NCBI RefSeq assembly: GCF_025151045.1
Contig: NZ_CP102285.1
Span: 434,001 to 498,000 of the forward strand
Origin: Parabacteroides johnsonii DSM 18315
Lineage (GTDB): Bacteria; Bacteroidota; Bacteroidia; Bacteroidales; Tannerellaceae
Length of the DNA stretch: 64,000 nucleotides
Reading direction: 5' to 3'
A program made the position numbers and the translations under genes. Of the stretch, positions 1-64,000 are shown piece by piece. Below the pieces are notes generated by a model. That model worked only from the letters and a program-made list of their open reading frames with translations. It did not search any database and had not been told where the DNA came from. Position 1 is the first letter of the stretch. Each line of letters opens with the position of its first letter.

Positions 1-1498
1 GATTCGGAATCACTTTAATACCCATCGAGTATTTCAGTTTCCATTTCCAACTGAGCGGGAATCTTCCACTCTTAATAAATGCTGCAACATAAGGATGTAC
101 GTGCAGGGCGAATTTCTTCACGTTGTGTTTGTTGACCAAGCAGTCGATCTTTCCTTCCAGGCTGTCGGTAAACAGGATAGAGGGTTTGATGGTGCCTGTG
201 CCGAAACAGGTCGGACAGGCTTCGGATGTATCGACATCCATTGCCGGACGGACACGCTGACGGGTGATCTGCATCAGGCCGAATTTGCTCAGCGGCAAAA
301 TATTATGTTTTGCCCGGTCACCCGACATCGCTTTCAGCATGTGTTCATACAGTTTCTGCCGGTTGGCTGCTTCTGACATATCGATGAAGTCGACTACGAT
401 AATGCCACCCATATCGCGTAGACGTAATTGGCGGGCAATTTCGTCTGCCGCTGCCGTGTTCACGTCGATCGCCGTTTTTTCCTGGGCATCGCTGCCCTTT
501 GAGCGGTTCCCGCTGTTTACGTCGATAACGTGCATGGCTTCCGTGTGTTCGATAATCAAATAGGCTCCACTTTTGTACGTGACGGTGCGTCCGAATAGGG
601 ACTTGATCTGTTTGGTGATTGCAAAGTTGTCGAAGATGGGAAGTTCGCCGGTATACCGTTGTACGATTTCTTCCCGTCCGGGGGCAATCAGGCTGACATA
701 ATCGCGGATATTGTGATAGATGTCCGCATCGTTCACATAAATGTTCTGAAAAGAGGGATTGAAAATGTCGCGCAACAAAGCCACTGCTCTTGCCGTTTCT
801 TCGTAGATGAGTGCAGGAGCTTTTACTTTGGTGATCTTAGGAATGTTCTCTTCCCAACGTTTCAGTAATGTCTTCAATTCATGATCGAGTTCGGCAACGC
901 GCTTCCCTTCCGAAGAGGTGCGTACGATTACGCTGAAGTTCTTCGGTTTGATACTTTGGATGAGTTGGCGTAGACGGGCACGCTCTTCGCTCGATTTGAT
1001 TTTTGTGGAAACCGATACTTTATCGGCAAACGGTATCAGCACGATGTATCTTCCGGCAAAAGAAAGTTCGGAAGTCAGTCTGGGACCTTTTGTTGAAATC
1101 GGCTCTTTGGCGATCTGCACCAGCACTTCCTGTCCGACTTTGAGCACATTGCTGATACTTCCGTCTTTTTCGATTTCGGGAAGCAACTGCATTTTGGAGA
1201 TGACGGGGAGTTTCTTATCTCCCTTTTGTTCTCCTAATGTTTGTTTGAGGAATTTCTGCTGGGTGTTGAAATTAGGACCTAAGTCCAGATAGTGAAGAAA
1301 TGCATCCTTTTTATAACCTACATCAATGAAAGCAGCATTCAAACCCGGCATCAGTTTTTTCACTTTGCCCAGATATATATCGCCGACGGCAAAAGAGACG
1401 TTGCGGGCTTCCTTTTGGAGCTCAACAAGGTTCTTATCCTCCAGTACGGCTATAGATACCTCTTTGGGTTGTACATCAACTACTAATTCACTAATCAC
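1..1498 (-). CDS. rng: Ribonuclease E/G family protein (RNase G), 3' end outside window
   Basis: Endoribonuclease that cuts single-stranded RNA in rRNA maturation and mRNA decay. I translated the minus strand myself. A GTG start at 1498-1496 is preceded directly by an in-frame TAG, which fixes the N-terminus (reads V-I-S-E-L-V-V-D-V). An S1-type RNA-binding region lies at about residues 35-140 and includes a charged insertion typical of Bacteroidetes. The DNase-I-like catalytic part has DVNSGNR starting at D326 and VVDFIDM with D370, matching the two metal-binding aspartates of E. coli RNase E. The Zn-link motif CPTC is at C428 and C431. About 499 codons are visible, so only a short C-terminal piece is missing. 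It is downstream of HU and the small basic ORF, with a structured 100-bp leader. The family call is secure; RNase G rather than RNase E rests on the lack of room for a long C-terminal scaffold. Confidence 0.95.
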   Translation of the reverse strand, partial: MISELVVDVQPKEVSIAVLEDKNLVELQKEARNVSFAVGDIYLGKVKKLMPGLNAAFIDVGYKKDAFLHYLDLGPNFNTQQKFLKQTLGEQKGDKKLPVISKMQLLPEIEKDGSISNVLKVGQEVLVQIAKEPISTKGPRLTSELSFAGRYIVLIPFADKVSVSTKIKSSEERARLRQLIQSIKPKNFSVIVRTSSEGKRVAELDHELKTLLKRWEENIPKITKVKAPALIYEETARAVALLRDIFNPSFQNIYVNDADIYHNIRDYVSLIAPGREEIVQRYTGELPIFDNFAITKQIKSLFGRTVTYKSGAYLIIEHTEAMHVIDVNSGNRSKGSDAQEKTAIDVNTAAADEIARQLRLRDMGGIIVVDFIDMSEAANRQKLYEHMLKAMSGDRAKHNILPLSKFGLMQITRQRVRPAMDVDTSEACPTCFGTGTIKPSILFTDSLEGKIDCLVNKHNVKKFALHVHPYVAAFIKSGRFPLSWKWKLKYSMGIKVIPN

Positions 1499-1521
1499 TA
1501 TAAAAAGAGGTGTTAAAATGT

Positions 1522-1580
1522 GAGACCTTATTAAATACGCAAAGAACAAACTTAAAAGGTCTCTTATTAAGTTTGTTCTT
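1522..1580 (-). promoter_or_regulatory. Overlapping alternative hairpins upstream of rng
   Basis: Two inverted repeats overlap and cannot form together. The 14-bp perfect stem pairs 1542-1555 with 1567-1580. The second pairs gagacctt at 1522-1529 with aaggtctc at 1556-1563. Both lie between the small basic ORF and the rng start, so they would be in the rng leader if the genes are co-transcribed. This could be a terminator/antiterminator pair or an RNase target. The pairing is seen directly; the function is inference. Confidence 0.5.
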
Positions 1581-1599
1581 CAGAGTTACTCAAATAGAC

Positions 1600-1689
1600 T
1601 TATTTCTTCTTATGTCTATTCTTCTTTAGTCTCTTTTTGCGCTTGTGCGTAGACATCTTATGTCTTTTTCTTTTCTTTCCGCTAGGCAT
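1600..1689 (-). CDS. 29-residue very basic protein, AURKAIP1/COX24-like (bS22/mS38-type ribosomal protein)
   Basis: The sequence begins MPSGKKRKRHKMSTHKRKKR and ends with three lysines before TAA. It is almost entirely Lys, Arg and His, with no acidic residue. Similar small proteins throughout Bacteroidetes are annotated as AURKAIP1/COX24-domain proteins. That domain is shared with mitochondrial mS38 and mycobacterial bS22, which sit in the small ribosomal subunit close to the decoding region. A structural ribosomal role is therefore likely but inferred. The start ATG at 1689 and stop at 1600 are unambiguous. It lies between HU and rng on the same strand and is short enough to be missed by gene finders. 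Confidence 0.85.
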   Translation of the reverse strand: MPSGKKRKRHKMSTHKRKKRLKKNRHKKK

Positions 1690-1725
1690 TGTTTTAAAAT
1701 TTTAAATTAAACTATAATAACTAAA

Positions 1726-1998
1726 TTACTTTACTTCATTCAGGAAAGTCTTAGCCGGCTTGAATGACGGAATATTATGTTCCGGGATGATGATCGTAGT
1801 ATTTTTTGAAATATTACGAGCTGTCTTCTGGGCTCTCTTTTTAATCACGAAACTTCCAAAACCTCTCAGGTATACGTTTTCGCCCTGAGACAATGAACTT
1901 TTTACGATATCCATAAAAGATTCTACGCTGCTCAACACTGTCTGTTTGTCAATGCCAGTGCTTTTTGAAATTTCGCTAACAATATCTGCTTTAGTCAT
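1726..1998 (-). CDS. HU family DNA-binding protein
   Basis: Nucleoid-associated protein that bends DNA as a dimer. At 90 residues it has the normal HU/IHF length. The helical N-terminal half (MTKADIVSEISKSTGI) is followed by the GFGSF signature near residues 46-50. The beta-arm has the RN(x)nT segment, and the C-terminal part P-S-F-K-P-A-K-T-F-L is conserved among HU proteins. It is the first gene of a probable minus-strand group with the small ribosomal-type ORF and rng. A TATATTTG box is found about 50 bp upstream. The sequence cannot decide between HU and an IHF-like specialised paralogue. Confidence 0.95.
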   Translation of the reverse strand: MTKADIVSEISKSTGIDKQTVLSSVESFMDIVKSSLSQGENVYLRGFGSFVIKKRAQKTARNISKNTTIIIPEHNIPSFKPAKTFLNEVK

Positions 1999-2049
1999 GT
2001 CTATAAATTAATTAAATAATTGATTTGGACCTATTAATTTTTTGGAATG

Positions 2050-2057
2050 CAAATATA
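2050..2057 (-). promoter_or_regulatory. Bacteroidales -7 box for the HU gene
   Basis: On the minus strand this reads TATATTTG, an exact match to the Bacteroides sigma-ABfr -7 consensus TAnnTTTG, about 50 bp before the HU start. No good -33 TTTG is seen at the usual spacing, so this is a single-box call. Confidence 0.5.
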
Positions 2058-2136
2058 TAGCTTTTTATTTAAGTGGAAAAAGAATTGCCAACCAAATTTT
2101 AAGAAAAAAGTTTCCTTACAATTCGTTAGAACTGTG

Positions 2137-2144
2137 TATGTTTG
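2137..2144 (+). promoter_or_regulatory. Bacteroidales -7 box for mutY
   Basis: Reads TATGTTTG, matching TAnnTTTG, about 48 bp before the chosen mutY start at 2192. It lies upstream of the alternative start at 2159, which would leave almost no leader. No clear -33 TTTG. Confidence 0.5.
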
Positions 2145-2191
2145 CAGTAATCAATTAGTTGCAAGTTTTGAAGAGGCAAAAAAAGAACTGT

Positions 2192-3271
2192 ATGTCGCAG
2201 ATAGAAAACGAATTAGAAACCAGCCGTTTGTTGCGTGACTGGTATCGAATACATAAAAGAGAGCTACCCTGGCGGGAGTCTTCCGACCCTTATATCATCT
2301 GGATATCCGAGATAATCCTTCAACAGACACGGGTGGTGCAAGGAATGGACTATTTTCTCCGTTTTACCGAACGGTTTCCGGATGTGGCTTCGCTGGCTTC
2401 GGCGGAGGAAGATGAGGTGTTGAAATATTGGCAGGGGCTTGGTTATTATAGTCGCGCCCGTAACCTGCATGCCGCGGCAAAAGATATTATGGAGCGTTTC
2501 GACGGAATATTTCCAGGACGCTATGAGGATGTGATCTCTTTGAAAGGGATAGGGGAATATACGGCGGCAGCCATCGTTTCTTTTGTATGGAACCAGCCGT
2601 ATCCGGTTGTTGACGGGAATGTCTTCCGAGTGCTTTCGCGCCTGTTTGCGGTAGATACTCCGATCGATACGCCCAGAGGGAAAAAAGCCTTTACGGAACT
2701 GGCAGGCTTGGTGATGGACCCGCGGTATGCCGGACAACACAACCAGGCCATAATGGAATTGGGGGCCTTGCAATGCGTGCCGCAAAATCCGGATTGTGAG
2801 GCTTGTCCGCTGAAAGAACGCTGTGCGGCTTACGGGACAGGTGATGTGCAGACCTATCCGGTGAAACAAAAGAAGACCAAGACGCGTGACCGGTATTTTC
2901 ATTACTTATACATTATATATAAAGGAAAAACCTGGTTGGCCCGTCGGAAAGGGAAAGATATTTGGGAAGGGCTTTACGAGTTTCCGCTTATCGAAACGGA
3001 CAAGGCGATGGATTTTGCAGAGTTACAGACGACGGATGCCTTTCGCCGTTTGTTCGAAGGAGCGGGCTGGCTGAATGTTTCGGTGGATTTGCAGGGGGTG
3101 AAACATGTCCTGTCCCATCAGATCCTGTATGCGACTTTCTACCGGATAGAGATAGAGCGGGAGGGGGATGCGTTGCAGCAGTTTATCGCTGTATCGGGAA
3201 AAGAGATCGAACAGTATGCTGTCCCTCGTTTGATACAGATTTATTTGGAAAAGATTATAGGGAAAGTTTAG
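2192..3271 (+). CDS. mutY: A/G-specific adenine DNA glycosylase MutY
   Basis: Removes adenine mispaired with 8-oxoguanine, preventing G:C to T:A transversions. The HhH-GPD fold is complete. The catalytic Glu of WISEIILQQTRV is E40, the helix-hairpin-helix is LKGIGEYTAAA, and the catalytic Asp of VVDGNVFRVL is D141. The [4Fe-4S] cluster cysteines are C195, C202, C205 and C211 (C-x6-C-x2-C-x5-C). The C-terminal third is the NUDIX-like 8-oxoG recognition domain. I chose ATG 2192 (MSQIENELET, 359 aa) over the in-frame ATG at 2159, because the extra 11 residues resemble nothing in MutY and start only 15 bp after the -7 box. It leads the mutY-ssb-gldE-gldD order that is common in Bacteroidetes. Confidence 0.96.
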   Translation: MSQIENELETSRLLRDWYRIHKRELPWRESSDPYIIWISEIILQQTRVVQGMDYFLRFTERFPDVASLASAEEDEVLKYWQGLGYYSRARNLHAAAKDIMERFDGIFPGRYEDVISLKGIGEYTAAAIVSFVWNQPYPVVDGNVFRVLSRLFAVDTPIDTPRGKKAFTELAGLVMDPRYAGQHNQAIMELGALQCVPQNPDCEACPLKERCAAYGTGDVQTYPVKQKKTKTRDRYFHYLYIIYKGKTWLARRKGKDIWEGLYEFPLIETDKAMDFAELQTTDAFRRLFEGAGWLNVSVDLQGVKHVLSHQILYATFYRIEIEREGDALQQFIAVSGKEIEQYAVPRLIQIYLEKIIGKV

Positions 3272-3280
3272 TTTCTTCGG

Positions 3281-3345
3281 CATGAAACAAAATTTTCCTG
3301 CTGGTGAAAATAAATTTTCCCGCCAGTGAAAATTTATTTTCATGC
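3281..3345. repeat. Modular palindromic intergenic repeat, copy A
   Basis: A 14-bp perfect inverted repeat (3306-3319 with 3328-3341, 8-nt loop) is preceded by the module ATGAAACAAAATTTTCC near 3280. The same word set (ATGAAACAAAAnTTTC, GAAAATAAAnTTTC, CATGC) recurs at 16121-16215. The copies differ in detail but share the alternating short-palindrome design. It may also serve as a terminator after mutY. Confidence 0.7.
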
Positions 3346-3441
3346 AAATGAATTAGCTGAAAACTTTTGTCGCGTTCTTCGGAAGCCACCAGTGAATTTT
3401 ATTTTTCCTTTATAGGAAACGGAAGAAGTCGGTTTTTTATG

Positions 3442-3449
3442 TACATTTG
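3442..3449 (+). promoter_or_regulatory. Bacteroidales -7 box for ssb
   Basis: Reads TACATTTG (TAnnTTTG) 25 bp before the ssb ATG. This suggests ssb can be transcribed separately from mutY. Confidence 0.55.
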
Positions 3450-3473
3450 TGGGATTAATAAAAAAATAGAGCT

Positions 3474-3974
3474 ATGTCATTGAATAAAGTTATATTGATC
3501 GGCAATGTCGGACGTGATCCGGAAGTACGTTACTTTGATAGTGGCGCTGCTGTTGCTAACTTCCCGCTTGCTACTTCCGAGAGAGGTTATACGTTGGCCA
3601 ATGGTACGGTTGTTCCGGAACGTACGGAATGGCACAATGTGGTCGTTCGTCGTGATTTGGTTTCCTTTGTTGAAAAATGGGTGAAGAAAGGTTCCGGACT
3701 CTATGTGGAAGGCAAGATTCGTACGCGTAGTTACGACGACCAGTCCGGCGTGAAGCGGTATGTGACGGAAATCCATGCCGACCGTGTCGAATTTTACAGC
3801 ACCGGTTCGGGTATGAATCGTGACAACGCTTCCGGTACGGGAATGACAGGAACACAACCTCAGACCGCCCAGCCATCTACTGGATACCAGCAGGCGACAG
3901 GCTACCAGCAACCTGCATCCGGACAACCGGACACATCTTTAGATTCCAACAGTGCGGACGATCTTCCGTTCTGA
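3474..3974 (+). CDS. ssb: Single-stranded DNA-binding protein
   Basis: Coats single-stranded DNA during replication, repair and recombination. The 166-residue protein has an N-terminal OB fold (about residues 1-110) beginning MSLNKVILIGNVGRDPEVRY, with the conserved EWHNVV and YVEGKIRTRSY segments. A flexible Gln/Thr/Gly-rich linker follows (about 115-150, with repeated GYQQ units). The acidic tail ends in DDLPF, the standard SSB tip that docks partner proteins. The length and tail are normal and no frameshift is seen. It lies between mutY and gldE, with its own -7 box. Confidence 0.97.
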   Translation: MSLNKVILIGNVGRDPEVRYFDSGAAVANFPLATSERGYTLANGTVVPERTEWHNVVVRRDLVSFVEKWVKKGSGLYVEGKIRTRSYDDQSGVKRYVTEIHADRVEFYSTGSGMNRDNASGTGMTGTQPQTAQPSTGYQQATGYQQPASGQPDTSLDSNSADDLPF

Positions 3975-3999
3975 TATTGTTTAACTAATACTGTTCCCC

Positions 4000-5340
4000 T
4001 TGGACTCTGACTATTATTTATCGGGCTTATTCGACCAGGTTACCATACAGGCGCTCACAGCAGGCCCTGTAATAGCGTTAAGCCTTGCAATTCTTCTGCT
4101 GTTGGTTTCCGGCTTCGTGTCGGCTTCCGAAGTGGCATTTTTCTCGTTAACCCCGGGTGATATCAATGACATCCGGGAGGAGAATGCGCCTTCCGACCTA
4201 TTAATCCAGCGTTTGCTGGACCGTTCCGAGTACCTGCTCGCCGCTATTCTGATAGCCAACAACTTTGTGAATGTGGCTGTCGTTATGCTTTGTACCTACG
4301 GTATCAACGCGATCGTCAATTTCTCATCCGCTCCGATGTTGGGCTTTATCCTGGAGACGATCGTCCTGACCTTTCTCCTTTTGTTGTTTGGCGAGATCAT
4401 GCCGAAGATTTACGCACAGAAAAACTCGCTGCGGTTCGTGCGCAGTTCGGCTCCCGTGCTGAATATCGTGGAGCGCATCTGCCGGCCGCTTTCGAAAATA
4501 TTGGTTACGTCGACCAGCGTCATCAACAAGGCGTTGGTCAAGAAGAAGTATGATCTTTCGGTCGACGAACTTTCCAAAGCATTGGAACTCACTTCCACCG
4601 AAATGCCGGAAGAAAAGGAGATGCTTTCGGAGATCATCAAATTCTACAACAAGACTGCCGACGAGATCATGACTCCCCGCCTGGATATGGAGGATATCGA
4701 TATCAAGACGAGTTTCCGCACCGTGGTCGATTTTATCATCCGATCCGGTTATTCGCGTATTCCGGTTTATGCCGATTCGGAGGATAATATCAAGGGCATC
4801 CTGTATATCAAAGACCTTTTGCCGTATGTGGAGAAGCCTGACACGTTTCGTTGGCAGAGCTTGATCCGTCCGGCCTATTTCGTGCCTGAGACGAAGAAGA
4901 TCGACGATCTCCTGGAGGAATTCCGTACCAGCAAGATCCATATGGCGATCGTGGTGGACGAGTTTGGCGGCACTTCCGGCATCGTGACGATGGAGGATAT
5001 CCTGGAAGAGATTGTCGGCGAGATTTCCGATGAATATGACGAAGATGAAAAGCAGTTTATCCGCTTGGCGGACGGTAGTCTTATTTTTGAAGCCAAGATA
5101 TTGCTGACCGACTTTTTCCGTGTGATCGATGCCGATCCTACCGAATTCGGTAAACTGACGGAGGAGGTCGAAACCCTTGCCGGCCTTCTGTTGGAGATCA
5201 AAGGGGACTTCCCGCGTCGTCGCGAGATCATCGAATATGACGACTATCGTTTCCAGGTTCTGGAGATTGATAACCGCCGTATCCTGAAAGTCAAGTTCAA
5301 CCGTATTTCGGACCAAGGAAAGGGCCGGCAGGAGGAGTAA
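4000..5340 (+). CDS. gldE: GldE-type CNNM/CBS-domain membrane protein
   Basis: Family of CorC/HlyC-like proteins named GldE for gliding motility in Flavobacterium, where it works with the lipoprotein GldD. An N-terminal CNNM (DUF21) membrane region spans about residues 20-190 with several hydrophobic helices (for example ALSLAILLLLVSGFVSASEV). A pair of CBS domains follows (about 215-340, including SGYSRIPVYADS and HMAIVVDEFGGTSGIVT). A CorC_HlyC transporter-associated domain forms the C-terminus (about 355-440). The start is a TTG codon with no better ATG nearby. Its stop overlaps the gldD start (TAATG), so the two are translationally coupled. The organism is presumably non-gliding, so an envelope or ion-transport role is possible; the actual substrate is unknown. 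Confidence 0.9.
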   Translation: MDSDYYLSGLFDQVTIQALTAGPVIALSLAILLLLVSGFVSASEVAFFSLTPGDINDIREENAPSDLLIQRLLDRSEYLLAAILIANNFVNVAVVMLCTYGINAIVNFSSAPMLGFILETIVLTFLLLLFGEIMPKIYAQKNSLRFVRSSAPVLNIVERICRPLSKILVTSTSVINKALVKKKYDLSVDELSKALELTSTEMPEEKEMLSEIIKFYNKTADEIMTPRLDMEDIDIKTSFRTVVDFIIRSGYSRIPVYADSEDNIKGILYIKDLLPYVEKPDTFRWQSLIRPAYFVPETKKIDDLLEEFRTSKIHMAIVVDEFGGTSGIVTMEDILEEIVGEISDEYDEDEKQFIRLADGSLIFEAKILLTDFFRVIDADPTEFGKLTEEVETLAGLLLEIKGDFPRRREIIEYDDYRFQVLEIDNRRILKVKFNRISDQGKGRQEE

Positions 5341-5915
5341 TGCGTGCGTCGATCGGCATAGTAGGGGGGCTGCTGTTGGCCTTGTGTGTTTCCTGCACGG
5401 AATATACACCGAAGCCACGCGGCTATTTCCGCATCGAACCACCTGTCCCTTCCTATCAGACACTTCCGGTGGAGGATTTACCTTATACTTTCCGGCTTTC
5501 CAGATGGGCGGAGGTGGAGTTGCCTCCTGCCGGGAATCCGGCAGGGTGGATCAATCTTTCTTATCCGCAGTTGAATGTGAAGCTCTATTGCAGCTATTTT
5601 CCTGTCACTCCGGCTACGCTGGGTAGGGCGGAGGAGGAATGTCGCGCGTTGGTGGTCCGGCAGGCGAAATATCCGGAACGGATCAAGGTGCAGGCGTACA
5701 GTCATCCGGAGGCTTCGGTGTATGGCTCGCTTTTCATGCTGGATGGCGAATCCGCTTCGCCGCTGCAATTTATGTTGACAGACAGTGTCTCACGCTTTTT
5801 CCGGGGAGCTTTGTATTATGATTGTATCCCGAATGCAGATTCGTTGGCTCCCGTCACCCGATATTTGAAACAGGATATCGTAGAACTGATCCAATCTTTT
5901 AAGTGGAAGAAATAA
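5340..5915 (+). CDS. gldD: Gliding motility lipoprotein GldD
   Basis: Outer-envelope lipoprotein whose Flavobacterium homologue is needed for gliding and type IX secretion-linked functions. It is 191 residues, with a signal peptide ending in the lipobox LALCVSC, so Cys19 is the lipidated residue. The text after it (YTPKPRGYFRIEPP) is the typical GldD opening. The ATG lies inside the gldE stop, and its own TAA overlaps the ATG of the next gene (TAATG). gldE, gldD and the PPTase therefore form a tightly coupled unit. The family call is strong; the function in a non-motile gut Bacteroidales is unknown. Confidence 0.9.
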   Translation: MRASIGIVGGLLLALCVSCTEYTPKPRGYFRIEPPVPSYQTLPVEDLPYTFRLSRWAEVELPPAGNPAGWINLSYPQLNVKLYCSYFPVTPATLGRAEEECRALVVRQAKYPERIKVQAYSHPEASVYGSLFMLDGESASPLQFMLTDSVSRFFRGALYYDCIPNADSLAPVTRYLKQDIVELIQSFKWKK

Positions 5916-6532
5916 TGCCTCTCCTGATGAAACATACCGGTCCGTTGTGGGGTATCTGGAAGATCGAGGAACCTTCCGAGGTGCTTTTTGCCCTTTTGCA
6001 GAATAGGAAAGAATATCTGCCGCAGCTGGAGCTGATCCGTACGGAGCAGCGCCGCCGGGAATGGCTTGCCAGCCGTGTCCTTTTGCAGGAACTTACGGGT
6101 GGATCGGCCCTTATAGCCTACCATCCGAACGGTGCGCCTTACCTATCCGGCTCGTCTTTGCATATCAGCATTTCCCATACGAAAGGCTATGCTGCCGTTC
6201 TGTTACAGGATCATCCTGCCGCCGGCATCGACATCGAATACCGTTCCGAGAGGGTGTCGAGGATACGCAGTCGTTTTATGAATCCCGAAGAAGAGGCGGG
6301 TATCGACAAGGAGTACGAGACGGAACATCTGTTGCTCCATTGGTGTGCGAAAGAGACTCTTTTTAAAATGGTCGGTTATGAAGAGGTCGATTTCCTTCGC
6401 CATCTGCATGTCTGTCCGTTCCCGTATGCGGAGAAAGGGAGTTTTACCGTCTATGAAACCCGTACGGGAGAAGGGACGGTTTACCGGTTGAACTACCTCG
6501 TTACCCCCGATTTCGTATTAACCCGGAGTTGA
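5915..6532 (+). CDS. 4'-phosphopantetheinyl transferase superfamily protein
   Basis: Transfers phosphopantetheine from CoA to a conserved Ser of carrier proteins. It is of the Sfp type by layout: the Mg-binding motif GIDIE gives D106 and E108, and the second motif WCAKET gives W143, K146 and E147. The length (205 aa) is normal. I chose ATG 5915, which overlaps the gldD TAA (TAATG), rather than the start four codons upstream. No polyketide or peptide synthetase gene is visible here, so the substrate may be the fatty-acid carrier protein or a carrier encoded elsewhere. The last part of the ORF diverges as is usual for this family. Confidence 0.9.
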   Translation: MPLLMKHTGPLWGIWKIEEPSEVLFALLQNRKEYLPQLELIRTEQRRREWLASRVLLQELTGGSALIAYHPNGAPYLSGSSLHISISHTKGYAAVLLQDHPAAGIDIEYRSERVSRIRSRFMNPEEEAGIDKEYETEHLLLHWCAKETLFKMVGYEEVDFLRHLHVCPFPYAEKGSFTVYETRTGEGTVYRLNYLVTPDFVLTRS

Positions 6533-6561
6533 ATCGTTTTTTTTCAGTATCGGTATATATA

Positions 6562-6604
6562 TCCTAACCCATAGGGTTACGCCTTCTAAAGCTATGGGTT
6601 AGGA
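6562..6604. terminator. Convergent terminator/palindromic repeat between the PPTase gene and aroE
   Basis: A 13-bp perfect inverted repeat (6562-6574 with 6592-6604, 17-nt loop) lies between two convergent genes. A third partial copy of the unit (gggtta at 6574-6579) can pair with the left arm instead. There is no strong T run, so a transcription-end role is inferred from position. Confidence 0.55.
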
Positions 6605-6620
6605 GTCGTAAAGCAATGCT

Positions 6621-7361
6621 TTATTTCTGCCAGATCTCCCAAGCTGCGAACGCTTGCAGCAGGAGCATTTCGAGCCCGTTCTTGACGATGGCTCCTTTTT
6701 CTTTGCCTTTCTTCATGAAGAGGGTTTCATCCGGGTTGTACAAGAGGTCGTACAACAGATGGTCCGGAGTGAGCAGATCGTAAGGGATGTCCGGGCAGGC
6801 ATTGATATTCGGGTACATCCCTAACGGGGTCGTATTGACGATGACGGTGTACTGTTCCATCGTCTTCGGAGTGATTTCTTCGTAGGTGATGCAGTGATCT
6901 TTCGGTTTACGGGAAACCAGCGTGGCGCCGACACCCAATTGTTTCAATCCGTGGAAGACAGCTTTCGATGCGCCTCCCGTCCCCAGGATCAAGGCTTTGC
7001 GATGTGTCTCGTTTAGGAGCGGCTCGATGGAGCGCTTGAAACCGATGATATCGGAGTTGTAGCCTTTCAGTTTTTTACCGAAGAGGCCTTTTGTGAATTT
7101 GATGACGTTGACGGCTCCGATCAGGCGGGCGTCTTCGTCCAGATCATCCAAGTAGGGAATGACTTGTTCCTTGTAAGGGATAGTGACATTCAGACCGTTC
7201 AATTCCAGGTTCTCTTTTAATACGGTCTTCAGATCTTTGATGTTCGGGATCTCGAAGTTCAGATAAGTTGCATCGATTTTCTCGGATTCGAACTTCTGGT
7301 TAAAGTAATTCTTTGAAAAAGAGTGTCCGAGGGGATAGCCAATTAAACCATATTTTTGCAT
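6621..7361 (-). CDS. aroE: Shikimate dehydrogenase
   Basis: Reduces 3-dehydroshikimate to shikimate with NADPH in aromatic amino-acid synthesis. The N-terminal substrate domain has GYPLGHSFSKNYF and NVTIPYKE, whose Lys is the catalytic residue. The Rossmann domain has the GTGGASKAV nucleotide-binding loop at about residue 126. The length (246 aa) is slightly short but normal for Bacteroidales. It is the last gene of the phoH-purC-menG-aroE run, 39 bp after menG. The start is ATG 7361. Confidence 0.95.
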   Translation of the reverse strand: MQKYGLIGYPLGHSFSKNYFNQKFESEKIDATYLNFEIPNIKDLKTVLKENLELNGLNVTIPYKEQVIPYLDDLDEDARLIGAVNVIKFTKGLFGKKLKGYNSDIIGFKRSIEPLLNETHRKALILGTGGASKAVFHGLKQLGVGATLVSRKPKDHCITYEEITPKTMEQYTVIVNTTPLGMYPNINACPDIPYDLLTPDHLLYDLLYNPDETLFMKKGKEKGAIVKNGLEMLLLQAFAAWEIWQK

Positions 7362-7400
7362 GATCTGTAAATTTAAGATGATTCATATTGTTAGGGCAGT

Positions 7401-8150
7401 TCATGAACCGCTCTTACTGCCCGTGTATAGCGAACAAATGCCGAAAGTGAAAGTGCGCGAACGGGCTTCGCTGAAACCTACCCGGCTGAGCAGGTCGGTC
7501 ATTACCTTCCCTTGCGGAACGACTTTGATGGAGGCCGGCAGGTAACTGTAGGCTGTATGCTCTTTTGAGAGCAGGCGTCCGACGGTAGGGATCACGACTT
7601 TCGAATAGATGTTGTAGAGTTGCTTCATCGGGAAATGCACCGGCGAGGATAGTTCCAGGATCATCAGATGGCCTCCCGGTTTCAGTACCCGGTACATCTC
7701 GGCGATCCCTTGCTCTATGTTCTCGAAATTCCGTACTCCGAATGCGGCGGTGACAGCGTCGAACGAGTTGTCCGGATAGGTCAATGCCGTGCAGTCCTGG
7801 TACTCGAACGTGATGTGGTCCGACAATCCCGCTTCGGCGACTTTCTGCCGTCCGACTTCCATCATGCCCTCCGAGATGTCGGCTCCGATGATACGGTCGG
7901 CTTTCAGGCGGCGGTGCATGGAGATAGCCAGATCTCCCGTGCCTGTGGCGATATCGAGGATCGAGGCGGGAGAAAAAGGACGCAGGAAAGCAATTCCTTT
8001 CCTGCGCCATATTTTGTCGATGCCCAGCGAGAGCGTATGGTTCAGCTGGTCGTATGTACCAGCGATGGAGTCAAACATGCGCCTGACTTGTGTCGTTTTG
8101 TGCTCCTCGTTGTTGTAGGGTAGAACCTGTTCTGAACCGTACTTCGTCAT
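7401..8150 (-). CDS. ubiE: Demethylmenaquinone/ubiquinone methyltransferase UbiE/MenG
   Basis: SAM-dependent C-methyltransferase that makes menaquinone from demethylmenaquinone, the respiratory quinone of anaerobic Bacteroidales. The opening region [20 protein letters not shown] and the SAM-binding motif [11 protein letters not shown] are diagnostic. The later segments AFGVRNF and R-V-L-K-P-G-G also fit the family. It has 249 residues, the usual length. It lies 11 bp after purC, which supports co-transcription. In this organism the product is presumably menaquinone only. Confidence 0.95.
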
Positions 8151-8161
8151 ATCCGTTTACC

Positions 8162-9109
8162 TTATTTGTTGAGATATTCGGTTACGTTCTTTTCGATACG
8201 GGAAAGGAGGTTGTCCGTATCGCCTTTTTCGAACTTTTCGCCTGTGATGTGTTCATACAGTTCGATGTAGCGTTCGCTGATACCGTCTACGATAGCCGGA
8301 GTCATTTCAGGAACTTTCTGGCCAGCCTTGCCCTGGAAACCGTTTTCCATCAGCCATTCGCGTACGAACTCTTTGGAGAGTTGTTTCTGCGGTTCGCCTT
8401 TGGCAAAACGTTCTTCGTAGCCTTCGCTGTAGAAATAGCGGGAAGAGTCCGGTGTATGGATTTCGTCCATCAGGTAGATCTTGCCGCCATGTTTGCCGAA
8501 TTCATATTTCGTGTCGACCAGGATCAAGCCGCGTTCAGCAGCGATTTCCGTACCGCGTTTGAAGAGTGCGAGCGTGTATTTTTCCAGCAGTTCGTATTCT
8601 TCCGGAGTAGCCAGGCCCTGGGCCAGGATTTCTTCTTTGGAGATGTCGGCATCGTGTTCACCGATCTCGGCTTTTGTCGTCGGGGTAACGATCGGTTCGG
8701 GGAAACGTTCGTTTTCACGCATACCTTCCGGTAGTTTTATACCGCAGATTTCGCGTACGCCGCTCTTATAAGCACGCCATGCGCTTCCGCAGAGGTAACC
8801 GCGTACGATCATTTCAACGGGGAATCCCTGGCACATCACGCCTACGGTCACCATCGGATCGGGAGTCGCCAGTTTCCAGTTCGGGCAAATGTCGGTAGTC
8901 GCATCCAGGAATTTGGCAGCGATCTGGTTCAGCATCTGTCCTTTGTAGGGGATACCTTCCGGCAGGACTACGTCGAATGCCGAGATGCGGTCTGTCGCAA
9001 CCATCACCAATACGTCGTCGTTGATGTTGTACACGTCGCGTACTTTACCATGATAGACACTCTTTTGTCCTGGAAAATTGAAGTCTGTTTTTGTTAATGC
9101 CTTCTTCAT
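8162..9109 (-). CDS. purC: Phosphoribosylaminoimidazole-succinocarboxamide synthase
   Basis: Ligates aspartate to CAIR, giving SAICAR, in purine synthesis. The protein has 315 residues, the longer form seen in Bacteroidetes and fungi. SAICAR synthase motifs include GKVRDVY near the N-terminus, [20 protein letters not shown], the [13 protein letters not shown] segment, LVDTKYEFG and [12 protein letters not shown]. It lies 21 bp after phoH and 11 bp before menG. Confidence 0.97.
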
Positions 9110-9130
9110 ACCTTTGTTTTTATGGGGCGC

Positions 9131-10144
9131 TTATGGGGCGTCCTGACTGTTATTAATATTGTTCGTTGTGTCGGCGGGGGCGGTTCGCGAACCGCTCTTA
9201 CGGGGTTGTTTGCTGTCGAATTTGTCGTAGGCTTCTACGATACGTTGGACGAGCTTATGGCGGACGATGTCCTTTTTCTCGAATTCGACTTTGCCGATTC
9301 CTTTTACGCCTTTCAGGATTTGCATGGCCTGTACGAGTCCGGAGGTGGCTGTCGGCGGCAGGTCGATCTGTGTCACATCGCCGGTAATGATCATTTTGGC
9401 ATTCATTCCGAGACGGGTGAGGAACATCTTGATCTGGTGTGTCGTCGTGTTCTGCGCTTCGTCGAGGATGATGACCGCATCGTTCAGCGTCCGTCCGCGC
9501 ATAAAAGCGAGGGGGGCGATCTGGATCACATTGTTTTCCATATATTCCTTCAATTTGGCTCCCGGTACCATGTCTTGCAGGGCGTCATATAGAGGTTGGA
9601 GGTATGGATCGAGTTTGTCCTTCATCTCACCGGGGAGAAATCCTAATTTTTCACCGGCCTCCACTGCCGGACGGCTTAGGATAATCTTGCGGATTTCTTT
9701 GTTTTTAAGTGCTTTTACGGCAAGAGCTATAGCGATGAATGTCTTGCCAGTCCCGGCGGGGCCTGTGGCAAAAACGAGATCGTTTTCTTCGAATGCTTTG
9801 ACAAGACGTTGCTGGTTTTCCGTGCGGGCGACGATCGGTTTTCCGTTCATCCCGTGGATGATCAGATTCTCTTGCTTGGTGATCACCGGGGCTTTGCCTT
9901 TGATGATGTCCAGTATGACATCTTCGCTCAGCGAGTTGAATTCCTCACAATATTTTTCTACCTCGCGAATTTTCTTGAGAAAGAGTTCCGACTCGTCTTC
10001 GTCTCCGATCACTTTCATCACATTTCCCCTTGCCACAATGCGCAGTTTAGGGAACAACGTCTTTATCAACTGCATGTTGACATTGTTTACTCCGTAGAAT
10101 ATAACTGGATCTACGCTCTCAAGAATATAAATTCGTTCAATCAT
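9131..10144 (-). CDS. PhoH family ATPase
   Basis: Cytoplasmic P-loop ATPase of the PhoH/PhoL family, linked to RNA metabolism and often to ribosome maturation; the precise role is unsettled. The N-terminal 100 residues form the PhoL-type RNA-binding region. The ATPase core has the Walker A loop GPAGTGKT, a Walker B-like I-L-D-E-A-Q-N segment, and the conserved PLYDALQDM, FMRGRTLNDA and TGDVTQIDLP segments. The length of 337 aa is normal. It is the first gene of a four-gene minus-strand unit. Confidence 0.95.
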   Translation of the reverse strand: MIERIYILESVDPVIFYGVNNVNMQLIKTLFPKLRIVARGNVMKVIGDEDESELFLKKIREVEKYCEEFNSLSEDVILDIIKGKAPVITKQENLIIHGMNGKPIVARTENQQRLVKAFEENDLVFATGPAGTGKTFIAIALAVKALKNKEIRKIILSRPAVEAGEKLGFLPGEMKDKLDPYLQPLYDALQDMVPGAKLKEYMENNVIQIAPLAFMRGRTLNDAVIILDEAQNTTTHQIKMFLTRLGMNAKMIITGDVTQIDLPPTATSGLVQAMQILKGVKGIGKVEFEKKDIVRHKLVQRIVEAYDKFDSKQPRKSGSRTAPADTTNNINNSQDAP

Positions 10145-10202
10145 TCAATTTGTTTTAGTTTTGCCTTTGCCGTGAATTTTCTGCCACTCTCGTTCAGGCA
10201 GA

Positions 10203-10210
10203 CAAAATTA
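10203..10210 (-). promoter_or_regulatory. Bacteroidales -7 box for the phoH operon
   Basis: The minus strand reads TAATTTTG (TAnnTTTG), about 60 bp before the phoH ATG. It lies just past the stop codon of the broken toxin gene. No good -33 box. Confidence 0.45.
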
Positions 10211-10267
10211 GTAATATTCTTTATGTAAAAATAAATTGTGAGGAATTTTGTTGTCGCTTCATGAAGA

Positions 10268-10414
10268 TTATTTGAAAACACGTAAGGGTTCGGCAGAATC
10301 CAATAGTCTGTTGTATAAACGGATAGCTGCGGTCTGGCTCTTTTCACTGTAAAATCTGTAAATGTTGTCAAGTAAGGCAATGGCTTGAGGTAACCACTTT
10401 ATTATTATTCGCAT
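10268..10414 (-). pseudogene. Truncated RelE/ParE-family toxin
   Basis: A 48-codon frame starts at ATG 10414 and ends at TAA 10268. It reads MRIIIKWLPQAIALLDNIYR, then continues through FYSEKSQ-TAAIRLYNRLLDSAEPL. This is the N-terminal helical half of ParE/RelE toxins, including the alpha-hairpin and the usual A-x-x-L-x-x-I-Y-x-F/Y-x-S pattern. The C-terminal beta-sheet with the active-site residues is absent; frames in the following 120 bp show no continuation. The start codon overlaps the last 10 bp of the antitoxin ORF, the usual coupling in toxin-antitoxin pairs. It is probably an inactive remnant. A different frame here gives an unrelated-looking 79-codon ORF that I consider spurious. 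Confidence 0.75.
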
Positions 10415-10647
10415 AGTGGATGTCGTTTACGTAATTCTTCCGTTGTCATACCTAATCCTTTTTTTGATTCTTCTCTTGATTTCTTCAACACAGCTTTTAA
10501 TTCGTCCAGCGTCATTTGTGCCGGATAGCGCGTTTCTTTCTTTTCTGTCGCAAGGCTGATCAGATTTTTGATCTGTGTCAACAGCTTTACGTCGTCAATT
10601 GTTTTCAATTGTTCAATAAGTGATAATCTTAATTCCAGTGCTTCCAT
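10405..10647 (-). CDS. Probable antitoxin of a broken ParE-type toxin-antitoxin pair
   Basis: An 80-residue, charged, largely helical protein (MEALELRLSLIEQLKTIDD at the start). The Lys/Glu-rich C-terminal half includes T-L-D-E-L-K-A-V-L-K-K-S-R and M-T-T-E-E-L-R-K-R-H-P. This resembles the small helical addiction-module components encoded directly upstream of ParE toxins in Bacteroidales. It overlaps the truncated toxin by 10 bp. With the toxin broken, it is an orphan antitoxin that may still bind its own promoter or neutralise a related toxin elsewhere. Family assignment rests on context and composition more than on a strong motif. Confidence 0.7.
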   Translation of the reverse strand: MEALELRLSLIEQLKTIDDVKLLTQIKNLISLATEKKETRYPAQMTLDELKAVLKKSREESKKGLGMTTEELRKRHPLCE

Positions 10648-10682
10648 ACATTATATCCTTGTTTAGTTTATATTCGGATTCA

Positions 10683-10690
10683 CAAAAATA
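10683..10690 (-). promoter_or_regulatory. Bacteroidales -7 box for the antitoxin gene
   Basis: The minus strand reads TATTTTTG (TAnnTTTG), 36 bp before the antitoxin ATG. It is divergent from the promoter of the lipoprotein gene. Confidence 0.45.
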
Positions 10691-10701
10691 GTCATAAATA
10701 T

Positions 10702-10731
10702 TTTGAGATCAGTGAATCTTGGTTACTTTTG
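10702..10731 (+). promoter_or_regulatory. Two-box Bacteroidales promoter for the DUF5715 lipoprotein gene
   Basis: TTTG at 10702-10705 and TACTTTTG at 10724-10731, with 18 bp between, match the -33 TTTG and -7 TAnnTTTG consensus. The -7 box overlaps the in-frame ATG at 10729, which argues that translation starts at 10753 instead. Confidence 0.65.
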
Positions 10732-10752
10732 TTTCCATATAAAAGAGAAATA

Positions 10753-11418
10753 ATGAAAAAGATAGTATTTAGTATTTGGTTGATAGTGGCTGCTTGCTCG
10801 GTGGCAGTGTTATGTTCGTCTTGTGGAAAAAAGGAAGAACGCGGCGAGTTGAAACGTATCTGGTATAATGGGAGCTATAACCGTGATTTCAAGGATCTGA
10901 ACGATGTACATCTGGCCGAAGCGAAACGTATCGGTATTCAACCTGCATCGAATCGTGAAGAAGCGGAAAAAGTAAAAAAGGAGATGGAGGAGATCGAAAC
11001 CAACGAATATTATGAAGTGGAAAAGCTGACGCATTCCATCCCATATCTGATCCCTTCGGCGGCACAGTTGCTGGAAGATATCGGACATAATTTCCAGGAT
11101 TCCTTGCGTAATCTGAATGCTTCGATCTATAAAGTCAAAGTGACCAGTGTCACCCGCACGGTCGATGATGTCAAGAACCTGAAAAAAAGAAATACCAATT
11201 CTTCCCAAAACTCGGCTCACCGCTACGGAACGACCTTCGATGTCTCCTGGGTTCGCTATACTAAAGTAGACGAAAGCGATACCCTGAATATAGACAAGGA
11301 CCGGTTGAAAATGGTATTGGCAATGGTTTTGCGCGATTTGAAAAGGGAAGAGCGCTGCTATGTCAAACACGAACGCAAGCAAGGTTGTTTTCATATAACC
11401 GTCCGGGAAAAGAAATAA
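10753..11418 (+). CDS. DUF5715 family lipoprotein, M15-peptidase-like
   Basis: A predicted envelope lipoprotein of 221 residues. It has a short signal peptide (MKKIVFSIWLIVAACSVAVL) and the lipobox LCSSC. The C-terminal half contains T-S-V-T-R-T-V-D-D-V and N-S-A-H-R-Y-G-T-T-F-D-V-S-W. The H-x-x-G-x-x-x-D arrangement resembles the zinc ligands of M15/VanY-type D-Ala-D-Ala carboxypeptidases, so a peptidoglycan role is plausible but inferred. I prefer ATG 10753 over 10729, which overlaps the promoter. It sits 30 bp before the helicase-nuclease gene on the same strand, so the two could be co-transcribed. Confidence 0.8.
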   Translation: MKKIVFSIWLIVAACSVAVLCSSCGKKEERGELKRIWYNGSYNRDFKDLNDVHLAEAKRIGIQPASNREEAEKVKKEMEEIETNEYYEVEKLTHSIPYLIPSAAQLLEDIGHNFQDSLRNLNASIYKVKVTSVTRTVDDVKNLKKRNTNSSQNSAHRYGTTFDVSWVRYTKVDESDTLNIDKDRLKMVLAMVLRDLKREERCYVKHERKQGCFHITVREKK

Positions 11419-11448
11419 AAAGAGGCAACACAACGGCTTACTGATCGA

Positions 11449-14400
11449 ATGGACAAAAAACTACTGAAATACTGGAAAAACTGCCTGCTGGATGCCGAAC
11501 GAAGGAGCAGGTCGCTAACGAAAGAAGCGCGGGTTACATTGCGGATTGGTGATAAGCTTCCGGAATTTATACTTCGTAAAGATATTCCCTTGCTTTTCCC
11601 CAAAGGGAAGCAAAAGGAGAATGACGAGAAACGTAAAATACAGATTGCTCCTTGTGTCTTTCTTCCTGAGTACGAGAACGGATGGACTTCCAGGCAGAAT
11701 GCCCCGGAATATCCCTTTCTGATTTCCGCGACATTATTGCCGGACGGAACTTTTCAGGTCTGTGACAATAAGTCTGAACGTATTCCGGTTTTTGTTCGTA
11801 AGTTTCTATCTCCGAATGCACGCAATGACAGGACTGTTGCCTCTCTTTCGAATGTGGACCGGCTTTTGAGCGAGTTCGATACCGAAGAGACGGATTGGAA
11901 GAAATACTGGAGTGCTTGCGAAACCTTGTTTCAGGATGCGACCGGCTTGACTTTCCGTGAAATGAACTATGCCGACAAGCCTGAAATCATCGTCGTGAAA
12001 GCTCCCGGACGTGGAATGGCACAAAAGATCATCAACCTGTATGACAAACTATTGGAAAGTAAATCTTCCCACCCATTACTGGAACTTCTGATCCGTAAAA
12101 AGCAGGAAACATTGCTACCGGTACCGGAAAAACAGCAAGTCTATTGCAATAGAACCCATTGGGCACAGATGAGTGGCGAGTTCCCGTTGTCTGTTTCCCA
12201 ACGTGAGACGCTTGCCATGTATACAGAACCGGGCAGTTCCGATATTTTTGCAGTTAACGGACCTCCGGGAACAGGCAAAACAACTTTTTTGCAGACAGTA
12301 ATTGCCAACCGGATCGTCCATACCGTGCTGGAGCATCCTGATGATCCGGATATCATTGTAGCCAGTTCGGCCAATAACCAGGCGATAACCAATATTCTGA
12401 AAGATTTCAAGGTCGAACAGCCTTCTGACGGTAAGCCTGTAAATCTGCTGACTCTCCGCTGGCTGCCCGGTTTGGATACGTTGGGATTGTATCTTTCCGG
12501 TAAAGACGAGCAGAAGGACCAGTACAAAATGATGTTCAATACGAAAGGTGACGGCTTTCCAAATGATTATGACGATCCTGCCCGGCTGGAAGAATATCGT
12601 GGATTCTATTTGGAACATTTCAATCGTTTTTTTCAGGCATCCTGTCAGAATGAAGTTGAGTGTCAGCGCTTCCTTCGCAAGAAAATGAAGAAGATACGGG
12701 ATGAGATTGGAACCTGCTTGAATGTAGCCTCTCTCAAACAGTATGGAAAAGAGATGGCGGATAAAGGTTTCCTGAGTAGACTGCTCCGTAAATTTCAGAA
12801 ACTTCCGAGCTATGAAGCTATGATAAGCGACTGGGAGCAGACGGCAGATTTTAAAGAACGCTATGACAAGTTGATTGTCAACTCAGAATATAAATCCCTT
12901 CCTTATACGGAAGATATGGCGGTACGGCTGGATATCAGCTACCGTTATCTCTTGTTCTGGTATGCCATCCATGACCGGGAAGCCGAGTTCATCCGCCGGT
13001 TGGCCGAATGTGACAAAGAAGGAGAGACGCGTGGTCGTGAGGACTATACCGAACGGCTGAAACGTTTGGCCTGTGTGATGCCTGTCTTTATTTCGACTTT
13101 CCATTCTTTGCCGAAATACATGGTTTGTGTGGACAATGGAGAGTGGGATGCGCCGCTCTATGATGCGATCGATTTGTTGATCGTGGATGAATCAGGGCAG
13201 GTGTCTCCTGAACTGGCTATTCCGTCTTTCAGCCTTGCCAAGCAAGCCATTTTGGTGGGAGACGTGGAGCAGATCGAACCGATATGGTCCATCTCGGACG
13301 AATATTCCAGTATCAATCTGCAACGTTTCGGCCTGATTTCTTCCGAATTTGATGATCGGTATATGTTCCTGCATGAGAACGGTTTCCTTTCCTCATCCGG
13401 AAGCATCATGAAGATGGCGCGGAAGAGTTGCAATTTCGAGGTCGCCGGCGAAAGAGGCGCCTTCCTGACCGAACACAGACGTTGCCTCGATCCGATCATT
13501 GCTTATTGCAACGACTATGTGTATCATGGCCGTTTGCTGCCGAAGAAAGGAAACAAGGTGAAGTATAAAGACCTGCCACCTAAAGGGTATGTCCATGTAA
13601 ACGGAGTTAGTGAAAAGGGAGCGACGGGCAGTGTATTGAACAAGGCGGAGGCGGCCGCAATCGTCTCCTGGCTGGAGAAAGAAAAGGGAAATCTGGAAAA
13701 CGCTTACAAAAATCCGGTTTGTAAAATAGTGGCGATAGTCACTCCTTTTAAAGCGCAGGAAGAAACGATCCGTCGCTTTGCAGAACGGTCGCCGGAGGCG
13801 GAAGCGTTTGCCGGTATGACGATCGGTACCGTTCACTCTTTACAGGGGGCGCAGTGCCCGGTCGTGATCTTTTCATCGGTCAATTCTCCCGGTGATGCTT
13901 CTTATTTTATGGAACAAGGTGGAAAGTACAATATGCTCAACGTGGCTGTTTCGCGTGCGCAGTATCATTTCCTGGTGTTCGGGAATATGAATATATTCCA
14001 TCCTGAACAGAATACACCCGTCGGTAACCTGGCAAAATGGTTGTTTGACGATCCGGCGAACGAAGTGTCCGGCAATTTTATCTATCGGCAACAGGAACCG
14101 CTTTGTCGCTATCAGCCGGCCGAACGTTTATCGACATTGGAGGAACACACCGGTTTGTTGCGGCAAGCCTTTAAAGAAGCGACAAAAAAGTTACTGATCG
14201 TATCTCCTTTTATATCGATCCGGGCGATCGAACATGATCACCTTATTCCCCTAATGCGGGAAACGGTGGAGCGGGGTGTGGAAGTCGTGGTGTATTCGGA
14301 CTTCCGCTTGGATTGTGACAAACAAACCGGTTTGTTGGGGAAAGAGGCCGATGCCGGTCGGAAGGCTTTAGTTGAAAACGGGATTAAGTTGATTTTGTTG

Positions 14401-14937
14401 AAAGGCATTCATAATAAATCGCTTGCAATTGATGATTCGGTATTGGTGGAAGGTTCCTTTAACTGGCTTTCTGCAAGTAGAAATGGGATTTATTCCCGTC
14501 ATGAATGTTCCGTGAAACTGATTTCTCCGGAAGCAACGAAGCATATTTCAAACTTAAGAAAGGAGTTGGACGCAATAGAACCGGAGTCCGTTCTTTTCGA
14601 GCCTATTCCTGTCTCTGTAACGAAACAGGCTCAGGTCGGGAATAAGAATTGTCCGGGTTTCTTTGATGCCGAACCTGTAAACCACTGTACGAATGAAGAG
14701 ATGGCCGGTTTCAAAGAGCGTATCCGGCAACTGGGGGTCAAGAAAACGGACGTTTCCGAGTCGATAATGAGAGTTCGTAAGCAATATCCTCGTCATTATG
14801 AAACATGGTCGGATGAGGAATGCCGGATATTACAAGAGTTGATGCAAAAGACGAATGATTTGAATCTATTTTGTTCCTGCTTCCAACGGACTCCGGGCTC
14901 GATCCGTATAAAAGTAGAAGGTATGAATCAGAATTAG
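11449..14937 (+). CDS. Upf1-like SF1 helicase fused to a phospholipase-D nuclease domain, Mokosh type II-like
   Basis: A 1162-residue cytoplasmic protein with three recognisable parts. (1) An SF1 helicase of the DNA2/NAM7/Upf1 class (COG1112-like): Walker A GPPGTGKTT at 271-279, Walker B DESGQ at 580-584, GDVEQIEP at 604-611, TEHRR near 674-678, GTVHSLQG at 793-800 and NVAVSRA at 831-837. (2) A PLD-type phosphodiesterase at about 900-1030, with one HKD-type motif (H988, K990, D995/D996) followed by GSFN at 1002-1005; a single motif implies dimerisation. (3) A C-terminal SANT/Myb-like helical domain at about 1118-1158 (E-T-W-S-D-E-E, ending F-Q-R-T-P-G-S-I-R-I-K). The helicase-PLD fusion matches the described type II Mokosh anti-phage architecture; the assignment is inferred from domains. 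All core motifs look intact. Confidence 0.88.
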   Translation: MDKKLLKYWKNCLLDAERRSRSLTKEARVTLRIGDKLPEFILRKDIPLLFPKGKQKENDEKRKIQIAPCVFLPEYENGWTSRQNAPEYPFLISATLLPDGTFQVCDNKSERIPVFVRKFLSPNARNDRTVASLSNVDRLLSEFDTEETDWKKYWSACETLFQDATGLTFREMNYADKPEIIVVKAPGRGMAQKIINLYDKLLESKSSHPLLELLIRKKQETLLPVPEKQQVYCNRTHWAQMSGEFPLSVSQRETLAMYTEPGSSDIFAVNGPPGTGKTTFLQTVIANRIVHTVLEHPDDPDIIVASSANNQAITNILKDFKVEQPSDGKPVNLLTLRWLPGLDTLGLYLSGKDEQKDQYKMMFNTKGDGFPNDYDDPARLEEYRGFYLEHFNRFFQASCQNEVECQRFLRKKMKKIRDEIGTCLNVASLKQYGKEMADKGFLSRLLRKFQKLPSYEAMISDWEQTADFKERYDKLIVNSEYKSLPYTEDMAVRLDISYRYLLFWYAIHDREAEFIRRLAECDKEGETRGREDYTERLKRLACVMPVFISTFHSLPKYMVCVDNGEWDAPLYDAIDLLIVDESGQVSPELAIPSFSLAKQAILVGDVEQIEPIWSISDEYSSINLQRFGLISSEFDDRYMFLHENGFLSSSGSIMKMARKSCNFEVAGERGAFLTEHRRCLDPIIAYCNDYVYHGRLLPKKGNKVKYKDLPPKGYVHVNGVSEKGATGSVLNKAEAAAIVSWLEKEKGNLENAYKNPVCKIVAIVTPFKAQEETIRRFAERSPEAEAFAGMTIGTVHSLQGAQCPVVIFSSVNSPGDASYFMEQGGKYNMLNVAVSRAQYHFLVFGNMNIFHPEQNTPVGNLAKWLFDDPANEVSGNFIYRQQEPLCRYQPAERLSTLEEHTGLLRQAFKEATKKLLIVSPFISIRAIEHDHLIPLMRETVERGVEVVVYSDFRLDCDKQTGLLGKEADAGRKALVENGIKLILLKGIHNKSLAIDDSVLVEGSFNWLSASRNGIYSRHECSVKLISPEATKHISNLRKELDAIEPESVLFEPIPVSVTKQAQVGNKNCPGFFDAEPVNHCTNEEMAGFKERIRQLGVKKTDVSESIMRVRKQYPRHYETWSDEECRILQELMQKTNDLNLFCSCFQRTPGSIRIKVEGMNQN

Positions 14938-14966
14938 CGTTTGGCTTTCCTGATTCATACCTTCTA
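14915..14966. terminator. Bidirectional terminator between the helicase-PLD gene and thioredoxin gene
   Basis: A 17-bp perfect inverted repeat (14915-14931 with 14950-14966, 18-nt loop) covers the last codons and the stop codon of the helicase gene. It lies 23 bp from the end of the convergent thioredoxin gene. T-rich tracts are weak, so efficiency is uncertain. Confidence 0.65.
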
Positions 14967-14988
14967 TATCCTAATTTCTGAAGATATA

Positions 14989-15342
14989 TTATAAGATGCC
15001 TTCGATCACTTTGCGAAGTTCCGGTTTCCCCATCGTGCCGAGCATCATCTCTTTATTCCCATCCATACGGCAGAGGAGTAAAGTCGGGATCGTCCGGATC
15101 TTGAAAGCGGCTTCCAGTTCTTCTTCGTTGTCTACATTTACTTTATAGATGTAGAGTTTTCCGTCGTATTCTTTTGCGAATTCGTCGAGTATCGGCTCCA
15201 GACGTTTGCAATAGCCGCACCAGGGGGCATGAAAGTCTACGATACAAGGCTTGTCTCCTACATATTTCCAATCTTTGGGGTTTTCTTCGAAGTTTCCTAC
15301 TCGCTGTATAAATTCCGCTTTTGTTAATTCAATCGGTGTCAT
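14989..15342 (-). CDS. trxA: Thioredoxin family protein
   Basis: A cytoplasmic thiol-disulfide oxidoreductase of 117 residues. The thioredoxin fold is complete, with the active site W41-C42-G43-Y44-C45. The usual Pro is replaced by Tyr, giving CGYC rather than CGPC, a common Bacteroidales variant that may shift redox potential. The cis-proline segment T-I-P-T-L is present. I chose the ATG at 15342 (MTPIELTKAEF), because the 21 residues of a longer frame are an unlikely extension and overlap the promoter region. No signal peptide. It converges on the helicase gene and is divergent from the ECF sigma gene. Confidence 0.9.
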   Translation of the reverse strand: MTPIELTKAEFIQRVGNFEENPKDWKYVGDKPCIVDFHAPWCGYCKRLEPILDEFAKEYDGKLYIYKVNVDNEEELEAAFKIRTIPTLLLCRMDGNKEMMLGTMGKPELRKVIEGIL

Positions 15343-15368
15343 ATTGTTTCCTTTTATAATTGATATTG

Positions 15369-15376
15369 CAAAGATA
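15369..15376 (-). promoter_or_regulatory. Bacteroidales -7 box for thioredoxin gene
   Basis: The minus strand reads TATCTTTG (TAnnTTTG), 27 bp before ATG 15342. This supports the shorter thioredoxin start. Confidence 0.55.
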
Positions 15377-15463
15377 CATAAATATGGTTGCATTGTAAAT
15401 GGCAATATCGCTTATAGAATTATCAATATTCCCCTTCTGCCGGCATTAAATGAAAAATATCCG

Positions 15464-15471
15464 TATTTTTG
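15464..15471 (+). promoter_or_regulatory. Bacteroidales -7 box for the ECF sigma gene
   Basis: Reads TATTTTTG (TAnnTTTG), 22 bp before the sigma-factor ATG. No perfect -33 TTTG is present. Confidence 0.5.
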
Positions 15472-15493
15472 TCTTTCATAAAATAATAAGCTC

Positions 15494-16078
15494 ATGTCAT
15501 CAGAAAGATATGTTCAAGATTTTACGGCGTTGGAGGCTTTGTTCAAACGCTTTTACAAGCCCTTGCGAGCGTATGCTTTCCGTTTTGTTAACGACAAAGA
15601 TCTGTCGGAAGATATCGTGCAGGATGTCTTTTTTGAACTGTGGCAACGGCGTGAAAGCATTCGTTTTGAAGACGCTGCTGTGAAGTCCTATCTTTTCAGG
15701 GCGGTTTATACGCATGCCTTGAATGCGCTGAATAAAAAGCAGCAGGATGTATGTACCTTGGAGCCGGCAAGGGAAGCAGACATTTTGGATCAGTATGTCA
15801 CTTCTTATATGCAAAATTCCGAGCAAAGCTTATTATTGAAAGAACTGGAAGAAGAAATCATGTCTTATATAAACACGCTTCCCCCTCAATGCCGTAAAGT
15901 ATTTATGCTCAGCCGGAGCTACGGTTTGAAAAACCGCGAGATTGCGGAACAACTGGATATTAGCATCAAGGCGGTTGAAAAGCAGATAAGTAAAGCTCTT
16001 TACGGCTTGAAGGAGCATCTTGTCCAAAAGGACTTATTCCCTTTGTTGGTGCTGGCTGTCACTTGTCTTTCTCATTAG
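15494..16078 (+). CDS. ECF RNA polymerase sigma-70 factor
   Basis: An extracytoplasmic-function sigma factor of 194 residues. Region 2 covers about residues 8-80 (L-F-K-R-F-Y-K-P-L-R-A-Y-A, then D-L-S-E-D-I-V-Q-D-V-F-F-E-L-W). Region 4 covers about 120-175 and ends in a helix-turn-helix (N-R-E-I-A-E-Q-L-D-I-S-I-K-A-V-E-K-Q-I). It is followed by FecR and a SusC carrying an STN domain, the classic trans-envelope arrangement of Bacteroidales. There, ligand binding by SusC releases the sigma factor to transcribe the SusCD genes. The family call is secure; its target promoter would lie at 17326-17505. Confidence 0.95.
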   Translation: MSSERYVQDFTALEALFKRFYKPLRAYAFRFVNDKDLSEDIVQDVFFELWQRRESIRFEDAAVKSYLFRAVYTHALNALNKKQQDVCTLEPAREADILDQYVTSYMQNSEQSLLLKELEEEIMSYINTLPPQCRKVFMLSRSYGLKNREIAEQLDISIKAVEKQISKALYGLKEHLVQKDLFPLLVLAVTCLSH

Positions 16079-16120
16079 ACAGTAGGAGGGTAACACAAAA
16101 GTTTCAAACAAATCTCTTGC

Positions 16121-16215
16121 ATGAAACAAAAGTTTCAGATAAATTCTTTTCGTGAAACTTTATTTTCCTCGGATGAAACAAAAGTTTCCATAACTAGAAA
16201 ATAAAGTTTCATGCT
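16121..16215. repeat. Modular palindromic intergenic repeat, copy B
   Basis: Contains a palindromic module gaaacaaaagtttc (16123-16136), a 15-bp perfect inverted repeat (16153-16167 with 16197-16211), and in its loop a second copy of the same palindromic module (16175-16188). The words and the layout match copy A at 3281-3345, so both belong to one dispersed family. It sits between the sigma factor and FecR genes. Confidence 0.7.
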
Positions 16216-16302
16216 GGAGAATAAAAAGAAACATAATTTTTTTGTAGAATGGAGGTAGGGTAAAAACTTCTTTTTTTGTATTACTAATAAATGAATCTGT
16301 AA

Positions 16303-17325
16303 ATGAAAGAAAGTACAAACGATATCAACGAAATCATAATCCGTTATCTGGATGGCTCGGCAGCGCTGGAAGAGAAGATGTTGCTGCTTCGGTGGCTGAA
16401 ACAATCGGACGGTAATCGGGATGATTTTGCTGTAACCCGTGACTTGTGGCTGTCTTGTAATGTTGCAGCCGGAAACGAGTTGGAGGTCGATATCGCTTTG
16501 GAGAAACTGAAAGACCGTATCTTGCTGGAGCAGGGCCGGATGGAAAAGGAATCGCTTACGGAGAGAAAAACGTTATCGGTGGTTTTGCGTTGGACGCGGG
16601 TTGCTGCCGTATTGTTGCTTTTGTTGGGAATAGGTTATGGCATCGGTAGTTGGAGGGAGCATTCCGTTTCGGATGTCATCGTACAAAACCAATTGATAAC
16701 AGCAAAAGGAAGCAAGGGGCGGTTCACGTTGCCCGACGGATCAGTGGTTTGGCTGAATTCGGAAACCAAACTGACTTATCCGAATCAATTTACCGGTAAC
16801 AGGCGGTTCGTCTCTTTAGAAGGAGAAGCCTATTTCGAGGTGGCGAAAGATGCGAAAAAGCCTTTTGTCGTACAGGCGGGAGAGATAGACGTGGAGGTCT
16901 TGGGTACTTGCTTCGATCTCGATAGCTATTCTTCCGGTGAATTTGTAGAGACCGCTTTGCTGAACGGCAGTGTGAAGATATCGGGAAAAGCTTTGAAAGA
17001 TCCGGTTTACTTGAAACCGAATGAACTGTTCAGATATCGTAAATCGGATCAGATCGCCTCTGTCGAAGAAGCGAAAGTCGGTTTGTATGCCGACTGGATC
17101 AAGGATCGCCTGGTGTTCGACAACGACTGTCTGGCTGATATCCTGATCAGTATGGAGGGACGCTATAATATGGATATCGAATGCCCGAAGCAGTTTGCTG
17201 CTTCCACTCACCTTTCTTTCACGATCCGGCAGGAGAGCATCGAAGAGGTGATGGAGGCAATGAGTCTCATAGCGCCTATCAGGTACGAGATGAAAAATGG
17301 AAAAGTATATATTATACCAAAATAG
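16303..17325 (+). CDS. FecR family anti-sigma factor
   Basis: An inner-membrane anti-sigma factor of 340 residues. The N-terminal cytoplasmic part (about 1-92) binds the sigma factor. One transmembrane helix follows at about 97-117 (V-A-A-V-L-L-L-L-L-G-I-G-Y-G-I). The periplasmic FecR domain covers about 125-225 (F-T-L-P-D-G-S-V-V-W-L-N-S and F-E-V-A-K-D). The C-terminal DUF4974 domain (about 260-340) is the part thought to contact the STN domain of SusC. The length and domain order are normal. It is separated from the sigma gene by the palindromic repeat, which could uncouple their expression. Confidence 0.95.
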   Translation: MKESTNDINEIIIRYLDGSAALEEKMLLLRWLKQSDGNRDDFAVTRDLWLSCNVAAGNELEVDIALEKLKDRILLEQGRMEKESLTERKTLSVVLRWTRVAAVLLLLLGIGYGIGSWREHSVSDVIVQNQLITAKGSKGRFTLPDGSVVWLNSETKLTYPNQFTGNRRFVSLEGEAYFEVAKDAKKPFVVQAGEIDVEVLGTCFDLDSYSSGEFVETALLNGSVKISGKALKDPVYLKPNELFRYRKSDQIASVEEAKVGLYADWIKDRLVFDNDCLADILISMEGRYNMDIECPKQFAASTHLSFTIRQESIEEVMEAMSLIAPIRYEMKNGKVYIIPK

Positions 17326-17505
17326 TATAAAAGCGAAGTATTAACCTTAAAAATAATAAAAATATGAGAAAGGAGGAATGATGTAAGTATTATTAATGCA
17401 ATAGGTGAATGCGGCAACATCCACCTATTCAAGAATTTTATTAACCTATCGCTTCTCTTGGCGGAGTTCGGCGATAAAGTCTAACAAAAAAATCCATGTA
17501 AAAAT

Positions 17506-20500
17506 ATGAATAATTTTAATGGAAAGGATGTTTTGTACCCTTTCTTAACACACAAAAATGTTCGGATTATGAAATTAGTCCTGATTATGTTAACCGTTAT
17601 GCTATTTAGGGTTTCTGCTACAGAGTCTTATGCACAAAGTACTCGGATAAACCTAAGCATGGAAAACTCTACTGTCAAAGATGTTCTAAAAGGAATAGAG
17701 AGTAGGAGTGAGTTTACTTTTTATTATAATGACAAGGTTATTAACACGAACAAGCGAGTCACTGTGAATGCCGAAGATAAAAATATATCGGAGATATTGG
17801 CATTGATTCTGCCGGATTGTGATTTTAAGATTTATAATAAGAATATTATAATAACGGAGAAAAAGGCAGAGGAAACAAAAGCCACTCAAGAGGGAAAGAA
17901 GATCACAGGTGTTGTCTTGGATGCATTCGGCCCGGTAGTCGGAGCGAACATTGTGGAAAAAGGAACAATGAACGGTGTTATATCTGATTCGGAAGGACGC
18001 TTCGTCCTTAACGTTGCACCTGGTGCAACGTTAATAGTTTCTTATATAGGATATGTCTCTCAAGAAATAAAAATCAATGATCAGGCGTCCTATACCATAA
18101 CACTCCGGGAAGATACCGAAACATTGGAAGAAGTAGTGGTTGTCGGATATGGAACCATGAAAAAGAAAGACTTGACAGGCGCAGTGAAAAGGGTGAATTT
18201 GGAAGAATCTCCTGCAGTTGCTAATACAAGTTTATCTCAGGCACTTGTTGGGTCTACAGCAGGTGTCAATACGGCTCAAAGCGGATATGCTGGGGAGGAT
18301 GTAAGTCTGAGTATTCGTGGAACAACTTCATTTTCTGCTTCTCAAAATCCTTTGATTGTCTTGGATGGCATTATTTACAATGGGGCAATGTCCGATATCA
18401 ATGTAAATGACATAAGCAGTATTGATATTTTGAAAGATGCAAGTGCAGCGGCTGTCTATGGTGCTCGTTCGGCCAATGGCGTAATCTTGATTACAACTAA
18501 AAAAGGAAAAACTGAGAAACCGAAAGTTTCATTTAATATGTCTATAGGGACACAGTCTGCATCTAATCATAGTGCAAATTATATGAATGCAGAAGAATAT
18601 ACAAGGCGCTTGGCTGATTATGCCTATCAACAGGATTTACGTGCGTGGTATAAAACAAATCCGACAAGCGATGTAGGTCGTCCTGCTTATCCGGATTTGT
18701 CGAGTAGAGAAGCTAATGCTTATTATCTGAGATCTCAAGAAGAAAAAGATAGCTATCTTTCGGGAGCAGCGTATGATATTGATTGGATAGACAAGGTTAT
18801 GCAGACTGGTTTGACGCAAGATTATAATATCGGTGTTTCTGGCAGCTCAGATTATGTGAATTATTATTTATCGGGAGCCTATCATGATGAAGAAGGTCTG
18901 TTGCTAAATGATCAATTTAAGCGTTATACATTCAATGCGAAGGTCGATACAAAGGTGACTGATTGGTTGAAAATCGGTGCAAACATTAACTTCTCCCATC
19001 GTGATTATTCGGGAGTGTCTGCTAATTTTGATTATGCAACAAAAGCATCACCTTTGGCCGCGTATGACTTTGATACACCAGGATATCATCGTCTGGAGTT
19101 GGCAACAGAATCATCTATGAAAGATCCATTACAATATTTGGCTATTGATAATTCAGATTTGCGAAATACACTCTTTTTGACCTTGAACGGGCGTATTGAT
19201 GTTCCTTTTATTAAAGGCTTGTCTTATGATTTTAATTATTCAACTACCCGGTATCATCGAGATAATAATTCGTTTTATCCGTCAGATGTGGATGGAGGAT
19301 TTATTAATAATGGTAAAGCTATAAAAGAGCCGGAGAATGAAAATGCTTATTTATTTAATCATATTTTTGCTTATCAAAGAACATTTGGCGATCATTCATT
19401 GAATGCAACATTTGTTTATACAAAGGAAAAAAGATGGGGTGATAAGACTACTGCTATTGCAGAATCGTTCGATACGGACAATTTAGGTTATAATAATTTA
19501 GGTATCGGTACATTGTTTACTGAAAAAAGTACAGCTTGGCAGGAATCCAATGTGGGTTTGATGGGACGTATTAGTTACAATTATAAAAATCGTTATTTGT
19601 TTACAGGTACAGTACGTCGTGATGGCTTTTCGGGATTTGGAAGTAATAATAAGTTTGTAACATTGCCTTCTGCCTCTATTGGTTGGGTGATTTCAGAGGA
19701 AGACTTTAATCCGTTTGAGGATGTATATTTGAAATTGCGTCTTTCTTATGGACAGAATGGTAATCAGGGTATTGGACGTTATGCCTCATTAGCTAAATTA
19801 GGAATGGGGGCTTATAATTATGATGATGATAGGGTTATTTCTTTATATCCTTCTGAAATGGCTAATAAGGATTTGAAATGGGAACGTACTTCGTCTTGGA
19901 ACTTTGGTATTGATTTCGGTTTCTTTAATCAACGTTTAAATGGTTCGTTTGAAGTCTATAAATCGCATACAACAGATGTTTTGGTAAAACGAACATTGCC
20001 GAATGTCACAGGATATAGTTGGGTTTGGGCAAACTTAGGTGGTGTTGATAATAAGGGTGTGGAAGTCGAACTGAATTCTGTCAATATCCAGAATAAAAAT
20101 TTCTCTTGGACATCCGGTTTTACATTCTCATTGAATCGAGATAAGATTACAGATTTGTATGGTGATGGAACAACACAAGATTTGACGAATGGATGGTTTG
20201 TCGGTGAATCGATAGGTGCTATCTATTCTTATGAAATGCAAGGTGTTTGGCAAGAGGAAGATTTGTATTCCGGTAAGATTTATGAAGGTTGGTATCCAGG
20301 GCAACAGAAATTTGCTGATTTGAATGGTGATGGTAAGATTGATGCTGAACATGATCGTAAGATTATCGGTAATAAGAATCCTAATTGCCGTTTCAGTTTT
20401 AGCAATACATTGACATGGAAAAATTGGTCTTTGTACTTTATGCTGAACTCAATGTTGGGCGGAGGTGGCTATTATATGGGAGGCAATGGTCTTTTGGCTC

Positions 20501-20841
20501 CGGATAATAGTTCAGATTATGTAGTTCGTTTGAATCAACCGGCTATCAGAGAATATTGGACACCGGAAAACCATTCCAATGAGGGACTTGCTTTGTTTAG
20601 AAATCAGCCGATATCTACAAGTATTTATCAAAATAGAGGATTTGTCCGTCTTCAGGATGTGTCTTTGATGTATTCATTCGATAAGAAGTTGTTACAAAAG
20701 ACAGGAGTCATTAGTCAGTTACAGCTGTTTTTAACAGGAAAAAATTTGTATACGTTTACAGGTTGGGATGGATGGGATCCTGAATATACAGCATTTCCAT
20801 TGACTCGTAGTTTGCAATTTGGAATTAAGTTATCACTTTAA
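17506..20841 (+). CDS. SusC/RagA TonB-dependent outer-membrane transporter with STN domain
   Basis: A TonB-dependent transporter of 1111 residues. A signal region ends near residue 45 (V-S-A-T-E-S-Y-A). The STN secretin/TonB short domain lies at about 48-110 and relays the signal to FecR. A CarboxypepD_reg-like beta domain covers about 130-205 (K-I-T-G-V-V-L-D-A). The plug begins after L-E-E-V-V-V-V-G-Y-G-T near 212, and the beta-barrel runs to the C-terminal aromatic-rich strand. The gene is visibly AT-richer than the sigma and FecR genes and than the second SusC, with many TTT, AAT and TAT codons, which suggests separate origin. Substrate unknown; the co-encoded enzymes point to a sugar or modified glycoside. 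Confidence 0.95.
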   Translation: MNNFNGKDVLYPFLTHKNVRIMKLVLIMLTVMLFRVSATESYAQSTRINLSMENSTVKDVLKGIESRSEFTFYYNDKVINTNKRVTVNAEDKNISEILALILPDCDFKIYNKNIIITEKKAEETKATQEGKKITGVVLDAFGPVVGANIVEKGTMNGVISDSEGRFVLNVAPGATLIVSYIGYVSQEIKINDQASYTITLREDTETLEEVVVVGYGTMKKKDLTGAVKRVNLEESPAVANTSLSQALVGSTAGVNTAQSGYAGEDVSLSIRGTTSFSASQNPLIVLDGIIYNGAMSDINVNDISSIDILKDASAAAVYGARSANGVILITTKKGKTEKPKVSFNMSIGTQSASNHSANYMNAEEYTRRLADYAYQQDLRAWYKTNPTSDVGRPAYPDLSSREANAYYLRSQEEKDSYLSGAAYDIDWIDKVMQTGLTQDYNIGVSGSSDYVNYYLSGAYHDEEGLLLNDQFKRYTFNAKVDTKVTDWLKIGANINFSHRDYSGVSANFDYATKASPLAAYDFDTPGYHRLELATESSMKDPLQYLAIDNSDLRNTLFLTLNGRIDVPFIKGLSYDFNYSTTRYHRDNNSFYPSDVDGGFINNGKAIKEPENENAYLFNHIFAYQRTFGDHSLNATFVYTKEKRWGDKTTAIAESFDTDNLGYNNLGIGTLFTEKSTAWQESNVGLMGRISYNYKNRYLFTGTVRRDGFSGFGSNNKFVTLPSASIGWVISEEDFNPFEDVYLKLRLSYGQNGNQGIGRYASLAKLGMGAYNYDDDRVISLYPSEMANKDLKWERTSSWNFGIDFGFFNQRLNGSFEVYKSHTTDVLVKRTLPNVTGYSWVWANLGGVDNKGVEVELNSVNIQNKNFSWTSGFTFSLNRDKITDLYGDGTTQDLTNGWFVGESIGAIYSYEMQGVWQEEDLYSGKIYEGWYPGQQKFADLNGDGKIDAEHDRKIIGNKNPNCRFSFSNTLTWKNWSLYFMLNSMLGGGGYYMGGNGLLAPDNSSDYVVRLNQPAIREYWTPENHSNEGLALFRNQPISTSIYQNRGFVRLQDVSLMYSFDKKLLQKTGVISQLQLFLTGKNLYTFTGWDGWDPEYTAFPLTRSLQFGIKLSL

Positions 20842-20853
20842 ATAGATGGAATT

Positions 20854-22605
20854 ATGAAATACAATTTTATATCAAATACGATCTTTTCTAAATTAATAGC
20901 AGTAGCGTTCTTTTTGGGAGGTTTGTTCGGGTGTAATGATGACTTTTTGGAAGAGAAACCGTTAGACTTTTTATCTTCGGAAAATGCCTATTCGGAAGCA
21001 TCGGGTATTAAATTAGGAATAAATGGACTTCACAGTTATTTGCGCGACGTGTTGTATTATGGAGATGATGCTATTGTCTATTTTTACAGTTCAATGGCTG
21101 ATGTCAGTTACAATGGGGAAAATCCAGGAGGTGTAACATATGAAGTATTGACCCCTTCCAATAGTTTGTTTTATAAATTGTGGAAGAATATGTATATTCT
21201 GATCAGTCGTTCTAATGAGTTGTTACTTTATATAGATGAGGAAGAAACGACAGGTTGGGATAGTCCTGAACAGCGAGCATTATATAAGGGAGAAGTTTTG
21301 TTTTTCCGTGCGTATGCTTATCGTTTACTTACTTCTTTTTATGGAGATGTTCCTCTGTTGGTTGATGCGGTGACTGTTCCTAAAACAGAATTTGTTCGTA
21401 CATCATTAAAAGATGTGTACGCTCAAGTGGAGAGTGATTTACTTTTTGCTACTCAACATTTGCCAGATCCTGGTAAGGAAGAAGAAAAAGGACGTGTTAC
21501 AAAAGGTGCTGCCTACCATTTGTTGTCAGAGGTTTATTTACAAGAGGGTAAATATAAAGAAGCGGTTGAAGCTGCTACACATGTGATAGATGATTTTGGT
21601 TATCGATTGATGACTGAGCGTTTCGGGGCGACAACTGATGTCTTTAAAACAGGTGATGTATTCTTAGATTTGTTTGCGTATGGTAATCAAAATCTGAGTG
21701 AAAATAAAGAGGCGATATGGGTAGCTCAGTTTGGTGCTAACCTGTCAGGGGGAGGAGGAACAGGCAATGGTCCTCAGGGTTCAAATGTATCGGGTGGTGG
21801 AGGACAAAATAACGGTCCTCGTCGTCATGGCCCTCGTTATTATTCTTTGGGAAATGACCCAGCTGGATACGCTTGTATATTAGGTGAATTTATTGACGGT
21901 AAATATACTGGATATAGTGATACGTTAAGCCGTCCGGTTTCTTGGTCACGTCCGACATATCATGTGACTCATGAAGTTTGGGCTTCTGATTGGGATAATG
22001 ATATTCGAAATGCACCTCATAATATTAAGCGTACTTATTATTTCCAAAATCCGGAATCGCCTTATAATGGACAAGTCATAGATTTCTCTTTGTGGGGTAG
22101 TTATGAAACAAATGGTCGTAATCCGATGAAAGATACTTGTAATTTTATATATCCTTATTGGATCGGAAAGGTTGGCGATCCTTGTCATATCCAAGCAGAA
22201 CCCCTTCGTAGTGGTGGAGGATATACATGGAAGGATTGTTACTTTATGCGATTGGCAGAAACCTATTTAAATCGGGCAGAAGCTTATATTCAGTTAGGTG
22301 AAATGCAAAAAGCAGCAGATGATATCAATGTTGTCCGTTCACGTGCAAATGCTAAGCCAGTAGCAGTAGGCGATGTTACTATTGATTATTTGTTGGATGA
22401 ACGAATCCGCGAATTATATACGGAAGAATTTCGTGAAGTTGTTTTGCGTCGCACTGGCAAATTCCTTGAATATCTGCGAAAGTATAACAATAATCCGCAG
22501 GCTCCTGGAATGAATGTGAAAGACCACAATGTTTTGTGGCCGATCCCTCAAACAGAAATAGATGCTACCGGTGGTGCGCTTACGCAAAATCCTGGTTATA
22601 ATTAA
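20854..22605 (+). CDS. SusD/RagB family substrate-binding lipoprotein
   Basis: A surface lipoprotein of 583 residues that caps the SusC barrel and captures ligand. The lipobox is G-L-F-G-C with Cys27. The usual SusD TPR-like helices are present, with N-D-D-F-L-E-E-K-P at the start and the C-terminal W-P-I-P-Q-T-E-I signature with N-P-G-Y at the end. It begins 12 bp after the SusC stop. An unusual feature is a low-complexity Gly/Asn/Pro-rich stretch at about residues 298-330, likely a surface loop. Base composition is AT-rich like its SusC partner. Confidence 0.95.
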   Translation: MKYNFISNTIFSKLIAVAFFLGGLFGCNDDFLEEKPLDFLSSENAYSEASGIKLGINGLHSYLRDVLYYGDDAIVYFYSSMADVSYNGENPGGVTYEVLTPSNSLFYKLWKNMYILISRSNELLLYIDEEETTGWDSPEQRALYKGEVLFFRAYAYRLLTSFYGDVPLLVDAVTVPKTEFVRTSLKDVYAQVESDLLFATQHLPDPGKEEEKGRVTKGAAYHLLSEVYLQEGKYKEAVEAATHVIDDFGYRLMTERFGATTDVFKTGDVFLDLFAYGNQNLSENKEAIWVAQFGANLSGGGGTGNGPQGSNVSGGGGQNNGPRRHGPRYYSLGNDPAGYACILGEFIDGKYTGYSDTLSRPVSWSRPTYHVTHEVWASDWDNDIRNAPHNIKRTYYFQNPESPYNGQVIDFSLWGSYETNGRNPMKDTCNFIYPYWIGKVGDPCHIQAEPLRSGGGYTWKDCYFMRLAETYLNRAEAYIQLGEMQKAADDINVVRSRANAKPVAVGDVTIDYLLDERIRELYTEEFREVVLRRTGKFLEYLRKYNNNPQAPGMNVKDHNVLWPIPQTEIDATGGALTQNPGYN

Positions 22606-22642
22606 TATGTATGTTAGATATTGGTAAACCAGGAATAATTTC

Positions 22643-23497
22643 ATGGAAAAATCAAGAAGATCATTTTTAATAAAAGGGGTGACTGGGGCTATGCTTATGG
22701 CCACCCCGAATATAGTGAAAGCCGGCGTAATGGATATGGCCAAGCCGAAAGTGGCTAAAGCTGTAAATCCTTTCCATCTTGGCATGGCTGGCTTTACGTT
22801 TGTTGCGTTTGATTTGGAAACTACGTTGAAGACTTTGCAGCGTCTGGATATTCATTATCTCTGTATTAAAGATTTTCATCTGCCTTACGATTGTACGGAT
22901 GCACAAATAGAAGAGTTGCATGCCAAATGTGCTTCGTATGGTGTGAAAGGATATGCTGTCGGTCCGATCAATATGAAGACAAAAGATGAAATAGACCATG
23001 CGTTTGAATATGCAAAACGAGTAGGAGTAAAAACGATAGTCGGTGTTCCTACGTATGAACTATTGTCATACGTGGATAAAAAGGTAAAGGAGTACGATTT
23101 TCACTATGCCATCCATTTGCATGGACCGGATTTACCAGTATTCCCGGATGCCAAAGATGTGTGGGAACATACTAAAGATTTGGACCCGCGTATAGGTATG
23201 TGTCTGGATATAGGACATGATTTGCGTAGCGGTCGTGACCCTGTCGCTGATTTGAAAAAATATCATACGCGTGTATTTGATATGCATATCAAGGATGTGA
23301 CAGACTCGACAAAAGCAGGACATGCTATTGAATTAGGCCGTGGAAAGATTGATTTTCCTGCTTTAGTACAGATGATGCGTGAGGTCAACTATACAGGAAT
23401 GTGTAGCTTGGAATATGAAAAGGATAGGAATGATCCGTTTTTAGGAATTGCTGAATCTATCGGTTATTTCAAAGCTGTTAGTGATATGGTTTATTGA
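22643..23497 (+). CDS. Exported sugar phosphate isomerase/epimerase-family TIM barrel protein
   Basis: A 284-residue TIM-barrel protein of the xylose isomerase-like (AP endonuclease 2) fold. It begins MEKSRRSFLIKGVTGAMLMA, a twin-arginine-type signal, so the mature enzyme is probably periplasmic. Metal-site segments include the H-L-H-G, C-L-D-I-G-H-D, D-M-H-I-K-D and S-L-E-Y-E regions, giving the His/Asp/Glu set expected for a divalent metal. The substrate is not shown by the sequence. Relatives act in inositol catabolism or in cleavage/isomerisation of oxidised (3-keto) sugars. Its partner gene, an oxidoreductase starting 25 bp downstream, favours the latter. Confidence 0.88.
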   Translation: MEKSRRSFLIKGVTGAMLMATPNIVKAGVMDMAKPKVAKAVNPFHLGMAGFTFVAFDLETTLKTLQRLDIHYLCIKDFHLPYDCTDAQIEELHAKCASYGVKGYAVGPINMKTKDEIDHAFEYAKRVGVKTIVGVPTYELLSYVDKKVKEYDFHYAIHLHGPDLPVFPDAKDVWEHTKDLDPRIGMCLDIGHDLRSGRDPVADLKKYHTRVFDMHIKDVTDSTKAGHAIELGRGKIDFPALVQMMREVNYTGMCSLEYEKDRNDPFLGIAESIGYFKAVSDMVY

Positions 23498-23522
23498 TGT
23501 TTAATTTGAATTTATAAAGATA

Positions 23523-24956
23523 ATGAAGTCAGATATTATTTCACGTCGCTCATTTTTTAAGCAGGCTTTGGCTTTTTCTGCGGTATCGGCGATACCTTCA
23601 TTTTGGATTCCCAAAGCGAATGCTGCTTCTGTTGCATCCCGTATGAGTGCAAATGATAAAGTGAGAGTTGCTTTTATAGGTATCGGCAACCGGGGAGCTG
23701 ATATTTCACAACGGATGTTTAAGACCGGACTGTGTGAAGTGGTTGCCCTTTGTGATGTCGATATGGGAGCTCCGCATACTCAGAAGATTATTTCAATGTT
23801 TCCGGACGTTCCTCGTTTTCAGGATTTTCGTCAGATGTTTGATAAAATGGCTGATAAGATCGACGCTGTCACGGTTTGTACTCCTGACCATTCCCATTTT
23901 CCAATTACTATTGAAGCAATGGCTCATGGAAAGCATGTTTATGTGGAAAAGCCGATGGCTCGTACTTTCCAGGAAGTGGAACTGATGATGCGGGCGGAAA
24001 AGAAATTTGGAGTAGTTACTCAAATGGGAAATCAAGGACATTCGGAGGCGAATTATTTTCAGTTTAAAGCATGGAAAGAGGCTGGATTAATAAAAGATGT
24101 CACTGCAATTACTGCTCACATGAATAACCCTCGTCGTTGGCATGGTTGGAATCCGAATATTAAGCATTTGCCGATGGGTGAACCTGTTCCGGAATCATTG
24201 GATTGGGATACTTGGCTCGGCGTACGGCCTTATCACGAATATAATCATGATTATCATTTGGGACAATGGCGTTGCTGGTATGATTTTGGGATGGGGACTT
24301 TGGGTGACTGGGGAGCTCATCTTTTAGATACGGCTCATGAATTTCTTGATTTAGGTTTGCCTAATGAAATTAATCCGTTATATCTGAAAGACCATAATCC
24401 GTTTTTTTATCCGATGTCGTCTACGATCCTTTTTAAATTCCCTGAGCGGAATAATATGCCGGCGGTAGATGTAACTTGGTATGATGGTTTGGATAATATT
24501 CCGGCTGTTCCTGAAAATTATGGTACTTCGGAGGTCGATCCGAATATCCCTGCTGTGAATGGAGGTAAATTGCAGTTGGTGAATCTGAATCCAGGTAAAG
24601 AAATTTATACGAAAACATTGACGTTTAAGGGAGGATCTCATGGAAGTACATTGTCTGTTATTCCGGATAAAATAGCGAAAGAGATGAATCCGGTTTTACC
24701 GGAGTATGGAAAAAGTCCTTCAGATCATTATGCAAATTTCTTATTGGCTTGTCAAGGAAAAGAAAAAACTCGTTCTCCTTTTTCTGTGGCCGGGCCGTTA
24801 AGCCAAGTCTTTTGTCTTGGAGTATTGGCACAACGTCTGAACAGAAAGTTGGTTTTTGACCGGGAGTCGAAACAAATCAGTAATGATCCTATTGCAAATC
24901 AAATGTTAATAGGCGAACAACCTCGTGAAGGCTGGGAGCAGTATTACAAAATATAG
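23523..24956 (+). CDS. Exported Gfo/Idh/MocA family oxidoreductase
   Basis: An NAD(P)-dependent sugar or glycoside oxidoreductase of 477 residues. The N-terminus holds S-R-R-S-F-F-K-Q and a hydrophobic stretch, a twin-arginine signal, in keeping with export of a prefolded, cofactor-loaded enzyme. The Rossmann domain begins R-V-A-F-I-G-I-G-N-R-G, and the family motif V-E-K-P-M-A follows near residue 142. The long C-terminal domain includes W-R-C-W-Y-D-F-G-M-G-T-L-G-D-W-G-A-H, typical of the secreted Bacteroidetes subgroup. It is the last gene of the SusCD cluster and ends at a strong terminator. Oxidation of glycoside substrates at C3 is a reasonable inference, not proven. Confidence 0.9.
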   Translation: MKSDIISRRSFFKQALAFSAVSAIPSFWIPKANAASVASRMSANDKVRVAFIGIGNRGADISQRMFKTGLCEVVALCDVDMGAPHTQKIISMFPDVPRFQDFRQMFDKMADKIDAVTVCTPDHSHFPITIEAMAHGKHVYVEKPMARTFQEVELMMRAEKKFGVVTQMGNQGHSEANYFQFKAWKEAGLIKDVTAITAHMNNPRRWHGWNPNIKHLPMGEPVPESLDWDTWLGVRPYHEYNHDYHLGQWRCWYDFGMGTLGDWGAHLLDTAHEFLDLGLPNEINPLYLKDHNPFFYPMSSTILFKFPERNNMPAVDVTWYDGLDNIPAVPENYGTSEVDPNIPAVNGGKLQLVNLNPGKEIYTKTLTFKGGSHGSTLSVIPDKIAKEMNPVLPEYGKSPSDHYANFLLACQGKEKTRSPFSVAGPLSQVFCLGVLAQRLNRKLVFDRESKQISNDPIANQMLIGEQPREGWEQYYKI

Positions 24957-24982
24957 TGATAACTTTATTATTGTGATATACT

Positions 24983-25019
24983 AAAAAAGAGTATCGGGAC
25001 TTTCCTGATACTCTTTTTT
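24983..25019. terminator. Bidirectional intrinsic terminator
   Basis: A 13-bp stem (24983-24995 with 25007-25019), extended by G-C pairs inside, is flanked by A tracts on the left and T tracts on the right. It ends both the oxidoreductase gene (plus) and guaB (minus). Confidence 0.9.
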
Positions 25020-25040
25020 ATGCAGTTCTTAATTTTATTC

Positions 25041-26534
25041 TTAGTTCTGCTCCTTCAAAATCACATCATGCGCACCGCCTTCTACGATACTGGTTGAAGA
25101 GACCAGTGTGATTTTGGCGTTCTTTTGCAGATCGGGGATGGTGATAGCTCCGCAACTACACATCGTGGCGATTATTTTGCCTAATGTGAGGTTGAGGTTG
25201 TCTTTCATCTTACCGGCATAGGGAACATAGCTGTCGACGCCCTCTTCGAACTTCAGTGCTTCGCTGCCGCCCATATCGTAACGCTGCCAGTTCTTGGCGC
25301 GGTTTGAGCCTTCACCCCAGTATTCTTTCACGAAGTTGTTACCGATTTTCATCTTCTTCGTAGGAGATTCGTCGAAACGGGCGAAATAACGTCCCATCAT
25401 CAGGAAGTCCGCACCCATCGCCAAAGCAAGGACCATGTGATAGTCATGTACCAAGCCGCCGTCGCTGCAAATAGGCACATAAATACCCGTCTTTTTCATA
25501 TATTCGTCGCGTGCCTGTGCTACGTCGATCAATGCGGTAGCCTGTCCGCGGCCGATACCTTTCTGTTCACGGGTGATACAGATGGAACCGCCACCGATAC
25601 CCACCTTGATGAAATCGGCTCCGGCTTCGACCAGGTAGTCGAAACCTTCTTTGTCAACAACATTGCCGGCACCGACCAGCACCTTGTCACCATAGTTTTT
25701 CTTGATCCATTGCAGAGTTTCCTGCTGCCATTCGGAATAGCCGTCGGATGAATCGATACACAAAACATCGACACCCGCTTCAACCAACGCAGGAACACGT
25801 TCCATATAGTCGCGTGTGTTGATTCCGGCCCCAACGAGCAGTTTCTTATCGCTGCCGGATAACTCTTTCGGATTATCGCGGTGGCTGTCGTAGTCTTTGC
25901 GGAAGACGAAGTATTGCAAGTTCTGCTCCTTGTCGATGATCGGCAACGTATTCAGTTTATGATCCCAGATGATCTGGTTGGCTTCACTCAACGTCATGCC
26001 CAGTTCGCCGACGATCAGCTTGGAGAACGGAGTCATGAATTCTTTCACCTTCTTGTCGGGAGAATCTTTTTCCGCACGATAGTCGCGACTGGTCACCATT
26101 CCCAGCAATTTACCGTTAGGAGTACCGTCGTCCGTCACACCGATCGTAGAGTGTTCGGTGCGCTGTACCAGAGCGATTACATCTGCCAGCGTATTTTCAG
26201 GAGTCAGATTGGAGTCGCTGATTACGAATCCGGCTTTGAACTTCTTTACTTTCCGAACCATTTCAGCCTGGCTGTCGATAGGTTGTGAACCGAAGATGAA
26301 AGACAGTCCTCCGTTGCGGGCCAATTCGATGGCCAACTTGGGACCGGACACAGATTGCATGATCGCTGAAACGAAAGGAATGTTTAACTCGATCGCAGGC
26401 TTTTCGCCCACTTTGTGTTTCACAAGCGGAGTTTTCAGCGAAACGTTGGTTGGCACACATTGTTTGGTGGTTAAACCGGGAATAAGCAAGTATTCACCGA
26501 ATGTTCTTGATACATCGTTTAAGTAAACTGCCAT
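25041..26534 (-). CDS. guaB: IMP dehydrogenase
   Basis: Oxidises IMP to XMP with NAD, the first committed step to GMP. It is 497 residues, the normal bacterial length. The catalytic loop is [11 protein letters not shown] with the active-site Cys. A CBS-domain pair (Bateman module) is inserted at about residues 100-225 (T-S-R-D-Y-R between its halves). The substrate loop D-G-G-L-V-H-D-Y and the flap M-G-G-S-E-A-L are present. The loop reads GGGSIC rather than the common GPGSIC, as in other Bacteroidales. It stands alone between two plus-strand genes. Confidence 0.96.
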
Positions 26535-26569
26535 AGTGTTTATATTTACTGGATGATTTTATTAGGGCA

Positions 26570-26577
26570 CAAAAGTA
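26570..26577 (-). promoter_or_regulatory. Bacteroidales -7 box for guaB
   Basis: The minus strand reads TACTTTTG (TAnnTTTG), 36 bp before the guaB ATG. No clear -33 TTTG. Confidence 0.5.
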
Positions 26578-26625
26578 CTAAAAACTTTTCTTCCTTCCAT
26601 AATGTTCTATAGACGTAATTAACAA

Positions 26626-26631
26626 AGGAGG
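26626..26631 (+). promoter_or_regulatory. Consensus Shine-Dalgarno before the pirin gene
   Basis: AGGAGG lies 7 nt before the ATG at 26639. Such perfect sites are uncommon in Bacteroidales, and this one fixes the start. Confidence 0.6.
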
Positions 26632-26638
26632 ATTATTT

Positions 26639-27346
26639 ATGAAAACAATAGTGGATAAAGCCAATACTCGCGGGTATGCAAATCATGGATGGCTGAAGAC
26701 CCATCATACTTTTAGTTTTGCCAATTACTACAACCCGAAGCGAGTACATTTTGGCATGCTTCGTGTCCTGAATGACGACTCGATCGCTCCGGGAGAGGGC
26801 TTCGATACACATCCACACAAGAATATGGAAGTAATCTCTATCCCTTTGAAAGGATATATGCGTCATGGCGACAGCATCCGGAACAGCGAAGTGATTACTC
26901 CGGGCGATATCCAGGTGATGAGTGCAGGTTCGGGGATTTTCCATAGCGAGTTCAACGATAGCGGTGAAGAGCAGCTGGATCTTCTTCAGATCTGGGTGTT
27001 CCCGCGCGAGGAGAATACAGAACCTCATTATAAGAATTATGATATCCGTTCCGTCTTGAAGAAGAATGAGCTGGGAGTGATGATTGCGCCGGATGGTTCC
27101 GCCCCGGCTTCTATCAACCAGGATGCGTGGTTCTCGATGGGTACGTTGGATGCGGGACTGGTGAAGGAGTACAAACTGCATGGCAAGAAGAACGGCGTTT
27201 ACCTGTTTGTGATTGAAGGCGAAGTGGAGGTTGCTGATACAGTCCTTTCCAAACGTGACGGAGCCGGTTTCTGGGACACCGACAGTATTGCCATAGAAGT
27301 TCTGAAACACGCGACTGTGCTTTTGATGGAAGTTCCGATGGAATAA
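26639..27346 (+). CDS. Pirin family protein
   Basis: A cupin-fold protein of 235 residues. The N-terminal pirin domain has the metal-binding pattern H-P-H-K-N-M-E and later S-G-I-F-H-S-E, which together supply the His/Glu ligands of bacterial pirins such as YhhW (quercetinase activity). The C-terminal cupin-like half is present. The physiological substrate of bacterial pirins is generally unclear. It has its own Shine-Dalgarno site and is followed by a 1.2-kb gap. Confidence 0.93.
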   Translation: MKTIVDKANTRGYANHGWLKTHHTFSFANYYNPKRVHFGMLRVLNDDSIAPGEGFDTHPHKNMEVISIPLKGYMRHGDSIRNSEVITPGDIQVMSAGSGIFHSEFNDSGEEQLDLLQIWVFPREENTEPHYKNYDIRSVLKKNELGVMIAPDGSAPASINQDAWFSMGTLDAGLVKEYKLHGKKNGVYLFVIEGEVEVADTVLSKRDGAGFWDTDSIAIEVLKHATVLLMEVPME

Positions 27347-28022
27347 TCTTTGTCAAAATGACAAAACGTCAAACAGGCTCCGGTTTCTATTGGCTGTAGC
27401 CGGGATAAGTATCGGGAGGTAGCGTTTGTCGTCTTCTCGCGGAGATAAGGATTTCCGTTTTGCTACAGGAATGGAGCTATATGAATCTTTTTGTCTGCTG
27501 AAAGAATATCAATAAGCCTATGTCTATCGGTCGTGATAGAAATAGTCGAGGATAGCAGGCAAAACGATTATCCGGAACAGTCCGTCCGACAGATGCTTCC
27601 AGACAAAATAGAACGTCTCCGACAATGGTTTTTCTCAAAATAGGGGACTTGATCTTATAAAAGTGCCGACTTTCTTGCATGAAGGTCGGCACTTTCTATG
27701 TAAAAGGTCCTTATATTCCTACCCGTACATACCTATGTATATTCGCATACATGCTAATGAAACCAGAAACATATGCTTATGGAGCAGGGAATACATGCAA
27801 ATGTAGCCTGATTTGCCTTGTAAGGGAATCTGTAAGGGCGGGCTTACAGTATTGATGTGTTAGCCTAATTGTTTGATCGGTAATAAAATGTCCGGTAAGA
27901 TAGAGACTGGGTGTTATTTTGATTTATCAGAATACTTGTGCTGGAGGAAGTACAGAAAAGCCTTTTCATCTCTTTATAAAAAATCAATCGAAGAAATTTC
28001 TTGTTGGAAAGAAAAGAACTAC
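27347..28022. other. Gap without a recognisable gene (left part of a 1.2-kb intergenic region)
   Basis: No ORF here looks like a protein family. Frames of 60-70 codons exist on both strands (27477-27692 minus, 27873-28070 plus) but lack family features; the second runs across the left repeat of the candidate inverton. Small structures are a TTTGTCA/TGACAAA hairpin (27349-27365) right after the pirin stop and a strong hairpin at 27660-27695. The region could be decayed sequence. Confidence 0.5.
27660..27695. terminator. Hairpin, probable terminator
   Basis: A 14-bp stem with one G-U wobble (27660-27673 with 27682-27695) and an 8-nt loop. It stands alone about 310 bp after the pirin gene and may end an unrecognised transcript. 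Confidence 0.5.
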
Positions 28023-28369
28023 AGTCTTAATAGAACTATGGTATTTTTACAAACCCACCGTGTATTGTAATTGAAAATTCATTAAAAACACATTACCAAA
28101 CTCTTACCTCGGATATGTTTTAACAATACCATTCAGTTGGGCGTAAAATTAAACAAAAATATTCAAATAAAAGGATTGGTTTCCCAAAAAGTTTCAAAGG
28201 AAGAAACGCTGAAAAGTTCTCGAACCGCTTCTAATGTACTACTACAGATATACTTATTTGTTTGAAAAACGTCTTTTGAGGAGATGAGAGTAAGACTTGT
28301 ATCCGCTTCTGTTAATATTCAAACCATATCATAAAATCCGAAAATAAGTACCATAGTTCTATTAAGACT
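28023..28369. repeat. Candidate invertible promoter (inverton) flanked by 21-bp perfect inverted repeats
   Basis: Repeat agtcttaatagaactatggt(a) at 28023-28043 is repeated perfectly in reverse complement at 28349-28369, enclosing 305 bp. The enclosed segment contains a minus-strand promoter candidate: TATTTTTG at 28154-28161, with a TTTG at 28185-28188 and 23 bp between. In the present orientation it points away from the SusC gene at 28548, which would be the OFF state. Invertible promoters before SusC/D or surface-polysaccharide genes are well known in Bacteroidales. No recombinase gene is in the window. The repeat is seen; inversion is inferred. Confidence 0.6.
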
Positions 28370-28547
28370 ATAGTCATTTTAACTGCCTGTATTAATTAAA
28401 AATAGTTTATATGGACAACTTAAATAGATAGGCCTATGAGATAGGAATAGAGAAAACTGACAGAAAGACTTTAGGTCTTATTTAGAGTGTGATAAGCTTC
28501 AGGCTTAGATCGATTTATTATTAACCTTTTTATAATAATACAAGAAA

Positions 28548-31500
28548 ATGCAACAAAAACAGAATTGTGACTATCCTCTAAGAAGGAAAGGTTCAATATC
28601 TCGAGTATCGAAAGTCACTTGCGGACTGCTTTTTTGTCTGACGACAGGAGCATTTGCGGCTGGTGAGAATGTTGAATTGTTAACCTCGAATCGGATAGAG
28701 AATGCAGTACCGGATCAAGTAGGAAAGACTGTAACGATTATAGTCCAGGATGAAATGGGGCCGGTAGCGGGAGCTAATGTTGTTGTGAAAGGAACTACAA
28801 ACGGAAATATCTCGGATATGGACGGAAAGGTCGTTTTGCAGAATGTTCCCAATAACTCGACTTTAGTGATTTCTTTTATCGGTTATATAACTCAGGAAGT
28901 GAAGGTAAGCAACCAGGCGACCATCCATGTGAAGTTGGTTGAAGATGCCAAAGCATTGGAAGAAGTCGTGGTGATCGGCTATGGTTCTTTGGACAAGAAG
29001 CAGGTGACCAGCGCCATCACCTCGTTGAAAGCCGATGACCTGATGGTCGGTGTGAGTGGGGCGGATATCTCGGCGTCCTTGCAAGGTAAGATCGGCGGTT
29101 TGGTGATGAATAACTTGGGAAGTGCCAATTCCGGTACGACTTTCCAGCTTCGCGGTATGACTTCCATCAATTCCGGAAAGGCGCCTCTTATCGTGATCGA
29201 TGGTTTCCCAGGGGGTGATATCCGTTCGTTGACGCAGGATGATATCAAGTCTATCGATGTATTGAAAGATGCTTCCGCCGGTGCTATCTACGGAACCCGT
29301 GCGGCCGCCGGTGTGATCTTGATCACAACTAAAAGCGGCTCGGATACGAATGGGAAAGTGAGACTCACGTACAGCAACGAGTTTACGAAAAAACAAAACT
29401 ACAATGCTCCCGAGATGTTGTCCGGCCGCGAATATGCCGAACATAATATCGGTACGGATTACGGTTCCGATACAAACTGGTGGGACGAGTTGATCAATAA
29501 GGATAATTTCTCCCAGAAACACCATCTGGCATTGGAGATGGGTACGGAAAAGGCACAGGTTTATACTTCTTTCTTCTATGAAAAGAACCAGGGCATCGCG
29601 TTGCAAGACGAACGCCAGGATTATGGCGGACGTGTGAACGCTTCTTTCAAGTTGTTCGATGATTGGCTGGAAGTCCGTCCGGCTGTGGATTATCGCCAGG
29701 CTGCCCGTAACAACCACTATCCGAATTTCCAGCAAGCCATGCGTAATAACCCGACCCGCTCTCCGTACGATCCGGATAGTGAAACCGGCTATAATGTGTG
29801 GATCAACGAATCGTTGGACTATAACGTCGTAGCGGATGCCATGCTGGAAGATTACTACGGATTGGATAAATGGTTCAAGCCGGAAGTAAACCTGAAGTTG
29901 AATATCAAGCCTATTCCAGGTTTGAATTACCAGCAGGTTATCGGTTATGAAAACCGTCAATGGGAATTGCACCAATATTGGCCCAGCACACACCGAAGCG
30001 AGATTGACAATTCCCGTAAGGGGCATGCTCATCTGGCTTTCAGTAAGACGGAAAACCTGACTTCGGAAGGATATTTCTCTTATGTAAAAGACTTTAAAGG
30101 AGGACATAATCTGAACGCAACGGCTGGTTATTCTTATTTTGAAGTCAACGGGGAAAATTTCGGTATGGATAATTATAATTTCTCGGTCGATGGTATCAAA
30201 TATTGGGATATAGGCCAGGGCAGTTACCTGACGGATGGCAAGGCCGGCATGAGCTCCGGTAAATCGGTTACGGAACGTTTGTTCTCATTCTTTGCCCGTG
30301 CCAATTATTCCTACCAGGATAAATATATGCTTTCTGCCTCTATCCGTCATGAAGGTTCTTCCAAGTTTGCGGCCGACAACCGTTGGGCGAACTTCTGGTC
30401 TGCAACGGCAGGATGGCGTATCTCGAACGAAGAGTTCATGAAAGACTTTGAATGGTTGGACGATTTGAAGATCCGTTTCGGTTATGGTGTGACCGGTAAT
30501 AATGATTTTAGTGCGACTTATATGGCCAATATGTTAGGTTCGGACACGAACTGGATGATGCCGAACGGAACATGGGCGTACTCATACGGTAAATCGCAAA
30601 ATGTCAATCCTAATTTGGGATGGGAAGAAAAGAAGGAGTGGAACTTGGGTGTCGATTACTCTTTCTTCGAAGGCCGCTTGTATGGTAAGTTCGACTACTA
30701 TCGCCGTAAGGTGGACAACCTTTTGTTCAGTGTAAAGGTTCCGCAACCTCCTTATACACAGGGTAGCCAGATGCAAAATATCGGTAGTATGGAAAGTAAA
30801 GGTTGGGAGTTCGAAGTCGGTGGCGACATTATTCGTACAAAAGATTTCACTTGGTCTTCCAGCATGAACCTGAGCCATAATACCGGAAAGATCCTGACGT
30901 TGGAGGGTGACAACTCCTATCATAACGGTAACGGTTTCGTGGCTCCGGGAACTCCGGGCGATGCAGCCCGTATGGAAGCCGGTTCGACAATCGGTTCTTT
31001 CTATATGTGGAAGTTTGCAGGGTTCGATGATGAGGGCAGTTTCTTGCTGTATAACAAAGACGGCGAAGTGATCCCGGCTGCACAGAAAACGGAGAACGAC
31101 AAACAATATATAGGCAACTATACTCCGAAACTGATTATCGGATGGAGTCACACCTTGACTTATAAGAACTTTGATTTAGGTATCAATCTGCGTAGCTGGA
31201 TCGATTTCGATGTGTATAATACAATCAATATGTATTACGGTATCCAGGGACAGGGCAATCTGAATGTCTTGAAAGATGCTTATGGCAAATTCAACCATAT
31301 CAAGGGCGAAAAGCAGGTTTGTGACTATTTCCTGGAAGACGGTACATTCCTGAAGATCGATGCGATCACGCTGGGCTATACGCTTCCGATGAAGAAGTAC
31401 ACGAACAACCTGATCGACCGGATCCGTATTTATGGTACGGTGGGTAACGTTTGCACGATCACCGGCTATAGCGGTATGAATCCGGAAGTGGATATCACGG

Positions 31501-31586
31501 GCTGGGATAAAGGAACGGAAAAGTTCTGGAGCGATTTCTATCCGGTCGTCCGTACTTGGACATTAGGTATGCAGTTTAACTTCTAA
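28548..31586 (+). CDS. SusC/RagA TonB-dependent outer-membrane transporter (no STN domain)
   Basis: A TonB-dependent transporter of 1012 residues. The signal peptide ends near residue 37 (T-G-A-F-A-A-G). A CarboxypepD_reg-like domain covers about 60-135 (G-A-N-V-V-V-K-G-T-T-N-G). The plug starts after L-E-E-V-V-V-I-G-Y-G near 140, with I-V-I-D-G-F-P-G-G-D-I and V-L-K-D-A-S-A-G-A-I-Y-G. The barrel reaches a C-terminal M-Q-F-N-F. It lacks the STN domain, so it is not tied to the ECF/FecR pair upstream. Regulation may instead come from the candidate inverton. It is GC-richer than the first SusC. With the co-encoded M64 peptidase and CxxCH lipoprotein, a protein or peptide ligand is as likely as a glycan. 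Confidence 0.95.
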   Translation: MQQKQNCDYPLRRKGSISRVSKVTCGLLFCLTTGAFAAGENVELLTSNRIENAVPDQVGKTVTIIVQDEMGPVAGANVVVKGTTNGNISDMDGKVVLQNVPNNSTLVISFIGYITQEVKVSNQATIHVKLVEDAKALEEVVVIGYGSLDKKQVTSAITSLKADDLMVGVSGADISASLQGKIGGLVMNNLGSANSGTTFQLRGMTSINSGKAPLIVIDGFPGGDIRSLTQDDIKSIDVLKDASAGAIYGTRAAAGVILITTKSGSDTNGKVRLTYSNEFTKKQNYNAPEMLSGREYAEHNIGTDYGSDTNWWDELINKDNFSQKHHLALEMGTEKAQVYTSFFYEKNQGIALQDERQDYGGRVNASFKLFDDWLEVRPAVDYRQAARNNHYPNFQQAMRNNPTRSPYDPDSETGYNVWINESLDYNVVADAMLEDYYGLDKWFKPEVNLKLNIKPIPGLNYQQVIGYENRQWELHQYWPSTHRSEIDNSRKGHAHLAFSKTENLTSEGYFSYVKDFKGGHNLNATAGYSYFEVNGENFGMDNYNFSVDGIKYWDIGQGSYLTDGKAGMSSGKSVTERLFSFFARANYSYQDKYMLSASIRHEGSSKFAADNRWANFWSATAGWRISNEEFMKDFEWLDDLKIRFGYGVTGNNDFSATYMANMLGSDTNWMMPNGTWAYSYGKSQNVNPNLGWEEKKEWNLGVDYSFFEGRLYGKFDYYRRKVDNLLFSVKVPQPPYTQGSQMQNIGSMESKGWEFEVGGDIIRTKDFTWSSSMNLSHNTGKILTLEGDNSYHNGNGFVAPGTPGDAARMEAGSTIGSFYMWKFAGFDDEGSFLLYNKDGEVIPAAQKTENDKQYIGNYTPKLIIGWSHTLTYKNFDLGINLRSWIDFDVYNTINMYYGIQGQGNLNVLKDAYGKFNHIKGEKQVCDYFLEDGTFLKIDAITLGYTLPMKKYTNNLIDRIRIYGTVGNVCTITGYSGMNPEVDITGWDKGTEKFWSDFYPVVRTWTLGMQFNF

Positions 31587-31600
31587 TACAAGATTGTAAG

Positions 31601-33322
31601 ATGAAAAAGAAAAATATATTCCAATTGTTTTTATCCGGAGTGATCTGCCTGCTGTGCACTACTTCCTGTAGTGTCGAACCTGATTTTTATTCGCAGGTGG
31701 TTCCGGAGACTTTTTATAGCTCACAAGATGCCGTATGGCAACGTTTCAACCGGCCGTTTACTCACTGGCGCTGGTACATCGCTCACGACAGTCCGCGTTG
31801 GTTGTTGCAGGAACTGGGGACGGACGAGTTCTGTCTGCCTACGCGTGGTAGCGACTGGTATGACGGGGCTGTCTATCAGAAATTCCATCATCATGAGTAT
31901 ACGGAAGACATGACGCGTGTCGAGACGGGCTGGACCAACTTTGCGATGGGAGTCGCTTTGGCTTGGGATGCATTGGAAGATCTGGAAAATGTCGACTTCG
32001 ATGCCTTGGGCTTTGAAGAGGGTACGCGCGAATCCATGTTGAACCAACAACGTACGTTGGCTGCATCTTTCTATTTGGATGGTTTGGACTTTTTCGGCGG
32101 GGTGCCTTTGTACACGACGACCCAGAGCGAAGTGAAAGGACGTTCGACGGATGTCGAGACATTCAACTTTATCGATTCCTTATTGAAAATAGCCGTTCCG
32201 AATCTTCCGATCAAAGAAGAACTGGGCGGGATGGAAACCGGTTCGATCCATCGTGCTGCCGGTGCAGCTTTGCAGGCCCGTTTGTATTTCAATGCCAAGT
32301 CTTATATCGGCAAGGAGATGTTTACCGAAGCCGCCCAGATCTGCCAGGATATTATCGACGGTAAGTACGGGCAGTATGCGTTGGAAACGGATTGGACGAA
32401 CATATTCGGATTTGACAACGAACGTTGTCCCGAACTGATCTGGTCCGTACCCAGCCAGAATGCGAAGACCGAGACGGATGCCATGTATTGGGGTATGATG
32501 GTTCCTTATAACTATAAGAACTATCTGGGTGGACTGGAAGGTTCCGGTTCGGACAATGCCCTCGGACTGGTGCCGAGTCTCGATCCTACAGGTAAACGCT
32601 ACTCTTATAAATTGGGCGGAGCGTATGCGAAGTTCCATGACAAGGATATCCGCAAGCAACCGTATGTATATGAAGGCAATGGCAAATATCGCGGTATGTT
32701 TATCGTGGGTGAATTGGTGAATCCGCTGAATCCGGAATGGGTTTGTACGGGTACGCGCGAGTATGCCGGCGAGGTGATCACGGTCGTTGACCAGATCGCT
32801 TATTTTGCCAAGGTAGGAAAAGATCCGCTTTATCCGGATGTGGCTTCGTTACCTTCGACGGTTGCGACAGCAGAAGAAAACTCCGGGGTACGTGTGACGA
32901 AACGCAGTCCGCGTCCGACTCAGGAAGAGTTCAAGCGGAAAGGCGATCCGGATGTACCGGTGATCCGTCTGGCCGAGATCTATTATATGCTGGCCGAATG
33001 CAAGATGCGTGCCGGTGACAAACAGGGGGCTGCCGATTTGATCAATACGGTTCGCAAGCGTTACTTCGAAGACGGAGTCGATCCAGATCCGGTAACGGCT
33101 ACTAATCTGGACAAATACCGTATGCTGGACGAGTGGCAATTGGAATTCTTGGCCGAAGGACGCCGCCGTACGGACTTGATCCGTTGGGATGCCTATGTGA
33201 CGGAAGACTGGTGGGATCATAAGGCGACGAACAATCCGAACCTGAATCGTTTCCCGATCCACTACAGTCTGATCGGTGCTAATAACCTGCTGGAACAAAA
33301 CCCGGGTTACGGCAGTAAGTAA
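31601..33322 (+). CDS. SusD/RagB family lipoprotein
   Basis: A surface ligand-binding lipoprotein of 573 residues paired with the SusC 14 bp upstream. The lipobox C-T-T-S-C places the lipid on Cys23. The helical SusD core is recognisable (L-A-E-I-Y-Y-M-L-A-E-C-K-M-R-A-G-D, then L-D-E-W-Q-L-E-F-L-A-E-G-R-R). The end reads L-L-E-Q-N-P-G-Y, the usual SusD terminus. A hairpin with a T-rich tail follows before the next gene. Confidence 0.95.
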   Translation: MKKKNIFQLFLSGVICLLCTTSCSVEPDFYSQVVPETFYSSQDAVWQRFNRPFTHWRWYIAHDSPRWLLQELGTDEFCLPTRGSDWYDGAVYQKFHHHEYTEDMTRVETGWTNFAMGVALAWDALEDLENVDFDALGFEEGTRESMLNQQRTLAASFYLDGLDFFGGVPLYTTTQSEVKGRSTDVETFNFIDSLLKIAVPNLPIKEELGGMETGSIHRAAGAALQARLYFNAKSYIGKEMFTEAAQICQDIIDGKYGQYALETDWTNIFGFDNERCPELIWSVPSQNAKTETDAMYWGMMVPYNYKNYLGGLEGSGSDNALGLVPSLDPTGKRYSYKLGGAYAKFHDKDIRKQPYVYEGNGKYRGMFIVGELVNPLNPEWVCTGTREYAGEVITVVDQIAYFAKVGKDPLYPDVASLPSTVATAEENSGVRVTKRSPRPTQEEFKRKGDPDVPVIRLAEIYYMLAECKMRAGDKQGAADLINTVRKRYFEDGVDPDPVTATNLDKYRMLDEWQLEFLAEGRRRTDLIRWDAYVTEDWWDHKATNNPNLNRFPIHYSLIGANNLLEQNPGYGSK

Positions 33323-33367
33323 AATGTGAAAGATTATAAAGTATAATTTTACTCTTTAGACCGGGGG

Positions 33368-33403
33368 AGAGAGGAACAGTCGCCAGAAGATGACTTCCTC
33401 TCT
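33368..33403 (+). terminator. Intrinsic terminator or attenuator after the second SusD
   Basis: A 9-bp stem (33368-33376 with 33395-33403) is followed by a T-rich run (tcttttgttt). It separates SusCD from the DUF6057 gene 40 bp downstream and may lower downstream expression. Confidence 0.6.
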
Positions 33404-33442
33404 TCTTTTGTTTCATTTCTTTTTAACGAAAACAATAGGATT

Positions 33443-35215
33443 ATGAAAGGGAGGACGCTTGTATTTTGGCTGTTCGTCTTTGCAGGGCTTTGGTTCTTCT
33501 TTTGTTCGTTCGGGACTTCTACGTTCCAACGGCAGGAAGAAGTGCAGCTGTTTATTCCCGAATGGGTGGTTATCCGGGATATGCTGTCTGTTCCCGGCGG
33601 CTTTTGTGCGGTGGTTGGGCAGGCTTTGGTTCAATATTATACCTCTTCCCTGTTTGTTTTGTGGGTTAACAGTGCTTTCTTGTGTGTAATCGGTTTCTTG
33701 TGTTATCTGCTTTTACAGGAGATCGCACCGCGCGGATATAATCTGTTGCTTGCCTTATTTCCTGTTTTGGGATTGGTGAAAGCTCATACGAGCCCTTTTT
33801 ATGTCTTGGACGGAACGGTCGGACTTCTCCTCTTATTGTTCTTTTCTTCTGTTTTTATCCGTATCCGGAGACCGAAGGTGCAGTTGTTTTATGGTGTGGC
33901 AAGTGTGGTTCTTATCTATGGTTTGGCCGGTCAGTTGGCGGCGCTTTACGGTCTGGTGGTGGTTTTCATGAGCCTCTTGTGCCGGAGGGAGAAATGGTAC
34001 GGTTCGTTTGCCGTGTTTTTGATAGGAGTGTTGTTGACTTATATCGGTATTCGTTTGGCTACCGGCATTCCGTTGACAGACGGGATTTATTCGGAAAGGT
34101 ATCAGGAGTCTCAGTTGCAGCCGGACTCTTATGTCTATTTTATCTGGATTCGTTTTGTCGTCTTGCTTTTGACTCTATTGGTGGCGGCCTTCGCGATGAA
34201 GTTTCTTCCCAGAGGAAAGCGTTCGGTCGGAGTTGCCGTTACAGGCAGTTTGTTGGTCGTCCTGTTTTGCTTTTCCGCATTTTGTCTGCCCGGACCGTAT
34301 GAAGTACGGAACAACCGGATGAACGAGCTGTCCGTTTGGGAGCAAAGGAACGAGTGGGACACGATTATCCGTGAACATCCTGAGAAGGAAGTGACGGATT
34401 ATGTCAGCCTAAACTATCTGAATATGGCATTGGCGCAAAAAGGTCTTTTAGGTGACCGGTTGTTTCATTATGACCAGAAAGGGCCGCAAAGCCTTCTGGT
34501 TTCCTGGGACCGGACTTATTATATGAGTTGCCTGTTGAGTGATCTCCATTATATGATCGGGGATATCAGCCTTTCGGAAGGATATGCGATGGAAGGGTTG
34601 ACACTTGCCAAGCGGGGAGGAAGTCCCCGCATGCTTCAACGCCTGGTCAAGATTAGCCTGATACGGAGAGACTCTGCTTTGGCAGATAAGTATCTGGACA
34701 TACTCGGCCGGTTGCCGGGCTATCGGCGTTGGGCGGAAAAATATGCCGGTTATGTTCTTCATCCCGAAAGGATCGGGCGGGATGAAGAGCTTGCCGTGAA
34801 GACTGTGCCGGCCTTCCGGCCGGACAATTTGCTTTGCCTGATCGACATCGACAGCCTTTGGTCGGGACATCTTTCTGAACCAGGCGTAAATCGGGTCGCA
34901 TGGGAATATGTAGGTTGTTCCTATCTGCTGGCGAAGGAAATGGAGAAATTCAAGACATTCCTGTCCCGTGCCGGCACGTTTGTTCAAGGACGGTCCCTTC
35001 CCATTCATTTTCAGGAGGCGGCATTGGTTTTGGCGGTCGAGGATCTTTCTGTCCTTGACAGGGTTGCTGTCCGATCTGAGATCGTGCAACGGTATAAACA
35101 ATTCCAGAAAGATATTCTGAAACTCAAGAATAGTAGTGACGGACTTTCTTGGCTTTACCAGCAATATGGAGACACTTTCTGGTTTTATTATTATTGTAAA
35201 AAATTGAATGGATAG
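33443..35215 (+). CDS. DUF6057 family polytopic membrane protein
   Basis: A 590-residue protein of unknown function. The N-terminal 290 residues contain many hydrophobic helices (for example V-F-W-L-F-V-F-A-G-L-W-F-F, L-L-L-A-L-F-P-V-L-G-L-V and F-V-V-L-L-L-T-L-L-V-A-A). The C-terminal half is soluble, helical and repeat-like (S-L-N-Y-L-N-M-A-L-A-Q-K-G, then L-S-E-G-Y-A-M-E-G-L-T-L-A), resembling TPR units. In Bacteroidales this type is found beside SusCD genes and a TolB-like lipoprotein, as here. The layout suggests a membrane anchor with a periplasmic or cytoplasmic protein-binding arm. No catalytic motif seen. Confidence 0.8.
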   Translation: MKGRTLVFWLFVFAGLWFFFCSFGTSTFQRQEEVQLFIPEWVVIRDMLSVPGGFCAVVGQALVQYYTSSLFVLWVNSAFLCVIGFLCYLLLQEIAPRGYNLLLALFPVLGLVKAHTSPFYVLDGTVGLLLLLFFSSVFIRIRRPKVQLFYGVASVVLIYGLAGQLAALYGLVVVFMSLLCRREKWYGSFAVFLIGVLLTYIGIRLATGIPLTDGIYSERYQESQLQPDSYVYFIWIRFVVLLLTLLVAAFAMKFLPRGKRSVGVAVTGSLLVVLFCFSAFCLPGPYEVRNNRMNELSVWEQRNEWDTIIREHPEKEVTDYVSLNYLNMALAQKGLLGDRLFHYDQKGPQSLLVSWDRTYYMSCLLSDLHYMIGDISLSEGYAMEGLTLAKRGGSPRMLQRLVKISLIRRDSALADKYLDILGRLPGYRRWAEKYAGYVLHPERIGRDEELAVKTVPAFRPDNLLCLIDIDSLWSGHLSEPGVNRVAWEYVGCSYLLAKEMEKFKTFLSRAGTFVQGRSLPIHFQEAALVLAVEDLSVLDRVAVRSEIVQRYKQFQKDILKLKNSSDGLSWLYQQYGDTFWFYYYCKKLNG

Positions 35216-35218
35216 TCT

Positions 35219-36664
35219 ATGAAGTATTTATATCCCCTGTTATGGCTTTTTGTCTTTTTATCCTGTAACGATGTGTTGCCCGATGCGGAGGAAACGGAAG
35301 GAGAAATAGAAATCTTTCCCGATTATAAAGAGGTCGCGGTCCCCTGCAATATCGCTCCGCTGAACTTCAAACTGAAAGAACCTTGCGAAGCAATCGCCCT
35401 ATTTTCCGGCAAGGACTTGCAAATACGGGTGGATTCGGATAACGGTTCTTTCCAAATCCCGGAGAAGAAGTGGCGCCGGCTGTTGGACGCATCGGCGGGA
35501 GGAAAACTTACGGTCGGGATCTATATCCGTAAAGAGGATAGATGGCTTCGCTATCCTTCTTTTTTCATTCAGGTTGTCGAAGATAAGATCGATTCCTATC
35601 TGGTCTATCGCCGTATCGCACCGGGCTACCGGATGTGGAACAGGATGGGGATTTACCAGCGTTGCCTGGAGGATTTTACGGAAGAAACTTTTCTCGACAA
35701 TAAGTTGACGAACAATAATTGCATGAACTGCCATTCCTTCTGTATGCAGAATCCGGACCGGATGCTTTTCCACCAACGTGCGCTACACGCCGGGACTTAC
35801 CTTCTGAAGGACGGTCATATCGAGAAGCTGGCTACGAAGACCGAACGGACTATTTCCGCTTTGGTCTATCCCGCCTGGCACCCGTCCGGGCGATATGTCG
35901 CGTTTTCGACGAATGATACGAAACAGGATTTTCACCTTTCGGATGCGAATCGGGTGGAAGTGTTCGACAATCGGTCGGATGTAGTGGTCTATGACGTGGA
36001 GAAACATGAAATCATAACATCTCCCCACTTGTCATCGGAGGAGAATATGGAGACTTTTCCGGCATTCTCTCCGGATGGCAGACGGTTGTATTTCTGTTCC
36101 GCACCGGCATGCCAGATGCCTGAGTCGTACCGGGAAATCCACTACAATCTGCAAAGCATTGCTTTCGATCCGGAAAAACGGAGTTTCGGCCAGAAGATAG
36201 ATACGCTGTATAACGCTAATAAGGAAAGACGCAGCGCGAAGTTTCCGAGAGTATCGCCCGATGGTCGTTTCCTGATGTACACGGTTTCGGACTATGGCAA
36301 CTTCTCTATCTGGCACAAGGATGCGGATTTGCGGTTATTGGATATGTTGACATGTCAAACAGATTCCCTTCTTCAAGTGAACAGTGACGATGTCGAAAGC
36401 TATCATTCCTGGAGCAGCAACAGCCGGTGGTTCGTTTTCAGTAGCCGCCGGGGTGACGGGCTGTATACACGGCCTTATATTTGTTATTTGGATGCGAATG
36501 GTGTTCCCGGCAAACCTTTCCTGTTGCCTCAGAAAGAGACGGATTATTATGAACGTTCTCTTTTCTCTTTCAATATCCCCGAACTCATTCGCGGTAAAAT
36601 CAAGGTCGATACTTCCGAGTTGATCGATATCAGTAAATATGGGGAAGCGGTACGATTAAAATAA
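35219..36664 (+). CDS. TolB-like beta-propeller lipoprotein with a CxxCH motif
   Basis: A 481-residue lipoprotein with lipobox F-L-S-C (Cys16). An N-terminal beta-rich region (about 30-130) is followed by N-N-N-C-M-N-C-H-S-F: C168, C171 and H172 form the heme c-type CxxCH signature. Beyond it, PD40/WD-type propeller blades are seen (Y-P-A-W-H-P-S-G-R-Y-V-A-F-S-T, F-P-A-F-S-P-D-G-R-R-L-Y-F-C, F-P-R-V-S-P-D-G-R-F-L). The frame starts 4 nt after the DUF6057 stop, so the two are co-expressed. Possible roles are heme or metal binding at the envelope, or a propeller adaptor. Whether heme is attached cannot be told; no cytochrome c maturation genes are in the window. Confidence 0.82.
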   Translation: MKYLYPLLWLFVFLSCNDVLPDAEETEGEIEIFPDYKEVAVPCNIAPLNFKLKEPCEAIALFSGKDLQIRVDSDNGSFQIPEKKWRRLLDASAGGKLTVGIYIRKEDRWLRYPSFFIQVVEDKIDSYLVYRRIAPGYRMWNRMGIYQRCLEDFTEETFLDNKLTNNNCMNCHSFCMQNPDRMLFHQRALHAGTYLLKDGHIEKLATKTERTISALVYPAWHPSGRYVAFSTNDTKQDFHLSDANRVEVFDNRSDVVVYDVEKHEIITSPHLSSEENMETFPAFSPDGRRLYFCSAPACQMPESYREIHYNLQSIAFDPEKRSFGQKIDTLYNANKERRSAKFPRVSPDGRFLMYTVSDYGNFSIWHKDADLRLLDMLTCQTDSLLQVNSDDVESYHSWSSNSRWFVFSSRRGDGLYTRPYICYLDANGVPGKPFLLPQKETDYYERSLFSFNIPELIRGKIKVDTSELIDISKYGEAVRLK

Positions 36665-36665
36665 T

Positions 36666-36758
36666 GACCGTCTTTATCGCCATGGCGACCGTCTTTGTTT
36701 CCATGAAGTCCATGTTCGTCCCCAATGAACATGGACTTCATCGCGATGAAGACGGTCG
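36666..36758. repeat. Three-copy palindromic repeat between the TolB-like and M64 genes
   Basis: Unit gaccgtcttt occurs at 36666-36675 and again at 36687-36696. Its inverse (aagacggtc) is at 36749-36757. Inside lies a 15-bp perfect hairpin, 36703-36717 with 36727-36741. The outer stem pairs 36686-36695 with 36749-36758. The nested design resembles those at 62222-62287 and 6562-6604, although the sequences differ. It sits between convergent genes and may terminate both. Confidence 0.7.
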
Positions 36759-36868
36759 TCTTAAATTAGATATGTGTGTTCCCCATATTTGAGCAATAGG
36801 TGAGTGCTTCTTATCATAATAACAGCAATGAATATCCCAATTATGAAAATAGTTGAAAAATATTCTTA

Positions 36869-38152
36869 CTATTTCTTATCCGTCAGAAAATCGATCATCC
36901 GCAGAATGGCCCGTGAGCAGGCCGGGCAGAACGGAGCATAATCGCGCATCATGCAGTGGTCCATCGGACGATAAATGCCTTTGGATAGGTAGCCGCCCCC
37001 TTCGAACACACCGGCTTTGTCCTTATGTTCGGCGTCGAGTGGGGTAGGAATCGGCGTATTGGCTGGCAACAAGTCTTTCCATTTGCTGTCGAAATCGACT
37101 AAAGTCGTGATGTTCGGTTCCCACGGTTCGTATTTCAAGTTGTAGAAATCCTGGTAAGCTACCTCCGAAGAGAAATATTCGTCTGCCAGGCCGGCGAAGC
37201 TATGTCCGAACTCGTGCGTAAAGACGACAGGTGTCCGTGGGTTGTCGGCTGTCCCGCAGGCATAGAAATTATACATTCCGCCACCGCCGTACATATCTGT
37301 GTTTATCAGCAGGAATATGGCATCACAGGGTACGTTCCAGACGGCATCGCGGATCGATTTCATATCCGGTGTTGTCAGATAACGGTCCACGCCGAATGTA
37401 TAATAACCGGAATTGAGGGCTGTGTTCTTAAAGATACCTTTGCCCGAAACATCCGTGCCCGATTCTTCCGATATGAGGCAGACAGCCCATACGTTGAAGT
37501 CCCCGCGCCGTGTCGTGAAAGGAGGAGTCGCGAACAAAGCTTCTGTAAATCGTTTTGCATCTGCTACGAATTTCTCCTGTTCATCCGTCGTGTATCCTTC
37601 GGCAATGAAAACAAGATCGACTTTTTCTGCCGAGTCGCCGCTTTTCTGTATCTGATGCACTTTATTGTCTTTCAGCTTTCCCCGGTCGATGAAAATACTT
37701 TGGGGATCGACCTCCTGCCGGAGCAACGGATGGAATTGCATGTCAGCTTTGTCGCGTGCTGTGATCTCGACATAGACAGGTGCTTTCGGGAAAGGAACGG
37801 AAGCGCTGTTTGTCCACGATTGTGTTTCTGTCTTGGCTTGTTCCGTCGAGCGCCATTCTTCGAACAATGTATTGAAACCGCGTGAGTAGATCAGTCGGTC
37901 CGTAGCCTTGTCATATACGTTGATATAGTAGCCTCCATAGCCCGACTTGTCGATCAGGTTCTTGACCGGGCCACCCCATACCGGTTCTTCACGCAACTGC
38001 TGGATGGCAGCCGATTGTGAGGTTAGATTACCGCTCAAGGCGAAATCCACCCGGAGGCTTTTCTTTTCGAAATAGGTATTGAAGTCACTCTGGGCAAATA
38101 CGGCGAAGTTGCAGAGAATGGCAAGAAACAAAAGCGAAATCTTTGTTTTCAT
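36869..38152 (-). CDS. Peptidase M64 (IgA peptidase family) with N-terminal beta domain
   Basis: An exported zinc metallopeptidase of 427 residues. The signal peptide ends F-A-V-F-A-Q near residue 21. The M64 N-terminal domain covers about 22-145. The catalytic zinc motif H-E-F-G-H is at 313-317, followed by S-F-A-G-L-A-D-E-Y, the M64 hallmark. The family was named for a Clostridium IgA protease, but most Bacteroidales members have no known substrate. It faces the SusCD-DUF6057-TolB genes convergently, so association with that locus is by position only. Confidence 0.92.
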   Translation of the reverse strand: MKTKISLLFLAILCNFAVFAQSDFNTYFEKKSLRVDFALSGNLTSQSAAIQQLREEPVWGGPVKNLIDKSGYGGYYINVYDKATDRLIYSRGFNTLFEEWRSTEQAKTETQSWTNSASVPFPKAPVYVEITARDKADMQFHPLLRQEVDPQSIFIDRGKLKDNKVHQIQKSGDSAEKVDLVFIAEGYTTDEQEKFVADAKRFTEALFATPPFTTRRGDFNVWAVCLISEESGTDVSGKGIFKNTALNSGYYTFGVDRYLTTPDMKSIRDAVWNVPCDAIFLLINTDMYGGGGMYNFYACGTADNPRTPVVFTHEFGHSFAGLADEYFSSEVAYQDFYNLKYEPWEPNITTLVDFDSKWKDLLPANTPIPTPLDAEHKDKAGVFEGGGYLSKGIYRPMDHCMMRDYAPFCPACSRAILRMIDFLTDKK

Positions 38153-38186
38153 ATTAGTATGCGTTATTATGTGTAATTCTTACTCG

Positions 38187-38212
38187 CAAATATAAGACTT
38201 TTTGTAGATTTG
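38187..38212. promoter_or_regulatory. Divergent Bacteroidales -7 boxes between the M64 and PNPOx-like genes
   Basis: On the minus strand, 38187-38194 reads TATATTTG, serving the M64 gene. On the plus strand, 38205-38212 reads TAGATTTG, 31 bp before the ATG at 38243. Both match TAnnTTTG. Confidence 0.5.
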
Positions 38213-38242
38213 TCGGTCGATATCGTTTAAATATGTAACACT

Positions 38243-38719
38243 ATGTATCATGAAATAAGAAGAAAAGACCGCGTTTTGGATGAAAAAGGCGCAATTGAGT
38301 TATTGGAAACGGCTGAATATGGTTTCCTGTCGATGGTGGGGACGGATGGCTTCGGGTATGGAATCCCGATTTCTTTTGTGAAGGAAGGAGAAAGTGTCTA
38401 TTTCCACTGTGCACCGGAAGGATATAAGTTGGAATGCCTCCGGGAAAATCCGAAAGTGAGTTTTTGCGTAGTGGGAAAAACACATATTATTCCGAATCAG
38501 TTCACTACGGCTTATGAATGTGCGCTTGCATTCGGTACGATATATATGGACCTTCCCGAAGAAGAACGCCGGAACGCTTTACGCCTGTTGGCAAAGAAAT
38601 ATTGCTCCGGTTTTGAAGCGATAGGAGAGAAGTATATCGACAAGTCCTTTCACCGGACGAATATCCTGCGGTTGGACATCGAGCATATTTCCGGTAAATG
38701 CAAGAGGATAAAAACGTGA
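38243..38719 (+). CDS. Pyridoxamine 5'-phosphate oxidase-fold protein, NimA-like
   Basis: A 158-residue FMN-binding split-barrel protein. It begins M-Y-H-E-I-R-R-K-D-R, with G-F-L-S-M-V-G-T-D-G-F-G-Y-G-I-P and Y-F-H-C-A-P-E-G-Y-K as the usual beta-strand signatures. Relatives include the 5-nitroimidazole reductases of the Nim type and many general flavin-dependent reductases. Sequence alone does not show drug resistance, and a chromosomal housekeeping reductase is the safer call. It is monocistronic by spacing. Confidence 0.88.
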   Translation: MYHEIRRKDRVLDEKGAIELLETAEYGFLSMVGTDGFGYGIPISFVKEGESVYFHCAPEGYKLECLRENPKVSFCVVGKTHIIPNQFTTAYECALAFGTIYMDLPEEERRNALRLLAKKYCSGFEAIGEKYIDKSFHRTNILRLDIEHISGKCKRIKT

Positions 38720-39014
38720 AAATTGTTTTTATCAAAATGTCATTGCCACCCCATCAAAATCGAAATTAATAAGGCATATTTGGGGAATTAGTATAGCGGG
38801 TAATATTTTTTAACATACTATTTTGTTTGCGAATATCTTATTTGGTTGTCAAAATAATATTTTTTGATGTGGCAGTCTTATTGAAAAAAATGGAAGGAAC
38901 GATTTCTGCTATATCTTTTTTAAACTAAATTCAGTTTTCCCTGTTTAATTAATAGACGCCACATGCCCGGTCCCGGGAATTACTTCTAAACATGACCAAA
39001 TATAATTTTTTAAT

Positions 39015-40241
39015 ATGACGAAAATAGAAATAAAAGACTTATCGATTCTTTTCGGACCTGAGAAGGCCAAAGCGAAAAAGATGATCAAGCAAGGTAAATG
39101 CAAACAGGAAATTTTAAAAGAAACAGGCTGTACCGTAGCTGTCCGTAATGCCAATCTGGAAATAAAGGAAGGAGAGATGTTCGTGATAATGGGGCTCTCC
39201 GGTAGTGGCAAGTCGACGTTGGTGCGTTGCATTAACCGGCTGAACGAACCCTCTATGGGGGAGATATGGTTAAGTGGCAGGAACATCACGTCTCTGTCGG
39301 ATAAGGATCTGTTGCAAATACGTCGTAAGGAGATGGCGATGGTATTCCAGCATTTTGGTCTGTTGCCTCACCGGACAGTTTTGAGCAATATAGCTTTCGG
39401 GCTTGAATTGCAGGGTATACCTAAAGAAGAGCGCGAGAAGAAAGCACATGAAAGCATAGCTGTTGTAGGATTGAAGGGATATGAGAACCAGCGTGTGGAC
39501 GAACTCTCTGGAGGTATGCAGCAGCGCGTCGGGCTGGCACGTGCTTTGGCGAATAACCCGGAAGTCCTGCTGATGGACGAGGCTTTTTCAGCCCTTGACC
39601 CGCTTATCCGCGAACAGATGCAGGACGAGTTGCTGGATTTGCAGGAGAAGATGAAACGTACCATTGTCTTTATCACACATGATCTGGACGAGGCCATCAA
39701 ATTAGGCGACCGTATTGCCATTATGAAGGATGGCGAAGTCGTACAGGTCGGGACGCCCGAAGAGATATTGACTGATCCGGCCGACGACTATGTCACCCGT
39801 TTTACCGAGAGTGTGGATCGTGGGCGTGTTGTTACGGCCTCTTCCATCATGCTGACTCAACCGATCGTTGTCCGTATCCGCAAAGATGGTCCGGAGGCTA
39901 TTATCCGCAAGATGAGGGAAAAACGTTTGTATGCGTTGCCCGTGATCGGAACGGACGAGCAGTTCCTTGGTGAAATACGGTTGAAAGATGTGCTGCGGCT
40001 GCGTAAGGAAGGGACGAGGGACATCAGTTCGATTGTTATGAAAGAGGTCCCTTCCGTATTGGAGAATATGACAGTCGAAGATATGTTGCCTCTCTTGCCG
40101 AAGGTCCAGCAGGCTTTGCCGGTGGTCGATGAGAATAACCGTTTGAAAGGTGTCGTATCGACTTCAGCCATCATTATCGAGATGACCGGAAAGGATCAGA
40201 AAGAAATAGAAGAAATCATTCAAAACGCAATAGATTTATGA
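39015..40241 (+). CDS. proV: Glycine betaine/proline ABC transporter ATP-binding subunit with CBS domains
   Basis: ATPase of a type I osmolyte importer. The 408-residue protein has Walker A G-L-S-G-S-G-K-S-T, the ABC signature L-S-G-G-M-Q-Q-R-V and Walker B L-L-M-D-E-A-F. A tandem CBS pair at the C-terminus (about 280-405) senses ionic strength in OpuA-type systems. The N-terminal extension with E-K-A-K-A-K-K-M-I-K is typical of ProV/OpuAA. Its stop overlaps the permease start by 4 bp (ATGA). The 295-bp region upstream has no gene. Confidence 0.95.
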   Translation: MTKIEIKDLSILFGPEKAKAKKMIKQGKCKQEILKETGCTVAVRNANLEIKEGEMFVIMGLSGSGKSTLVRCINRLNEPSMGEIWLSGRNITSLSDKDLLQIRRKEMAMVFQHFGLLPHRTVLSNIAFGLELQGIPKEEREKKAHESIAVVGLKGYENQRVDELSGGMQQRVGLARALANNPEVLLMDEAFSALDPLIREQMQDELLDLQEKMKRTIVFITHDLDEAIKLGDRIAIMKDGEVVQVGTPEEILTDPADDYVTRFTESVDRGRVVTASSIMLTQPIVVRIRKDGPEAIIRKMREKRLYALPVIGTDEQFLGEIRLKDVLRLRKEGTRDISSIVMKEVPSVLENMTVEDMLPLLPKVQQALPVVDENNRLKGVVSTSAIIIEMTGKDQKEIEEIIQNAIDL

Positions 40242-41053
40242 TAAATATCGGAAAATATATAGAAATGGCCATTAATTGGCTGACAGAAAACTTTGCCGGC
40301 CTTTTTGATGTAATCAACCACATCGTAGGCGGCTTTATCGACGGCTTCCAGGGAATACTGATGTGGGTCCCGTTCTACCTGATGATTGCGGGAATAGCAG
40401 CTTTGGCTTGGTGGAAAGCCGGAAAGGGAACTGCTGTCCTGACCTTGCTCGGTTTACTTTTGATTTGGGGGATGGGATTCTGGGTACAGACCATGCAGAC
40501 CGTGGCACTTGTCTTGTCGTCGACGATCATTGCCCTGCTGCTCGGTGTTCCGCTGGGAATCTGGACCGGACGAAACGATAAGGCGGCTAAAGTGATCCGG
40601 CCGGTTTTGGACCTGATGCAGACGATGCCCGCTTTTGTCTATTTGATTCCGGCTGTCCTGTTTTTCGGACTGGGACCTGTTCCGGGCGCTTTTGCCACCG
40701 TGATATTTGCCATGCCTCCGGTTGTCCGTCTTACCGACTTGGGGATCCGTCAGGTTCCGGAAGATATTGTAGAGGCGACTCGTTCGTTTGGGGCCACTTC
40801 GGGACAGCTTCTTTTTAAAGTTCAGCTCCCGTTGGCTTTACCGACCATTATGGCAGGAGTGAACCAGACAATCATGATGGCTCTGTCTATGGTTGTGATT
40901 GCGGCTATGATCTCGGCCGGCGGGTTAGGTGAGATCGTATTGAAAGGAATCACACAAATGAAAATCGGACTTGGTTTTGAAGGCGGCATAGCCGTCGTGA
41001 TTCTGGCGATTGTCCTGGATCGTATTACACAGGGCTTTGTCCGTAGAAAGTAA
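40238..41053 (+). CDS. proW: Glycine betaine/proline ABC transporter permease
   Basis: A 271-residue inner-membrane permease of the OpuAB/ProW type. It has five to six hydrophobic helices and the EAA loop near L-V-E-A-T-R-S-F-G-A-T; the sequence reads D-I-V-E-A-T-R-S-F-G. It begins inside the ATPase stop codon and is followed by the binding-protein gene after 23 bp. The three subunits together import compatible solutes under osmotic stress. Confidence 0.95.
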   Translation: MINIGKYIEMAINWLTENFAGLFDVINHIVGGFIDGFQGILMWVPFYLMIAGIAALAWWKAGKGTAVLTLLGLLLIWGMGFWVQTMQTVALVLSSTIIALLLGVPLGIWTGRNDKAAKVIRPVLDLMQTMPAFVYLIPAVLFFGLGPVPGAFATVIFAMPPVVRLTDLGIRQVPEDIVEATRSFGATSGQLLFKVQLPLALPTIMAGVNQTIMMALSMVVIAAMISAGGLGEIVLKGITQMKIGLGFEGGIAVVILAIVLDRITQGFVRRK

Positions 41054-41076
41054 AACAGATAAAAAGAAAAGTATTT

Positions 41077-41946
41077 ATGAGAAGATTGATTATCATTATA
41101 AATTTATCCCTTATTGTAGCCTTCATGATGATGTTTGCTGATTGCAGCAATTCCTCGAAAGACAGAAAACAGGTCTCGATCGGTTATGTAAATTGGTCGG
41201 AAGGGATTGCTATGAGCTATCTGGCGAAAGTCATGCTTGAGAGCAAGGGCTATGACGTGATGCTGCGAAATGCGGATATCGCGCCGGTCTTTGTTTCGAT
41301 GGCGGCTGGTAAAGTCGATGTTTTTATGGATGCATGGCTTCCGGCTACACATGCCGATTATATAAGGAAATATGGCGATAACTTGGAAGCGTTAGGAGTA
41401 GCCTATAAAAATGCCAGGATGGGGCTGGTAGTCCCTTCGTATGTCACGATCCGTTCCATAGAAGAATTGAATGAGCATAAAGAGAAGTTCCGTAATGAGA
41501 TTATCGGTATCGACGTTGGGGCTGGCCTGATGAATGAGACTGAGCGTGTCATCCGGGAATATCCGGTCGAGTTGACGCTGAAACCTTCGAGCGGAGCGAC
41601 AATGGTCGCATTCCTCCAGAAATCGATCGAAAACAAGGAATGGATCGTAGTAACCGGCTGGACTCCTCACTGGATGTTCTCCCGCTACGATCTGAAATTT
41701 CTGGATGATCCGCAGAAACAGTACGGCGATGCCGAACACATTCAGATTATGGCTACCAAAGGCTTCTCTGATAAAGATCCGTATGCAGCCGCTTTTTTCC
41801 GGAACTTTGCTCTCGATAATGACCAATTGAGCGAATTGATGGATTTGGTGGAGGCTTATCCTATGCACGAGGAAGAAGGTGCTAAAATTTGGTTATCGGA
41901 ACATCCGGAAGTGAATGAATTTTTTCCTACATTCGCAGAAGAGTAG
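41077..41946 (+). CDS. proX: Glycine betaine ABC transporter substrate-binding lipoprotein
   Basis: A 289-residue OpuAC-type binding protein. The hydrophobic signal ends in F-A-D-C, so Cys23 is probably lipidated and the protein tethered in the periplasm. Tryptophans suited to a quaternary-ammonium cage are seen in V-N-W-S-E-G, D-A-W-L-P and T-G-W-T-P-H-W-M-F. It completes the proVWX-like operon. The exact solute (betaine, proline, choline or carnitine) cannot be read from sequence. Confidence 0.93.
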   Translation: MRRLIIIINLSLIVAFMMMFADCSNSSKDRKQVSIGYVNWSEGIAMSYLAKVMLESKGYDVMLRNADIAPVFVSMAAGKVDVFMDAWLPATHADYIRKYGDNLEALGVAYKNARMGLVVPSYVTIRSIEELNEHKEKFRNEIIGIDVGAGLMNETERVIREYPVELTLKPSSGATMVAFLQKSIENKEWIVVTGWTPHWMFSRYDLKFLDDPQKQYGDAEHIQIMATKGFSDKDPYAAAFFRNFALDNDQLSELMDLVEAYPMHEEEGAKIWLSEHPEVNEFFPTFAEE

Positions 41947-41959
41947 AAAAGATTGAATT

Positions 41960-42736
41960 ATGAAGGATATCCGGAAAGTTATAGGTTTGTTGTTGTGTAT
42001 GACAATCAGTTGTTATATGATGGGAGAGGAAAAGAAAAATCTGAATATAGTATTTATCGGAAACAGCATAACGCAAGGGGCTTTGTTGGAAAATCCGAGA
42101 CGTGAGGCGCCCCCTGTGAAGGCTGCTTTATATCTGCGCAGGCAACCGTCTGTCGGAACTGTCCGTTATTCCAACCAGGGGGTAAGCGGAAGTACGACTC
42201 TTGATTTTTTACCTCAAACCGATTTGCTATTTCCGAAGGTGGTTCAGGTTGCCGACCAGTTCAAAGATGAAACGTGGGCGACTTTGATCTTTTCCATTAT
42301 GCTTGGGACGAATGACAGTGCTATTACAGGGCCAAGTGGGGCTCCGGCTTCGCCTGCCAAGTATTATGAGAATATGAAAACGATTGTTGATAAGTTGCTT
42401 GCACTCTATCCGAAATGCAAGATCGTATTGCACCGGCCGGTATGGTATAGCCCCAATACATACAACGGAGCCAAATATCTGGAAGAAGGGTTGAATCGTT
42501 TGCAAAGTTATTATCCTGAATTACAGGCATTGGTTCTCGATTATTCCAAACGTTTTCCCGGACAGGTCTTTATGGGGGATACAGATGGTTTCGATTATTT
42601 CAAGGCACATTATAAAAGTGAGCTTTTCCCCGAAAAAGGAAATGCAGGAACTTTCTATCTGCATCCTAACCGGAAAGGGGCTTCTGCTTTGGGAGAGCTG
42701 TGGGGGAAAGCGATGCTTAAAGCAATTGACAATTAA
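41960..42736 (+). CDS. SGNH/GDSL hydrolase family protein
   Basis: An exported esterase-type protein of 258 residues with a short signal peptide (V-I-G-L-L-L-C-M-T-I-S-C). Block I is F-I-G-N-S-I-T-Q-G with the nucleophilic Ser. Block II is Q-G-V-S-G-S-T, Block III is L-G-T-N-D-S-A and Block V is Y-L-H-P-N-R-K-G. The role is probably deacetylation of a glycan or a carbohydrate ester. It starts 14 bp after the binding-protein gene, so it may be a read-through passenger of the osmolyte operon. Confidence 0.88.
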   Translation: MKDIRKVIGLLLCMTISCYMMGEEKKNLNIVFIGNSITQGALLENPRREAPPVKAALYLRRQPSVGTVRYSNQGVSGSTTLDFLPQTDLLFPKVVQVADQFKDETWATLIFSIMLGTNDSAITGPSGAPASPAKYYENMKTIVDKLLALYPKCKIVLHRPVWYSPNTYNGAKYLEEGLNRLQSYYPELQALVLDYSKRFPGQVFMGDTDGFDYFKAHYKSELFPEKGNAGTFYLHPNRKGASALGELWGKAMLKAIDN

Positions 42737-42764
42737 AAGACCGTGTCAACTAATTGTCAATTGC
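42722..42764. terminator. Bidirectional hairpin between SGNH hydrolase and ferritin genes
   Basis: A 14-bp perfect inverted repeat (42722-42735 with 42751-42764) overlaps the last codons of the SGNH gene. It lies 10 bp from the end of the convergent ferritin gene. Confidence 0.6.
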
Positions 42765-42773
42765 CCATTGTTT

Positions 42774-43256
42774 TTATCTTTTGCCCAATCTGTGGTCAAG
42801 GATACCGACGTGGCATTCGCCATAGTTCTTCAACTGATCTACGATTCCTTTGGCTGTAGATTCTTCTTCTACCTGTTCGCGAACGAACCAGAAGAGGAAG
42901 TCTCTTGAGGCATGGTCTTTTTCTTCTTCTGCGATATCGACCATTTTGTCGATCAGTTCAGAAACGTAGCATTCATGTTTGTAAACGTGTTCGAATAATT
43001 CTGTGACGCTGCCCCATGCGGTAGGAACGACATTGATCTGGCCGATTGTGATGTCACCGCCACGGTCGATAGCGAAGTCGATCATTTTGTGGGCGTGTTC
43101 CATTTCTTCTTCAGCTTGTTTTTTCATCCAGTGAGCGAAACCGTTTAATCCCAATTTTTGGAAATGCACGGACATGGACAGATACAAATTGGATGACCAC
43201 ATTTCTGCATTTACCTGTGCGTTAAATGCTTCAGATAATTTCTTGCTTAAAATCAT
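42774..43256 (-). CDS. ftnA: Non-heme ferritin
   Basis: An iron-storage protein forming a 24-subunit cage. It has 160 residues and a four-helix bundle. Ferroxidase ligands are visible in Q-V-N-A-E-M-W-S-S-N-L-Y, in A-E-E-E-M-E-H-A-H-K and in the later E-E-E-K-D-H-A. The acidic iron-binding pattern is intact, so it is likely an active ferritin rather than bacterioferritin, since no heme-ligand Met pair is evident. A TATCTTTG box lies upstream on the minus strand. Confidence 0.95.
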   Translation of the reverse strand: MILSKKLSEAFNAQVNAEMWSSNLYLSMSVHFQKLGLNGFAHWMKKQAEEEMEHAHKMIDFAIDRGGDITIGQINVVPTAWGSVTELFEHVYKHECYVSELIDKMVDIAEEEKDHASRDFLFWFVREQVEEESTAKGIVDQLKNYGECHVGILDHRLGKR

Positions 43257-43311
43257 AATTCTGTTTCCTTTCTTTCAATTAGATTTATAATACAATATAA
43301 TTTTATACAGG

Positions 43312-43319
43312 CAAAGATA
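43312..43319 (-). promoter_or_regulatory. Bacteroidales -7 box for the ferritin gene
   Basis: The minus strand reads TATCTTTG (TAnnTTTG), 55 bp before the ferritin ATG. Confidence 0.5.
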
Positions 43320-43330
43320 TAGATAAAAAA

Positions 43331-43382
43331 ATAATGGTTTGCTTTAACCGGATAATATTTTTCCAATAAAACAAACCATTAT
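43331..43382 (-). terminator. Inverted repeat after the Hsp20 gene
   Basis: An 11-bp perfect inverted repeat (43331-43341 with 43372-43382, 30-nt loop) lies just beyond the Hsp20 stop on its strand. The left arm is followed by a T-rich tract as read on the minus strand. Probable terminator. Confidence 0.5.
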
Positions 43383-43410
43383 AGCCTTTAGTTTATAAAG
43401 GACAAACAGA

Positions 43411-43839
43411 TTATTTGATTTCGATAATCTTTTCAGCTTTCTTGGCTGCTTCCTCGCTCATTTTCGGAATGATGATGTTTAACACACCATTCTCGACTTT
43501 TGCTTCGATCTTCTCTTTCTCTGCATTTTCGGGAAGAACCATTGTTTGCTGGAATTTGCTATAGGAGAATTCACGTCTCAGATAGCGCCCTTCTTTCTTT
43601 TCTTCGTTCTTTTCTTCTTTTTTCTCCATCGATACGACCAGGTTGTCGTTCTCGTCGATACGGATGTTGAAATCGTCTTTTGTCATGCCCGGAGCAGCAA
43701 CTTCTACTCGATAGTCCTTTTCCGATTCAATCACATTGATGGCTGGAGCTGTAGAGTTTGCTTTAATCATCCAGTCATTGTCAAATAAATCATTGAATAC
43801 ATACGGTAACCAATTTTGACTTCTTCTCATCGGTGTCAT
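43411..43839 (-). CDS. Hsp20/alpha-crystallin small heat-shock protein
   Basis: An ATP-independent chaperone of 142 residues. The alpha-crystallin domain covers about 35-130 (Y-R-V-E-V-A-A-P-G-M-T-K-D-D-F, then V-E-N-G-V-L-N-I-I-I-P-K). It starts with M-T-P-M-R-R-S-Q-N-W-L-P-Y, typical of Bacteroidetes Hsp20. I placed the start at ATG 43839 because GGAGG at 43852-43848 lies 8 nt before it. A longer frame beginning at TTG 43854 would start on the Shine-Dalgarno itself. The C-terminal tail lacks a classic I-x-I motif but ends K-I-I-E-I-K, which can serve the same packing role. Confidence 0.93.
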   Translation of the reverse strand: MTPMRRSQNWLPYVFNDLFDNDWMIKANSTAPAINVIESEKDYRVEVAAPGMTKDDFNIRIDENDNLVVSMEKKEEKNEEKKEGRYLRREFSYSKFQQTMVLPENAEKEKIEAKVENGVLNIIIPKMSEEAAKKAEKIIEIK

Positions 43840-43854
43840 AATACAGTCCTCCAA

Positions 43855-44185
43855 TTATTTAGTTAAACATTTATATTCTTCTTCCGCTCTCGTCTTTTCT
43901 AATCCGAAAGCACTATACCAACTTCAAAAGGTATGCCAGGACAATGTGTCCGGCGTTAATATGAATAAAGGATGATAAACGAAGCTGAAAACCTTTTCCT
44001 GAGGTCATGAATTTAGGCGAATAGACTTACTGAGGTTTATATATGTATTTGGAAACATGATTGTTAAGGAAGAACATTCGTAGGAAAATTTGGCAGAAAA
44101 CAAACCGTTTTGACATGTAAATAGTGACAGGAAAGTAATCTCTGAAAAAAAGAGTATCTTTGCTGACTCATAACAAATAGCAAGT
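43855..44185. other. Intergenic region between divergent Hsp20 and sugar symporter genes
   Basis: No coding frame is supported. The plus-strand end carries a TATCTTTG box at 44155-44162 that would serve the symporter gene. No CIRCE-like repeat or other heat-shock operator was recognised near the Hsp20 start. Confidence 0.6.
44155..44162 (+). promoter_or_regulatory. Bacteroidales -7 box for the sugar symporter gene
   Basis: Reads TATCTTTG (TAnnTTTG), 23 bp before ATG 44186. Confidence 0.5.
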
Positions 44186-45412
44186 ATGAAAAAGAATAAT
44201 CAGAAAACTTTGTTTTCCGCTCCTGACGGGAAATCTTATCTTGTCCCGTTTATATTGATCACCAGCCTGTTCTTATTGTGGGGTTTTGCTCATGGTCTGT
44301 TGGACGTATTGAATAAGCATTTTCAAGGTGTCTTTACGATGACGAAGGCGGAGAGCGGTCTTGTGCAGTTCTCCACTTATATCGCTTACTTTCTGATGGC
44401 GCTTCCTGCCGGTATGTTTATGAAGCGGTTCGGATATAAGAAAGGGATTATTTTAGGGTTATGCCTGTTTGCGGTTGGTGCGTTTGCTTTTATTCCGGCA
44501 GCTTATCTGCATTCAGCCTCTCCGTTTCTGATAGCCCTTTTTGTCATTGCCTGCGGGCTTTGTATTCTGGAAACGGCAGCTAACCCTTATTCCACGATTC
44601 TGGGACCAGAGGAATCGGGGGCTCAGCGCTTGAACCTTTCCCAATCGTTTAACGGATTAGGCTGGATATTGGGACCTTTGGTAGGAGGAATGTTGATTTT
44701 CGGAGGGGCGGAAGATGATCCGTTTACTTTGACGAAACCCTATATATTGGTCGGTTCGGTCGTTTTGCTGGTCGCCATACTTTTCTTTTTTACAAAACTG
44801 CCTGAAGTGCAGGAGGAAACGGACAAAGAGGAAAAGATGATTGCTCCTGTGTCCGGTACTGCTTCGATGTGGAGACATCCGCAATTTATCCGGGCTATTA
44901 TTGCACAGTTCTGCTATTGTGCCGCCCAGACGGGGATTTTCAGTTTCTTCATTAATTATGTGACGGAAGTCGATACTTCCATGACGAATATCGAGGCTTC
45001 GCGTATTTTGGCTTTTGGAGGAATGGCTTTGTTTATGATAGGCCGTCTGTCTGGTAGTTTTACGATGAGGTGGATGTCTCCGGCCCGTCTTCTGACATGG
45101 TTCGCTTTGGCAGATGCTGTCTGTATGGCGTTGGTCGTCGTGTCTGTCGGTACGGTTTCTTTGTATGCGCTCTATCTTTCTTTTTTCTTTATGTCCATTA
45201 TGTTTCCGACAATCTTTGCACTCGGCTTGGAAGGTATGGGTTCCTATACGAAGAAAGCTTCCTCTTATATCGTTATGGGAGTAGCAGGCGGAGCCTTTGC
45301 TCCAATGCTGATGGGATATATCGGAGCCGATAACATGGCGGTTGGGTTTGTGATTCCATTGTTGTCTTTCCTGTATATTCTATATTTTGCTTTGCGGTGC
45401 AAGAGGGAATAA
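44186..45412 (+). CDS. fucP: L-fucose:H+ symporter-like MFS sugar permease
   Basis: An inner-membrane MFS transporter of 408 residues with 12 predicted helices. FucP-family signatures are W-G-F-A-H-G-L-L-D-V-L-N-K-H-F-Q in the first helix region, G-L-C-I-L-E-T-A-A-N-P-Y, and L-N-L-S-Q-S-F-N-G-L-G. Members of this family also carry glucose, galactose or other hexoses, so fucose is not certain. No fucose catabolic genes are nearby. The gene has its own promoter box and stands alone. Confidence 0.85.
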   Translation: MKKNNQKTLFSAPDGKSYLVPFILITSLFLLWGFAHGLLDVLNKHFQGVFTMTKAESGLVQFSTYIAYFLMALPAGMFMKRFGYKKGIILGLCLFAVGAFAFIPAAYLHSASPFLIALFVIACGLCILETAANPYSTILGPEESGAQRLNLSQSFNGLGWILGPLVGGMLIFGGAEDDPFTLTKPYILVGSVVLLVAILFFFTKLPEVQEETDKEEKMIAPVSGTASMWRHPQFIRAIIAQFCYCAAQTGIFSFFINYVTEVDTSMTNIEASRILAFGGMALFMIGRLSGSFTMRWMSPARLLTWFALADAVCMALVVVSVGTVSLYALYLSFFFMSIMFPTIFALGLEGMGSYTKKASSYIVMGVAGGAFAPMLMGYIGADNMAVGFVIPLLSFLYILYFALRCKRE

Positions 45413-45689
45413 CACTGGAGATAATCACTATTATACTATCATAAAGACGAGCATATTTTTCATCAAAGCATGTTACTTATTTTTAAGCAACTACCTATCT
45501 ATTCCTCTCAACACCCCGATCTCGATACCCCTAACACCCAGGTCTCAATACCGTGCAGAAGGGGATCGGAACCGCGTTAAAACGAGAGCTTTCTCGAAAA
45601 GATCTGCTTGCTTTTTGTAAAATTTGTCCGTTACTTTTGGGAAAAACAAAGGTAACGGACAAACCGTGATAGTAGCCTTCTTATGAGTG

Positions 45690-46526
45690 TTACTGGTTCA
45701 ACATCTGGTATAACTTATCCAGTTTCGGAGCCATGATGATTTCTGTACGACGGTTTTTGGCACGGCCGTCGGCAGTTTCGTTGTCGTCGACAGGCATGAA
45801 TTCGCCACGGCCGCAAGGTTGTATCTGCAAAGGCTTGACACCGTAGTCTTTTGTCAGGATGCGGACGACCGAGGTAGCGCGGATGACACTGAGATCCCAG
45901 TTATCTTTGAATTGGGCGGTGTTGATCGGCTTGCTGTCAGTGTGTCCTTCGATATACACGTCGATATCGGATTGCTTGTTGAGGACCTCAGCGAGTTTGG
46001 CCAAAGCCTCCTTGCCACGCTTGTCGACACGGGCGCTTCCCGATTCGAAAAGAAGTTTGTCCGACATGGCAACATAGACTTTCCCATCTTTTTCGCGGAC
46101 GGTCAGTTCGTCGCTGCTAAACCCCAGAAGCGCATCCTTTACGCTGTTGAGCAAGTTCTGTACTCGTTCGGTCTGTGCATTGATCATATCCTGTAGTTCG
46201 TTGATCGTACGTTCGCGTTCATCCAGTTCGCTCATTTTCTGGCTTAGGAGTGAATTCAATTTTTCCTGCTCCGTCATGTTTGTGCTGAGCATATTTTGAT
46301 AGTTGCGGATGTTCTTGCCCATGCGGGTGGTATCCCGTTCAAGTGCGGTAAGACGCGAAGTGAGACCGTCGTTGTTGTCGCGGCAGTTCACAAGCTGGTT
46401 CTGCAGATCGTCTCCCCGGGCAATGGCTTCCAGACGTCCGTTCTCGGCCAGCAGATACTTTTTCTTTGTTACACAAGAAGTGCAGACAAGCAGTGCGGAG
46501 ACTGCAACTAATAGAACTTTTTTCAT
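45690..46526 (-). CDS. OmpA family lipoprotein with coiled coil
   Basis: An envelope protein of 278 residues that anchors the outer membrane to peptidoglycan. The N-terminal signal ends in the lipobox L-L-V-C-T-S-C. The middle (about 25-120) is a charged coiled coil (L-E-R-D-T-T-R-M-G-K-N-I-R). The C-terminal OmpA domain (about 145-265) contains L-L-F-E-S-G-S-A-R-V-D-K, V-Y-I-E-G-H-T-D-S and G-R-A-K-N-R-R-T-E-I, the peptidoglycan-binding motif. It resembles Bacteroides OmpA-like lipoproteins of unknown specific role. Confidence 0.93.
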   Translation of the reverse strand: MKKVLLVAVSALLVCTSCVTKKKYLLAENGRLEAIARGDDLQNQLVNCRDNNDGLTSRLTALERDTTRMGKNIRNYQNMLSTNMTEQEKLNSLLSQKMSELDERERTINELQDMINAQTERVQNLLNSVKDALLGFSSDELTVREKDGKVYVAMSDKLLFESGSARVDKRGKEALAKLAEVLNKQSDIDVYIEGHTDSKPINTAQFKDNWDLSVIRATSVVRILTKDYGVKPLQIQPCGRGEFMPVDDNETADGRAKNRRTEIIMAPKLDKLYQMLNQ

Positions 46527-46661
46527 TTTGTAGATAATTTTAGCGAATGTACTATTTATTACACGTTACTTGTACCGGGTTTAGGATATTTGCAAATAAT
46601 TAAACTATAATTAAGGTGGTATGAAAATGGAAGAAGTAATGGACACCTCTGAATAATATGC

Positions 46662-46669
46662 TATATTTG
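46662..46669 (+). promoter_or_regulatory. Bacteroidales -7 box for the response-regulator gene
   Basis: Reads TATATTTG (TAnnTTTG), 23 bp before ATG 46693. Confidence 0.5.
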
Positions 46670-46692
46670 CTTCCTCATAGCTGAATAGGAAG

Positions 46693-48033
46693 ATGGGAAA
46701 AGTATTGATTATCGACGATGAGAAGCAAATTTTAAGCCTGCTGTCCCGTATTATCGGGCTGGAAGGCTATGATGTGTTCCAGGCCGCCAGCTGTAAAGCG
46801 GGCATCAAACAGCTCGAACAGAATGATCCCGAAGTGGTGCTCTGCGATGTCTGCCTGCCAGACGGGAGCGGAGTGGAGCTTGTCACCGAACTGAAACGTC
46901 TGCGTCCCCTTTCGGAAGTGATTTTGCTTACGGCCCACGGTAATATCCCCGATGGCGTGCAAGCTATCAAGAACGGAGCGTTCGACTATATCACCAAAGG
47001 CGATGACAACAATAAAATCCTCCCTCTGATCGCGAAAGCGATGGAAAAGGCGACTGCTGCCTACCAGCAGCAGAAAGCTGTCGGGACTGCTGTTGGCAAA
47101 CAGTATTCGTTTGCCACTGTCATCGGCCGTTCACCTGCCATACAGGAGGCTGTCTCATTGGCACGCAAGGTTGCCGCAACGGATGTTCCCGTCCTGCTCA
47201 CCGGCGAGACCGGGACCGGCAAGGAGGTGTTTGCCCAGTCCATCCATCAGTATAGTTCCCGTAGCGATAAAACCTTTGTCGCCATCAACTGTTCCTCTTT
47301 CAGCCGCGACCTGTTGGAAAGCGAGATGTTCGGTCACAAGGCAGGAGCTTTCACCGGTGCACTCAAAGAGACGAAAGGCCTGTTCGAAGAAGCCGACAAC
47401 GGCACGATCTTCCTCGATGAGATCGGCGAGATGGCGTTCGATCTTCAGGCTAAGCTGCTCCGTATTCTCGAAACCGGCGAGTTTCTCAAGATCGGCGATA
47501 CGAAGCCTATCAAAGTGAATGTGCGCGTGATAGCCGCCACCAACCGCGACCTGGCAAAAGAAATTGCCGATGGACATTTTCGCGAGGACTTGTTTTACAG
47601 GCTTTCTGTTTTCCAGATTCACCTGCCGCCACTCCGTGAACGGGTGGACGACATCCCTTTGCATGTCGAGGCGTTTGTCTCCGCACTGTCTTCCAAGATG
47701 GGAAAGACCATCCGCACGATCTCGCCGGACTATATCCGCATTCTGAAACGGTACCCCTGGAAAGGGAATGTCCGCGAACTGCGCAATGTCGTGGAGCGCA
47801 GCCTTATTATTTCCGACGGCGACACCTTGGCGGCGGATACCCTGCCGCTCGCAATGCAGACCCCTCAAGCCAATACCGAAGGCAACTATTCCGGCTTCGA
47901 CCTCAGCGGCGTCGAGAAGATGCATATTCAAAAGGTATTGAAATATACCAATGGCAATAAAACGGAAACCTCCCGTTTATTAGGTATCGGCCTGACAACC
48001 CTCTACCGGAAGATAGAGGAATACGGGTTGTAA
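46693..48033 (+). CDS. NtrC-type sigma-54-dependent response regulator, probable kdp activator
   Basis: A 446-residue transcription activator. The receiver domain (1-120) has the phospho-acceptor D52 in L-C-D-V-C-L-P-D. The AAA+ domain (about 140-375) has Walker A GETGTGKE at 171-178 and the sigma-54 contact loop GAFTGA at 218-223. A Fis-type helix-turn-helix lies at the C-terminus (T-E-T-S-R-L-L-G-I-G-L-T-T-L-Y-R). The gene immediately precedes the kdp genes, and the kinase is encoded at the operon end. It probably replaces the OmpR-type KdpE of other bacteria. A sigma-54-like promoter at 48436-48452 fits. Confidence 0.93.
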   Translation: MGKVLIIDDEKQILSLLSRIIGLEGYDVFQAASCKAGIKQLEQNDPEVVLCDVCLPDGSGVELVTELKRLRPLSEVILLTAHGNIPDGVQAIKNGAFDYITKGDDNNKILPLIAKAMEKATAAYQQQKAVGTAVGKQYSFATVIGRSPAIQEAVSLARKVAATDVPVLLTGETGTGKEVFAQSIHQYSSRSDKTFVAINCSSFSRDLLESEMFGHKAGAFTGALKETKGLFEEADNGTIFLDEIGEMAFDLQAKLLRILETGEFLKIGDTKPIKVNVRVIAATNRDLAKEIADGHFREDLFYRLSVFQIHLPPLRERVDDIPLHVEAFVSALSSKMGKTIRTISPDYIRILKRYPWKGNVRELRNVVERSLIISDGDTLAADTLPLAMQTPQANTEGNYSGFDLSGVEKMHIQKVLKYTNGNKTETSRLLGIGLTTLYRKIEEYGL

Positions 48034-48435
48034 TGGCCTAATATCGACATAGGATAGGGTACACGGGTTTTGCGAAAAGAGAATGATTTGCTGTACTGTT
48101 GTTTTTGGCCGCAAAATCTAATTGAAACAACCTGTCTTCGAAGTAAAGGAGGAATCATAATCAGGTTCCAAACTGCAATCGCCTTCAATAGATTCGTCTT
48201 TCCCGTATTATTATCCCTTAAGAAAACTGTCCACTTATACCAGTTATCATTTTCGTCTGCAAATTTGAACCTATTTTCGTTGATGAAACATTTACTCCAG
48301 ATACTGCCGAAATAGTGAACTTTTCCATTCTGAAAAGGTAACCTTTTCAAAATGGAAGGGTGGCCATCTGCTCCGGCTTTTAAGCTGAAACTTTAACTTG
48401 CTGATATTCTTTTCTTCACGCAACTTCTTATCTGT
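48034..48435. other. Intergenic region with a decayed AAA-ATPase fragment and a hairpin
   Basis: No complete gene. On the minus strand, one frame between about 48330 and 48160 encodes K-F-A-D-E-N-D-N-W-Y-K-W-T-V-F-L followed by R-D-N-N-T-G-K-T-N-L-L-K-A-I-A at 48218-48174. This matches the P-loop start of AAA_15/AAA_21-type ATPases and is treated separately. A hairpin (tgaaaaggt/accttttca) lies at about 48316-48335. Confidence 0.6.
48160..48330 (-). pseudogene. Remnant of an AAA family ATPase (P-loop region)
   Basis: The frame includes a Walker A-like loop D-N-N-T-G-K-T-N (48215-48192), preceded by W-Y-K-W-T-V-F-L and followed by L-L-K-A-I-A. This context is characteristic of the first P-loop strand-helix of OLD/SMC-like AAA ATPases (AAA_15/AAA_21). 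One normally conserved Gly or Glu before D-N-N is Arg, and nothing recognisable follows. Roughly 55 codons remain of a protein that usually exceeds 350. Probably a dead fragment left by a rearrangement. Confidence 0.55.
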
Positions 48436-48452
48436 TTGGCACACCGTTGGTA
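48436..48452 (+). promoter_or_regulatory. Probable sigma-54 promoter of the kdp operon
   Basis: Reads TTTGGCACACCGTTGGT, compared with the sigma-54 consensus TTGGCACG-N4-TTGCA. The -24 half is perfect (TTGGCAC); the -12 half is imperfect (GG-N10-GT instead of GG-N10-GC). It lies 66 bp before the microprotein ORF and downstream of a gene for a sigma-54 activator. Confidence 0.55.
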
Positions 48453-48501
48453 TATAAAAAGGCGAAACGATGAATAGTATTAACACTAAAAGTATTTTAA
48501 G

Positions 48502-48603
48502 ATGTTGGAAAATGAATTTGTGTCTTTTGTTTTTTTGTGTGTGGTAGGCGGGGCCTGCTACTGGTTTTTCTTTAAATGTGTGGATTGGTTCGAAAAGATT
48601 TAG
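48502..48603 (+). CDS. 33-residue single-helix membrane microprotein preceding kdpF
   Basis: A 33-codon ORF, ATG 48502 to TAG 48603. It reads M-L-E-N-E-F-V-S, then the hydrophobic span F-V-F-L-C-V-V-G-G-A-C-Y-W-F-F-F, then a charged tail K-C-V-D-W-F-E-K-I. One transmembrane helix is predicted by eye, with acidic residues before it and a Lys/Asp/Glu-containing tail after it. It starts after the putative sigma-54 promoter and ends 4 nt before the Shine-Dalgarno of kdpF, so it would be on the kdp transcript. I do not recognise the family. It may be a second KdpF-like stabilising subunit or a regulatory microprotein. Confidence 0.6.
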   Translation: MLENEFVSFVFLCVVGGACYWFFFKCVDWFEKI

Positions 48604-48606
48604 AAA

Positions 48607-48612
48607 AGGAGG
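48607..48612 (+). promoter_or_regulatory. Consensus Shine-Dalgarno before kdpF
   Basis: AGGAGG, 5 nt before the kdpF ATG at 48618. Perfect sites are rare in Bacteroidales. Confidence 0.6.
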
Positions 48613-48617
48613 AAAGT

Positions 48618-48698
48618 ATGTTTGCAGCACTGTTTGTACTCTGCTTGGTTATCTTCGGGTATCTGCTTTATGTATTGGTGAAGCCCGAAAAGTTTTAA
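48618..48698 (+). CDS. kdpF: KdpF, small subunit of the K+-transporting ATPase
   Basis: A 26-residue membrane peptide: M-F-A-A-L-F-V-L-C-L-V-I-F-G-Y-L-L-Y-V-L and a short tail V-K-P-E-K-F. KdpF is a single-helix subunit that stabilises the KdpABC complex. The match in length, hydrophobicity and the terminal K-P-E-x-F pattern, together with the position directly before kdpA, makes the call secure. It is preceded by a perfect Shine-Dalgarno sequence and begins 15 nt after the stop of the upstream microprotein. Confidence 0.9.
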   Translation: MFAALFVLCLVIFGYLLYVLVKPEKF

Positions 48699-48719
48699 AC
48701 GATTAGCTTAAGTGAAAAG

Positions 48720-50432
48720 ATGAATACAGAATTAATAGGAAGTATTGCGCAGATCGTACTCATGGTCGTTCTGGCTTATCCGCTGGGTAAGTATATCGCA
48801 AAAGTATATAAAGGGGAGAAGACATGCCTCGATTTTCTTGCCCCGGTGGAAAGATGGATCTTTAAAATATGCGGGATCAATCCGAACGAGGAAATGAACT
48901 GGAAAAGTTTCTTGAAAGCGTTGCTGACCATCAATCTTTTTTGGTTTTTTTGGGGAATGCTCTTGCTGTGGACACAACAATACCTGCCTCTCAACCCCGA
49001 TGGCAATGGGGGGCAGTCGTCACACCTGTCGTTCAATACCTGCATCAGTTTTATGGTCAATTGTAATCTCCAGCACTATAGTGGGGAAAGCGGACTGACC
49101 TATTTTACCCAGTTGTTCGTGATCATGCTCTTCCAGTTTATCACGGCAGCTACCGGGATGGCCGCCCTTGCCGGAATCTTCAAGGCGATGGCCGCCAAGA
49201 CAACCAATACGATTGGTAACTTCTGGAACCTGCTGTTGAAAAGTTGCACCCGTATTCTGTTGCCGATGTCGCTTATTGTCGGGTTCATCCTTATTATTGA
49301 AGGAACACCGATGGGATTCGACGGAAAGATGAAGCTGACGACATTGGAGGGTAACGAGCAACTGATCTCGCAAGGTCCTGCCGCCGCTGTCATACCGATT
49401 AAACAGTTGGGAACCAACGGAGGAGGTTATTTCGGAGTGAACTCGTCACATCCGCTTGAAAACCCGACTTACCTGACCAATATGGTAGAGTGCTGGTCGA
49501 TCCTGATTCTCCCGATGGCAATGGTCTTTGCGTTGGGATTCTATCTGAAAAGAAAAAAGTTGTCTTACACGATTTTCGGGGTTATGCTTTTTGCTTACCT
49601 CGCCAGCGTAGGGATCAACACCTATTACGAAACGAAAGGTAATCCCATGATCTCCCAGATGGGGATTGACCAGGGAGCCGGCGCGATGGAAGGAAAGGAG
49701 ACTCGCCTCGGTCCGGCGGCAACGGCCCTGTGGAGTTGTACGACGACAGTCACCTCAAACGGTTCCGTCAACGGGATGCACGACAGTACGATGCCGCTCA
49801 GCGGGATGATGGAGATGTTGAATATGCAAATAAACACCTGGTTCGGAGGTGTGGGCGTAGGGTTCATGAATTACTATGCTTTTCTGATTATCGCCGTGTT
49901 TATTAGTGGCTTGATGGTCGGTCGTACTCCGGAATTTTTAGGAAAGAAGGTGGAGGCGCGCGAGATGAAGATTGCAACGATCGTGGCACTGACACATCCG
50001 TTCGTGATCCTGATCGGGACAGCTGTCGCTTGCTATTATTGGGTGTATAATCCGGCCTTTGTGGAAGCGGAGGGAGGTTGGTTGAATAATCCCGGTTTCC
50101 ACGGTTTCAGCGAGATGCTTTACGAATATACTTCTGCCTCCGCCAACAACGGATCAGGTTTCGAGGGACTCGGCGACAACACCTATTTCTGGAATTTTAC
50201 GACAGGCTTGGCGCTGATCATCTCCCGTTACCTTCCGATTGTCGGACAGGTGGCGATTGCCGGACTATTGGCACAGAAGAAGTTTATCCCCGAAAGTGCA
50301 GGGACTTTGAAAACGGACACCGTGACATTTGCCGTGATGACATTCTGTGTGATCTTTATCGTGGCTGCCCTGTCTTTCTTCCCTGCACTGACGTTGGGAC
50401 CGATCGCGGAGTATTTTAGCATCTATATGTAA
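48720..50432 (+). CDS. kdpA: Potassium-transporting ATPase subunit KdpA
   Basis: The K+-binding and translocating subunit, a 570-residue polytopic membrane protein related to K+ channels. Selectivity-type loops with the pattern N-G-G-G-Y-F-G-V-N-S and S-A-N-N-G-S-G-F are present, as is the N-terminal A-Y-P-L-G-K-Y-I. The length is normal. The gene starts 21 nt after kdpF and belongs to the kdpFABC unit for high-affinity, ATP-driven uptake during K+ limitation. Confidence 0.97.
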   Translation: MNTELIGSIAQIVLMVVLAYPLGKYIAKVYKGEKTCLDFLAPVERWIFKICGINPNEEMNWKSFLKALLTINLFWFFWGMLLLWTQQYLPLNPDGNGGQSSHLSFNTCISFMVNCNLQHYSGESGLTYFTQLFVIMLFQFITAATGMAALAGIFKAMAAKTTNTIGNFWNLLLKSCTRILLPMSLIVGFILIIEGTPMGFDGKMKLTTLEGNEQLISQGPAAAVIPIKQLGTNGGGYFGVNSSHPLENPTYLTNMVECWSILILPMAMVFALGFYLKRKKLSYTIFGVMLFAYLASVGINTYYETKGNPMISQMGIDQGAGAMEGKETRLGPAATALWSCTTTVTSNGSVNGMHDSTMPLSGMMEMLNMQINTWFGGVGVGFMNYYAFLIIAVFISGLMVGRTPEFLGKKVEAREMKIATIVALTHPFVILIGTAVACYYWVYNPAFVEAEGGWLNNPGFHGFSEMLYEYTSASANNGSGFEGLGDNTYFWNFTTGLALIISRYLPIVGQVAIAGLLAQKKFIPESAGTLKTDTVTFAVMTFCVIFIVAALSFFPALTLGPIAEYFSIYM

Positions 50433-50466
50433 ACCGGAGTTTCAAATTTGAGAATTGAATAATAAT

Positions 50467-52512
50467 ATGATGAAAGAGAATAGATCTGCTTCTTTGTTTC
50501 CGAAGGAGCTTGTAATAGAAAGTCTGAAACAGTCGTTCGTGAAGTTGGACCCTCGAACGATGTTCCGCAACCCGATCATGTTTATTGTCGAAGTGGTAAC
50601 CTTCGTCATGTTGGTGGTGACGGTCTGGTCGGCTGCCGGAGGTGATACGGCACAGGGATCGTTCGGCTATAATATAGTGGTTTTCATTGTACTCTTCCTG
50701 ACACTACTGTTCGCCAATTTTGCCGAAGCGATTGCCGAGGCACGTGGTAAGGCACAAGCCGACAGTTTGCGCAAGACACGCGAAGAGACACCTGCGAAAC
50801 GGGTGGAAGCTGGTGGAAAAATTACGACGGTGAGCAGTTCGCAGTTGAAAAAAGGCGATATCTTTATCTGCGAGGCCGGAGATACGATCCCTTCCGACGG
50901 CGAGATCATCGAGGGGCTGGCTTCGATCGACGAGAGTGCCATAACGGGCGAGTCGGCTCCGGTCATCCGGGAAGCCGGAGGCGATAAGAGTTCCGTGACG
51001 GGCGGTACAAAAGTATTGTCCGACCAGATACGGGTGATGGTAACGACACAGCCGGGCGAGAGTTTTCTCGACAAGATGATTGCGCTTGTCGAAGGAGCTT
51101 CGCGGAAAAAGACGCCGAATGAAATTGCCTTGACGATATTGTTGGCCGGTTTTACACTGGTGTTTGTGGTGGTATGCGGCACGTTGAAACCGCTTGCCGA
51201 CTATTCAGGAGCACAGATCACCATCGCGGCCTTCATCTCCTTGTTTGTTTGTCTGATCCCGACTACGATCGGCGGACTGTTGTCTGCGATCGGTATTGCG
51301 GGAATGGATCGTGCCTTGCGTGCAAATGTAATAACCAAATCCGGAAAGGCTGTAGAGACAGCCGGAGACATAGATACCCTATTGCTCGACAAGACCGGTA
51401 CGATCACGATTGGCAACCGTAAAGCGACACAGTTTTATCCGGTAGCCGGGGTCGACGAACATTCTTTTGTGCAGGCTTGTCTGATGGCATCCCTGTCAGA
51501 TGAGACACCGGAAGGCAAATCGATCGTCGAACTGGGACGCGAACGTGGCGTCCGCATCCGCGATTTGAGCACATCAGGTTCACGGATGATCAAGTTCACG
51601 GCCGAGACGAAGTGTTCGGGGGTAGATCTGAAAGACGGAACCCGTATTCGCAAGGGTGCTTTCGATGCTATCCGCCAGATGTGCGAGGAGGCCGGAAACA
51701 AGTATCCGGAAGAGGTTGCCGCATTGGTTGGGAAGATTACTGGTAACGGAGGCACGCCGCTGGTGGTGGCACAAGATGATTTCATCATTGGGGTGATCGA
51801 GTTGCAAGATATTATAAAACCCGGCATCCAAGAGCGTTTCGAACGGTTACGCAAAATGGGGGTCAAGACGGTGATGGTCACGGGTGACAATCCGTTGACA
51901 GCAAAGTATATCGCTGAGAAAGCCGGAGTAGATGATTTTATTGCCGAAGCGAAGCCGGAGGACAAGATGAACTACATCAAGAAAGAACAGGAAGCGGGCA
52001 AGTTGGTCGCCATGATGGGCGACGGGACGAACGATGCACCTGCACTGGCTCAGGCAAATGTCGGCGTGGCAATGAACAGTGGTACGCAGGCGGCAAAAGA
52101 GGCCGGTAATATGGTGGACTTGGACAACGACCCGACAAAACTGATCGAGATCGTAGAGATCGGTAAGCAATTGCTGATGACACGCGGAACGCTGACGACT
52201 TTCAGTATCGCAAACGATGTGGCGAAATATTTTGCGATCGTCCCGGCCTTGTTCATGGTGGCGATACCACAGTTAGCTGCTTTGAACATCATGCATTTGC
52301 ACAGTCCGGAAAGTGCGATTTTGAGTGCCGTGATTTTTAATGCGGTCATTATCCCGATCCTGATTCCGCTGGCTCTGCGCGGGGTGGCTTACAAGCCTAT
52401 AGGGGCATCGGCTCTGCTACGGCGTAACTTATTGATTTACGGGGTGGGCGGTGTGATCGCTCCCTTTATCGGGATCAAGTTGATCGACATGGTTGTTTCT
52501 CTATTTTTCTAA
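50467..52512 (+). CDS. kdpB: Potassium-transporting ATPase subunit KdpB
   Basis: The P-type ATPase catalytic subunit, 681 residues. The phosphorylation motif D-K-T-G-T begins at D308 (D307 in E. coli KdpB). The T-G-E-S actuator loop is seen in A-I-T-G-E-S-A-P, and M-V-T-G-D-N and [10 protein letters not shown] lie in the P domain. The start is uncertain: a frame opening at TTG 50455 extends upstream, but ATG 50467 or 50470 is more likely. The gene is 34 nt after kdpA. All catalytic motifs are intact. Confidence 0.96.
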
Positions 52513-52626
52513 GTATAAATATCTTTTGACACTGCGCGCCTCCCGGCCAAGGCTTCTACGTTGTCCGGAAAGGTTGCCGGGGGTAGCGGGTGTTTCCCAA
52601 TTAAAAACGAAAAAAAATTGAATCTT

Positions 52627-53208
52627 ATGATATCAAATCTGTTTAAATCATTCAAACTGACGATTGCTTTCTGCATTCTATTCAGTGTTGGCTATATCTT
52701 TATCTTATGGCTTTTCGCCCAGGTCGCTTCTCCCAACAAAGGCAATGCCGATGTGGTCGAGTTGAACGGTCGGATCGTAGGCGCTGCTAACGTGGGGCAG
52801 CAGTTCACAAAAGATATTTATTTTTGGGGCCGCCCGTCCCATGCCGGAGATGGTTACGATGCTTCGAGCTCGGCAGGTAGCAACAAAGGGCCGTCCAATG
52901 AAGAATATCTGGCGGACATACAAGCACGTATCGATACGTTCCTCGTATATCATCCCTACCTGAAACGTGAGCAAGTTCCTGTCGAAATGGTCACAGCCAG
53001 CGCTTCCGGTCTCGATCCCGACATCTCTCCGAAAGCCGCCTATAGCCAAGTGCAACGTGTAGCGAAGGCACGCGGTATCTCTCCCGATAAGGTCATGGCG
53101 ATAGTCAACGCCCATATCGAGGGTCCGCTATTGGGGCTTTTCGGACCGGAAAAAGTAAATGTCCTGAAATTGAACGTGGCATTGGAAAAGTTAGAAAGAA
53201 AGGATTAA
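52627..53208 (+). CDS. kdpC: Potassium-transporting ATPase subunit KdpC
   Basis: A 193-residue single-helix periplasmic-facing subunit that assembles with KdpB. The N-terminal helix reads T-I-A-F-C-I-L-F-S-V-G-Y. The conserved F-W-G-R-P-S and A-S-G-L-D-P-D-I-S segments follow. I chose ATG 52627 rather than an in-frame TTG at 52561, because the added residues are not KdpC-like and lie in a GC-rich spacer. The 114-bp spacer after kdpB contains a c-c-c-g-g-c/g-c-c-g-g-g stem, possibly tuning expression. Confidence 0.95.
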   Translation: MISNLFKSFKLTIAFCILFSVGYIFILWLFAQVASPNKGNADVVELNGRIVGAANVGQQFTKDIYFWGRPSHAGDGYDASSSAGSNKGPSNEEYLADIQARIDTFLVYHPYLKREQVPVEMVTASASGLDPDISPKAAYSQVQRVAKARGISPDKVMAIVNAHIEGPLLGLFGPEKVNVLKLNVALEKLERKD

Positions 53209-53229
53209 TAAATAAAACAGGAATAAATT

Positions 53230-53985
53230 ATGAACTCTATAATAAAAAAGATAGTAGCAGCAGTAGTAACTGTTTCTTTATGCTCATTCGGAATGGCAAA
53301 AGCTTCCGAAAATGAAACCGGGGTGAAATTTGCAGTCCAGAGTGATTTAGTAAGTTCTTACATATGGCGTGGCATGTACCAGACAGGTGCGAGTTTCCAA
53401 CCTACATTGGCTTTTAGTGTAGCCGGCTTCTCACTGACAGCTTGGGGATCGACCGATTTCGACGGTTACCGGTCTTCCGAAGGTCTTGCCAATAAGGAGA
53501 TAGACCTTACTGCCGCCTATACGTTCGGTGCTTCTGGGTTGACACTGTCCATTGCTGATCTCTGGTGGGCGGGACAAGGCGCCAACAAGTATTTTAATTT
53601 CAAGAGCCATGAAACTGCCCATCATTTCGAGGCGGGGCTTGCCTACACTTTCCCGCTTGAAAAGTTCCCTTTGTCGTTGGCTTGGTACACGATGTTCGCC
53701 GGACAGGATAAGGATGCCGAAGGCAACCAGAACTATTCTTCCTACGTTGAACTGAACTACCCTTTCTCGGTGAAACGTGTCGACTTGACCGCCACCTGCG
53801 GGTTGGTTCCTTACGAAGCTGCCCAATACTATACCAGCGGATTTGCTGTTACGAACGTGGCTTTGAAAGGAACTACCGCTATAAAGATCACTGATTCGTT
53901 TTCTTTGCCTATTTTTGCACAGGCCATCTGGAATCCCCGGTTGGAAGATGCACATCTGGTCTTTGGCTTTACTTTGAAACCGTAA
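53230..53985 (+). CDS. Putative outer-membrane porin (TorF/Gcw_chp type) in the kdp operon
   Basis: A 251-residue predicted beta-barrel. The signal peptide ends F-G-M-A-K-A near residue 24. Alternating amphipathic strands with aromatic belts run to a C-terminal F-G-F-T-L-K-P, the usual outer-membrane strand. The opening S-D-L-V-S-S-Y-I-W-R-G-M is a hallmark of the Gcw_chp/TorF porin-like family. Its position between kdpC and the kdpD-like gene suggests it lets K+ cross the outer membrane or otherwise serves the Kdp system; this is inference from operon structure. The gene lies 21 nt after kdpC and 16 nt before the next. Confidence 0.82.
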   Translation: MNSIIKKIVAAVVTVSLCSFGMAKASENETGVKFAVQSDLVSSYIWRGMYQTGASFQPTLAFSVAGFSLTAWGSTDFDGYRSSEGLANKEIDLTAAYTFGASGLTLSIADLWWAGQGANKYFNFKSHETAHHFEAGLAYTFPLEKFPLSLAWYTMFAGQDKDAEGNQNYSSYVELNYPFSVKRVDLTATCGLVPYEAAQYYTSGFAVTNVALKGTTAIKITDSFSLPIFAQAIWNPRLEDAHLVFGFTLKP

Positions 53986-54001
53986 ACAGTTTTTCAAACG
54001 G

Positions 54002-55123
54002 ATGAACAGGGAAGAGAGTGTACAACACTTTTTGGATTTGCTGAAAAAGTCACGGCGCGGCAACTTCAAAGTCTACATCGGTATGATTGCCGGTGTAGGC
54101 AAGTCATACCGGATGTTATCGGAGGCACACGAACTGCTCCGTAGCGGGATAGACGTCAGGATCGGCTATATCGAGACGCATGGAAGAACCGAGACGGAGG
54201 CGCTGGTGGGTGGCTTACCACTGATTCCGCGTCGCAAGTCTTTTTACAAGGGAAAGGAAGTTGAGGACATGGATCTGGATGCTATCCTGAACATTCATCC
54301 GGAAGTGGTGGTTGTAGACGAACTGGCGCATACTAATATCGAGGGCAGCAAGAATGAAAAACGCTGGCAAGATGTGATGGATATCCTCGAAGCGGGAATA
54401 AGTGTGATTACCGCTGTCAACATACAGCATCTCGAAGGGCTGAACGAGGAGGTCCAGGATATTGCAGGCATCGAGGTGAAGGAACGCATTCCCGATAGTG
54501 TGTTGGAACAAGCAGACGAGGTGGTCAACATCGACCTGACCGCCGACGAGCTGGTGGCGCGCCTGAAAGCCGGCAAGATTTACAAGCCGGAAAAGGTGCA
54601 GACGGCGCTGAACAATTTCTTCAAAGCCGAAAATATCCTGCAACTCCGCGAACTGGCGTTGAAGGAGGTAGCGCTCCGGGTCGAAAAGAAAGTCGAAAAC
54701 TCGGTCCCTGTTAATACGGGCGTCCGTCACGAGCGGTTCCTTGCTTGTATCAGCAGTCACGAGAAGACTCCCCGGAAGGTGATCCGCAAGGCGGCTCGTT
54801 TGGCAACACGCTATAATTCGAAATTCTACGTGCTGTATGTCCAGACACCGCGTGAGAGTATGGACCGGATACCGTTGGCGAACCAGCGTTATCTTTCGAA
54901 CCATTTTAAATTGGCTACGGAACTGGGCGGCGAAGTGATCCGTATCCAGTCCGAGAGCATCCCGAAAAGTATCGTCCGGGTGTGCAGGGAAAAACAAATC
55001 AGCACGGTGTGCGTGGGTAAACCTTCATTCAGCCTTCGTTCTGTCCTGCTGTCAGTTTTCCAATACAGGACGTTGTTAAACAGTTTGTCGCAGTTGAATA
55101 TTGATCTGATAATAATAGCATAA
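54002..55123 (+). CDS. kdpD: Stand-alone KdpD sensor domain protein with universal-stress-type domain
   Basis: A 373-residue soluble protein matching the N-terminal half of KdpD only. The KdpD sensor domain (about 15-225) carries the P-loop I-A-G-V-G-K-S-Y and the segments G-Y-I-E-T-H-G-R-T-E-T and V-D-E-L-A-H-T-N. A UspA-type domain follows (about 245-370) with S-H-E-K-T-P-R-K-V and V-C-V-G-K-P-S-F-S. There are no transmembrane helices and no kinase domain. The kinase is encoded separately 4 nt downstream, so this is a split KdpD. It may sense K+ or c-di-AMP, as KdpD's Usp region does in other bacteria; that is inference. Confidence 0.9.
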   Translation: MNREESVQHFLDLLKKSRRGNFKVYIGMIAGVGKSYRMLSEAHELLRSGIDVRIGYIETHGRTETEALVGGLPLIPRRKSFYKGKEVEDMDLDAILNIHPEVVVVDELAHTNIEGSKNEKRWQDVMDILEAGISVITAVNIQHLEGLNEEVQDIAGIEVKERIPDSVLEQADEVVNIDLTADELVARLKAGKIYKPEKVQTALNNFFKAENILQLRELALKEVALRVEKKVENSVPVNTGVRHERFLACISSHEKTPRKVIRKAARLATRYNSKFYVLYVQTPRESMDRIPLANQRYLSNHFKLATELGGEVIRIQSESIPKSIVRVCREKQISTVCVGKPSFSLRSVLLSVFQYRTLLNSLSQLNIDLIIIA

Positions 55124-55127
55124 GCGT

Positions 55128-56858
55128 ATGGACAAGTTCTTAAGCCTGAAAATAAAAACAAAACTGACCTTCGGAATCGGTTTGTTGTTTACGATGATCG
55201 TTCTGCTGGGTGGGCTGGCCGTGCGGAATATTACGGATATGTCTTCCGACACGCAGAATATCCTGGCAGATAATTATAATTCGCTTCTCTATTCCCGCCG
55301 GATGCTGGATGCTCTCGAACGGATCAAGAACGATCCGCAGGCACACGCAGAGTTTGAAAAGAACCTGGATTTGCAGCAGAAGAATATCACAGAGATCGAC
55401 GAGAATGTGGCGACGGCACATCTGGTCGCACAATATGAGGCGATGTATCAGAACTTGAATGACACGACTATACAGCGTGTCAGGATGGCACTCAACGATA
55501 TTATGAGTCTGAATATGTCGACGATCTACCGGAAGAGTAAAGTGGCCGAGCATACGGCGGACCAGGCATTGCTGTGGATTTGTATTATCGCGGTGGCTTG
55601 TATCCTGATCGCTTTTGCTTTCCTGATCCGTTTGCCTCGTTCCATTACGTCGCCGATCCGTAAACTGACCGACGGTATCCTGGAGATTGCCAACCACAAT
55701 TACGAAAAGAGGCTCGATCTGGGCGACAATCAGGAGTTTGCTGAAGTCACCTCTTCGTTCAACCGGATGGCGGAACGTTTGACGGAATACAGGAAAAGCA
55801 CGCTGGCTGATATTATCCAGGCCAAAAAATATATCGAGGCGATTGTCAACAGCATTACCGAACCGATAATCGGGCTCGACCGGGACCGTTCCATTCTTTT
55901 CGCTAACGACGAGGCGCTTACCATATTGAATCTGAAACGTGAGAATGTGATGGGAAAGTCTGCTGCCGAACTGGCGTTGAAAAACGACCTGTTACGCCGG
56001 CTGGTACGTGAACTGATACAGCCTGACGAGAAGAAGGAGCCCTTGAAAATCTATGCTGATGATAAAGAAAGCTATTTCCAGGCTAAATATATCCCGATCC
56101 ATGTGACGAATGGTGACGGAGGTGAGACAGAGTATGTGGGTGATGTGATCCTCTTGAAAAATATCACTGAATTCAAGGAATTGGACTCTGCCAAGACGAC
56201 TTTTATCTCCACTATCTCCCATGAGCTGAAAACTCCGATATCTGCTATCCTTATGAGTCTCAAATTGCTGAAGGACAAACGTGTCGGAGAAATGAACGAC
56301 GAGCAGATCGCGCTTGCCGATAGCATTCGTGAAAGTAGCGACCGCCTACTCGAAATCACCGGCGAATTGCTGAAAATGACACAGGTAGAGACGGGCAAGC
56401 TACAACTAAACCCGAAGATCACGAAGCCGATTGAACTGATCGATTATGCGATCAAGGCAAACCGTGTGCAGGCGGAGCGCTTCAATTGCCATATCGAAGT
56501 GGATTATCCCGAAAAAATATCCAAGCTCTTTGTCGACAGCGAGAAGATCGCCTGGGTACTCACGAACCTCCTTTCCAATGCCATCCACTACACGCCGGAG
56601 AATGGTCGTATCATTATCGGTGCGCGCCAGGAGGACAAGAAGGTGGAAATATTCGTGCAGGACTTTGGGAAAGGAATCGATCCGCGTTACCATCAGAGTA
56701 TCTTCGACCGTTATTTCCGCGTTCCAGGCACGAAAGTACAGGGAAGCGGTCTCGGCCTTGCCATCAGCAAAGACTTTGTCGAAGCCCATGGTGGAACGAT
56801 CCGTGTGGACAGCGAAGTCGGCAAGGGGAGTACTTTTATCATTACCTTTAATGTTTAA
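55128..56858 (+). CDS. Membrane histidine kinase (HAMP-PAS-HisKA-HATPase), partner of the split KdpD
   Basis: A 576-residue sensor kinase. Two transmembrane helices (about 13-30 and 148-168) flank a helical periplasmic domain (about 31-147). HAMP follows at about 170-222, then a PAS domain at about 235-340. The phosphorylation site is H365 in S-H-E-L-K-T-P, and the ATP-binding N box (N-L-L-S-N-A-I-H) and G boxes (G-K-G-I and G-S-G-L-G-L-A-I-S) are present. It starts 4 nt after the KdpD-sensor stop and probably phosphorylates the sigma-54 regulator at 46693. No KdpD-like four-helix membrane domain is present, so signal input differs from E. coli. Confidence 0.92.
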   Translation: MDKFLSLKIKTKLTFGIGLLFTMIVLLGGLAVRNITDMSSDTQNILADNYNSLLYSRRMLDALERIKNDPQAHAEFEKNLDLQQKNITEIDENVATAHLVAQYEAMYQNLNDTTIQRVRMALNDIMSLNMSTIYRKSKVAEHTADQALLWICIIAVACILIAFAFLIRLPRSITSPIRKLTDGILEIANHNYEKRLDLGDNQEFAEVTSSFNRMAERLTEYRKSTLADIIQAKKYIEAIVNSITEPIIGLDRDRSILFANDEALTILNLKRENVMGKSAAELALKNDLLRRLVRELIQPDEKKEPLKIYADDKESYFQAKYIPIHVTNGDGGETEYVGDVILLKNITEFKELDSAKTTFISTISHELKTPISAILMSLKLLKDKRVGEMNDEQIALADSIRESSDRLLEITGELLKMTQVETGKLQLNPKITKPIELIDYAIKANRVQAERFNCHIEVDYPEKISKLFVDSEKIAWVLTNLLSNAIHYTPENGRIIIGARQEDKKVEIFVQDFGKGIDPRYHQSIFDRYFRVPGTKVQGSGLGLAISKDFVEAHGGTIRVDSEVGKGSTFIITFNV

Positions 56859-56887
56859 TATCGCTTAGAAACAACAAAACAATCAGT

Positions 56888-58228
56888 ATGAAAGTATTGA
56901 AATTTGGCGGAACTTCCGTCGGCTCGGCCCGGCGGATGAAGAACGTCGCATCCATAATAGGTAGCAGTGAACGAAAGATAGTGGTTCTTTCGGCCATGTC
57001 GGGGACAACGAATGCGCTGGTCTGTATCGCCGGATGCTTTTACCGGAAAGCACCGGACGAGGCGAATAAGATGATCAGTGAACAGGAACAGAAATATGCG
57101 CGGGAAATAGAAGCGTTATACCGGACAGATCTCTACAAAGAGCGTGCCCTACAATTGGTCACCGAGCATTTCAATCATGTCTGGTCTTTCTCTGGCAAAC
57201 CTTTTACCGTTTTTGACGAGAAGGTGATACTGGCGCAAGGAGAACTGATCTCCACCGGCATGATGGATCTTTACCTGCAAGAGCAAGGGATTGAGTCTGT
57301 CCTTCTGCCAGCACTGAACTTCATGCGTATCACTGCCGACGGGGAACCGGACCCCGTTTATATCCGAGAGAAGCTGGTTGCCTTGTTGGATCAGCATCCC
57401 GATACGTCTGTCTTTATCACCCAGGGATTTATTTGTCGGAATGCATACGGTGATATCGACAATCTGCAACGGGGAGGGAGCGACTACAGCGCTTCCCTGA
57501 TCGGGGCGGCTGTCGATGCTGAGGAGATACAGATATGGACGGATATTGACGGGATGCACAACAACGATCCGCGTGTTGTCAACCATACCTCACCTGTCCG
57601 TCAACTGAACTTCGAGGAGGCGGCGAAGCTGGCACATTTCGGGGCCAAGATTCTCCATCCCTGTTGCATCCGCCCGGCCAAGGAAAGCAATATTCCGGTT
57701 CGTCTGTTGAACTCTTTCGAACCGTCTGCTCCGGGGACGCTCATCTCCAACACCGCAGAGAAAGGACGGATCAAGGCGGTGGCTGCCAAAGATGACATAA
57801 CTTATATCAAGATCAAGTCGATAAACCAACTTCCGTCCCATAAGTTCTTGAGCCATGTGTTCGATACTTTCGCGTTCTACAAAACGGCGGTCGATATGGT
57901 AACGACATCCGATATCGGGGTTTCCGTTACGATCGACAACACGGAATACTTGCAGGAGATTGTCGCCCGGTTGGAATCTTATGCTACGGTATTTGTTGAG
58001 AAAGAGATGGTGATTATCTGCGTTGTCGGGGATCTGGAGTGGCGGAATGTGGGCTTCGAGGCACTGATTATTGAGGCTCTGAAAGATATTCCCGTCCGCA
58101 TGATCTCGTATGGAGGCAGCAGTAGCAACGTCTCGCTCGTCATGCGGAAGGAGGATAAAACACGGGCCTTGCAGGCGTTGAGTACCCACCTGTTCGACTC
58201 TTCGCAATCATTACCGCCGGCTATTTGA
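56888..58228 (+). CDS. lysC: Aspartate kinase
   Basis: Phosphorylates aspartate, the entry step to lysine, methionine and threonine. The 446-residue monofunctional enzyme starts M-K-V-L-K-F-G-G-T-S-V-G-S. It has the kinase motif G-G-S-D-Y-S-A-S-L and a regulatory ACT region in the C-terminal third (about 310-440). It is 29 nt downstream of the histidine kinase and is probably transcribed from the same operon or an internal promoter; no functional link to K+ uptake is evident. Such kinases also provide precursors for diaminopimelate. Confidence 0.95.
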   Translation: MKVLKFGGTSVGSARRMKNVASIIGSSERKIVVLSAMSGTTNALVCIAGCFYRKAPDEANKMISEQEQKYAREIEALYRTDLYKERALQLVTEHFNHVWSFSGKPFTVFDEKVILAQGELISTGMMDLYLQEQGIESVLLPALNFMRITADGEPDPVYIREKLVALLDQHPDTSVFITQGFICRNAYGDIDNLQRGGSDYSASLIGAAVDAEEIQIWTDIDGMHNNDPRVVNHTSPVRQLNFEEAAKLAHFGAKILHPCCIRPAKESNIPVRLLNSFEPSAPGTLISNTAEKGRIKAVAAKDDITYIKIKSINQLPSHKFLSHVFDTFAFYKTAVDMVTTSDIGVSVTIDNTEYLQEIVARLESYATVFVEKEMVIICVVGDLEWRNVGFEALIIEALKDIPVRMISYGGSSSNVSLVMRKEDKTRALQALSTHLFDSSQSLPPAI

Positions 58229-58291
58229 AATAACTGTGTATATGCTACCTTCTCTGTAGCTAGAACAATTGTCGAAGTATTCTTTTTTACT

Positions 58292-59605
58292 TTAAAACAA
58301 CTGGATTATCAACAGCCCCAATGCCACCGACACTCCTGTGGCGACCAGTCCCGGCATCATGAACGAATGGTTTAGGACATATTTGCCGATATGCGTCGTC
58401 CCGGTACGGTCGAAGTTGATGGCAGCGACTACGGTCGGATAGTTGGGAATGAAGAAATAGCCGTTGACTGCGGGGAAAAGGGCGATCAGCATGTAAGGAG
58501 AGATGCCGAGGGCGATTCCTAACGGCAACATCGCCCGGATGGTTGCCGCCTGGCTGAACAGTAGGATGGACATCACGAACAGGGCCAAGCCGAAAAGCCA
58601 GGGCATTTCCGTTACGATATGTTCGATCGAGCCTTTCAGTTCCTCCATGTTCCCGCCGATGAAGGTGTCGCCCATCCAGGCAATACCGAAAATCGCGACG
58701 ACTGCTTGCATGCCGGCGGAGAAGACGGAGCCTTGTACGGCCTTTATGCCGTCCGTCCGGGTGACGAGCAGGATAAGGGCGGCAGCCGAGAGCATCAGGA
58801 TCTCGATGATATGCGCCATCTGCATCTGCCGGGAACTGCCATCGGGCAGGCTGAACCAGGGACGAAGCTCTGTCATCGAGCCGAACAGGACGATACCGAT
58901 TGTCGCCGCTATGAATATGACGACTGACAGGAGGGCGGCACGATGGTTCTCGACGCCTTTCGTCCTGTATTGATCGCTTGTGAACTCTCCGTTTGCGATA
59001 CGGCGCAGGTATTCGGGGTCTTCCGCCAGTTCCTTTCCAACGTGCAGCGAGCAGAACGCTCCCGCCAGGACACCGATCAACGTGCAAGGGACGGAGATCA
59101 TCAGGATATCCATCAATGAGATATGATGTCCCGACAGCATACTGAGCAATGCTACGGTTGCCGCCGAGATCGGGCTGGCTGTAATGGCTTGTTGAGATGC
59201 GATCACTGCGATTCCTAATGGCCGTTCGGGACGTATCTTCGTTTCCGTTGCCACTTCTGCTATTACGGGAAGGACCGAATAGGCCACGTGCCCCGTTCCC
59301 GCAATGAATGTGAAGATATAAGTGACCAGCGGGCTAAGGAGCGTAATCTTGGAGGGATTCTTGCGCAGCAGTTTTTCCGCCCACTTCACCATCAGGTCCA
59401 ATCCGCCGGCCGCTTGCATGCAACTGGCGGCGGCGATGACTGCAACGATCATCAGCATTACATCGATGGGAGGGGAGGTCGGCTCCAATCCAAATACGAA
59501 AGTGAGGACGGCCAGTCCCAGGCCACCCAATACCCCCAACCCGATGCCGCCGAGGCGGGCACCGATAATAATTGCAACTAAAACGAAGAGTAATTGTAGT
59601 AACAT
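58292..59605 (-). CDS. dcuB: Anaerobic C4-dicarboxylate transporter DcuB
   Basis: An inner-membrane antiporter exchanging fumarate or aspartate for succinate, typical of fumarate-respiring gut Bacteroidales. It has 437 residues and about 10-12 helices. Dcu-family segments are G-G-L-G-L-A-V-L near the start, P-P-I-D-V-M-L-M-I-V, I-A-G-T-G-H-V-A-Y and S-Q-Q-A-I-T-A-S-P-I-S-A. It does not seem to be the DctA or Dcu C type. It is divergent from the beta-galactosidase gene, with overlapping promoter boxes. Confidence 0.93.
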   Translation of the reverse strand: MLLQLLFVLVAIIIGARLGGIGLGVLGGLGLAVLTFVFGLEPTSPPIDVMLMIVAVIAAASCMQAAGGLDLMVKWAEKLLRKNPSKITLLSPLVTYIFTFIAGTGHVAYSVLPVIAEVATETKIRPERPLGIAVIASQQAITASPISAATVALLSMLSGHHISLMDILMISVPCTLIGVLAGAFCSLHVGKELAEDPEYLRRIANGEFTSDQYRTKGVENHRAALLSVVIFIAATIGIVLFGSMTELRPWFSLPDGSSRQMQMAHIIEILMLSAAALILLVTRTDGIKAVQGSVFSAGMQAVVAIFGIAWMGDTFIGGNMEELKGSIEHIVTEMPWLFGLALFVMSILLFSQAATIRAMLPLGIALGISPYMLIALFPAVNGYFFIPNYPTVVAAINFDRTGTTHIGKYVLNHSFMMPGLVATGVSVALGLLIIQLF

Positions 59606-59627
59606 GTTTTGTAAAATGCAGATTTAG

Positions 59628-59658
59628 TTTGTTAAGGTCGCAAATTTAATTATTTTTG
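59628..59658 (+). promoter_or_regulatory. Two-box Bacteroidales promoter for the GH2 gene
   Basis: TTTG at 59628-59631 and TATTTTTG at 59651-59658, 19 bp apart, match the -33/-7 consensus closely. The ATG is 33 bp after the -7 box. Confidence 0.7.
59641..59648 (-). promoter_or_regulatory. Bacteroidales -7 box for dcuB
   Basis: The minus strand reads TAAATTTG (TAnnTTTG), 35 bp before the dcuB ATG. It lies within the -33 to -7 spacer of the divergent GH2 promoter, so the two promoters overlap. Confidence 0.5.
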
Positions 59659-59691
59659 CCCTGCTAAATACTACAAAAACAATTAATACGA

Positions 59692-62196
59692 ATGAAAAGA
59701 ATCTATTTCGCAGCTTTGGTAGGCTTGTTTGGGTGTGTGTCGGTATTGTCGGCACAGGGACGGAGTGAGCTTTTGTTGGAAAAAAACTGGAAGTTCACCC
59801 GCGAAGACAACAATGAGTTTATAAAGCCTGCTTTCGACGACAGCAAGTGGCAGTCTGTGACTGTCCCGCATGATTGGGCGATCTATGGCCCTTTCAGTTC
59901 CCAGAACGATAAACAGGAGGTTGCCATTTCTCAGGATGGCCAGAAAGAGGCAATGGAGCATGCCGGGCGTACCGGCGGATTGCCGTTCGTCGGTGTGGGC
60001 TGGTATCGTACCGAGTTCGACGTCCCGCAGTTCCAGGCCGGCAAGCGGGCGACGATCCTGTTCGACGGGGCGATGAGCCATGCCAATGTTTATATCAACG
60101 GGCAAAAGGTCGGTTATTGGCCGTATGGTTACAACTCTTTCCACTTCGATATCACGAAATATCTGAAGCCGGGCGAGAAGAACACGTTGGCTGTACGTTT
60201 GGAAAACCTGCCGGAATCTTCCCGCTGGTACCCCGGTGCCGGTCTTTACCGGAATGTTCACTTGATCGTTACCGAAGACGCCTATATCCCGGTTTGGGGT
60301 ACCTATATCACGACTCCTTCGGTAAATGAAAAGTTTGCCAAAGTGAACGTGCTTACCAAAGTGGTGCTTCCCGAAGGTGCCGATCCCGCCAAATATAGCG
60401 TAGAAACCAGCGTATGGAACCCGAACAAGCAGAAGCTGACGGCTGTCCGCACTTCTCTTGCCCAGATGAAATACAACAATGATCAGGCAGAGCAGGAGTT
60501 TGTTATCCAAGACCCGTCCTTATGGTCTCCTGAAATGCCGGCTTTGTATTCTGCGGAAACCCGTCTGTATGAAGGCGACAAGCTGAAGGATGTCTATACG
60601 ACTCCTTTCGGTATCCGCTCGATCGAGATTATACCGGACAAAGGTTTCTTCCTGAATGGCAAGCGGACTGTCTTTAAGGGTGTCTGTAACCATCATGATC
60701 TCGGCCCGTTAGGAGCTGCCGTCAATGATGCTGCCATCCGTCGCCAGATACGGATACTGAAAGACATGGGATGTAACGCGATCCGAACTTCCCACAATAT
60801 GCCTGCTCCCGAACTGATAAGGGCTTGTGACGAAATGGGGATGATGATCATGGCGGAGAGCTTTGACGAGTGGAACGTGGCGAAATGTAAGAACGGTTAC
60901 AATTTGCTCTTCGACGAATGGGCGGAGAAAGACCTCGTGAACTTGCTTCATAACTTCCGCAACAATCCGAGCGTTGTCATGTGGTGTATCGGTAATGAAG
61001 TGCCCAACCAGTGGAATGAGGGAGATACGAAGATTGCTAAATGGTTGCAGGATATCTGTCACCGCGAAGATCCGACACGTCCGGTCACGCAGGGAATGGA
61101 TGCTCCGGATGCCGTAGTCAACAATAACTTTGCTGCTGTGATGGATGTGGCCGGTTTCAACTACCGTCCTTTCAAATATAAGGTAAACTATAAGAAGTTG
61201 CCGCAGCGGATTGTTTTAGGTAGCGAAACGGCTTCGACGGTAAGTTCCCGCGGTGTTTATAAGTTCCCGGTCGAACGTAAGGCGATGGCGAAATATGATG
61301 ACCACCAAGCTTCCTCTTATGATGTGGAACATTGCGGTTGGTCCAATTTGCCGGAGGACGACTTTATCCAGCATGAAGATTTGCCGTATTGTATCGGTGA
61401 GTTTGTGTGGACCGGATTCGACTATTTGGGAGAACCGACTCCCTATTATACGGATTGGCCAAGCCATAGTTCCCTGTTCGGCATCATTGACCTTGCGGGT
61501 ATTCCGAAGGATCGTTTCTATCTGTACCGCAGCCATTGGAACAAAACGGCACGTACGTTGCATATTCTGCCTCATTGGACCTGGCCGGGACGTGAAGGGG
61601 AAGTGACGCCTGTCTTTGTGTACACGAATTATCCTTCTGCCGAATTGTTCATCAACGGTAAGAGTCAGGGAAAACGCACGAAAGATCTGAGCGTCGAACT
61701 GGACAGCAGCTATACGGAAGCCGCTCAAAAGAGCTTCGAGCGCCAGAAACGCTATCGCCTGATGTGGATGGACACGAAATACGAGCCGGGTACTCTGAAA
61801 GTGGTGGCTTATGACAAAGATGGCAAAGCCGTTGCCGAAGAGGTGGTACATACAGCCGGCAAGCCTTACCGCATCGAGTTGGAAGCTGACCGTGACCGCC
61901 TGAAAGCCGATGGCAAGGATCTCTCTTTTATCAATGTTCGCGTTGTCGACAAGAACGGTAACCTCTGTCCTGACGCTACGAACAAGGTGAAGTTCAATGT
62001 TCGTGGTTCCGGCTCTTATCGTGCGGCTGCCAACGGTGATCCTTCGTCACTCGAATCTTTCCAGGCTCCGCAGATGTCCCTTTTCAAAGGACAACTGACA
62101 GCAGTCGTACAGACAGAAGAAACACCGGGTGTCATTGTCTTCGAAGCTTCTGCTCCGGGTGTGAAAAGTGCAAAAATAGAACTGATCAGCGAATAA
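59692..62196 (+). CDS. Glycoside hydrolase family 2 protein, probable beta-galactosidase
   Basis: An exported enzyme of 834 residues. The signal peptide ends V-L-S-A-Q-G near residue 23. The GH2 sugar-binding domain covers about 25-185 (T-V-P-H-D-W-A-I-Y, P-G-A-G-L-Y-R-N-V). An immunoglobulin-like domain precedes the TIM barrel at about 290-600, and C-terminal GH2 domains follow. The proton donor is E436 in C-I-G-N-E-V and the nucleophile is E512 in L-G-S-E-T-A-S, 76 residues apart as in LacZ (461 and 537). Activity is probably beta-galactosidase, but GH2 also contains beta-glucuronidases and beta-mannosidases. It is not next to a SusCD pair. Confidence 0.9.
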   Translation: MKRIYFAALVGLFGCVSVLSAQGRSELLLEKNWKFTREDNNEFIKPAFDDSKWQSVTVPHDWAIYGPFSSQNDKQEVAISQDGQKEAMEHAGRTGGLPFVGVGWYRTEFDVPQFQAGKRATILFDGAMSHANVYINGQKVGYWPYGYNSFHFDITKYLKPGEKNTLAVRLENLPESSRWYPGAGLYRNVHLIVTEDAYIPVWGTYITTPSVNEKFAKVNVLTKVVLPEGADPAKYSVETSVWNPNKQKLTAVRTSLAQMKYNNDQAEQEFVIQDPSLWSPEMPALYSAETRLYEGDKLKDVYTTPFGIRSIEIIPDKGFFLNGKRTVFKGVCNHHDLGPLGAAVNDAAIRRQIRILKDMGCNAIRTSHNMPAPELIRACDEMGMMIMAESFDEWNVAKCKNGYNLLFDEWAEKDLVNLLHNFRNNPSVVMWCIGNEVPNQWNEGDTKIAKWLQDICHREDPTRPVTQGMDAPDAVVNNNFAAVMDVAGFNYRPFKYKVNYKKLPQRIVLGSETASTVSSRGVYKFPVERKAMAKYDDHQASSYDVEHCGWSNLPEDDFIQHEDLPYCIGEFVWTGFDYLGEPTPYYTDWPSHSSLFGIIDLAGIPKDRFYLYRSHWNKTARTLHILPHWTWPGREGEVTPVFVYTNYPSAELFINGKSQGKRTKDLSVELDSSYTEAAQKSFERQKRYRLMWMDTKYEPGTLKVVAYDKDGKAVAEEVVHTAGKPYRIELEADRDRLKADGKDLSFINVRVVDKNGNLCPDATNKVKFNVRGSGSYRAAANGDPSSLESFQAPQMSLFKGQLTAVVQTEETPGVIVFEASAPGVKSAKIELISE

Positions 62197-62221
62197 GTCG
62201 AATTTCGTGATTGTCCCGATA

Positions 62222-62287
62222 AAAACGGATAGGCATCGGATTGGAAGCGGATAGGCATCCGTTATGAATCCGATGCCTATCTGTTTT
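62222..62287. repeat. Three-copy palindromic repeat between GH2 and PepSY-like genes
   Basis: The unit gataggcatcgg is at 62228-62239, a second direct copy gataggcatccg lies in the loop at 62249-62260, and the inverse copy is at 62267-62281. The outer stem is 15 bp (62228-62242 with 62267-62281), plus A/T ends that continue the pairing to 62222 and 62287. It lies between convergent genes and ends in a T run, so it can also act as a terminator. Confidence 0.75.
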
Positions 62288-63136
62288 TTATTTGTTGGTG
62301 ACGATATTCCCAAATACATCGAACTCGATTGTTACAACCTGCCCGTTGTGTATGACATTGAATTTGTGGAATGCGCCGTTGGCATCGGTAAACATATAGA
62401 TAGATTCCACTGGGTCACTTCCGTATTCGGAGGTCTTGAATGCGTCCATGATAACTGTCGGGACTTCCTGTTCCGAAACTTTCCAGGCCGTACTTTTCCA
62501 GGTATATATCTGGGTCAGTTCGACAATCTTTAAAGTCTTCCCGTCAAGGATTGCCAATTGTACACCGAAAGTCGTGTTTTCTATATCCAGTAACTCTGCT
62601 CCCTGGAAGGTCAGTTCCATTAGGTCGGCCACTTTTTCGGGGACGGTGATCGGTTGGTCGACATCGTCTTTAGCATTATCGACCGCTTTGATCAGATCGC
62701 CGTATAAGGTGTAATACAGGTCAGTCTCCTGTTCCGCCTTTTCTATTTCCACCTTATATACGGTTCCCATTCCAGCTCTGCCGATGGTATCGGCTTCCTC
62801 CATCTTCCAATCGGCATATTTGCCTTGTTTGATATCGGTCGAGATAGCTGTAGGCAACTGGCTAAGCGGCAGATCCGTCTTAATCATGGCCCATACTCCG
62901 AGATGGTTGAACCAGGCGGTGTTGTCGAGAGAGTTGTTTTCAAAGTCAATTACATAATAATCGTCATTGACTGTCCATTCTGTGTCGCGGGCATCCGGAT
63001 ATTTGGCCTTGAAAGCGTCCAGGATAGTTTTAGGAGGTTCAATACCGCCCGGTACGTTTTCGTCGTCTTTGCTACAGCCGGCAAAGAGTAGGGCGAAACT
63101 CGCGAAGATCGTAAAGACTGAAATTTTAGCGTTCAT
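62288..63136 (-). CDS. PepSY-like (DUF2874) lipoprotein
   Basis: An exported lipoprotein of 282 residues with lipobox L-F-A-G-C (Cys20). Two repeat units of PepSY-like (BLIP-like, DUF2874) type are visible. The first covers about 35-130 (P-K-T-I-L-D-A-F-K-A-K-Y-P-D-A). The second covers about 215-280 (V-P-T-V-I-M-D-A-F-K-T-S-E-Y-G). Such proteins are common in Bacteroidales envelopes; some are thought to be protease inhibitors or binders, but the role here is not known. The gene has no linked partner in the window. Confidence 0.85.
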   Translation of the reverse strand: MNAKISVFTIFASFALLFAGCSKDDENVPGGIEPPKTILDAFKAKYPDARDTEWTVNDDYYVIDFENNSLDNTAWFNHLGVWAMIKTDLPLSQLPTAISTDIKQGKYADWKMEEADTIGRAGMGTVYKVEIEKAEQETDLYYTLYGDLIKAVDNAKDDVDQPITVPEKVADLMELTFQGAELLDIENTTFGVQLAILDGKTLKIVELTQIYTWKSTAWKVSEQEVPTVIMDAFKTSEYGSDPVESIYMFTDANGAFHKFNVIHNGQVVTIEFDVFGNIVTNK

Positions 63137-63341
63137 AATTTATCGTTTTAATTTGTTACGAATAAACAACAGCAGGGATGGAAAAGTTTTCTCAAAACCG
63201 AACACACTGTCCGATATTGAACACTTATTTTGAAAGATAACTTCATGTAATCAATGATTTATGTTTTTGGCATGAAGTTTGCCTTGTGAAAGCCGTCAAG
63301 GTGGAAATGCTGGAAAAAGAAGAATTAAAATAATAGTAAAT

Positions 63342-64000
63342 ATGGACAGAGAGATTTCAAAAGAAGTACAGAGAAAAGAGCAGCGCAAACAGTTGATCAA
63401 GATAGGGGTGGTTGCCGGTGGTCTTATCGTCCTGATCGTAGTGGTGATCTCCATGCTTCAGACCAGTCTGAAACGGAAAGACCTCAACATTTCGACGGTC
63501 GACAGGGGAGTGATCGAAGTTTCGGTCAGTGCATCCGGCAAAGTGATCCCCGCATTTGAGGAGATTATCAACTCACCGATCAACTCCCGTATCGTGGAGG
63601 TATATAAGCGGGGCGGGGATTCAGTCGATATCGGTACGCCTATTCTGAAATTAGATTTGCAGAGCGCCGAGACGGAATATAACAAGCAGTTGGACGAAGA
63701 ACAGATGAAGAGCTTGCAACTGGAACAGCAACGTGTGACGAACCACAACAAACTTTCGGAGATGGAAATGAACCTGAAAGTCTCCCGTATGGAACTGGAT
63801 CGCAAAGCTGTCGAACTCCGTAACGAACGCTATTTAGACAGCCTGGGAGCCGGTACAACCGATAAAGTCCGCCAGGTGGAACTTGATTATAATGTGAGTG
63901 TCCTCAAACTGAAGGAAGATGAGCAAAAATATAAGAACGAACAAGCCTTGGCTGAAGCGGACCTGAAGGTAAAAAAGCTGGAACTGAATATCTTCCGCAA
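63342..64000 (+). CDS. HlyD-family efflux RND periplasmic adaptor, 5' part only
   Basis: The first ~219 residues of a membrane-fusion protein, cut by the window end. A cytoplasmic tail (M-D-R-E-I-S-K-E-V-Q) and one transmembrane helix (about 21-41, I-G-V-V-A-G-G-L-I-V-L) come first. A biotinyl-lipoyl-like beta domain follows (about 55-110, with V-I-P-A-F-E-E-I-I-N-S-P and V-Y-K-R-G-G-D-S-V). A long coiled-coil hairpin begins at about 112 (Q-S-A-E-T-E-Y-N-K-Q-L). It would link an inner-membrane pump or ABC exporter to an outer-membrane channel. The partner genes must lie beyond 64000. I translated it from ATG 63342. Confidence 0.9.
   Translation, partial: MDREISKEVQRKEQRKQLIKIGVVAGGLIVLIVVVISMLQTSLKRKDLNISTVDRGVIEVSVSASGKVIPAFEEIINSPINSRIVEVYKRGGDSVDIGTPILKLDLQSAETEYNKQLDEEQMKSLQLEQQRVTNHNKLSEMEMNLKVSRMELDRKAVELRNERYLDSLGAGTTDKVRQVELDYNVSVLKLKEDEQKYKNEQALAEADLKVKKLELNIFR

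Follow-up and report, generated by a model that had tools for sequence, protein, structure and literature searches.

The question raised by this locus is whether a lone gene joining a helicase to a nuclease encodes an anti-phage defense protein and what its C-terminal tail contributes. The window, by which we mean the whole stretch of 64,000 nucleotides of Parabacteroides johnsonii DNA analyzed here, comes from a 4.75-Mb genome assembled as a single contig. The gene, mkoC (11449..14937, plus strand), is an open reading frame of 1162 codons without interruption. Its product comprises, in order, an N-terminal region, an SF1 (Upf1/COG1112-type) helicase, a PLD nuclease and a tail resembling Myb/SANT domains. 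The best explanation, to which we assign a probability of about 0.68, is that MkoC by itself makes up a type II Mokosh anti-phage system, carries a clade-specific Myb/SANT-like module and would act by the mechanism proposed below. This reading is built on sequence and model evidence for the domains, the intact motifs, the family, the clade and kinship of the tail, and dN/dS values well below 1.

The helicase region spans residues 241-860 (12169..14028, plus strand). The Walker A motif GPPGTGKT occupies residues 271-278, with Lys-277 as the Walker A lysine, as the first-pass annotation had proposed. Further motifs begin at residues 580 (DESGQ), 604 (GDVEQ), 675 (EHRR), 794 (TVHSLQG) and 831 (NVAVSRAQ), and together with Walker A we take these to be motifs I to VI in that order. 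Each motif of the claimed Upf1/COG1112-like SF1 set was thus located, and the Pfam models AAA_11 and AAA_12 matched above their cut-offs. The PLD-family nuclease domain covers residues 885-1045 (14101..14583, plus strand), with the motif HNKSLAID beginning at residue 988 and GSFN at 1002. His-988, Lys-990, Asp-995 and Gly-1002 to Asn-1005 are invariant in all eight aligned rows. Asp-996, which had been named with them as part of the motif, is not invariant. The assignment of this region as a PLD nuclease was borne out by a PLDc_2 match above the Pfam cut-off (residues 904-1035) and by the predicted fold, the two lines of evidence agreeing.

The PADLOC MkoC profile (PDLC03924) matched the protein with a total of 1021 bits in two stretches, aligning profile positions 3-433 and 555-1133 of 1136 and leaving 434-554 unaligned. 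The next PADLOC family scored 108 bits. On the strength of this two-stretch match we assign the protein to type II Mokosh itself, as MkoC. The first-pass annotation had spoken of a Mokosh-like or sister system; the Mokosh part stands, and the gap between the two scores rules out a sister system. The sequence features of type II are present, namely a COG1112/Upf1-type SF1 helicase with a PLD domain C-terminal to it in the same chain and an MkoC match covering most of the profile. The distribution is accessory and patchy (5 of 38 genus genomes, one genome per species), as would be expected of a defense gene. The arrangement is not that of type I, as there is a single open reading frame and Pfam found no kinase family in the window protein. 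Because the PADLOC Mokosh II model recognizes the gene, the gene itself is not new. By analogy with its family, MkoC would function in defense.

Several relatives depart from the single-chain form. At G638:C1:325543-329074 the relative consists of two adjacent open reading frames (798 and 436 codons) that jointly run from helicase through PLD. In Bacteroidaceae bacterium IMSAGC_004 (L029 3944-7404) mkoC is split into two overlapping frames and is therefore a broken gene or a sequencing error. Four proteins of ∼900-1000 residues as read (L087, L088, L089 and L034) match the MkoC helicase and end short of the PLD domain, and could either be relatives consisting of a helicase alone or act alongside a separate nuclease.

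The new part of MkoC is the tail. The profile match stops at residue 1041 (profile position 1133), and the C-terminal extension, residues 1046-1162 (14584..14934, plus strand), lies beyond the end of the profile. Five complete members of the clade that bears it have 145-157 residues after GSFN, against 40-65 in the seven MkoC proteins outside the clade that have the exact GSFN motif. Two further outside proteins with GSYN likewise end shortly after the motif. We built an 18-row tree from nine plasmid-borne MkoC sequences, chosen by hand among the best 40 of the 744 matching plasmid records, together with G414 and eight clade rows. The eight tail-bearing rows formed one clade (support 100/100, midpoint root). 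The tail region is filled in all eight (75-94 of 94 residues, the value of 75 coming from L027, whose contig ends there) and nearly empty in the other 10 (0-14 residues); none of these 10 MkoC rows from outside the Bacteroidales clade, a small choice, has the tail. The clade rows span at least three genera, two of the eight being near-copies. The simplest reading of these sequences is that the tail was gained once, probably by a single Bacteroidales MkoC clade.

Residues 1110-1162 (14776..14934, plus strand) form a candidate Myb/SANT-like module, delimited by profile comparison, a tail-only model and alignment. Comparison of the MkoC tail with four other such tails using hhalign gave 95% with a score of 45, and column shuffling produced at most 14.8 in 100 shuffles. 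The tail-only model predicts a trihelical fold with modest confidence; the third helix is missing from the full-length model, which is poor. In the module alignment Trp-22, Leu-30, Arg-49 and Ile-54 are invariant in 13 of 13 rows, and the MkoC copy has both the conserved Trp of helix 1 and the R..G-I of helix 3 that mark the module. It shares only 12-25% identity with the 12 other rows. Myb_DNA-bind_6 gave 15.4 and 17.4 bits, below its 22.9-bit cut-off, the window's copy stayed below the cut-off of every Pfam model, and no curated family so far recognizes it. The SANT/Myb-like character claimed at first pass is accordingly upheld by hhalign and the tail-only model, with Pfam matches below the cut-off. 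By sequence and model, the tail belongs, as a divergent member, with a Myb/SANT-like module common to other Bacteroidales proteins.

Modules of this kind end otherwise unrelated Bacteroidales proteins, among them McrC, GmrSD, Abi_2-like, UvrD, RecQ, DUF3276 and methyltransferase-HIT proteins (L118 163-1716; L120 1471-2424, minus strand; L121 1-1656; L122 1498-3162, minus strand; and L127-L155). One speculative and rather improbable extension is that Bacteroidales immune enzymes share a detachable module that docks helicases and nucleases of unrelated kinds (Mokosh, McrC, GmrSD, Abi, UvrD and RecQ) on a common nucleic-acid state or host partner, the MkoC copy having been gained once and tuned to sites of phage replication or transcription.

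What the module binds bears on the strongest competing account, in which the tail is a trihelical SANT-like protein-protein module that holds a partner or dimer and does not bind nucleic acid. Trihelical domains serve nucleic-acid binding and protein-protein contact alike. The last helix of the MkoC copy diverges from its kin and lacks their SR..KL end, and in comparison with P. vulgatus and B. mediterraneensis linker plus tail retain 36-40% identity as against 73-74% for helicase residues 541-860, both of which would suit a protein contact. Against it, of the 12 kin proteins scanned with Pfam, most of those assigned to a named family are nucleic-acid enzymes, and the first rows among the weak fold matches of the tail are the DNA-binding proteins Reb1, Spo0J and Myb. 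We regard protein contact as a tentative alternative, somewhat less probable than not, and prefer a tail that would anchor MkoC to DNA, as its kin suggest.

A second alternative concerns the whole protein, which could be a resident Upf1-like RNA/DNA quality-control helicase-nuclease, descended from a Mokosh protein by domestication and, in this Parabacteroides clade, not mainly anti-phage any longer. The setting of the gene lends this some weight, as mkoC is a single gene amid housekeeping genes. Upstream lies a DUF5715 protein (10756..11418, plus strand; PF18979, E 1.2e-72) in which a lipobox was read by eye; mkoC is co-directional with it and starts 30 bp after its stop. Downstream lies a convergent thioredoxin gene (14989..15348, minus strand; PF00085), so that the placement between a lipoprotein and a thioredoxin noted at first pass is correct. 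Pfam named nine neighbors as UbiE, SAICAR synthetase, PhoH, sigma-70, FecR, shikimate dehydrogenase, phosphopantetheinyl transferase, GldD and CNNM/CorC, and a PADLOC scan of 10 proteins in the window, nine of them within 7.5 kb, returned only generic ATPase matches of PhoH. A hairpin with perfect 17-bp arms (14915-14931 and 14950-14966, within 14915..14966) covers the last mkoC codons and the stop between the convergent genes. It folds as RNA at -31.1 kcal/mol (z -6.8) and is probably a terminator common to both.

The distribution of mkoC tells against residence. Full-length relatives, at E no higher than 1e-100, were found in 5 of 38 Parabacteroides genomes, counting the window's own, and in four of the 26 with a completeness of 90% or more. 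Universal presence, which the first-pass annotation had set as pointing to housekeeping, is not seen at genus level, and a housekeeping gene of the genus is ruled out at that level. Sampling the order evenly yielded matches in 4 of 393 genomes (E of 1e-40 or lower); two belong to the genus and one of the others (G134) is a helicase-only protein. Across the phylum, 11 of 395 genomes matched the MkoC profile at E up to 1e-60. Its PLD end was reached in three (G000, G059 and, as two frames, G638), and the other eight matches end at profile positions 947-972.

The same site is used in four close genomes, a second point in favor of residence. In three (G000, G013 and G059) mkoC sits exactly between the DUF5715 and thioredoxin genes; in G020 the DUF5715 gene and mkoC precede the sigma factor gene, the close thioredoxin gene being missing, and in G007 the contig ends within mkoC. 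But the flanks abut or nearly abut without mkoC in five genomes: in G004, G018, G021 and G023 the DUF5715 and thioredoxin genes overlap tail to tail, and in G017 they are less than 100 bp apart. Of the 38 genus genomes 33 have DUF5715, and 28 of these do not have mkoC, which rules out DUF5715 as a partner; neither flanking gene is part of the Mokosh system. No direct repeat bracketing mkoC was found, nor any integrase among its Pfam-named neighbors. Other genes beside DUF5715 resemble, by eye, glycoside hydrolases, an outer-membrane receptor, fumarase, threonine dehydratase and Lon protease, and do not support the site as a defense hotspot. A record labelled "Bacteriophage sp." (MT837470.1, L101 1-6807; human feces, unverified) has frames read as PurC, PhoH, DUF5715 and MkoC and resembles a piece of Parabacteroides chromosome, probably chimeric at its end.

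In other genera, relatives adjoin defense candidates, which also argues against a resident role. Five neighbors were scanned in P. vulgatus ATCC 8482, giving a PDC-S01 match near the mkoC relative, and four in B. mediterraneensis (L031 3200-9447). In the latter, mkoC lies directly downstream of an open reading frame matching PDC-S53 (1244 bits), which is separated by ∼80 bp from the aligned start of mkoC and possibly shares an operon with it; an mREase_IV match lies beyond. On a Vibrio plasmid the MkoC relative adjoins drt3a/drt3b. Together with the MkoC profile match of the window protein, these observations make a resident role unlikely in our judgment.

Selection was estimated in four pairwise comparisons of four close genomes. 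Every region of mkoC had a dN/dS of 0.02-0.36, the G059 pair being less sure because its dS is near 1; such values would also fit a resident gene. The helicase core is most constrained (0.02-0.09), and linker plus tail (0.16-0.33) exceed it in each pair. Although this relative laxity is what a neutral appendage left from gene fusion would show, the tail values are still well below 1, identity in the helix-turn-helix part stands at 94-96% for the three closest pairs and at 77% to P. acidifaciens, and the tail is kept in every clade row, so that we consider neutrality very improbable.

The mechanism proposed for MkoC as a Mokosh defense protein includes predictions of its activity, substrate, dimerization and tail partner. 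The order of parts in the family suggests a sensing helicase coupled to a cutting domain. The Upf1-type helicase would bind and move along single-stranded nucleic acid (RNA or ssDNA), serving as the sensor. In the PLD nucleases Nuc, NucT and BfiI two chains pair into one active site that uses no metal ion. MkoC has one HxK motif per chain and a dimer is therefore expected, whose shared, metal-independent PLD site would cut the engaged strand. The tail would add a contact, most likely with dsDNA or a DNA-bound partner, and may set target choice. By keeping the enzyme near the template, it would let phage transcripts or replication intermediates be cut where they are made.

Mokosh is given as of unknown mechanism in PMC12926258 and PMC12135933, and no mechanistic study was found in the literature searched, the original Mokosh paper lying outside that search. 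The added interest of this gene is its tail, probably gained once and kin to tails on other defense and repair enzymes. Its presence in one clade and absence from sister lineages offers a natural handle on what sets the targets of a helicase-nuclease, and the like tails elsewhere suggest a reusable part bearing on several systems.

Among known systems, the modules on McrC, GmrSD, Abi_2-like, UvrD, RecQ and DUF3276 proteins share the helix-1 Trp and helix-3 R..G-I with the MkoC tail, which differs in its overall divergence and in having no SR..KL end. The modelled PLD domain has the fold of NucT (Helicobacter pylori), Nuc (Salmonella) and BfiI. These nucleases have one HxK motif per chain and are not known to be fused to an Upf1-type helicase. 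CoCoNuT CnuH proteins are UPF1-like SF1 helicases of defense systems, one type having a wHTH-PLD effector (PMC11090510). They resemble MkoC in the helicase but are encoded alongside McrB/McrC GTPase partners, of which there are none among the named mkoC neighbors. Type I Mokosh (MkoA and MkoB, PDLC03920-03922) is related, with matches of 108 bits for the helicase and 53 bits for the PLD stretch, but its domains lie on two genes and include a kinase domain (PMC11672841), whereas the window system is one gene. Type II MkoC is likewise one polypeptide, with its COG1112/Upf1-type helicase on the N-terminal side and its PLD nuclease on the C-terminal side, and the window protein differs from it in carrying about 95-115 more residues after the PLD domain.
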